Shown here one piece after another: positions 1-27,819 of a stretch of 27,819 nt of DNA. Position numbers and translations under genes: made by a program. This DNA comes from a virus. Numbering within the stretch: position 1 is the first letter of the stretch; every line of letters starts with the position of its first letter. The notes below the pieces were generated by a model, which saw only the letters and a list, made by a program, of their open reading frames with translations, was not told the origin of the DNA and made no database searches. Where the stretch lies: positions 1-27,819 of IMG/VR virus record IMGVR_UViG_3300025671_000400; one strand, written 5' to 3'.

Positions 1-2
1 TC

Positions 3-137
3 ATAGAATACGTTTACAACAACTATAAATCATACAAAAATAAAGAATTAATAGTTGAAGAATTTGATAATTGTTTTCGTATTAAAATAAATAAAGATGA
101 ATCACCTTTAATATTAGGTAAAGGAATTTTAAAATAA
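3..137 (+). CDS. 3' end of an unidentified gene (partial)
   Basis: An open frame enters from the left edge and ends at TAA 135-137, giving 44 residues (IEYVYNNYKS... ending ILGKGILK). It is rich in Lys, Asn and Ile, like the rest of the window. It is followed after 21 nt by the next gene, whose leader begins in the gap. The fragment is too short to identify a family. Base composition and orientation match the neighbours, so it is probably the end of a real phage gene. Confidence 0.6.
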   Translation: MEYVYNNYKSYKNKELIVEEFDNCFRIKINKDESPLILGKGILK

Positions 138-158
138 AATTAATTAAAAATAAAAGTT

Positions 159-617
159 ATGTTACAAAAATTATCAATTGAAGAAGCCTCTAAATATTTT
201 GAAGCTAAAAATGTTAGTGATGCATCATATTTTACATTTAAGCCATCTAAAAAAGATCCTGAATGGGAAGATGTAGTATATTATACTAGTAGAAAAAAAT
301 ATTCTCACACAGAAAGAAATGATGAATATGATAGTTGGGTTTATGTGTTATCTAATCCAACACAACCCGGAATACTTAAAATAGGATATACTAGAAACAC
401 CCCAGAGGAAAGAGCAAGACAATTATCAACTTCAACAGGAGTAGCTTTACCCTATGAAGTAGAATTTGCTTATAACTGTTGGAATGGTATTGATTTAGAA
501 AAAGATGTTCATGAAAGATTACATGAATACAGAATCAGTAATCAAAGAGAATTTTTTCAAATAGATATTGATGAGGCAAGAGATATTATTGAAGAAATAG
601 GAAAATCTTATGTGTAA
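159..617 (+). CDS. T5orf172/GIY-YIG-like domain protein
   Basis: 152 residues. The C-terminal two thirds match the T5orf172 (MUG113-like) branch of the GIY-YIG superfamily. VYVLS (about 61-65) and KIGYT (about 74-78) stand for the GIY and YIG strands. They are followed by ERARQLSTSTGVALPYEVEF, a helix with EKDVHERLHEYR, and REFF near residue 132. The family contains nuclease-like folds often found in phages; whether this copy cuts DNA cannot be judged. The first ~50 residues are unassigned. The start is supported by a leader of the AAATAAAAGTT-ATG type that recurs before other genes here. A promoter follows the stop codon. Confidence 0.75.
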   Translation: MLQKLSIEEASKYFEAKNVSDASYFTFKPSKKDPEWEDVVYYTSRKKYSHTERNDEYDSWVYVLSNPTQPGILKIGYTRNTPEERARQLSTSTGVALPYEVEFAYNCWNGIDLEKDVHERLHEYRISNQREFFQIDIDEARDIIEEIGKSYV

Positions 618-620
618 ATA

Positions 621-662
621 TTTGGATACCTGAAGGAGCCTTCGTATATTTACAACGTAAAT
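621..662 (+). promoter_or_regulatory. Bacteroidota-type promoter with palindromic -7 region
   Basis: TTG at 622-624, a 20-nt spacer, then TATATTTA at 645-652, matching the Bacteroidota sigma-A pattern (TTTG / TAnnTTTG). The -7 element runs into the palindrome ATTTAC-aac-GTAAAT (648-662). The spacer ends in CCTTCG, a feature shared with the other promoters of this class in the window. It sits 38 nt upstream of the gene starting at 701. Confidence 0.75.
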
Positions 663-700
663 AAGGCGCAGAGCCGGAAAACAAAATTAAAATAAAGGTT

Positions 701-973
701 ATGAATTTAAAAAACAATCACAAAGAAATTTATCAAAGATTATCAAATGAAGATACAGTATTATTTTCTGCAGTTAATGAAAAAAATGCACTTATTACAT
801 TTGATGAATATTATGAAAGAAATAATTTTGCTTCAGCAATTGAAGAAATTATGTTAAAACTTTATGGTGGAAAAACATTATTAGAATGGAGAATAGAAAA
901 TGATGTTGAAGATGATTGCACAATAGAATGCTCAGCTGCATTAGATAATGAATGGTATTACGAAAGTATGTAA
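701..973 (+). CDS. Small acidic protein of unknown function
   Basis: 90 residues, acidic, with no recognised family. The central part (FASAIEEIMLKLYGGKTLLEWRIEN) looks helical; the C-terminus ends in NEWYYESM. The start is preceded by AATTAAAATAAAGGTT directly before the ATG, the recurring start-proximal leader. Dedicated promoters flank it upstream (621-662) and downstream (991-1033), so it is probably a short early monocistronic unit. Confidence 0.7.
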   Translation: MNLKNNHKEIYQRLSNEDTVLFSAVNEKNALITFDEYYERNNFASAIEEIMLKLYGGKTLLEWRIENDVEDDCTIECSAALDNEWYYESM

Positions 974-990
974 AAGATTTATGCGAAGAT

Positions 991-1033
991 ATTTGGTTTC
1001 CTGAGATATCTTTCGTATATTTACCCTGTAAAT
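991..1033 (+). promoter_or_regulatory. Bacteroidota-type promoter with palindromic -7 region
   Basis: TTG 993-995, 20-nt spacer, TATATTTA 1016-1023, and the palindrome ATTTAC-cct-GTAAAT at 1019-1033. An imperfect inverted repeat also flanks the -33 element: CGAAGATAT just upstream and ATATCTTTCG at the end of the spacer. Drives the RadA-like gene at 1067. Confidence 0.8.
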
Positions 1034-1066
1034 GAGTTACAAACAATTAAATTAAATAAAGGTTAT

Positions 1067-1834
1067 ATGTCAAACACAGTAAAAAGAGGTCGTCCAAGAA
1101 AAGTAATGAGTATTAAAACAGTTAAAATGAATAACTTAAGTTTTAGTAAAGGTTTATTTAAGCCAATGCGTACTAAAACTAAGGTTGATGAGTTTTTTAG
1201 TTCAGATAAAGGTGTAATGCCCGGAACTAATATTGTAGTTACAGGTGATCCTGGTGTTGGTAAAACAACAGTATTATTAGATGTCCTTGCTGATCTTCAA
1301 AATAACGGTAAAAAGTGTTTATTTATTTCAGGTGAAATGAATGCAATTGATATGGTAGGATATGTTCGTAGATTTCCAAAATTTGGTAAATTAGATATTC
1401 TATTTATGGGTGATTATGCTGAAGTTAATCCTGATGTTGTATTAAGAACAGCATTAAAAGAAGGTTATGATTGTGTTTTAATTGATTCACTTGCTGAAAT
1501 TTCAGATAGTTATGTTGAGCAATTTGGTGGTTCAGTTAAATCAAATACAAATAGAATTCTTCAATTATTAGATGAACATAATCAGGGTAATAATGAGGAT
1601 AATATAAATACAACATTTTTAGTTATTCAACAAGTTACTAAAAGTGGTATGTTCGTTGGATCAAATAAAATTAAACACATGACAACAGCAATGGGTCATT
1701 TAAAGTTTGATGAAGAAGGTCGTTACTTACATTTTAGTAAAAATCGTAGAGGTGGTAATGGTAATAAATTATACTTTAATTTAGATAGTAAAAATAAAGT
1801 TAATTGGTTATTTGAAGCCCCATTAAATATGTAA
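1067..1834 (+). CDS. RadA/KaiC-like RecA-fold ATPase with N-terminal AT-hook
   Basis: 255 residues. Walker A is GDPGVGKTT (60-68) and a Walker B-like strand is DCVLIDS (135-141). A late segment containing VTKSGMFVGSNKIKHM, followed by KNRRGG (225-230), parallels the RadA/Sms segment with its KNRFG motif. The RadA zinc finger and C-terminal Lon-like domain are absent, so it is a bare ATPase core. The N-terminus carries RGRPRK (7-12), a canonical AT-hook expected to bind the minor groove of AT-rich DNA. The likely role is ATP-dependent DNA work such as recombination, branch processing or helicase loading; a KaiC-like or DnaB-like role is an alternative. It has its own promoter and an AAATAAAGGTT leader. 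Confidence 0.8.
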   Translation: MSNTVKRGRPRKVMSIKTVKMNNLSFSKGLFKPMRTKTKVDEFFSSDKGVMPGTNIVVTGDPGVGKTTVLLDVLADLQNNGKKCLFISGEMNAIDMVGYVRRFPKFGKLDILFMGDYAEVNPDVVLRTALKEGYDCVLIDSLAEISDSYVEQFGGSVKSNTNRILQLLDEHNQGNNEDNINTTFLVIQQVTKSGMFVGSNKIKHMTTAMGHLKFDEEGRYLHFSKNRRGGNGNKLYFNLDSKNKVNWLFEAPLNM

Positions 1835-1851
1835 AAGGTAATTGCGAGGGG

Positions 1852-1894
1852 ATTTGGAGAAACCAGATTCCCTTCGTATATTTACCCCGTAAAT
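1852..1894 (+). promoter_or_regulatory. Bacteroidota-type promoter with palindromic -7 region
   Basis: TTG 1854-1856, 20-nt spacer, TATATTTA 1877-1884, palindrome ATTTAC-ccc-GTAAAT 1880-1894. The -33/spacer region can also fold as GGGGATTTGG / CCAGATTCCC with G-U pairs, so read-through RNA from the RadA-like gene could form a hairpin here. Drives the small gene at 1919. Confidence 0.8.
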
Positions 1895-1918
1895 GAGTTA
1901 AGAATTAAAACCAATATT

Positions 1919-2059
1919 ATGTTAGAATTAGTTAAAGAATTTATAAGTGAGTGTAAGTCAAATCCAAAAGAAATGTTGCTAGAAAGTGCAACAGTGTTTT
2001 TAATGTTTGCATCATTTTATTTAATAATAGTTTTAGGATCAATATTAGGTTTACAGTAA
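1919..2059 (+). CDS. Small single-span membrane protein (46 aa)
   Basis: ATG 1919 to TAA 2057-2059. An amphipathic N-terminus (MLELVKEFISECKSNPKEML) is followed by a hydrophobic segment (about residues 24-45, FLMFASFYLIIVLGSILGL). It is the first gene after the promoter at 1852-1894. It resembles the many small membrane proteins of T4-like phages; function is not known. Confidence 0.6.
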   Translation: MLELVKEFISECKSNPKEMLLESATVFLMFASFYLIIVLGSILGLQ

Positions 2060-2084
2060 AATAATAATAATTAAAATAAAGGTT

Positions 2085-2273
2085 ATGTCGAAAATTAGAG
2101 TAAATACAAATAATAGTAAATTAGTTAATGATAAATTATTTATAAATTTATCAAAATTAGATAGTTTGAAAAAACATCAAAGAGAAAATATTAATGATGC
2201 TAGTAGTATTATTCATCCAATATTAGGAAGAATGGTATCATATGAGGGTGAATTTATTAGAATTAAAAAATAA
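2085..2273 (+). CDS. Small protein of unknown function (62 aa)
   Basis: 62 residues, basic, with no recognised family. The C-terminus reads HPILGRMVSYEGEFIRIKK, suggesting a small beta hairpin. The start is well supported by AATTAAAATAAAGGTT immediately before the ATG. It sits between two other small genes in the same transcript. Confidence 0.6.
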   Translation: MSKIRVNTNNSKLVNDKLFINLSKLDSLKKHQRENINDASSIIHPILGRMVSYEGEFIRIKK

Positions 2274-2280
2274 AAGTTAT

Positions 2281-2724
2281 ATGGCAAAGATAAAAAAATT
2301 AGTACTCACAAATGAGTGGGTTGAAATTAAAGAGATGTTTGAAGCAAACACTAATGGTTGTGAAGATTATGGTAAAAATTTCGAAATTGGGGGTAAATTA
2401 GATATTTTAACTAGATCATTTTTAGATAGATTAGGTGATATTACAACACATAAAGGTTATTATTGTGTAATTGATGGGGTAAAAATGGATTTATGGAAAG
2501 AAAGAATATGGTCTGTAATTGAAAATGCAGGTTTATTAGCTCCTATAGCTTGGAAAATAGATAAAAGTAAGCAAGAAGAAATTGAAGCAAAAGTTGCTGC
2601 CGAAGAAGCTAAATGGGAAAATGAATTTGATGAGTTGGATGATTATGAACCAACAGATGAAGAACTAATGGAAACTGAAGACCCAGAATTCAATAATATT
2701 AACTTAGAATTAGAATTAGAATAA
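2281..2724 (+). CDS. Acidic-tailed protein of unknown function (147 aa)
   Basis: The frame is open from an ATG at 2242, but the better start is 2281. It follows an AAAATAAAAGTTAT leader and removes a 32-nt overlap with the preceding gene. The protein begins MAKIKKLVLTNEWVEIKEMF. It has a central segment (YGKNFEIGGKLDILTRSFLDR) and ends in a long acidic, helical tail (EEAKWENEFDELDDYEP...LELELE). No family recognised. The tail suggests a protein-interaction or DNA-mimic character, but that is only inference. Confidence 0.6.
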   Translation: MAKIKKLVLTNEWVEIKEMFEANTNGCEDYGKNFEIGGKLDILTRSFLDRLGDITTHKGYYCVIDGVKMDLWKERIWSVIENAGLLAPIAWKIDKSKQEEIEAKVAAEEAKWENEFDELDDYEPTDEELMETEDPEFNNINLELELE

Positions 2725-2725
2725 T

Positions 2726-2866
2726 ATGGATTTTCAAATAGTAACAACAGGAGATAGTTTTTTAATAGGTGCATCATATTACGGTAAAAATGATATTGCT
2801 GAAGATGATTGGACTGAATTTAACCTTTATTTAGGTATATTTAGATTAACTTGGAGATATTTTTAA
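2726..2866 (+). CDS. Small protein of unknown function (46 aa)
   Basis: ATG 2726, one nt after the previous stop, to TAA 2864-2866, one nt before the next start. 46 residues, beginning MDFQIVTTGDSFLIGASYYG and ending LYLGIFRLTWRYF. The tight packing between two genes supports it being real. It has an alternating hydrophobic C-terminal half but no clear membrane helix. No family recognised. Confidence 0.5.
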   Translation: MDFQIVTTGDSFLIGASYYGKNDIAEDDWTEFNLYLGIFRLTWRYF

Positions 2867-2867
2867 T

Positions 2868-3212
2868 ATGAGTAAAGCATTATTATATACAGTATTAATA
2901 TTTTTTGTAACTCAAACAGCAGTTTGGTTTCAAACAAATGGTCAGTTTATATCTGAATGGTGTAAGAATAATCCTTTTATATTAAGTTTATTTGGTATAC
3001 CAATTAGTTTAGGTTATATTTATGCTACTAAATGGGCTTTTATAGCATTTGATGATTTACTTTGGCCTGGTAGGTTATTGGGTTTTGCTTTAGGTATTAT
3101 TTCCTTTACAATATTAACTAATTACTATTTAGGTGAAGGTATTACACCTAAAGTAATAGTAAGTTTAGTATTAGCAACAACTTTAGTTTTAATTCAAGTA
3201 TTTTGGAAATGA
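2868..3212 (+). CDS. Multi-span membrane protein, conserved phage type
   Basis: 114 residues with about four hydrophobic segments: residues 3-20, 38-56, around 65-85 and 92-113. Loops contain QTNGQFISEWCKNNPF and DDLLWPGRLLGF. The composition and topology resemble a conserved unknown membrane protein of marine T4-like phages (recollection, not checked). It could affect the host membrane, but nothing in the sequence shows a holin or transporter motif. The next gene starts inside its last codons. Confidence 0.65.
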   Translation: MSKALLYTVLIFFVTQTAVWFQTNGQFISEWCKNNPFILSLFGIPISLGYIYATKWAFIAFDDLLWPGRLLGFALGIISFTILTNYYLGEGITPKVIVSLVLATTLVLIQVFWK

Positions 3213-3424
3213 TAGGAGTACATTACATAAAATATGTAAATGATATAGGTTACATTGTTAAAAATGAAATATCTAAACATATGTTTACACAAAATAACCA
3301 AATAAAATTTGATTGGGTACAAATGTATAGAGATGAAATGGGTTATGATCATGTATTACAAAATGATAACGTATTTTTCTTTTGTGAGATAATACAAGAA
3401 GCAGAAATAATAGAATATTTATAA
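3209..3424 (+). CDS. Small protein of unknown function (71 aa)
   Basis: The start at 3209 overlaps the upstream TGA as ATGA, a typical coupled start; an ATG at 3203 in the same frame would add two residues. The protein (MIGVHYIKYVNDIGYIVKNE...) has mixed beta-rich composition and ends FFFCEIIQEAEIIEYL. No family recognised. It is probably translated with the membrane protein before it. Confidence 0.55.
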   Translation: MIGVHYIKYVNDIGYIVKNEISKHMFTQNNQIKFDWVQMYRDEMGYDHVLQNDNVFFFCEIIQEAEIIEYL

Positions 3425-3427
3425 CAT

Positions 3428-3715
3428 ATGGAAAATTTTGAAAACTTTTTTAATAACAATCTCCAAAATGAGATTACAGATGAAGAATTAGTTAGGTTGG
3501 CTAATGAAAATACTTTTAATATATTAATGGGTAATATTACAATGAAAGAATTATTTGATCAAGACATTGATGTGCCCTTATTAGTTGATCCCTCACAGGA
3601 ATTTTTATCGAATACAACTAAAATAGAAGTTTTAGATGGCATGATAGAATATTATGTTGAAGAGGAAGATTATGAAAAATGTAGTGAATTAGTAAAATTA
3701 AAAAATAAATTATGA
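3428..3715 (+). CDS. Protein with UVR-like C-terminal helical hairpin
   Basis: 95 residues, acidic. The C-terminal ~27 residues (VLDGMIEYYVEEEDYEKCSELVKLKNKL region) resemble the UVR motif of UvrB/UvrC/McsA-type proteins: a paired helix with [D/E]-Y/F-E-x-[A/C]-x-x-L. The rest is unassigned. A similar C-terminus occurs in the protein at 17554. The start of the next gene overlaps its stop as ATGA. Confidence 0.6.
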   Translation: MENFENFFNNNLQNEITDEELVRLANENTFNILMGNITMKELFDQDIDVPLLVDPSQEFLSNTTKIEVLDGMIEYYVEEEDYEKCSELVKLKNKL

Positions 3716-3993
3716 AATTAGGTAATAAAGTTACAAATTGTATTTGGGATAACTGTGCTAAACAAATAGTTGAAGGTTATGTTTATGTTAAGATGGATGA
3801 TATAATCAAAATAGATATTGATAATGAAGATTTGATTATGGATGATTTAGAAATAACCCCTAAAGTAATAACTAAAGAAATAGTAGTTAGAGAAGAAGTA
3901 AATATGGATTCAGTAGCTAATTATTTAATTAGTGAAGGATTTAAGTATGAAGAATCATTAGAGGGTAAATCAAAAATGTGGATTAAAAAATAA
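3712..3993 (+). CDS. Small protein of unknown function (93 aa)
   Basis: Starts at ATGA overlapping the previous stop, so translation is probably coupled. An N-terminal half with CIWDNCAKQIVEGYVYVKMDD is followed by an acidic stretch. A C-terminal part with VANYLISEGFKYEESLEGKSKMWIKK looks like a compact alpha/beta tail. No family recognised. It lies directly upstream of the bS21 gene. Confidence 0.55.
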   Translation: MKLGNKVTNCIWDNCAKQIVEGYVYVKMDDIIKIDIDNEDLIMDDLEITPKVITKEIVVREEVNMDSVANYLISEGFKYEESLEGKSKMWIKK

Positions 3994-3996
3994 TAT

Positions 3997-4191
3997 ATGT
4001 TAGTAATAAAAGTAGGTAAAAATGAAAAAATTGATAGAGCATTAAAACGTTTTAAAAAAAAATTTAGAAACACCAAAGTATTACAACAATTAAGAGAAAA
4101 AAAACATCATATTAAGAAATCAACTAAATTAAGAGAGCAAAAACAAAAATCAATTTACAATAAATTAAAAAAAGATAGTTATGACGAATAA
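3997..4191 (+). CDS. rpsU: Phage-encoded small ribosomal subunit protein bS21
   Basis: 64 residues, strongly basic. The N-terminus MLVIKVGKNEKIDRALKRF, followed by KKKFRNTKVLQQLREKK, fits bS21, especially the Bacteroidota form (ML-I-V-x-x-x-E-x-I-x-RALKRYKRKF-x-K-x-x-x-x-LR). Length matches the family. bS21 sits near the 16S rRNA 3' end on the small subunit and affects mRNA selection. In Flavobacterium johnsoniae it takes part in occluding the anti-Shine-Dalgarno sequence (literature knowledge). A phage copy could replace host bS21 on ribosomes late in infection (inference). No Shine-Dalgarno sequence precedes the start, and the next gene begins within its last codons. Confidence 0.85.
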   Translation: MLVIKVGKNEKIDRALKRFKKKFRNTKVLQQLREKKHHIKKSTKLREQKQKSIYNKLKKDSYDE

Positions 4192-4402
4192 AGATTTTAA
4201 ACCATTATTTAATAATTTAAATATGAATCCTGCTAGGGGTGAAAACGAAACATATGATGAGTATGTTATTAGAAGAAAAAAAGTAAATTTCATCCTAAAA
4301 AGATATAAACAAACAAGTAGAGAAGTATTTGAATCAGTATTTCCTGAAGGTGTTACTATTGAAGGGATGGATAATATAATTAAGGATACTCAAAATGGCT
4401 AA
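4181..4402 (+). CDS. Small phage protein of unknown function (73 aa)
   Basis: 73 residues, overlapping the bS21 gene by 11 nt and the next gene by 8 nt, consistent with coupled translation. It contains NPARGENETYDEYVIRRKKVNFILKRYKQ, a charged helical region of a type common in small T4-like phage proteins. It has no enzyme motif. Function unknown. Confidence 0.6.
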   Translation: MTNKDFKPLFNNLNMNPARGENETYDEYVIRRKKVNFILKRYKQTSREVFESVFPEGVTIEGMDNIIKDTQNG

Positions 4403-4772
4403 GAAAAAATATGATAAGCGTAGAGCATTATTTTGTAAGTTACTAGGTGAAAGTAAAACCTATAAAGGTTATTATAAATATTTAGTTACAATAGGTGAGA
4501 AAGATGGTACTATTCATAAACAACCTGTATACGGAAGGGATATGCAGACTGCTTTAAATAGATTAATCAATAAAGAATTAACTGTTAAAGTTGAAAAAAA
4601 ATTAGAGACTAATACTGGTTGGGTATTTTTATTATGGTTATCAGTTATGGTAGCCCCAGCATTTTTAACAGATTATAGCAGTCCTTGGTTTTTATTGTAT
4701 GTGTTTGGGTCTGTTGTTGTATTAGCACTAATTGCTATTTGGTGGTATAGTTATGTAAATAAAGGAGAATAA
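4395..4772 (+). CDS. Membrane protein with basic cytoplasmic N-terminus
   Basis: 125 residues. A basic, soluble N-terminal domain of about 75 residues (MAKKKYDKRRALFCKLLGES...) precedes two hydrophobic segments at about 77-92 (WVFLLWLSVMVAPAFL) and 98-118 (FLLYVFGSVVVLALIAIWWY). Overlaps the previous gene by 8 nt (ATGGCTAA). Probably an inner-membrane anchored protein; function unknown. Confidence 0.6.
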   Translation: MAKKKYDKRRALFCKLLGESKTYKGYYKYLVTIGEKDGTIHKQPVYGRDMQTALNRLINKELTVKVEKKLETNTGWVFLLWLSVMVAPAFLTDYSSPWFLLYVFGSVVVLALIAIWWYSYVNKGE

Positions 4773-4904
4773 ATGTTAATAGCAGTAATATCATTTTTTA
4801 TAATAGGATGGGTATGGGTTATTTATGATTTATATCATTCTGAAATATTACCTGATGATTTTGATTGGGATTGGGATGAAAATAAAAAAGATAAAAAAGA
4901 ATAA
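4773..4904 (+). CDS. Small single-span membrane protein with acidic tail (43 aa)
   Basis: ATG 4773 immediately follows the previous stop. TAA 4902-4904 overlaps the next ATG by one nt (TAATG). The N-terminal hydrophobic helix (MLIAVISFFIIGWVWVIYDL) is followed by an acidic, Trp-containing tail (DDFDWDWDENKKDKKE). The perfect fit between two genes supports translation. No function known. Confidence 0.6.
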   Translation: MLIAVISFFIIGWVWVIYDLYHSEILPDDFDWDWDENKKDKKE

Positions 4905-5767
4905 TGGTTATAGACAGTTTTTTATTTAATGGTGAATTAGAACTTTTAGAATTAAGATTAAAGGTTTTATATAATCATATTGATAGATTTACTATAGTTG
5001 AGGGTAATCGTACCTTTAGGGGAGATCCAAAATCTATGGTATGTAAAGAATATTTAAAAACTCTTGGGTTTAATGATGATCCTAAAATTAAATTAGTTGA
5101 AGTTGATTTAACATCTATAGATAATATAAGTGATCCTAATGCCATTGAAAATAAGTGTAGAAGTTTTTTAACAAAACATTGTAATGAAGATGATGTACTT
5201 ATTATAGCAGATATCGATGAATTATATCATCCCCAATACCTCCAAAAACATATTGATTTTGTAAATGCTAATCCTGATACTTTATTACTTAATAATACTT
5301 ACAATTTACAATACCAAGTTAATTATGTTTTATCTATAGATGGTATTAAACCAGATTTCTGTAGGGTACCCTTTATAGCAAAAGGATCATTTTGGGAATT
5401 GCATAAACCTTCAAAAGTAAGACCTGAATGCGGAATTGGGGGACATATTGATTCCTTTCCTTATAAAATATCTTGGTTTGAAGATATAAAATTAGGATGG
5501 CATTTATCATGGATGGGTAATTCTAAAGAAAGATTACATAAATTAAATTCACATTCTTGGCATCTAGAACCAGAACAAGTAAGAAAACAATTAAGAAGTA
5601 ATAGTACAAAAGAACAAATAATTAATTTTAACCCTAAAACATCTCCATCAGATCTTTTAGGAAGAGGTAGATTTTCTTTAATAGAATTTGACTATACAGA
5701 ACTTTTTAAAATAATGGATAATGTTGGTAATTTATCTCATATAAAAAAATATTTGTTAAATAATTAA
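4904..5767 (+). CDS. GT17-family glycosyltransferase
   Basis: 287 residues. The fold signature matches glycosyltransferase family 17 (beta-1,4-N-acetylglucosaminyltransferase type). It starts MVIDSFLFNGELELLELRL and continues with FTIVEGNRTFRG (29-40). The DxD-like IADIDEL (101-107) would bind the metal and nucleotide sugar, and a C-terminal GWHLSWMGN follows. The enzyme would add a sugar, classically GlcNAc to mannose; the real donor and acceptor are unknown. It opens the first of two glycan-related cassettes and is linked to the upstream membrane protein by TAATG. Confidence 0.8.
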   Translation: MVIDSFLFNGELELLELRLKVLYNHIDRFTIVEGNRTFRGDPKSMVCKEYLKTLGFNDDPKIKLVEVDLTSIDNISDPNAIENKCRSFLTKHCNEDDVLIIADIDELYHPQYLQKHIDFVNANPDTLLLNNTYNLQYQVNYVLSIDGIKPDFCRVPFIAKGSFWELHKPSKVRPECGIGGHIDSFPYKISWFEDIKLGWHLSWMGNSKERLHKLNSHSWHLEPEQVRKQLRSNSTKEQIINFNPKTSPSDLLGRGRFSLIEFDYTELFKIMDNVGNLSHIKKYLLNN

Positions 5768-5775
5768 AATATAAT

Positions 5776-6489
5776 ATGTTATTAAGACACGATTTAAAAG
5801 ATTTATTAGTTCCATTTAAAGGTAGTGATAAAATTGAAACAAATTATTCAGAAGTATTTCAAGATATTTTTGTATTACAATGTTTAGATGGAAAAAAAGG
5901 AGGAACATATTTAGAAATTGGTGCTGCTGATGCTGTAAGTGGGAATAATACATATTTACTAGAAAAAGAGTTTGGATGGACCGGTTTATCTATAGATTAT
6001 GATTGGATGGATGGCGGTTATACTTCCATTACTTGTGATAACCAGACATTTACAGTAAGCGGTTTTAATAAATATTGGACAGAAAAATGGTATAAAGATA
6101 GAGATCAACCTTTATTATTAACTAATGCTATAACTTGTGATTGGGATAATATTATAGACAATAATATAATTGATTATCTACAGGTTGATATTGATCCACC
6201 TGGGGGTACTTATGAATGTTTAGAACGCCTACCATTTGACACAGTTGATTTTAAAGTTATAACTTATGAACATGATGCTTATGTAGAATCTGAATGGAGA
6301 ATAAAATCAAGGAAATTTTTAGAGTCTAAAGGATATGTTTTAATAGCTGGGAATATATCAAAAGAATTAGGTTTACCTTTTGAAGATTGGTGGGTTAATT
6401 TAAAATATATAAATGAAATAAATCCTTTAATTATTAGGAACATATTTGAAGAATCTTTACCAGTAATGAAATATTTATTTAACAAATGA
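5776..6489 (+). CDS. FkbM-like SAM-dependent methyltransferase
   Basis: 237 residues. FQDIFV (29-33) and GGTYLEIGAADAVSGNNT (42-59), followed by LLEKEFGWTGLSID, form the SAM-binding motif I region of FkbM-type methyltransferases. YLQVDIDPPGGTYECLE corresponds to the later acidic motif. FkbM enzymes methylate hydroxyl groups, often on sugars. Placement directly after a glycosyltransferase suggests O-methylation of the same glycan (inference). A 24-residue open frame starts within its stop (ATGA at 6486). Confidence 0.75.
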   Translation: MLLRHDLKDLLVPFKGSDKIETNYSEVFQDIFVLQCLDGKKGGTYLEIGAADAVSGNNTYLLEKEFGWTGLSIDYDWMDGGYTSITCDNQTFTVSGFNKYWTEKWYKDRDQPLLLTNAITCDWDNIIDNNIIDYLQVDIDPPGGTYECLERLPFDTVDFKVITYEHDAYVESEWRIKSRKFLESKGYVLIAGNISKELGLPFEDWWVNLKYINEINPLIIRNIFEESLPVMKYLFNK

Positions 6490-6560
6490 TAAAATTAATT
6501 AAAAGTATATGGTATGAATATCATAGACGTAAAAGAAAACACAGCGTATGGGATCTATAA
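6486..6560 (+). CDS. Possible micro-protein (24 aa)
   Basis: ATG 6486 overlaps the preceding TGA as ATGA; the frame ends at TAA 6558-6560, 13 nt into the next gene. It encodes MIKLIKSIWYEYHRRKRKHS plus four residues, a very basic peptide. It fills the only gap between two genes, which fits the tight packing here, but at 24 codons it may be chance. Confidence 0.25.
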   Translation: MIKLIKSIWYEYHRRKRKHSVWDL

Positions 6561-6808
6561 ATAAACTTCCAGATTGGTTTGATGGAACAGTATATGATAA
6601 GGGTGATGTAGTTAGAAACCCATTTTCAGGTGAGGAATTTGAATTAACAGCTGAGGAGCTATCGATGTATGATTTTATAGTTGGTAGTCAGTTAGTGTTT
6701 GAAATGATGCCTAGTAATATACCTGAGGAAGGTATTAAACGATTTAAACATGGTTTAGATTGGTTTAGAGAAAATAATTTAGAAGCATATAAAATATTAT
6801 TAGATTAA
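6548..6808 (+). CDS. Conserved phage protein of unknown function (86 aa)
   Basis: 86 residues. LPDWFDGTVYDKGDVVRNPFSGEEFELTAEELSMYDFIVG looks like a small conserved domain often seen in T4-like phages (recollection, unverified). It has a beta-hairpin-like part (GDVVRNPFSGEEFEL) followed by helices ending NNLEAYKILLD. No catalytic motif. It lies between glycan cassette genes and a zinc-ribbon protein. Confidence 0.65.
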   Translation: MGSINKLPDWFDGTVYDKGDVVRNPFSGEEFELTAEELSMYDFIVGSQLVFEMMPSNIPEEGIKRFKHGLDWFRENNLEAYKILLD

Positions 6809-6813
6809 ATATT

Positions 6814-7212
6814 ATGAATAAATGTGATTGGTGTGGTGCTGAAACCACTAATAAAGAATGTTATACAGCAATGTCTCCTTTAATTGAGAAATATGAAGTT
6901 TTAATTAGAGAGTGGGATAAAATATATGGTCAATTTTGGTATGATAATGTTGATGGAAAAATTGATGAAAAAATATTAAAAGATGTTTTAACATATGAAC
7001 AAGCAACTAGTACAGTAGGTAGAGGAATTATATGTAATAGTTGCCATGAAAAAGATGAAATAGTATACCAAAAATATAGACAACTTACTACTAAAGAGGG
7101 TGATCCTTATGGTATGTTAAAAATAGTAGTTGATGATAATGATAATGTTGATTATGATATTGACAAGATGGAAATGTGGTATGATGATGTAAAAAATAGT
7201 TTGGATAAGTAA
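6814..7212 (+). CDS. Putative zinc-binding protein (CxxC...CxxC)
   Basis: 132 residues. Cys4/Cys7 (KCDWCG) and Cys74/Cys77 (ICNSCH) make a split four-cysteine zinc site separated by a mostly helical insert of about 65 residues. The C-terminal third is acidic (VVDDNDNVDYDIDKMEMWYDD). Could bind nucleic acid or be structural; family not recognised. Its last codons contain the -33 element of the next promoter. Confidence 0.6.
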   Translation: MNKCDWCGAETTNKECYTAMSPLIEKYEVLIREWDKIYGQFWYDNVDGKIDEKILKDVLTYEQATSTVGRGIICNSCHEKDEIVYQKYRQLTTKEGDPYGMLKIVVDDNDNVDYDIDKMEMWYDDVKNSLDK

Positions 7213-7231
7213 AATAAAGTTCGTATATTAA
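7201..7231 (+). promoter_or_regulatory. Bacteroidota-type promoter overlapping a gene end
   Basis: TTG 7201-7203, exactly 20 nt of spacer ending in AAGTTCG, then TATATTA 7224-7230. It has the same geometry as the other promoters of this class but lacks the downstream GTAAAT half of the palindrome. It lies 11 nt upstream of the ATG at 7242, so the leader would be very short. Confidence 0.6.
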
Positions 7232-7241
7232 AATAAAAAAC

Positions 7242-7475
7242 ATGGGTTATAGATTAACAGTACATATTGATAAAGCACCAATTATCAAAGATGATAAAAC
7301 AGAAGCAAAACTTGGCATTAAAAACACTATTTCAGTTAGAAATATTCCATCACTAACTAAAGTAGATTCGGAATTAGCACGTTTAAGAGAAACACATCAA
7401 ATTGCTAAAGGTAAGAATCCTAAGAAAATGCATAAGTATGATAAAGAATTAATATATGTAAGTTATGAAAAGTAA
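7242..7475 (+). CDS. Small basic protein of unknown function (77 aa)
   Basis: 77 residues, basic: MGYRLTVHIDKAPIIKDDKT at the start, then a charged helical part with VDSELARLRETHQIAKGKNPKKMHKYD. No family recognised. First gene behind the promoter at 7201-7231 and overlapping the next gene by 11 nt. Confidence 0.6.
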   Translation: MGYRLTVHIDKAPIIKDDKTEAKLGIKNTISVRNIPSLTKVDSELARLRETHQIAKGKNPKKMHKYDKELIYVSYEK

Positions 7476-7686
7476 AATTAAATCATACACAGGAGATTAT
7501 TTGTCATTATATGATTACTTAGGTCATGCTGCTGGTGGTGAATTAGGACAAAGAATAGCATATGAAGCAGCTAAATGTAAAGTTAATATACAGTTAAAAT
7601 CAATAAAAAATCCAAGATATACAGGTAAAATACAAATGTACCCAAATGATTTTTTAAATGAATGTAAAGATAAAGGATTATTATAA
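7465..7686 (+). CDS. Conserved phage protein of unknown function (73 aa)
   Basis: 73 residues. YLGHAAGGELGQRIAYEAAKCKVNIQLKSIKNPRYTGKIQMYPNDFLNE suggests a small alpha/beta domain; the NPRYTGKIxMYPxDFL part looks conserved in phages (recollection, unverified). Starts inside the previous gene, and its stop overlaps the next ATG by one nt (TAATG). Confidence 0.6.
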   Translation: MKSKIKSYTGDYLSLYDYLGHAAGGELGQRIAYEAAKCKVNIQLKSIKNPRYTGKIQMYPNDFLNECKDKGLL

Positions 7687-8606
7687 TGAAGAAATACTTT
7701 ATTAGTTTTGGTAATGGAAAATTTAAAAATCAACTAAATAGAGTTTGTAATGAAGCTAAAGAAACAGGATGGTTTGATGATGTAGTAGCATACACACCCT
7801 CTACAATTGAAGGTTTTATAAACCAACACAAAGATTTTTTTAATAATAATCCAAGAGGTTTTGGTTATTGGATATGGAAACCTTATATTATATTAAATCA
7901 ATTAATGTATATGAATAACGGAGATTATTTATTCTATACAGATGCAGGATCTAGAATATTACCTCATAGAGAAAATAAATTAAGTGAATATTTAGATAAA
8001 TTAAATAAACAACCTATTTTAATAAATGGAGAAGGAAATGCAGGAGGACCTGGTGGTGGTTATACACAACAAAAGTTTGTAAAATTATCACTCCTTAAAG
8101 AATTTAATTTAGAAAGTAATGAAGCATTTTTAAATTCATCACACAGTGAAAGTGGAATGATAGCTGTTCGTAAATGTAAAGAAAGTATAGATATTATTAA
8201 ATTGTGGTTAGAGTTAATAACTAAAAACAATTATTTATTTACTAATGATAATTTAGGTAATGACAAACAATTAGATGGTTTTATAGAACATCGTCATGAC
8301 CAATCAATACTTAATGTATTGTTTTATTTAAACAATTATAAAGCTTTATGGTTTGAGGAATGTTATGGTGTAGGACCATTTTTTAGTAGTAGACAAACAG
8401 ATGATGGTTATAGAGAATTTTGTGCCGATTGGTTTAGGGCAGAACCTGATTACATTGATAATAAAATTCACGGTCAATTAGAAGATTATTTGAGAACAAA
8501 ACCAAATAAAGAGTGGTATAAAGGACAAAAAGATTATAATCCTAATACAATGTTTAGTGAATGGGATTATTTAGAGTATAGAAAAAAAATACAATTAAAT
8601 TTATAA
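7686..8606 (+). CDS. GT-A fold glycosyltransferase-like protein
   Basis: 306 residues. GFGYWIWKPYII (58-69), followed by GDYLFYTDAGS (79-89), is the pattern of a galactosyl-transferase-like GT-A family in which the DAG/DxD region holds metal and nucleotide sugar. HRHDQSILN near residue 200 is the second conserved block of such enzymes. The N-terminus (MKKYFISFGNGKF) forms the first nucleotide-binding strand. It likely transfers a hexose to a polysaccharide or protein glycan; donor unknown. Overlaps both neighbours by one nt (TAATG), so it is tightly coupled. Confidence 0.7.
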   Translation: MKKYFISFGNGKFKNQLNRVCNEAKETGWFDDVVAYTPSTIEGFINQHKDFFNNNPRGFGYWIWKPYIILNQLMYMNNGDYLFYTDAGSRILPHRENKLSEYLDKLNKQPILINGEGNAGGPGGGYTQQKFVKLSLLKEFNLESNEAFLNSSHSESGMIAVRKCKESIDIIKLWLELITKNNYLFTNDNLGNDKQLDGFIEHRHDQSILNVLFYLNNYKALWFEECYGVGPFFSSRQTDDGYREFCADWFRAEPDYIDNKIHGQLEDYLRTKPNKEWYKGQKDYNPNTMFSEWDYLEYRKKIQLNL

Positions 8607-8767
8607 TGGCAAATACAGAAGACATATTATACGAAGCACGTGCATTAGGAATATATAATGAAGTTATGAAAGAATCTAGAAAATTAGCTAAAAAATATCC
8701 ACATATGGAGGTAGCAGATAGAATGGATAAAGCTTTTATTAAGATAAAGAATAAAAATCAAAAATGA
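8606..8767 (+). CDS. Small helical protein of unknown function (53 aa)
   Basis: ATG 8606 overlaps the previous TAA; TGA 8765-8767 overlaps the next ATG as ATGA. 53 residues, almost entirely helical and basic (MANTEDILYEARALGIYNEV then MKESRKLAKKYPHMEVADRM). The overlap on both sides makes it a convincing gene despite its size. Function unknown. Confidence 0.65.
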   Translation: MANTEDILYEARALGIYNEVMKESRKLAKKYPHMEVADRMDKAFIKIKNKNQK

Positions 8768-9489
8768 TATTATCTCATAAATATAAGTGTATAATAATTA
8801 ATATACCTAAGACAGGCGGTTCCTCATTTAATAACTTATTCTATAATTTAGACCCAGATGCTAGAGAATCATCATTAAAAATAAATGGTAATGAACCTCC
8901 CTATGGACATATGACTGCATCTGAAATTCGATCTAGGGTAGGTGATAAAATATATAATGAATATTTTAAATTTACATTTATAAGAAACCCATATGACTGG
9001 TTTAAATCTTATTATTTACATCGTTTAAGTACTAGCAAATTTGACAAAACATATCCAGTAAGAATTTTATTAGAAGATTATAATTATCAATTACCTCCCC
9101 CAATTAAAGGTGAAATAACAGTAGATCATTTTATGAGATGTTATTCTATGGGGAAATATTGGTTAAATCAAACCGGAATTGTGAGTAATACGGGAAATAT
9201 TAAAGTTGGTGATTTTTCTCAATTAGGATGGATTGATGATGAAGTTGATTATATAGGTTTATTTGATGATTTAAATGGAGAATTAGAATTTATCAAAAAT
9301 AAGTTAGGATTACCTAAGGAAGCTCAACTTCCTCATAAGAATAAGGCCCATAGGAGTGATACTTATTTAAATAGTGATGTTATGCAATTAATAAGTACTG
9401 TATTTAAGGATGATATAGAATTTTATAATCAAAGGGTAATATCAAATAGACATTTTAATGTAAATAGTTGGATTAGTTCTAAAAAATAA
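8764..9489 (+). CDS. Sulfotransferase (PAPS-dependent)
   Basis: 241 residues. The 5'-phosphosulfate-binding loop is IPKTGGSSF (14-22). The 3'-phosphate-binding motif is FIRNPYDWFKSYY (72-84), with Arg and Ser in the expected places. The layout fits the Sulfotransfer_2 type that sulfates carbohydrates. It would move a sulfuryl group from PAPS to a glycan hydroxyl, plausibly on the product of the neighbouring glycosyltransferases (inference). Marine Bacteroidota live among sulfated polysaccharides, which fits the suggested habitat. Coupled to the small gene before it by ATGA. Confidence 0.85.
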   Translation: MILSHKYKCIIINIPKTGGSSFNNLFYNLDPDARESSLKINGNEPPYGHMTASEIRSRVGDKIYNEYFKFTFIRNPYDWFKSYYLHRLSTSKFDKTYPVRILLEDYNYQLPPPIKGEITVDHFMRCYSMGKYWLNQTGIVSNTGNIKVGDFSQLGWIDDEVDYIGLFDDLNGELEFIKNKLGLPKEAQLPHKNKAHRSDTYLNSDVMQLISTVFKDDIEFYNQRVISNRHFNVNSWISSKK

Positions 9490-9493
9490 AGCA

Positions 9494-9601
9494 ATGGATA
9501 GAAAGTTTGTAGCACAAATTAGGTTAAAAGTAGTAAAAAAAGAGCAAGCAAGATTAAAAGTAGAGGAAAAAAGATTGAAAGCAATAGTAGGAGTAAAATA
9601 A
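9494..9601 (+). CDS. Small basic helical peptide (35 aa)
   Basis: ATG 9494, four nt after the previous stop, to TAA 9599-9601. Sequence MDRKFVAQIRLKVVKKEQAR then LKVEEKRLKAIVGVK: a single amphipathic, highly basic helix. Spacing fits the operon, but the peptide is short and could be incidental. Confidence 0.4.
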   Translation: MDRKFVAQIRLKVVKKEQARLKVEEKRLKAIVGVK

Positions 9602-9675
9602 AGCTTCAAGCTCTTTTCTACATATTGCATTGATTTACTACGTATATACAGTTATTAATTAAATTGAATAAGGTT

Positions 9676-9837
9676 ATGATAACAATTTTAGCAGTAATAG
9701 GCATAGTAGCACTTATAGTAGGAACATTTTATTTTGTATTGTGGATGGAAGAGTGGGATGAGAAGCGTAAAGAAACGAGATTGGAAGACATCTATGAAGA
9801 TGATGATGATGAGTGGTGGAATGAATGGGGTATATGA
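9676..9837 (+). CDS. Small single-span membrane protein with acidic tail (53 aa)
   Basis: ATG 9676 follows the recurring leader (AATTGAATAAGGTT directly before ATG). An N-terminal transmembrane helix (MITILAVIGIVALIVGTFYF) is followed by a strongly acidic, Trp-rich tail (EDDDDEWWNEWGI). Same architecture as the protein at 4773. The gene is visibly richer in G than genes before 9.5 kb, marking the start of a compositionally distinct stretch. The 74-nt gap before it contains TATATACA (about 9642-9649), a weak -7 candidate without a good -33. Confidence 0.6.
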   Translation: MITILAVIGIVALIVGTFYFVLWMEEWDEKRKETRLEDIYEDDDDEWWNEWGI

Positions 9838-10076
9838 GGCGAATTAAGGAAGTTAAGTGGAGGAGAAAGTGTGTTGTATGTGATGATATGGCTTCAGCGT
9901 GGGTAGAGATTACGGTGAAGAAGGAAGGACCCGACAAGTACATTATATGTGAGCCGTGTTTAACTAAAATACTTTCACTTGAGTATTGGGGAATAAAGGT
10001 ACATAGAATAGCTAAGAAGTGGGCCTTCCCCGAGTGGATAATTGATAAAATAAAAAATGGAGATAATAAAAGATAA
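9834..10076 (+). CDS. Small four-cysteine zinc-finger-like protein
   Basis: The start at 9834 overlaps the previous TGA as ATGA; an in-frame ATG at 9825 would add three residues. 80 residues with Cys13/Cys16 (CVVC) and Cys39/Cys42 (CEPC), a treble-clef or zinc-ribbon arrangement, and basic N- and C-termini (MRRIKEVKWRRK; KNGDNKR). A nucleic-acid-binding role is plausible. Codons for Thr-Val-Lys at 9912-9920 (ACGGTGAAG) are the reverse complement of the CTTCACCGT repeat found in the non-coding region downstream. Confidence 0.6.
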   Translation: MRRIKEVKWRRKCVVCDDMASAWVEITVKKEGPDKYIICEPCLTKILSLEYWGIKVHRIAKKWAFPEWIIDKIKNGDNKR

Positions 10077-10197
10077 GTGGTTTAGATGGATGATTGTTGG
10101 TATAATTTCACTAATTTTGAACTGGACAATTATTGGATGTGGGTGTATTATTTATGCGATGGCTATTAGCGATGATAGCGATGAGCTTATAAATTAA
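10057..10197 (+). CDS. Small single-span membrane protein (46 aa)
   Basis: ATG 10057 lies 20 nt inside the previous gene; TAA 10195-10197. The N-terminus is MEIIKDKWFRWMIVGIISLI, and the hydrophobic segment (about residues 11-36) includes NWTIIGCGCIIYAMA; the tail is acidic (ISDDSDELIN). The overlap is larger than usual here but the membrane-span pattern is convincing. It is the last clear gene before the 1.15-kb non-coding stretch. Confidence 0.5.
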   Translation: MEIIKDKWFRWMIVGIISLILNWTIIGCGCIIYAMAISDDSDELIN

Positions 10198-10418
10198 TTA
10201 AATAATAGACTGGATAAAACGGGTAGCTACGTGGAGTTCGTTGTGGGCTTAATTTCTAAACGCCAAAGTAGGACAAATACCTATCAAATATGACAACGAA
10301 ATAATAAATCATGATTGTATATGACAATGAGTAATGGGGTTATGTGACCTAAAAGTGATGGGGTGCTAGCCCCTATTTGACGCGCAGCCAAACCTTACCT
10401 CAACTAAAAAGTATATAC

Positions 10419-10464
10419 TTGTGAACAAACCCTTCACAAAAATTTATTTGTGATGAGTTGTGAA
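10419..10464. repeat. TTGTGAA inverted and direct repeat cluster
   Basis: TTGTGAA at 10419-10425 and its exact complement TTCACAA at 10433-10439 make a 7-bp stem with a 7-nt loop. A further TTGTGAA lies at 10458-10464, with a near-copy TTTGTGAT between. This arrangement suits either a protein-binding operator or alternative RNA hairpins. Confidence 0.4.
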
Positions 10465-10497
10465 CCGCAAGGTATCGATAAGGAATGGCGGGAGGGC

Positions 10498-10528
10498 GTG
10501 GATGGGCCGAGGAGGGTTCGTATATTTA
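10498..10528 (+). promoter_or_regulatory. Promoter-like element upstream of the non-coding region
   Basis: TTCG-TATATTTAC as in the other promoters of this class, with -7 TATATTTA at 10521-10528. The position expected for TTG, 20 nt upstream, reads GTG (10498-10500), and the GTAAAT half of the palindrome is absent. No gene of meaningful length follows for over 800 nt, so a transcript from here would be non-coding. Confidence 0.45.
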
Positions 10529-10672
10529 CGTGTCAGCAATTGTGGTGATATAGTCAGCCGCCGGGAATGATACTACGGTAGACATAATAGCCGTACCCCC
10601 TTATACATTATTTTATACCTAATAGCTACTTACGTAGCACCTTATGTGTTATGGGGTAGTACCCTGTACATA

Positions 10673-10990
10673 ATTATCTTCACCGTATCGATAACTGAAT
10701 ATGATATTATCTTCACCGTCATACCTACTACATACTTACATTTGGCGTGCGTACCGCCGCCGTACTACATAATAATACCCACCGTGCGCGGATGTCCATA
10801 TGGCGTGGATATGTGGTAGAAAGGATGTGGACCACTTAAGAGATCGTAAACGTACCTACCCCATCGATTGTATATACTTATATTTCCATCCCCGGTTTAT
10901 TCAATTATTTTACTTGATGGGATAATTAGTGAGAGTATATATGGATATTTGGGATGTACCATCAATCTTCACCGTACACCACTTCACCGT
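10673..10990 (+). repeat. Four direct CTTCACCGT repeats (iteron-like)
   Basis: CTTCACCGT occurs at 10678-10686, 10711-10719, 10967-10975 and 10982-10990, all in the same orientation. The first two share the longer ATTATCTTCACCGT (10673-10686 and 10706-10719) with a 33-nt period; the last two are 15 nt apart. One inverted copy lies in the zinc-finger gene at 9912-9920. The pattern fits binding sites for an initiator or regulator. Confidence 0.45.
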
Positions 10991-11110
10991 CGCTGGAATA
11001 ATCATATCACCTCCTTGGAAAACTTTTGTAGACCAATTTCGTAATAATTTAGTCATATCAAAGTAATATTATATCCAGACCCTTAATCCATTAATTCAAT
11101 ATCTATGATC

Positions 11111-11191
11111 ATGGAGACAGAAAATAAAATTGATATCTCATCAGCCGTGTATGTAATCATTATGGTGGTAGTTTTTACCCTAGCATTATAA
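11111..11191 (+). CDS. Possible membrane micro-protein (26 aa)
   Basis: ATG 11111 to TAA 11189-11191. METENKIDISSAVYVIIMVV plus VFTLAL: a short polar head and one hydrophobic helix, the same style as other small membrane proteins in the window. It has no recurring leader and lies inside the gene-poor region, so it may be chance. Confidence 0.3.
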   Translation: METENKIDISSAVYVIIMVVVFTLAL

Positions 11192-11229
11192 TAAACCCAA
11201 TTTACACATTAATTTCCCTATATGGGTAA

Positions 11230-11267
11230 GGGTGTGGAAAATTCCAAAACCCCAATCTCTTTTTTTT
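11230..11267 (+). terminator. Intrinsic terminator with T8 tract
   Basis: Stem GGGT-g-TGGA (11230-11238), loop AAAT, TCCA-aa-ACCC (11243-11252), then T8 at 11260-11267. It closes the gene-poor region and isolates it from the structural-type gene at 11378. Confidence 0.6.
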
Positions 11268-11358
11268 ACAAATTTTTCATGTGGTATGAGGTATATACGT
11301 ATCTAGGTATGTGGATATGCTAAGAGGAAGAGTTTTTAGACGGCTTTATGAGTTTGAT

Positions 11359-11370
11359 AATATTTATAAT
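11359..11370 (+). promoter_or_regulatory. Late-promoter-like motif AATATTTATAAT
   Basis: AATATTTATAAT ends 7 nt before the ATG at 11378. The same 12-mer precedes virion-type genes at 20229 and 23739, and a close form precedes the tmRNA. It probably is the binding site for the phage late sigma factor, encoded at 19386, giving a nearly leaderless mRNA (inference). Confidence 0.5.
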
Positions 11371-11377
11371 AAAAATT

Positions 11378-11806
11378 ATGCCACTTACTCTTAACTTTTC
11401 TTCCACACAACTAAATGGACCTGGAAGTTTAATAGGTTCACAATTACAAAATAATTCACCTCAAAGTCCTTATTTATTTACTATATATCACCCAAATGCT
11501 TCTAATGGTTCTGCATATTTTAATATAGGGGTACAACCAAATAGTAATGGAAATTTTAGTGGTAGTTTTAGTGGTAGTTTTTCTACTGGGAGTTTTGGAT
11601 TTACTGGATCTTTATCGGGTTCTTCAATAACTAGTTCTGGAATTAATTTAAATGGGTATGTATCTTCAAATTATATAAATAGTGTAGTTATTTCTCAAGT
11701 TACTTCATCATTCCAATTATCCCCTCTAAATGTTATTCCACCTAATACTTTAAATGTTAGTGGAACTGGGGGTATTTATTTAGTCATTGAGTCAAATGAT
11801 GCTTAA
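11378..11806 (+). CDS. Gly/Ser-rich putative virion protein
   Basis: 142 residues from the start at 11378. The frame opens at 11348, but that region contains the late-promoter-like motif, so the ten extra residues are unlikely. The protein starts MPLTLNFSSTQLNGPGSLIG. It has a low-complexity centre of SGSF repeats (about 57-80, NFSGSFSGSFSTGSFGFTGS) and a beta-rich, hydrophobic C-terminus (GTGGIYLVIESNDA). No enzyme motif. It resembles phage tail or capsid-decoration proteins in composition and in its late-type promoter; identity unknown. Confidence 0.6.
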   Translation: MPLTLNFSSTQLNGPGSLIGSQLQNNSPQSPYLFTIYHPNASNGSAYFNIGVQPNSNGNFSGSFSGSFSTGSFGFTGSLSGSSITSSGINLNGYVSSNYINSVVISQVTSSFQLSPLNVIPPNTLNVSGTGGIYLVIESNDA

Positions 11807-11853
11807 AATATTATAAGGGTTTTTAAAAAATAATTAAAGACTTCCACCAAAAA

Positions 11854-11896
11854 ACTTGGCTACCCAGGAGACCTTTCGTATATTTACCCCGTAAAT
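11854..11896 (+). promoter_or_regulatory. Bacteroidota-type promoter with palindromic -7 region
   Basis: TTG 11856-11858, 20-nt spacer ending CCTTTCG, TATATTTA 11879-11886, palindrome ATTTAC-ccc-GTAAAT 11882-11896. Downstream bases GAGTTACAAA-CAATTAAATTA are shared with the promoter at 991-1033. Drives the DUF932 gene. Confidence 0.8.
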
Positions 11897-11940
11897 GAGT
11901 TACAAAACAATTAAATTAATATTAAATAAAAATCAAGGTT

Positions 11941-12753
11941 ATGTTAAATGAAAAACAATTACAAACAGCAAAGTATTTAAGTAAAGCAAATATTAGAAGT
12001 TTAGCTCCATCAGTATTCTCTGAAAAGCCAAGTGAAGATGTATCATCTAAATATACTCACATTCCAACAGAAAGAGTTATTGATGATATGGAATTATTAG
12101 GTTGGAAACCAATTGAAGCTAAAGAAGTTAAAGCTAGAAAAAAATCAACTAAAGGTTTCCAAAAACATTTATTAATATTCAGAAATGATGATGTTGTTAT
12201 AAATGGTAAAGATGGTGATACAGTTTTTCCACAAATATTATTAACAAATTCTCATGATGGTAAAAATGCATTTACTTTTCAAGCAGGTCTTTATAGATTA
12301 GTTTGTGAAAATGGATTAGTAATTGCAGATACTCAATTTGAAGATGTTAAAATGCGTCATATGGGTTATACATTTGAAGATTTACAAGTATTAATTAAAG
12401 AAATGGTAGAAAAATTACCATTAACAGTTGAGTCAATGAATCAAATGAAAGCAAAAGAATTAGAACAAGAACAAATTCTTGCATTTGCTAAAGAAGCTAT
12501 TAATACTAGATTTACAGAAAAAGAAGTTAATAGAATTGAAATCGATTGGAATTCATTTATTGAACCAGTTAGAAAAGAAGATACAGGAAAGGATCTTTGG
12601 AGTGTATTTAATGTAGTTCAAGAAAAACTCATTGAAGGTGATTTTGAATATAGAATGGGAGGTAAACCTCGTAAAGCAAGAGAAATTAAAAATTTCAAAC
12701 AAGATATGAAAATTAATAAAGAATTATTTGAATTAGCCTTAGATTATTGTTAA
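11941..12753 (+). CDS. DUF932-family protein
   Basis: 270 residues. The block ILLTNSHDGKNAFTFQAGLY (99-118), followed by RLVCENGLV, is the core of DUF932, a family found in plasmids and phages. The N-terminal part (ERVIDDMELLGWKPIEAKEV) matches its first helical region. A charged helical stretch (EQEQILAFAKEAINTRF) and a basic C-terminus (GGKPRKAREIK) follow. Biochemical role is not established for the family; a nucleic-acid-related role is often supposed. It stands alone between its own palindromic promoter and a strong terminator, with the AAGGTT-ATG leader, so it is probably an early gene. Confidence 0.8.
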   Translation: MLNEKQLQTAKYLSKANIRSLAPSVFSEKPSEDVSSKYTHIPTERVIDDMELLGWKPIEAKEVKARKKSTKGFQKHLLIFRNDDVVINGKDGDTVFPQILLTNSHDGKNAFTFQAGLYRLVCENGLVIADTQFEDVKMRHMGYTFEDLQVLIKEMVEKLPLTVESMNQMKAKELEQEQILAFAKEAINTRFTEKEVNRIEIDWNSFIEPVRKEDTGKDLWSVFNVVQEKLIEGDFEYRMGGKPRKAREIKNFKQDMKINKELFELALDYC

Positions 12754-12759
12754 TATATG

Positions 12760-12793
12760 CGCATTTAACCGCGTAGTTTGCGGTTTTTATGCG
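12760..12793 (+). terminator. Two-tier hairpin terminator after DUF932 gene
   Basis: Inner stem AACCGC (12767-12772) / GCGGTT (12780-12785) with loop GTAGTTT, followed by a short T tract. Outer stem CGCAT (12760-12764) / ATGCG (12789-12793) closes around it. It begins six nt after the stop codon. The symmetric form could terminate on either strand. Confidence 0.7.
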
Positions 12794-12802
12794 TTATATA
12801 AT

Positions 12803-12824
12803 ATATATAATGTGAATGTCACAT
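12803..12824. promoter_or_regulatory. ATGTGA-atg-TCACAT palindrome beside TATATAAT
   Basis: A perfect 6+6 palindrome (12810-12824) abuts TATATAAT (about 12804-12811) in the gap before the second glycan cassette. It could be a promoter with an operator controlling the genes from 12855. No match to the other two promoter classes, so this is tentative. Confidence 0.35.
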
Positions 12825-12854
12825 AATAACATAAAATAAATAAAAAATTAATAT

Positions 12855-13889
12855 ATGAGTTGGAAAAAGTTATATCCAAAAGAAACTAATTTAGTTAGAT
12901 TATCTTTAAAACATGGGGGTAGTATAAAACCTTTAATAATCCCTAGTAAACTTACAGGAGGAACAGGATTATGCAATGCTACTATCTATAATGATGAAAA
13001 AGAAGGATTATTAGTTAATATAAGGCATGTAGGATATGTTATGCATCATGTTGAGTTTGGGCAAAAATATTGGGGTATGTGGGGGTGCATGCAATATATG
13101 AATCCTGAAGATTTTCAATTCTTAGAAACAGTTAATTATTTATGTCATTTAGATGAGGATTTGAATATAACTCGATTAAGTAAAATTAATACTACTAAAT
13201 ATGATAAACCCCCGCTTTGGGATTTTATAGGACAAGAAGATGTAAGACTATTTAGATGGGATAATAAACTATATACCTGTGGTGTAAGAAGAGATATAGA
13301 TGAAATTGGAACTGGAAGGATGGAAATGTGTGAGGTTGAATTGGGTGATGAGGGATTTGTTGAAGTTACAAGAGATAGGATAGAGGTTCCCGAAAAAGAA
13401 GGATATCTTGAAAAAAATTGGATGCCAGTTTTAGATATGCCCTACCATTTTCTTAGACATGCTGATCCTGTAGAATTAGTTAAAGTTGATTGTGAAAATA
13501 AAAATTGTGAACCTGTAGTAAAAAAAGATTGGAGTGAAAAAATATCTAATACAAAATTAAAAACAGGAGATTTAAGGGGAGGATCACAAGTAATACCTTT
13601 TGGTGATTATAGATTATGTATTACACATGAATGTTTTTTCCCATATCATCCTGTTGGAAATGAAAAAGATGCCCATTATCATCATAGATTTGTATTTTAT
13701 GATAAAGATTGGAATATAGTTAAAGTATCTAAACAGTTTAAATTTATGGATGCTATGATTGAATTTAATTGTGGATTAACTGAGGTAGGAGATGATTTAT
13801 TAATTACCTTTGGTTTTCAAGATAATGCAGCATACATACTTAAAATGCCAAAAATAATATTAGAAAAAATAGAATATGAGAAATTATAA
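12855..13889 (+). CDS. Beta-propeller carbohydrate-active protein, GH130/GH43-like
   Basis: 344 residues. Repeated beta-strand blocks look like a five-bladed propeller: GLLVNIRHVGYV, EDVRLFRWDNKLYTCGVRRD, KNWMPV, GGSQVIPFGDYRLCITHE, HRFVFYDKDWNIVKVS and IEFNCGLTEVGDDLLITFGF. The E-D-x-R-L-F pattern and the late His/Glu-containing strands recall glycoside phosphorylases and hydrolases of the GH130 type, and related proteins sit in bacterial glycan loci. Whether it cleaves, phosphorolyses or only binds sugar cannot be told. It heads glycan cassette B, and the TPR gene starts within its last codons. Confidence 0.5.
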   Translation: MSWKKLYPKETNLVRLSLKHGGSIKPLIIPSKLTGGTGLCNATIYNDEKEGLLVNIRHVGYVMHHVEFGQKYWGMWGCMQYMNPEDFQFLETVNYLCHLDEDLNITRLSKINTTKYDKPPLWDFIGQEDVRLFRWDNKLYTCGVRRDIDEIGTGRMEMCEVELGDEGFVEVTRDRIEVPEKEGYLEKNWMPVLDMPYHFLRHADPVELVKVDCENKNCEPVVKKDWSEKISNTKLKTGDLRGGSQVIPFGDYRLCITHECFFPYHPVGNEKDAHYHHRFVFYDKDWNIVKVSKQFKFMDAMIEFNCGLTEVGDDLLITFGFQDNAAYILKMPKIILEKIEYEKL

Positions 13890-14496
13890 ATTAGAAGAAA
13901 ATTTAAATAAATATGTTCTTAATCCTAGAGAAGATATATGTAATTTTGAATTAGCATGTAGTTATTTTGATATAGGACAATATGCATCAGCTTTATCATA
14001 CTACTTAAGATGTGCTGAATTGTCTAAAAATGATGATTTAGTTTATGAGAGTTTATTGTGTTCTTGGGATTGTATGGCTAAGGTAGGTAGAAGACCTGTA
14101 TTTGAAAGAGGACAAATATTCCAAGCAATGTCACAATCACCACATAGACCAGAAGCTTATAACGCTATGTGTTTATGGTTAGAATTTTGTGGGGATAGAA
14201 TTGCATCTGCTGAAGAAAAGTATTTTACAATGTATTCATATGCTTGTATAGGAATTTCTAATATATTAAGTGATAAAAAATTTAAATATTATAATAGATA
14301 TGATGGGTATTTTGCATTTTTATATTATAAAGCTTTTGCAGGATGGCATATAGGGAAAACACAAGAAAGTACAGATTTATTTTTAGAATTAATTAATAAT
14401 CCTAATAATAATTTAAATGAAAGATATAAAACATCAATAAAGGAAATTATTGAAAATTTAGGATTTTCACACTTAATTAAAGAAAATGGAGCTTAA
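13876..14496 (+). CDS. TPR-like helical repeat protein of the glycan cassette
   Basis: 206 residues. ELACSYFDIGQYASALSYYLRCAELSKND is a clear tetratricopeptide-like helix pair. Further helical pairs follow (LVYESLLCSWDCMAKVGRR; HRPEAYNAMCLWLEF; YYKAFAGWHIGKTQESTDLF). Such TPR proteins often accompany or are fused to glycosyltransferases (S/P-HRPEAY-x-x-M is typical of these). It probably scaffolds or recognises a protein substrate (inference). Overlaps the propeller gene by 14 nt and the SET gene by 11 nt. Confidence 0.65.
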   Translation: MRNYKLEENLNKYVLNPREDICNFELACSYFDIGQYASALSYYLRCAELSKNDDLVYESLLCSWDCMAKVGRRPVFERGQIFQAMSQSPHRPEAYNAMCLWLEFCGDRIASAEEKYFTMYSYACIGISNILSDKKFKYYNRYDGYFAFLYYKAFAGWHIGKTQESTDLFLELINNPNNNLNERYKTSIKEIIENLGFSHLIKENGA

Positions 14497-14863
14497 AGTA
14501 CCTAATAATTTATATGTAAAATGGACTGATAAAAAGGGATACGGGGTATTTACTAATAAGTTTATTAAAAAGGGAGAGATTATAGAAACGTGTTATTGTA
14601 TAAAAGTAGGTGATCCTATTAGTAACAATTTACATGATTATATATTTAATTATCCAAAAATTAATAGTGTTGAACATGTATTACCCTTAGGATTTGGTTG
14701 TATATATAATCATGATGATGATTATAATGCAATGTGGTTTGATGCTTCAATTCCCTACCATTTTAACTTTATAGCTCAAAAAGATATAAATATTGGTGAT
14801 GAAATTTGCACATATTATGGGGATGAATATTGGCCTAAAAAAATAGAAAGAGATGGAAGATAA
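14486..14863 (+). CDS. SET-domain protein methyltransferase-like
   Basis: 125 residues, essentially one minimal SET domain. GYGVFTNKFIKKGEIIE (18-34) is the first motif. GFGCIYNHDDDYNA (69-82) supplies the SAM-binding Asn-His. GDEICTYYGDEYW (104-116) supplies the catalytic Tyr and the pseudoknot end. SET enzymes methylate lysine side chains using SAM. The target is unknown: a ribosomal or host protein, or a virion protein, is possible. It is unusual inside a glycan cassette and is coupled by overlap to both neighbours. Confidence 0.8.
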   Translation: MELKVPNNLYVKWTDKKGYGVFTNKFIKKGEIIETCYCIKVGDPISNNLHDYIFNYPKINSVEHVLPLGFGCIYNHDDDYNAMWFDASIPYHFNFIAQKDINIGDEICTYYGDEYWPKKIERDGR

Positions 14864-15650
14864 AAAAAGTATACCCGTTATTGGGGTTCCTGTAGTAAAT
14901 GGAGTTCATTGGGTCAAAAGATTAATGTTATCAATTGATTATCCTGTAGATAATTTATTTATAATTAATAATAATGGAAGAGGAGAGATTAATGAAGAAT
15001 TGGATAAATTAAAAAATATATCTAATGAATTTATTAAAAATATACATATAACACATTTACCTTCTAATTTAGGAGTCCCTGCAGCTTGGAATTTAATTAT
15101 TAAATCCTTTTTAATGGAACCATATTGGGTAATTTCTAATCATGATGTTGCATTTTCACCAGGTTTATTAGAAGAATTTTCAAATATGGCACAAGATAAA
15201 GAAATAAGTATGATTCATCCTAGAGCTGGTGAGAATAATGTAGGTACATATGATTTATTTGCTATAACTGAAATGGGGGTAAGAATTGTAGGATTATTTG
15301 ATGAAAATTTATATCCGGCTTATGGAGAAGATACAGATTATATAATGAGAGTTTTAAATTTAGACCCAAAAATTTGTAGGGGATTAGATAATACTTATTT
15401 ACATGGAAAAGAAATAGCTGATTGTGTTAATTATGAAAAAAATGGTCAACAAACATCTAAAGAAGAACCTCAAATAAAAGAAAAATTAGATGAGGTTGAT
15501 TTAAAAAATTACGAATATTTAAATAAAAAATGGGGGAAGCATTGGAGAGGATTATATCCCTATAAATTTCCTTTTAATAATAAAGAATATTCTAATTCTT
15601 ATACTTCATGGGATTTAGATTATATAAGAAAAAAATATTTAGGTTTTTAA
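14853..15650 (+). CDS. GT2-like (GT-A) glycosyltransferase
   Basis: 265 residues. VIGVPVVNGVHWVKRLMLSI (9-28) forms the first nucleotide-binding strand and helix. LFIINNNGRG is the second strand, and SNLGVPAAWN (71-80) is the classic GT2 block. WVISNHDVAFSPG (92-104) occupies the DxD position with N-H-D, and AYGEDTDYIMR is the acceptor-side acidic motif. It probably adds a sugar from an NDP donor. The replacement of the first Asp of DxD is noteworthy but seen in related families. Overlaps the SET gene by 11 nt. Confidence 0.7.
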   Translation: MEDKKSIPVIGVPVVNGVHWVKRLMLSIDYPVDNLFIINNNGRGEINEELDKLKNISNEFIKNIHITHLPSNLGVPAAWNLIIKSFLMEPYWVISNHDVAFSPGLLEEFSNMAQDKEISMIHPRAGENNVGTYDLFAITEMGVRIVGLFDENLYPAYGEDTDYIMRVLNLDPKICRGLDNTYLHGKEIADCVNYEKNGQQTSKEEPQIKEKLDEVDLKNYEYLNKKWGKHWRGLYPYKFPFNNKEYSNSYTSWDLDYIRKKYLGF

Positions 15651-15653
15651 GAA

Positions 15654-16328
15654 ATGGAATATGATTTTATAGAAATAGGAACTTCTGATTTTGGTACATT
15701 AATAGAAAATGCAGATGATAATACTAAAGGGTTAAGTATTGAACCAATTCAAGTATATTTAGATAATTTACCTAATAAAAAAAATGTCAAAAAAGTATGT
15801 TTAGGTATATCTGATAATAATAAAATTGATAAAATTTTTTATGTTAAACCTGAAAATATTGAAAAATATAATTTCCCTAATTGGTTACGTGGATGTAATA
15901 CAATTTCTAAACCCCACCCTTCACATTTAAGATTTAATTTTGCTATTAATAAAAATAAAAATAAACCTACTAAAGGATTAAAAAGACCTGAAAGAATAAA
16001 TTTTGATTTAAAGGGACTAAAAGAATTAGCAATATTAGAAGCTCAAGATATTGAAATTATTAATACAAAAGAATTAATCAAAAGATATAATATAGAAAAA
16101 GTAAAATATCTTAAATTAGATACAGAAGGACATGATTGTGTAATTTTATTAGATTATATAAAAAATTGTATTCTTAATCCGTCTTTATTCCCAGATAAAA
16201 TATTATTTGAAAATAATAGACTTACTTCAAAAGAAAGTGTTGATGAAGTTTTAAGAGCATTTCAAAAATATGGTTATAAAGTTGAAAAATTAAGAGCAGA
16301 TATTAAATTAATTAAAAATAAAAAATAA
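15654..16328 (+). CDS. FkbM-family methyltransferase-like protein
   Basis: 224 residues. The N-terminus MEYDFIEIGTSDFGTLIENA carries the SAM-binding E-I-G-x-x-D-F-G motif. LSIEPIQVYLDNLP is motif II, and VKYLKLDTEGHDCVILLDYI is the hallmark L-K-x-D-x-E-G-x-[DE] of FkbM enzymes. A Lys-rich insert (about 97-118) separates them. Likely O-methylates a sugar of the same glycan made by the adjacent transferase. Second FkbM-like gene in the window and clearly different from the one at 5776. Its stop overlaps the next ATG. Confidence 0.75.
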   Translation: MEYDFIEIGTSDFGTLIENADDNTKGLSIEPIQVYLDNLPNKKNVKKVCLGISDNNKIDKIFYVKPENIEKYNFPNWLRGCNTISKPHPSHLRFNFAINKNKNKPTKGLKRPERINFDLKGLKELAILEAQDIEIINTKELIKRYNIEKVKYLKLDTEGHDCVILLDYIKNCILNPSLFPDKILFENNRLTSKESVDEVLRAFQKYGYKVEKLRADIKLIKNKK

Positions 16329-16996
16329 TGGAAAAAATATATACAAAAGATTCTAATAATGAATCAGATTGGGGATTAATTGAAACTAATCAATTTAAAG
16401 TAAATAAAAAAGCAAATAAAAGAGCATGGATAATTGATAACTTTTATGAAGATCCTGATGCTGTTAGAAACTATGCTTTAGGGCAAATGTATTGGGATAA
16501 AGGTCATGGAGGAGTTGGTTGGAGAACTAGAAAACAATTTATATTTGATGGGGTGAAAGAAAAAATTGAAGAAACAATGGGTTGTAATATTACTAATTGG
16601 GCTGATATTTATTCTATTTGTGGAGTATTCCAAAGTGGTTTTTGTAGTGGGGATGTCCCACCTTTAGTTTACCATGCTGATGAGCAACAATGGGCTGCTA
16701 TGATTTTTCTTACACCAAATGCACCCTTTGAAACAGGAACTAAAGTTGTAGCAAATAAAAAATCTAAAATATACCACACATCTCAAAGTGAAAATATATT
16801 TGATTATTTTCCCCAACAACAAACTTTTGTAGATGGAACTTTATATGAAGATGTTGATACATTTGGGAATGTTTATAATAGAATGGTAATTTTTGATGGA
16901 CAATCTATTCATAGTTCAATGGGATACTTTGGACATAGTATAGAAACTGGTAGATTGTGGCAAATGTTCTTTTTTGATGCTGATTTAAATAGATGA
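16328..16996 (+). CDS. 2OG-Fe(II) oxygenase-like protein
   Basis: 222 residues. RAWIIDNFYEDPDAVRNYAL (32-51) is the usual N-terminal block of a phage and marine-bacterial oxygenase-like family. VYHADEQQWAAMIFLTP contains the metal pair His116-x-Asp118. MVIFDGQSIHSS provides His195, and Arg209 (ETGRLW) could bind 2-oxoglutarate. It probably hydroxylates a protein or sugar using Fe(II), O2 and 2-oxoglutarate. Last gene of cassette B; a palindrome-class promoter follows within a few nt. Confidence 0.7.
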   Translation: MEKIYTKDSNNESDWGLIETNQFKVNKKANKRAWIIDNFYEDPDAVRNYALGQMYWDKGHGGVGWRTRKQFIFDGVKEKIEETMGCNITNWADIYSICGVFQSGFCSGDVPPLVYHADEQQWAAMIFLTPNAPFETGTKVVANKKSKIYHTSQSENIFDYFPQQQTFVDGTLYEDVDTFGNVYNRMVIFDGQSIHSSMGYFGHSIETGRLWQMFFFDADLNR

Positions 16997-17006
16997 TAGC
17001 GAAAAC

Positions 17007-17040
17007 ATTTGGTTCCCCAAGAAAGCTTTCGTATATTTAC
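17007..17040 (+). promoter_or_regulatory. Bacteroidota-type promoter
   Basis: TTG 17009-17011, 20-nt spacer ending GCTTTCG, TATATTTA 17032-17039. GCGAAA just upstream and TTTCG at the spacer end form the flanking inverted repeat seen at 991-1033. The palindrome is degenerate here (ATTTAC-cat-ATAAAT). Drives the gene at 17059. Confidence 0.75.
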
Positions 17041-17058
17041 CATATAAATAATAATAAA

Positions 17059-17256
17059 ATGGATAAATTTCAAGAAGAGTTTTTAGATAAAGTAGGAAGT
17101 GATGAGATAATAGAAATATCTCAAATATTAGATAGAGTAAATAAACAACAAAAATTAATTGAAGTTGTGTATTATGCTTTACTAACAATGAAAGGAAATA
17201 AAAATATAACTCCTTTATTAGCATTACAAATTGCTGAGGAGGATTGGAATATATAA
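17059..17256 (+). CDS. Small helical protein of unknown function (65 aa)
   Basis: Start at 17059 (MDKFQEEFLDKVGSDEIIEI). An upstream in-frame ATG at 16993 would place the start ahead of the promoter at 17007-17040, so it is rejected. Mostly helical, acidic then mixed, ending LLALQIAEEDWNI. No family recognised. It ends where the tmRNA promoter-like motif begins. Confidence 0.6.
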   Translation: MDKFQEEFLDKVGSDEIIEISQILDRVNKQQKLIEVVYYALLTMKGNKNITPLLALQIAEEDWNI

Positions 17257-17264
17257 TATTTATA
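17255..17264 (+). promoter_or_regulatory. Late-promoter-like motif before the tmRNA
   Basis: AATATTTATA overlaps the preceding stop codon and lies just upstream of the tmRNA acceptor half. It is a shorter form of the AATATTTATAAT motif before virion-type genes, implying that the tmRNA may be made late. Confidence 0.4.
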
Positions 17265-17267
17265 TTT

Positions 17268-17514
17268 GATCGTTTATAGTTATATTAGCTGCTTTTTTGG
17301 ACGTGGGTTCGATTCCCACCATCTCCACTAAATATAAACAATAAAATACGGGGATGTACAGGTATTTGACATAAAGTAAGGATATAATGAAGATCATACG
17401 CATAACTGGCGAACAAGTTGAACTAGCAATGGCTGCCTAAGAGGTACCCTAGCTAAACGGCATTTAACAGGGCAAGTCGTATAAGCCCGGTGGTGGAGGA
17501 TCCTTTACAGGATA
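17268..17514 (+). ncRNA. ssrA: Circularly permuted (two-piece) tmRNA
   Basis: The acceptor half comes first: T-arm GTGGG-TTCGATT-CCCAC (17303-17319), acceptor strand CATCTCC (17320-17326), discriminator A (17327), then CTA. After a 19-nt intervening segment (17331-17349) comes the coding half, starting GGGGATG (17350-17356), which pairs over all seven positions with CATCTCC. The third pair is G3:U70, the alanyl-tRNA synthetase identity element. Helix P2 is supported by AAAG/CTTT and ATATAA/TTATAT across the two halves. The tag frame at 17408-17440 reads GEQVELAMAA then TAA, with a degron-like end. A GGGC/GCCC hairpin follows. The product would rescue stalled ribosomes with SmpB. CCA is not encoded (CTA), so host CCA repair would be needed. 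Exact ends are estimated. Confidence 0.85.
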
Positions 17515-17526
17515 ATTTGGATTTTT
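17500..17526 (+). terminator. Weak hairpin/T-run at tmRNA 3' end
   Basis: ATCCT (17500-17504), loop TTAC, AGGAT (17509-17513), followed by AATTTGG and T5 at 17522-17526. It may be the 3' end structure of the tmRNA coding piece or a weak terminator. Confidence 0.4.
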
Positions 17527-17538
17527 AGTTATAATTTA

Positions 17539-17550
17539 ATATATTTATAA
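17539..17550 (+). promoter_or_regulatory. Degenerate late-promoter-like motif
   Basis: ATATATTTATAA ends 3 nt before the ATG at 17554. It resembles the AATATTTATAAT class, but the spacing to the start codon is shorter than the 7-10 nt seen elsewhere, so initiation may be leaderless or the match fortuitous. Confidence 0.3.
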
Positions 17551-17553
17551 CAT

Positions 17554-17976
17554 ATGATAAATCTAGATAACATATTTCATTTATTTGGACCCGATGATAA
17601 TTTTGATGGAGTAGATAATGGTACTACTTATATGGATTTTAAAAATACACCTACATATTGGGTAGGAATGTATAAAAAATTAATATTAAACCATATAAAC
17701 TTTAACAAAAAAATAATTAAATTTTTCCAAAAATCAGATAAAGCATTAGATTTAGGTGATGTAAAAGAAGCTGGTGAATTTGTTACATATAATAGAGCAT
17801 GGTCTTATATTAAGAAAATAGATATGTCAAATAAAGAACATGTAAAAGGAATAAAGGTATATGCTGATGAATATCTTGATACAGCATTAAAATTAGGCAT
17901 TTCTTTTTTTATAGAAACAGAAGAATATGAAAGATGTGCTCACCTTCAAAAAATTCTTGATAGTCTTTCAGAATAA
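17554..17976 (+). CDS. Protein with UVR-like C-terminal motif
   Basis: 140 residues. The N-terminus (MINLDNIFHLFGPDDNFDGV) is acidic, and the middle contains YWVGMYKKLILNHINFNKKI. The C-terminus (YLDTALKLGISFFIETEEYE then RCAHLQKILDSL) has the UVR-like helical-hairpin pattern, comparable to the protein at 3428. Function unknown; possibly protein-protein contact through the hairpin. Confidence 0.55.
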   Translation: MINLDNIFHLFGPDDNFDGVDNGTTYMDFKNTPTYWVGMYKKLILNHINFNKKIIKFFQKSDKALDLGDVKEAGEFVTYNRAWSYIKKIDMSNKEHVKGIKVYADEYLDTALKLGISFFIETEEYERCAHLQKILDSLSE

Positions 17977-18008
17977 CTTGGATTCCTCAATTATTTTATA
18001 TATCTTGA
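17976..18008 (+). promoter_or_regulatory. Bacteroidota-type promoter, variant -7
   Basis: TTG 17978-17980, 20-nt spacer, TATCTTGA 18001-18008, close to TAnnTTTG. It lacks the TTCG spacer end and the ATTTAC palindrome of the other promoters, so it may be constitutive. Followed by about 125 nt of AT-rich leader before the gene at 18133. Confidence 0.5.
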
Positions 18009-18055
18009 TTATAAATTAATATAAAGGTATTAAGGTACATTAAATATTAATATAA

Positions 18056-18080
18056 GAGATATTGAGATATTAGGAGATAT
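18056..18080 (+). repeat. Short GAGATATT tandem repeat
   Basis: GAGATATT at 18056-18063 and 18064-18071, then GAGATAT at 18074-18080, in an AT-rich leader between the promoter at 17976 and the gene at 18133. Could be a regulator-binding array or replication slippage. Confidence 0.35.
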
Positions 18081-18132
18081 AAAAAGATAAGATATTAAAT
18101 ATGAACATAGAATAATACTAAATAATTAAATT

Positions 18133-18315
18133 ATGAGAAATAAGGAAACGTGTGTTAGATTAATTGAGAAGCTAGAGGGTAAATTACAAACTTTACTTTT
18201 TATTCTAAGTAGACCAGGAGCAGATGCTAGTGAGTTTACTAATGAAATTAATCAATCAAAAGAAATACTTCAAGATCTAAAATCATTCATAGATCGTGAA
18301 CAAGAAACAATGTAA
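18133..18315 (+). CDS. Small coiled-coil protein of unknown function (60 aa)
   Basis: 60 residues, nearly all helical: CVRLIEKLEGKLQTLLFIL, a break at SRPGADASEF, then INQSKEILQDLKSFIDREQE. The two helices suggest an antiparallel hairpin. No family recognised. Precedes the HD gene with a 13-nt gap. Confidence 0.6.
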   Translation: MRNKETCVRLIEKLEGKLQTLLFILSRPGADASEFTNEINQSKEILQDLKSFIDREQETM

Positions 18316-18328
18316 TTAAATAAAGGTT

Positions 18329-19096
18329 ATGAATTTATCAGCAGAACAAATACAATCCAATTGGGAGATATTTCTTAATAATATTGAAACACATATTACA
18401 GGAGAAAGAAAACAATTATTATTAAATTTTTATAAAAAGTTTGAGGAAAGAATTATCTTAATGCCCGCAGCTCATAAAAAGGAATACCATAATGCCTTTC
18501 CAGGAGGGTATGTTGAACATGTAAATAGAGTAGTTCGTTGTGCCCTTAAACAATATGAATTATGGAAAGAGGAAGGTGCAGATATTACTACATTTACTAT
18601 AGAAGAATTAGTATTTTCTGCTATTAATCATGATTTAGGTAAAATAGGTAGTATGGATCAAGCATCATACATCCCTCAGACTGATAAATGGAGAAGAGAA
18701 AAATTAGGTGAAGATTATATGTTTAATAAAGAAGTTCCATTTTCATCAGTTCCAGATAGAGGATTATGGTTACTTCAACATCATAATATTAAATATTCTT
18801 TTAATGAAATGATAGCAATTCAAACACATGATGGTTTATATGATTCTGCAAATGAAAAATATCTAAAAGCTTACATGCCAGAGCAAAAACCACGTACTTC
18901 ATTACCTTTTATCTTACATCAAGCAGATTTAATGGCAGCTAGAATTGAATTTGAAAGAGAATGGTTACCTAAATTTAAAAAAGATCAAGATAAACCAAAA
19001 GATAACTTTACAATTAAAAATAAAAAAACAACTAAATCTAAAGCATTAGGTAATATATCAAGCCCAGGATTAAAAAGTATGTTAGACAATTTATAA
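18329..19096 (+). CDS. HD-domain phosphohydrolase
   Basis: 255 residues. Metal-binding signature: His64 (FPGGYVEHVNRV), His101-Asp102 (AINHDLGKIG), His151-His152 (LLQHHN), and late His197/Asp200 (LHQADLMAARIE). This order is typical of HD/HDc hydrolases, which cleave phosphomonoesters or diesters of nucleotides, including signalling nucleotides. The C-terminus is a Lys-rich tail. In T4-like phages, relatives are found near replication and late-control genes. The substrate could be a dNMP or an alarmone or cyclic nucleotide; the sequence alone does not decide. The start is fixed by the AATTAAATAAAGGTT leader. Confidence 0.8.
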   Translation: MNLSAEQIQSNWEIFLNNIETHITGERKQLLLNFYKKFEERIILMPAAHKKEYHNAFPGGYVEHVNRVVRCALKQYELWKEEGADITTFTIEELVFSAINHDLGKIGSMDQASYIPQTDKWRREKLGEDYMFNKEVPFSSVPDRGLWLLQHHNIKYSFNEMIAIQTHDGLYDSANEKYLKAYMPEQKPRTSLPFILHQADLMAARIEFEREWLPKFKKDQDKPKDNFTIKNKKTTKSKALGNISSPGLKSMLDNL

Positions 19097-19097
19097 T

Positions 19098-19376
19098 ATG
19101 GAAATAATATTAATATCAATTTTATCTGCATTAGTAGTAGTATTAGGTTTTACTACTTTTAATTTGATGAAAAAAAATGAACAACAAGAAGATATTTTAG
19201 TAGAGTATATGAAATACTTGAATAAGCTTTCAAAGGCAATAGAAGTATCGGATATGAGATTAAAAAAATTAGACGCTCAAGGAAGATTTAAAAGCGATGA
19301 TGAAATAGGTTTTTTCTTTAAAACAGTTATGACAATACAAGATTTACTAAATGGATTTAAAACTAAAGATATATAA
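19098..19376 (+). CDS. Membrane-anchored coiled-coil protein, conserved phage type
   Basis: 92 residues. An N-terminal hydrophobic helix (MEIILISILSALVVVLGFTT) is followed by a coiled-coil (KKNEQQEDILVEYMKYLNKL). A C-terminal block (DAQGRFKSDDEIGFFFKTVM) resembles a conserved piece in marine T4-like phage proteins (recollection). Placement one nt after the HD gene suggests co-translation. Function unknown. Confidence 0.65.
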   Translation: MEIILISILSALVVVLGFTTFNLMKKNEQQEDILVEYMKYLNKLSKAIEVSDMRLKKLDAQGRFKSDDEIGFFFKTVMTIQDLLNGFKTKDI

Positions 19377-19385
19377 CTGTGATAA

Positions 19386-20195
19386 ATGGATAATATAATA
19401 AAAGCTGCAAAGAAGAAAAGACAAAAAAGAAATTATTTTACTCAAGAAACTGAAGATGCTATTGTTAAATATAATTTAAGTAAAGATAAAAAATTTAAGA
19501 GTAATATATACTCAAAAGAAATCCATTATCCTTTTTATAAACTAACTGAAAATATAATTCATACTTTTAAATTTTATTACACAGATGGGGTAGAAAATTT
19601 AGAAGATCTACAGCATGAAATTATGGTATTTCTTTTAGATAAAATTCATTTATTTGATCCTTCAAAAGGTGCTAAGGCATATTCTTATTTTGGAACTATA
19701 GTAAAAAGATGGTTAATAATCTATAATCAGAAAAATTATAAAAAAAGAATTGATTCTGTAGACATGGGAGATATTACTAAACATCAAAATTTAGATGTAG
19801 GTGATAATACTTTTTTTATTTTAAATCCTAAATTAGAACAAACATCTCAAAAATTTATTGAATCTGATAATAATTTTGGGGATGAATTATATAATAAAGG
19901 ATATAAAGAAGGGGATAGATTATCTATTTTTATTGATTTATATGTAAGATATATGACTGAAAATATCTATAATTATTTTCCTAAAGAATATGATGCTCAA
20001 ATAGCAGATTGTATTTTAGAATTATTTAGAAAAAGGGATGCTATAGATGTATTTAATAAAAAAGCCCTTTATATCTATATAAGAGAAATGATTGATGTAA
20101 AAACTCCTAAAATTACAAAAATAGCAAATAAACTGCATAAAGTATTTAAAGAAAAATACTTAGTGTATTATGAAAAAGGTTTTTTTCCGTCTTAA
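19386..20195 (+). CDS. gp55-like late RNA polymerase sigma factor
   Basis: 269 residues. The region containing DLQHEIMVFLLDKIHLFDPS, GAKAYSYFGTIVKRWLII and YNQKNYKK (about 74-120) is sigma region 2: core binding and -10 recognition with the aromatic/basic face. FTQETEDAIVKYN (18-30) is the conserved N-terminal block of phage gp55-type factors. It lacks a recognisable sigma region 4, as expected for gp55. It should direct host RNA polymerase to late promoters, here presumably AATATTTATAAT found before 11378, 20229 and 23739. In T4, gp55 works with gp33 and the sliding clamp; those genes are not in the window. It sits directly before the virion module. Confidence 0.75.
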   Translation: MDNIIKAAKKKRQKRNYFTQETEDAIVKYNLSKDKKFKSNIYSKEIHYPFYKLTENIIHTFKFYYTDGVENLEDLQHEIMVFLLDKIHLFDPSKGAKAYSYFGTIVKRWLIIYNQKNYKKRIDSVDMGDITKHQNLDVGDNTFFILNPKLEQTSQKFIESDNNFGDELYNKGYKEGDRLSIFIDLYVRYMTENIYNYFPKEYDAQIADCILELFRKRDAIDVFNKKALYIYIREMIDVKTPKITKIANKLHKVFKEKYLVYYEKGFFPS

Positions 20196-20208
20196 AACTT
20201 AGAAAATT

Positions 20209-20220
20209 AATATTTATAAT
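20209..20220 (+). promoter_or_regulatory. Late-promoter-like motif AATATTTATAAT
   Basis: Exact 12-mer shared with 11359-11370 and 23717-23728. Ends 8 nt before the ATG at 20229, opening the baseplate module. Confidence 0.55.
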
Positions 20221-20228
20221 CAAAAATT

Positions 20229-20585
20229 ATGGGACAACTAGATTCAATAATATTTGGTGATAAAAAATTCTCTGATATTCTTCATGAGATATATGATAAT
20301 CAAACAAAGAAAAAAGAACAAATTTCATCTTTAATAAGTGAATTAAAACCACTAATCCAGGAAATAGGTGATGCTACTTTAATAGTACCATTAATAAAAG
20401 AATATTTAGAAATTGGAGTTAAAAATGATGAACAACTGATAAAAATGGCTACTATTATACAAAGAGCTGTTAATAATACTAATGATGAAGGTGAATTTGG
20501 AATAACAGAAGAGGAAAAAGCAGAATTATTAGCTGAAATGGATAAACTGGAAAGAATAAATAAAGAAAACAAAAATAATGGTTAA
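20229..20585 (+). CDS. Conserved protein preceding the baseplate hub gene
   Basis: 118 residues, mostly helical. MGQLDSIIFGDKKFSDILHE, then SLISELKPLIQEIGDATLIV, PLIKEYLEIGVKNDEQLIKM, and an acidic tail (EEEKAELLAEMDKLERIN). No enzyme motif. The FGDKKFSDILxEI start resembles proteins next to the gp5-like hub in other T4-like phages (recollection), so it may be a baseplate or assembly component. Overlaps the hub gene by 8 nt. Confidence 0.55.
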   Translation: MGQLDSIIFGDKKFSDILHEIYDNQTKKKEQISSLISELKPLIQEIGDATLIVPLIKEYLEIGVKNDEQLIKMATIIQRAVNNTNDEGEFGITEEEKAELLAEMDKLERINKENKNNG

Positions 20586-21801
20586 AATTCCAACAGGTTT
20601 AAATTCACTAAAATCCTCTACATCTTTTACACCACAACAACAAGAAATAATTCCTGTAAGAGTAAAATTTGTTTCCTTAAATGGGGATGATTATCCTCTT
20701 AATTGGAAAAAATATGGGGAGTATGCTGGAATGGGAGGAATATTATATGAAGAAATTGATAATCCTGGAAATCAAACTTTAGAATCTTTAAGTTTTGCAA
20801 AGCCCCTATATTCTAATATTTCATTTTTACCTTTAGTAAACGAAATTGTTTATGTAATATCAATGCCTGATCCAACAGTAGCAGAAAATGTTAGTGCTGG
20901 TAAGCAATTCTATTATTTTCAAACGGTTAATCTTTGGAATAATGTTCATCATAATGCTTTACCTAACACATTAGCAAATAGTTCTACTAATGCTCAAAAT
21001 TATGAAAGTACTGAAGCAGGTGTTGAAGTTCAATCTGATGAATCTATTAATGATATTAATTTAGGTTTAACATTCCAAGAAAGAGTAGGAATTAGAAATT
21101 TACAACCGTATGAAGGTGATGTTTTAATAGAAGGAAGATGGGGAAATACAATAAGATTTGGTAGTACTGTTAATGATAGTATTCCATTAAATCCCTGGTC
21201 TAATAATGGTGTTAATGGTGAACCTATTACTATTATAAAAAATGGTCAAACTGAAACAAATGATGATCCCTGGATACCTCAAGTAGAAAATATTAACACA
21301 GATAAATCATCAATATATTTAACTTCTAACCAACAAATTCCTATAAAAGGAGCAAGTGTTAATTATTCATCCTATGATTCTCCACCTGAAGATTTAAATG
21401 AATTTACAGGAGAACAGGTATTAATTAATTCAGGAAGATTAGTTTTTAATGCAAAAAATGATTCAATATTACTAGGTGCAAATACTTCTATTAATTTAAA
21501 TACCCAAGATACTGTTAATATAGATTCAAAAAATAAATTTACAGTAAATACTAAAGAAATTTATTTAGGTAGTAAAAATGCAACTGAACCTATAATATTA
21601 GGGGATAAATTTTTAAAAGATTTTCAAAAATTATTAACTAATGTAATTACTTTAACATCGGCTTTGGGTACTGTAGGTACACCAATTCCTTTTGTACCTA
21701 ATATAGCAGTAGCTCAAACAGCAACTAAAGTAGGATTACAAGCTCAAACAATGTTAACTTCAATTGAATTTTATAAATCTAAAACAACAAGAACTTTATA
21801 A
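20578..21801 (+). CDS. Baseplate hub/spike protein, gp5-like without lysozyme domain
   Basis: 407 residues. The N-terminal ~200 residues resemble the OB-fold of gp5/VgrG-type spikes (VRVKFVSLNGDDYPLNWKKY; YSNISFLPLVNEIVYVISMP; YEGDVLIEGRWGNTIRFGS). The C-terminal half has the repetitive beta-helix needle pattern (INSGRLVFNAKNDSILLGAN, SINLNTQDTVNIDSKNK, FTVNTKEIYLGSK). A lysozyme domain, present in T4 gp5, is absent. The trimer would form the membrane-piercing tip of the tail tube. Followed without gap by the next virion gene. Confidence 0.75.
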   Translation: MVKIPTGLNSLKSSTSFTPQQQEIIPVRVKFVSLNGDDYPLNWKKYGEYAGMGGILYEEIDNPGNQTLESLSFAKPLYSNISFLPLVNEIVYVISMPDPTVAENVSAGKQFYYFQTVNLWNNVHHNALPNTLANSSTNAQNYESTEAGVEVQSDESINDINLGLTFQERVGIRNLQPYEGDVLIEGRWGNTIRFGSTVNDSIPLNPWSNNGVNGEPITIIKNGQTETNDDPWIPQVENINTDKSSIYLTSNQQIPIKGASVNYSSYDSPPEDLNEFTGEQVLINSGRLVFNAKNDSILLGANTSINLNTQDTVNIDSKNKFTVNTKEIYLGSKNATEPIILGDKFLKDFQKLLTNVITLTSALGTVGTPIPFVPNIAVAQTATKVGLQAQTMLTSIEFYKSKTTRTL

Positions 21802-23693
21802 TGGCATTAGCAGGATTTATATCAAAGATAGTTCAAAGTATAACTAGAACAACATTCCAATTTAATAAAACATTAGATGTTTTAATAGATAGGTTTAAAG
21901 GAGGTTGTCCTACAACTAAAGAATTAGAATCCTTAGTTCAACAAAAAAACCAAATAAATGGTGCTTTAAATCAGATAAACCAAAAAATAGCTACATTAAA
22001 TAAAGTTGCACAAGGATCTGAAATAGCTGTTGAAGCTTTAAAGGCTGGAAAAACTGTAATAAAACAATTACCAATTCCATCATCTGTACCTCCAGGTGTT
22101 GGGTTACCATTATCTGTAACTAATAACTTAGCTGATGCTCTAGATAATCTAGGAACATTAATAGATAAAGAAGAAGCATCCTTAGAATCAATACCAGAAG
22201 CTTTAGAATTAATTAGTAATGATGTTGGAGAAGTAATTACTAAGTTAAATGAATTTGATGTTGTTTTAAATGATTGTATAGAAAAAGATCCCAATATAAC
22301 TTCTGATAATTTAAATGCAACAACTTTTGAACTTGAGGGAGTATTAAGTGAAGCAGAATTAGAAGAAATATTAACTACACCTCCAGGATTATTATATGGG
22401 GATTATTATTTAAGATTATCATTTCCCCCAACAGATACCTCATTAATTAAAAAACAAATAATAGCACAAAATAAAGAATCAGTTATAGATGGTGATTTTT
22501 ATAATGAAAATGCTCAAGTAGAAGAATTATTAGGAGATGAGTCTTTTTCATCATCAAATGTTGTTTTAGTTGATGAAATGAAATGGTTAATTGATACTAA
22601 AGATTTAATATTCCCACCACCAGAACCTCAAGAAGATCCACTTAAAGCTATTTATAGAGAAAACCAAATTATTATACTAATGAGTCTTTTTGGTGCTAAT
22701 AGAGAAGAAGCTGAAGAATTATATGAATTAGCTTGGGAATTGTCCCAAAATAAGGGACCAAATAAATCATACTATCCAACATTGGTTCAAGAAGCATTTG
22801 ATAATTCAAGAACTATTTTAGAACAAGCAGTTGCTAATGAAGGGTATGAGTGGCAACAAGGTGACAGAGTATTAGATTCAACTATTAAAAGATTATTCTT
22901 AGCAGATTTTGAGGGTACGGATCAAGTAATAGCAGGTCAAATTAGTTTAATAAGAACTACTGCTAGAAATATACTTAATAAGGCAAATAATATAGGTGGT
23001 AGTTATAACCCTACATCAAAAAGATGGAATAGTGATGGGGCATTTGGATCTGCTAGCGATGGAAGATTATATCCATATTCAGAAAGATTAGCTTTAACAG
23101 CAGAAAATTTATTTAATGATGCTACTATTGGAAACGATTTTATAAGTTTAAGACCAGAAATGGCTAAACGAAAACCATTTTTCCAAGCTATTTTTGAAGC
23201 AGCAAATTTAAGATTTTTAGCAGGTGCAGGAATTAATTTTAATGATCCTTTAAAAGATTATTTTTTAAGTAAAAATCAAGGTTATAATCAACCAATTATT
23301 AATGAAATTCCAATAAGTGGAAATGCTAATGAATTAATTACTTCCGATGAAATAAACAATATATACCAATCAGAAATAAATATAGCTACGGATTATTATT
23401 TTAATAATACAATTCCCCCTAATTACGATGAAACTAATGATGGGTTAACATATGATCAAATAAATGCATATTCCAAAAATAAAATTCTTAAAAAACTTAA
23501 AAATGTATTAGGAATAAATTGGTACAATGCAAATGCTCAAGCAGCTTCTGAATTACCATTCTGGGCACCTGGAGGAGGAAATCCAAATTCAAGTTCATAT
23601 AATCAAAATAATCCAAATGCAGGTTTAACAACAGCTGATAAATGGTATTTTGAATTTGGCAGAAATGGTTTACCCGTACCTACTGGATCATAA
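21801..23693 (+). CDS. Large putative baseplate/hub-associated structural protein
   Basis: 630 residues. The N-terminal 180 residues are helical (KELESLVQQKNQINGALNQI; NLADALDNLGTLIDKEEASL), with a conserved PSSVPPGVGLPLSV segment. The rest is mixed and ends in a Gly/Asn/Pro-rich tail (WAPGGGNPNSSSYNQNNPNA). No peptidase or lysozyme motif was recognised. Its place between the hub and gp25-like genes and the TAATG link imply a virion role, perhaps filling the tail-tip or wedge position. Function inferred from position only. Confidence 0.5.
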   Translation: MALAGFISKIVQSITRTTFQFNKTLDVLIDRFKGGCPTTKELESLVQQKNQINGALNQINQKIATLNKVAQGSEIAVEALKAGKTVIKQLPIPSSVPPGVGLPLSVTNNLADALDNLGTLIDKEEASLESIPEALELISNDVGEVITKLNEFDVVLNDCIEKDPNITSDNLNATTFELEGVLSEAELEEILTTPPGLLYGDYYLRLSFPPTDTSLIKKQIIAQNKESVIDGDFYNENAQVEELLGDESFSSSNVVLVDEMKWLIDTKDLIFPPPEPQEDPLKAIYRENQIIILMSLFGANREEAEELYELAWELSQNKGPNKSYYPTLVQEAFDNSRTILEQAVANEGYEWQQGDRVLDSTIKRLFLADFEGTDQVIAGQISLIRTTARNILNKANNIGGSYNPTSKRWNSDGAFGSASDGRLYPYSERLALTAENLFNDATIGNDFISLRPEMAKRKPFFQAIFEAANLRFLAGAGINFNDPLKDYFLSKNQGYNQPIINEIPISGNANELITSDEINNIYQSEINIATDYYFNNTIPPNYDETNDGLTYDQINAYSKNKILKKLKNVLGINWYNANAQAASELPFWAPGGGNPNSSSYNQNNPNAGLTTADKWYFEFGRNGLPVPTGS

Positions 23694-23716
23694 TTGACAT
23701 AAAAACATAAATTACT

Positions 23717-23728
23717 AATATTTATAAT
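23717..23728 (+). promoter_or_regulatory. Late-promoter-like motif AATATTTATAAT
   Basis: Third exact copy of the 12-mer, ending 10 nt before the ATG at 23739. It would start a transcript covering the gp25-like and gp6-like genes. Confidence 0.55.
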
Positions 23729-23738
23729 AAAACTAAAA

Positions 23739-24092
23739 ATGAAATTAACAGAATTAAAAAAAGTATTAAAAGAAACTGTTAGAGAAGTAATACAAGAGGA
23801 ATTAAAAGATATACTTTTAGAAGCGGTAAAAACACCAAAAGTAGTAACCCAAGCTCCTGTTATGGAGTCTTTTAAACCATCAATACCAACACCATCTCCA
23901 ACTACACCTGTAATGTCAGCTCAGGATAAAAGGGATGCATATAAAAATATTTTAGGTGAAACAGCTGCTTCTTTTAATACTAATAATGTTCAAACTTTTA
24001 GACCAAATCCAGGAATGGATGTAGCTAATGGAACATTACCTGAAGGAAATGTAGGTATGGATCAAATAATGAATTTAATGAATAGTAAATAA
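23739..24092 (+). CDS. Small virion-module protein of unknown function (117 aa)
   Basis: 117 residues. An N-terminal amphipathic helix (MKLTELKKVLKETVREVIQE) precedes a Pro/Thr-rich linker (SFKPSIPTPSPTTPVMS) and a C-terminal part with NPGMDVANGTLPEGNVGMDQ. The helix-linker architecture fits an assembly or tethering protein. Followed by TAATG into the gp25-like gene. Confidence 0.55.
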   Translation: MKLTELKKVLKETVREVIQEELKDILLEAVKTPKVVTQAPVMESFKPSIPTPSPTTPVMSAQDKRDAYKNILGETAASFNTNNVQTFRPNPGMDVANGTLPEGNVGMDQIMNLMNSK

Positions 24093-24499
24093 TGGCTAGA
24101 ATAATAAATAATGCTTTTCCAACTATTAATAGTGGTAGTGCTGCCCTAGGGTTTAGTTTTCCTCTATCAGGAAGAGCAGTATTTAATCCTACATATACTA
24201 CTAAAGAAGTAGTTAAAACTAATTTAATTAATTATTTATTAACTAATAAAGGAGAAAGAGTATTTAGACCAAATTTTGGAGCAGATTTAAGAGCTTTACT
24301 TTGGGAAGGTATTAATGATGGTACAACTTCAGCTTTAGAAGCAAGAATAAGGGATAATATCAATTCACAATTTCCTCTAATAGAAGTAAAAAAAATAAAT
24401 TTTAATAATCAACCAGATCAAAATACTGTAAATTTTATTTTAGATTACGTAGTTCGTAATATAGGAACTGAAGATCAAATTAATATAGCATTATCATAA
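24092..24499 (+). CDS. Baseplate wedge protein, gp25-like
   Basis: 135 residues, the normal size of T4 gp25. VKTNLINYLLTNKGERVFRP (41-60), followed by NFGADLRALLWE (61-72), is the diagnostic block of the GPW/gp25 family. A C-terminal beta strand (NTVNFILDYVVRN) follows. gp25 sits in the inner baseplate next to gp6 and gp53 and links the sheath to the wedge. The next gene is gp6-like, the usual partner. Coupled by TAATG on both sides. Confidence 0.85.
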   Translation: MARIINNAFPTINSGSAALGFSFPLSGRAVFNPTYTTKEVVKTNLINYLLTNKGERVFRPNFGADLRALLWEGINDGTTSALEARIRDNINSQFPLIEVKKINFNNQPDQNTVNFILDYVVRNIGTEDQINIALS

Positions 24500-26358
24500 T
24501 GGCAAATTTAAATAGAAATATAACATATACAAATAGAGATTTTAATACATTTAGAAATGCTCTTATAAATTATTCTAAAACTTATTTTCCTAACACTTAT
24601 AATGATTTTACTTCAGATTCAACAGGAATGTTATTTATTGAAATGGCTTCATATGTTGGGGATGTTTTATCTTTTTATTTAGATAACCAAATTCAAGAAA
24701 CTTTTATACAATATGCAAGGCAGGAAAAAAATCTATTTGATTTAGCTTATATGTTAGGTTATAAACCTAAAGTAACTACAGCGGCAACAGTAGACGTTGC
24801 ATTATACCAACAACTTCCATCAAAAAATGTAGGAGGAACATATGTACCTGATTTTGACTATGCTTTAAAAATTCCATCTAATTTTCAAATAACTTCTAAT
24901 GAAAATTCATCTATTAAATTCATAACAGAAGATGTTTGTGATTTTTCAATTTCATCATCACAGGATCCCACTGATATTTCTATTTATTCTTTAAGTGGTA
25001 CAGATCCTGATAGATTTTTATTAAAAAAGACAAGAAAAGCAATATCAGGAACTATAAATACAACAACAGCAACTTTTACAACACCATCAAAATATGCAAC
25101 AGTTGATATAAATGCCTCTAATATTATAAATATACTAGATGTATTTGATAGTAATGGAAATCAATGGTATGAAGTATTAAATTTAGCACAAGATACAGTA
25201 TTTACTACAAAAATAAATGCAAGTTATACAGATCCAAATGCTGTACAAGATGATGCTCCTAATTTACTAAATTTAAAACAAGTTCAAAGAAGATTTACAT
25301 CAAGATTCTTAAATAATACTACTTTACAAATAGGTTTTGGAGCTGGAACTGTAAGTGATAACGATGAAAATTTAATACCTAATCCTGATAATGTAGGAAC
25401 AGGACTAGCATTTTCAAAAGATAAATTAACTACAGCTTATTCTCCTTTAAATTTTATGTTTACTGATACTTATGGTATAGCACCTGCTGATACAACATTA
25501 ACAATAAGATATTTAACAGGAGGAGGATTAGCATCTAATGTAGCGTCAGGGACTTTAACTAATTTTAATTCAACAGGAATACTTTTTACTAATCCTAATA
25601 TAACAAATAATACATTAGCAAATACTATTTTTGATTCTGTAGCTGTAAATAATATTTTAGCAGCAGATGGAGGTCAAGGAGCTGATACTATAGAAGAAAT
25701 AAGACAAAATGCTTTAGGTAATTTTCAAAACCAATTAAGAACTGTTACTCAACAGGATTATTTAATTAGAGCCTTAAGTATGCCTGCTAATATAGGTACT
25801 ATAGCTAAAGCTTATATCCAACCAACTAAAGTAGCAGAATATCAATTAGGTGAATTGCCTACTATTTTAGATATGTATGTATTATCTTATAATTCTCAAA
25901 AACAATTAAGAACAGCTTCTTCAACATTAAAACAAAATTTAAAAACTTATTTATCTGAATATAGAATGATAAATGATTCTATAAAGATTAAAGATGCATA
26001 TATTATTAACATAACATGTAATTTTGATATAATTGTATTACCTAATTTTAATAATAATGATGTAATTTTACGTTGTATAGAATCGTTAACAAATTATTTT
26101 AGTATTGATAATTGGAATATAAACCAACCTATATTATTAAAAGATATAAGTATACTTTTAGATAAGGTTGAAGGTGTTCAAACCGTTACTAAAGTAGAAA
26201 TAAAAAATATATCAGGTGCTAGTAAAGGATATAGTGATTATTCATATGATACAATAGCAGCAACAAACCAAGGAGTTATTTATCCATCAGTTGATCCTAT
26301 GATTTTTGAATTAAAATATCCACAAGTTGATATTGTAGGAAGAGTAGTACCTTTATAA
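24499..26358 (+). CDS. Baseplate wedge protein, gp6-like
   Basis: 619 residues, close to T4 gp6 (about 660). The N-terminus (NITYTNRDFNTFRNALINYS; STGMLFIEMASYVGDVLSFY; QETFIQYARQEKNLFDLAYM) is the conserved gp6/baseplate-J-like helical core. The C-terminal part (TIEEIRQNALGNFQNQLRTV; TQQDYLIRALSMPANIGTIA) corresponds to the J-like domain that dimerises to ring the baseplate. It should form the wedge ring with gp25. Confidence 0.85.
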   Translation: MANLNRNITYTNRDFNTFRNALINYSKTYFPNTYNDFTSDSTGMLFIEMASYVGDVLSFYLDNQIQETFIQYARQEKNLFDLAYMLGYKPKVTTAATVDVALYQQLPSKNVGGTYVPDFDYALKIPSNFQITSNENSSIKFITEDVCDFSISSSQDPTDISIYSLSGTDPDRFLLKKTRKAISGTINTTTATFTTPSKYATVDINASNIINILDVFDSNGNQWYEVLNLAQDTVFTTKINASYTDPNAVQDDAPNLLNLKQVQRRFTSRFLNNTTLQIGFGAGTVSDNDENLIPNPDNVGTGLAFSKDKLTTAYSPLNFMFTDTYGIAPADTTLTIRYLTGGGLASNVASGTLTNFNSTGILFTNPNITNNTLANTIFDSVAVNNILAADGGQGADTIEEIRQNALGNFQNQLRTVTQQDYLIRALSMPANIGTIAKAYIQPTKVAEYQLGELPTILDMYVLSYNSQKQLRTASSTLKQNLKTYLSEYRMINDSIKIKDAYIINITCNFDIIVLPNFNNNDVILRCIESLTNYFSIDNWNINQPILLKDISILLDKVEGVQTVTKVEIKNISGASKGYSDYSYDTIAATNQGVIYPSVDPMIFELKYPQVDIVGRVVPL

Positions 26359-26368
26359 ATAAAAAAAT

Positions 26369-27076
26369 ATGGATTTATTAGAAAGATATAGAAAATTATT
26401 TACTACTAGAAATGACGAAGGTATTGCAGGTCCTGGAGAACCAGGAAAATATCTTAGTAATAATCCTGGTCCTATACCCCCAGTAAAATCACCTATAGAA
26501 GCAGAATATGAAGAAGTTAGAGAAAATCAACCTTTAGATGGGACATCTATAGATGGAGGCTCAACAAATGATCCTGCATCTGGATTTGAACAAATTTATA
26601 ATGCTAAAAATCCTTATTATACAACAAAAGAAGGAGAGGTTAGAGCTACTATGAATAATCCTTTAAACCAATCACTTAAAGTAACAGCATTAGATGTAGA
26701 AAACCCAGAAGCAGGAATTAGACAAGGAGGAAGTGGAGGTCCAAATAGAACATCAGCAGCAAATGGAGAAAAATCTTCATTTTTAGATGGAGGAAATTAT
26801 AAAGTATTAAGATATCCTACAAAAGCAAAATTTATAGATACAAATATTGATACTGAAGATGGAGGAACTTTAGAAACAATGACATTACAACAATATACCC
26901 CTAATAGGACATATTTAGATGTCCTTGCAGACCCTAGTAATGAAATTGAAGAAGTTATAGGAGGTGGATTAAATCAACAACCAGGCACTGGTGGTGTACC
27001 TACATCTATTGATCAAAGTATAATTCCTAGTGATATTGGACCTAAACTTAATGATATAAAACAATTTAATATATAA
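26369..27076 (+). CDS. Putative virion protein of unknown function (235 aa)
   Basis: 235 residues, Gly/Pro/Asn-rich and low in secondary structure. MDLLERYRKLFTTRNDEGIA is followed by GPGEPGKYLSNNPGPIPP, repeated GGS/GGG turns, and a more ordered centre (YKVLRYPTKAKFIDTNIDTE). It looks like an extended linker or clamp protein of the baseplate. No family recognised. TATAAATA (26354-26361) lies 7 nt before the ATG and overlaps the gp6-like stop; it equals the T4 late-promoter octamer but is likely by chance in such AT-rich sequence. Confidence 0.5.
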   Translation: MDLLERYRKLFTTRNDEGIAGPGEPGKYLSNNPGPIPPVKSPIEAEYEEVRENQPLDGTSIDGGSTNDPASGFEQIYNAKNPYYTTKEGEVRATMNNPLNQSLKVTALDVENPEAGIRQGGSGGPNRTSAANGEKSSFLDGGNYKVLRYPTKAKFIDTNIDTEDGGTLETMTLQQYTPNRTYLDVLADPSNEIEEVIGGGLNQQPGTGGVPTSIDQSIIPSDIGPKLNDIKQFNI

Positions 27077-27080
27077 ATAA

Positions 27081-27819
27081 ATGGCAATTTATAAACTATT
27101 TCCTGAAAAAGACGCTACGTTATATACTCAAAATATTACAATGAATACTGGGTTAGATGAAATACTAGAAGCATCTACTTATATATTAGATGATGCTGCC
27201 CAAACTAGTAGATATTTAATAAAATTTTCCCAAAATGAAATTAATGGGGCATATGATACATATGTGTCAGGATCTGGAATAAGTTATTTAAGAACCTCAT
27301 TTGATATAATTGGAGACTTAACACAAAATCCAACAGATTTAAAAAATAGTACATATTCTCTTCCTTTAACAATATCACAAAGTAATGGAGTAGGAGGAGT
27401 AGTAGATATAACAGTATCAGGAAATACTATAACCTCGGTTATAATTAATAATAGAGGTAAAAATTATAGAATTGGTGATCAATTTAAATTATCTAATTTA
27501 GTTAGAACTAATAATAAACTAACAACAGCTTCTTTAACATTAGCTAGTAATAATTTTGAAAATAGAAATTTTCAAACAAATTTAAGAAATTACGCAGCAG
27601 TTGTAACAAATTTAAATTCAACTTCATACTTAAAGGTTTATCCTATTTCTCAAAGTTGGGATATGGGAACAGGTAGATTTGGAAATTCACCTGTTACTAC
27701 TAATGGGTGTAGTTGGAGAGAAAAAAAAGAGGGTTTTAATTGGGAAACTGTATTTGGAGGGGGTTTTAACCCTAGAACTACAGGATCTTATTCTCAAAAT
27801 CAGGGTACAATTCCAGGAG
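27081..27819 (+). CDS. Virion protein, 5' part only (runs off the window)
   Basis: ATG 27081 and open to the end (246 codons visible). MAIYKLFPEKDATLYTQNIT, then NTGLDEILEASTYILDD and SRYLIKFS, have the look of the DNRLRE/CBM96-like beta-sandwich used in extracellular and phage tail proteins. Later parts (TSYLKVYPISQSWDMGTGRF; GCSWREKKEGFNWETVFGGG) continue the beta-rich pattern. Probably a tail or baseplate-fibre protein. The 3' end and full length are outside the window. Confidence 0.55.
   Translation, partial: MAIYKLFPEKDATLYTQNITMNTGLDEILEASTYILDDAAQTSRYLIKFSQNEINGAYDTYVSGSGISYLRTSFDIIGDLTQNPTDLKNSTYSLPLTISQSNGVGGVVDITVSGNTITSVIINNRGKNYRIGDQFKLSNLVRTNNKLTTASLTLASNNFENRNFQTNLRNYAAVVTNLNSTSYLKVYPISQSWDMGTGRFGNSPVTTNGCSWREKKEGFNWETVFGGGFNPRTTGSYSQNQGTIPG

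Follow-up and report, generated by a model that had tools for sequence, protein, structure and literature searches.

Phage ICP1 produces a noncoding RNA of ~800 nt between gp139 and gp140, which was seen by RNA-seq, is the most abundant ICP1 transcript, and sits in an ORF-less space of ~1 kb (PMC7567579). The same article cites GOLLD and ROOL as large noncoding RNAs that are associated with phages and have no known role (PMC7567579). In this study, we analyzed a 27,819-nt stretch of DNA from a marine phage (IMG/VR record IMGVR_UViG_3300025671_000400; hereafter the window), in which an initial annotation had proposed a structured noncoding RNA of ~0.7 kb at 10530-11267. The locus resembles that of ICP1 in that a large phage carries, amid dense genes, ~1 kb of ORF-less space with a single long noncoding unit. 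However, the ICP1 RNA was demonstrated by RNA-seq, whereas the RNA of the window is predicted, and no DNA similarity was found between the two: a blastn search with 9800-11900 against 50,697 phage records, among which we assume ICP1 to be included, gave no match. With GOLLD and ROOL, the predicted RNA shares its association with phages, its large size, and the absence of a known role, but the unit in the window is shorter, matches no Rfam model, and displays no significant covariation across clades.

A long gap with little coding content

The window has no ORF of at least 60 aa in 10077-11347. Because a 46-aa ORF, which is also open in the near-relative L231, occupies 10057-10197, the true gap starts at ~10198, and 10198-11110 contains no convincing protein gene. 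As had been remarked initially, the gap is unusually long for the window; the remaining + strand gaps, the contig end excepted, are 335 nt or shorter, and one of them holds a tmRNA gene. In a 158-kb relative, the homologous gap is 732 nt and is the sole internal gap there longer than 375 nt. The G + C content of the interval 10530-11267 (0.374) is also above that of the whole window (0.277), as had been stated, with 0.42 in 10530-10900 and 0.32 in 10901-11267. The tmRNA gene is of the permuted (two-piece) type, lies at 17236-17531 (+), and encodes the tag GEQVELAMAA (ARAGORN; Rfam RF04321, 67.5 bits), while the same program found neither a tRNA nor a tmRNA in the 158-kb relative.

The claim that ~740 nt lack a meaningful ORF stood for frames of at least 60 aa, but a conserved mini-ORF of 26 codons at 11111-11191 (+) had been overlooked. 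It encodes a membrane peptide, METENKIDISSAVYVIIMVVVFTLAL, and alignment of 19 homologues gave a median dN/dS of 0.38. A second, tentative mini-ORF of 25 aa (MLRGRVFRRLYEFDNIYNKNYATYS; 11317-11394, +) is open in the four closest sequences with a pN/pS of 0.37 over few codons. Upstream of these, the largest ORF of the interval (10646-10819) shows noncoding-like evolution, with pN/pS values of 0.71-0.82 across all three frames. Together with the absence of 3-periodicity in the conserved core described below and of reading frames kept from clade to clade, these values ruled out a conserved protein in the core, so that 11111-11191 is the exception in a locus whose core is devoid of protein-coding signal.

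The surroundings of the mini-ORFs vary among relatives. The core of clades 1 and 3 is followed by a co-directional mini-ORF and a DUF932 gene, and the latter has its own promoter at 11877-11887 of the window. Near-identical phages carry different genes between mini-ORF 1 and this promoter (window 11192-11826 versus L004 1-1020), a GSFSGSFSG-rich ORF in the window and other ORFs in L004, and this stretch appears to be an insertion hot spot. In five loci (L173, L192, L167, L187, and L174), motif A (see below) is closely followed by a conserved minus-strand gene for a 42-44-aa membrane peptide; the stop codon of this gene abuts motif A in several of them, and the gene is antisense to the predicted RNA. 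In addition, ATCACCTCCTT at 11006-11016 (+), which we take to match the anti-Shine-Dalgarno 3' end of 16S rRNA exactly, is conserved in L190 and L188 and altered in L158 and L177; the likeness possibly arose by chance.

A conserved noncoding core in uncultured relatives

We searched for homologues by using the neighboring DUF932 protein as the query, which gave 35 viral loci, and blastn detected a conserved noncoding block upstream of the DUF932 gene. The set was enlarged to ~40 distinct sequences with a profile of the block and with pattern scans for motif A, GTCCATMKVGCGTGKATATG, and block C. The core, at 10640-10890 (+) of the window, was thus found as homologous noncoding sequence in ~40 distinct viral loci, with nhmmer E-values down to 1e-80 in relatives and 1.6e-48 for the window itself. 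In the window's clade, 74-88% of the columns across 10740-10889 are invariant. The most conserved part is a 92-nt 3' domain at 10793-10884 (+; alignment A3, covariance model R1), which is found across clades, scores 98.1 bits in the window with R1, and may be closed by a helix of CAUAUGGCGUGGAUAUG with UUGUAUAUACUUAUAU. It ends with motif A, CATCGATTGTATATACTTATATT, at 10862-10884 (+). When 2.9 million viral contigs were scanned for the pattern of motif A, 44 stretches were returned, and the matching full-size relatives have one copy per genome. A similar search with motif ATTATCTTCACCGT was set aside, as all of the matches listed were taken as chance.

The repeat CTTCACCGT occurs in four exact copies in the locus, at 10678-10686 (+) and at 10711, 10967, and 10982, and six matches with at most one mismatch are present in the window against 1.39 expected. 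Of the four copies, just those at 10678 and 10967 are conserved within the clade of the window; the repeats may serve as a contact site. Moreover, TACGGTGAAGA at 9911-9921 (+), within the gene at 9825-10076, is the reverse complement of the 11-nt locus repeat TCTTCACCGTA, a match that could reflect an RNA-RNA contact or chance.

None of the RNA families or phages searched accounted for the element. The initial annotation had considered GOLLD, ROOL, OLE, or another large RNA class, but at the gathering threshold, none of the 4,227 Rfam families matched the region in the window or its counterparts in 15 related loci, and relaxing the threshold to E-values up to 5 added a chance match to SNORD31 (E = 4) alone. 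When segments of the window, of clade 1, and of clade 2 were compared with named phages by blastn, only chance-level matches and no homologue resulted, and a literature search, mostly of papers readable without a subscription, found none that describes the element. The element is new to current RNA family databases and is carried by ~40 related uncultured viruses. Their host is probably a member of Flavobacteriia, because the closest named phage, as judged by baseplate and DUF932 proteins (~45% identity), is Flavobacterium phage immuto and because one copy was found in a Flavobacteriales MAG contig. Cultured immuto itself has no convincing copy of the element (best E = 0.7).

Promoter and 3' end of the predicted RNA

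A promoter-like TATATTTAC had been placed in front of the interval, and this assignment is well supported because the pattern recurs phage-wide on one strand and precedes motif A in 15 loci. The promoter, GTGG-N19-TATATTTAC at 10498-10529 (+), belongs to a phage-wide early type and differs from the sigma-70 consensus. In the window, CGTATATTTAC occurs in six copies, exclusively on the + strand, against 0.74 expected (one mismatch allowed). The pattern TTGG-N17-20-TATATTNAC occurs on a single strand in 16 copies in a 164-kb relative and nine in the 158-kb relative, while the reversed pattern yielded 0-1. In the 15 loci, TTGG-N19-TATATTTAC lies ~300-430 nt 5' of motif A (-301 to -429). Further 5' of the promoter is block C (10344-10427, +), a conserved noncoding block that ends with GTATATACTTGTGAACA; nhmmer matched it in ~30 loci, on the same strand as motif A and 460-1715 nt upstream of it. 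Motif A was also considered as a general phage promoter and rejected, since it is unique to the locus and the k-mer most enriched before genes is instead ATATTTATA. This k-mer, which resembles a T4-type late promoter, tops the enrichment upstream of genes in G001, the 158-kb relative of L012.

The 3' boundary of the initial annotation did not hold. A hairpin followed by T8 (11220-11267, +) had been read as a terminator, but the terminator scan did not call it. The stem before T8 (11260-11267) is weak, 7 nt separate it from the T run, and its pairing is disrupted in L188 and L158; the Ts themselves are part of a conserved stretch leading to GTATATACGTAT. This GTATATACGTAT, at 11291-11302 (+), is a further, motif B-like element conserved in the window's clade, and most relatives have similar elements 3' of motif A. 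The window's own locus has no canonical terminator. In ten loci, all of clade 2 (L164, L202, L167, L173, L187, L192, L174, L222, L223, and L226), canonical + strand terminators such as GCCCCCAATTAAGGGGGCTTTTTT lie behind the core, +33 to +374 relative to motif A. As the ORFs behind them run antiparallel on the minus strand, the clade-2 terminator most likely closes a transcription unit that starts at the promoter; in L202, the distance from promoter to terminator is ~400 nt. The 3' part of the interval holds a small protein gene. The predicted RNA of the window probably stops well before 11267, and we tentatively place it at 10533-10910 (+), with its start deduced from the promoter and its extent guided by the terminators of the ten relatives and the absence of coding signal.

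Evidence for RNA structure

The many perfect short stems noted initially are not above chance. Compared with dinucleotide shuffles, the minimum free energy (MFE) of 10530-11267 gave z = +0.47 for the + strand and -0.99 for the - strand, and single-sequence folding of 32 homologous 280-nt cores gave mean z values of -0.88 (+ strand) and -0.30 (- strand). The covariation that had been put forward as a check did not appear either: across clades, a tree-aware test of all pairs found no significant pair (best E ~9). In contrast, within-clade consensus folds partly support the proposed RNA structure. Against shuffles that keep the gap pattern and conservation, the consensus fold was better in each of three clades, and each time the + strand (z = -5.5, -3.4, and -3.6) was more extreme than the - strand (-4.5, -1.5, and -2.2). 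The consensus fold of all clades together was no better than shuffles (z = -0.36).

Individual helices were also inspected. Two hairpins of clade 1, H0 and H1, are maintained despite changed pairs. In a hand alignment, H0 retains 52 of 54 pair cells, and one of its pairs is seen as CG, GC, and TA. Hairpin H1, with 14-15 pairs, is retained in eight sequences and symmetrically shortened in L197; its formal pair count does not exceed that of shuffles. A helix between motif A and CAUAUAGCGUGUAUAUG is of low complexity; 14 sequences conserve it, and all of its changes are one-sided. The helix GUGUAUAUG/UUGUAUAUAC is conserved above the tree-aware null but is not decisive because it consists of low-complexity TATATA and its changes are one-sided only. 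It is likely that some RNA structure is present in the locus, and full structuring goes beyond this evidence.

A probable noncoding-RNA gene and its alternatives

The claim of a conserved, promoter-driven transcription unit without an ORF is well supported by the ~40 loci with the core, the promoter in 15 of them, and the noncoding frame statistics. The locus is most simply explained as a dedicated noncoding-RNA gene that a clade of T4-like phages carries, because this joins a conserved core, a promoter in front of it, terminators in the same orientation (one clade), noncoding sequence, and single copy number, and we regard this assignment, made from sequence comparison, as probable. As palindromes of GTATATAC recur in blocks C, A, and B, the strongest competing explanation is a DNA element, for example an origin of replication. 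T4 replication origins consist of a promoter plus an unwinding element, and the locus likewise has, in a T4-like phage, a promoter and then a conserved noncoding stretch, although it differs in its ~250-nt conserved core and in the terminators of one clade. In such an origin, perhaps primed in the T4 style by the promoter transcript, the GTATATAC or ATCGAT palindromes would bind an initiator or regulator; GTATATAC is a perfect palindrome and suits a DNA-binding site. The single copy per genome in matching relatives, the same-orientation TATATAC elements C, A, and B repeated within one locus, and conservation of sequence without cross-clade covariation all fit this explanation. However, terminators in one orientation right behind the core of ten loci have no obvious role in an origin, the consensus folds favor the + strand, and GC skew in the 158-kb relative does not change sign at the locus, although this last evidence is weak as most genes lie on one strand. 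We consider a DNA element unlikely.

A cis-acting leader or promoter hub for the downstream mini-ORF and the DUF932 operon, having no independent RNA function, would explain why the core precedes these co-directional genes in clades 1 and 3 and why many loci have promoter-like elements with a TTGG box behind the core. Nevertheless, the terminator between the core and antiparallel genes in clade 2 and the DUF932 gene's own promoter make this explanation rather improbable. A small hydrophobic peptide gene adjoins the core in most clades, as it would if a noncoding RNA regulated a small membrane peptide in a type I toxin-antitoxin-like pair. The txpA/ratA locus is a convergent type I toxin-antitoxin locus; the likeness is that a predicted noncoding RNA neighbors a gene for a small membrane peptide and that part of clade 2 has the antisense arrangement, the peptide genes of the five loci named above being on the minus strand, so that + transcription across the core would produce RNA antisense to them. 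In the window and in clade 1, by contrast, the peptide is encoded downstream on the same strand, so that the RNA is not antisense, and the peptide sequences vary between clades; such a pair is very improbable. Least credible is decayed or random intergenic sequence, with which the ordinary single-sequence MFE would agree but which is contradicted by conservation of the core among diverged viruses at E-values down to 1e-80 and by the high proportion of invariant columns in the window's clade.

Proposed role of the RNA

If the locus is a noncoding-RNA gene, host RNA polymerase would transcribe it early in infection from 10498-10529, and the product would be a partly folded RNA of ~350-550 nt with the 3' domain at 10793-10884 as its functional heart. 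The RNA would then probably act in trans during takeover, with the host or the phage providing its target; a leader role is less favored because the clade-2 unit has its own terminator and the next genes are antiparallel. By analogy, our best guess is an early trans-acting RNA that resembles the ~800-nt RNA of ICP1. We tentatively suggest that it could represent a new class of phage early noncoding RNA, carried once in each genome by a widely diverged clade of T4-like flavophages and working in trans while the host is taken over. Among phage transcripts, large RNAs that lack a known role, that of ICP1 included, can rank first in abundance during infection. An independent family with a promoter, terminators in one clade, a 92-nt domain, and ~40 sequences would make the role of such RNAs testable in a new host group.
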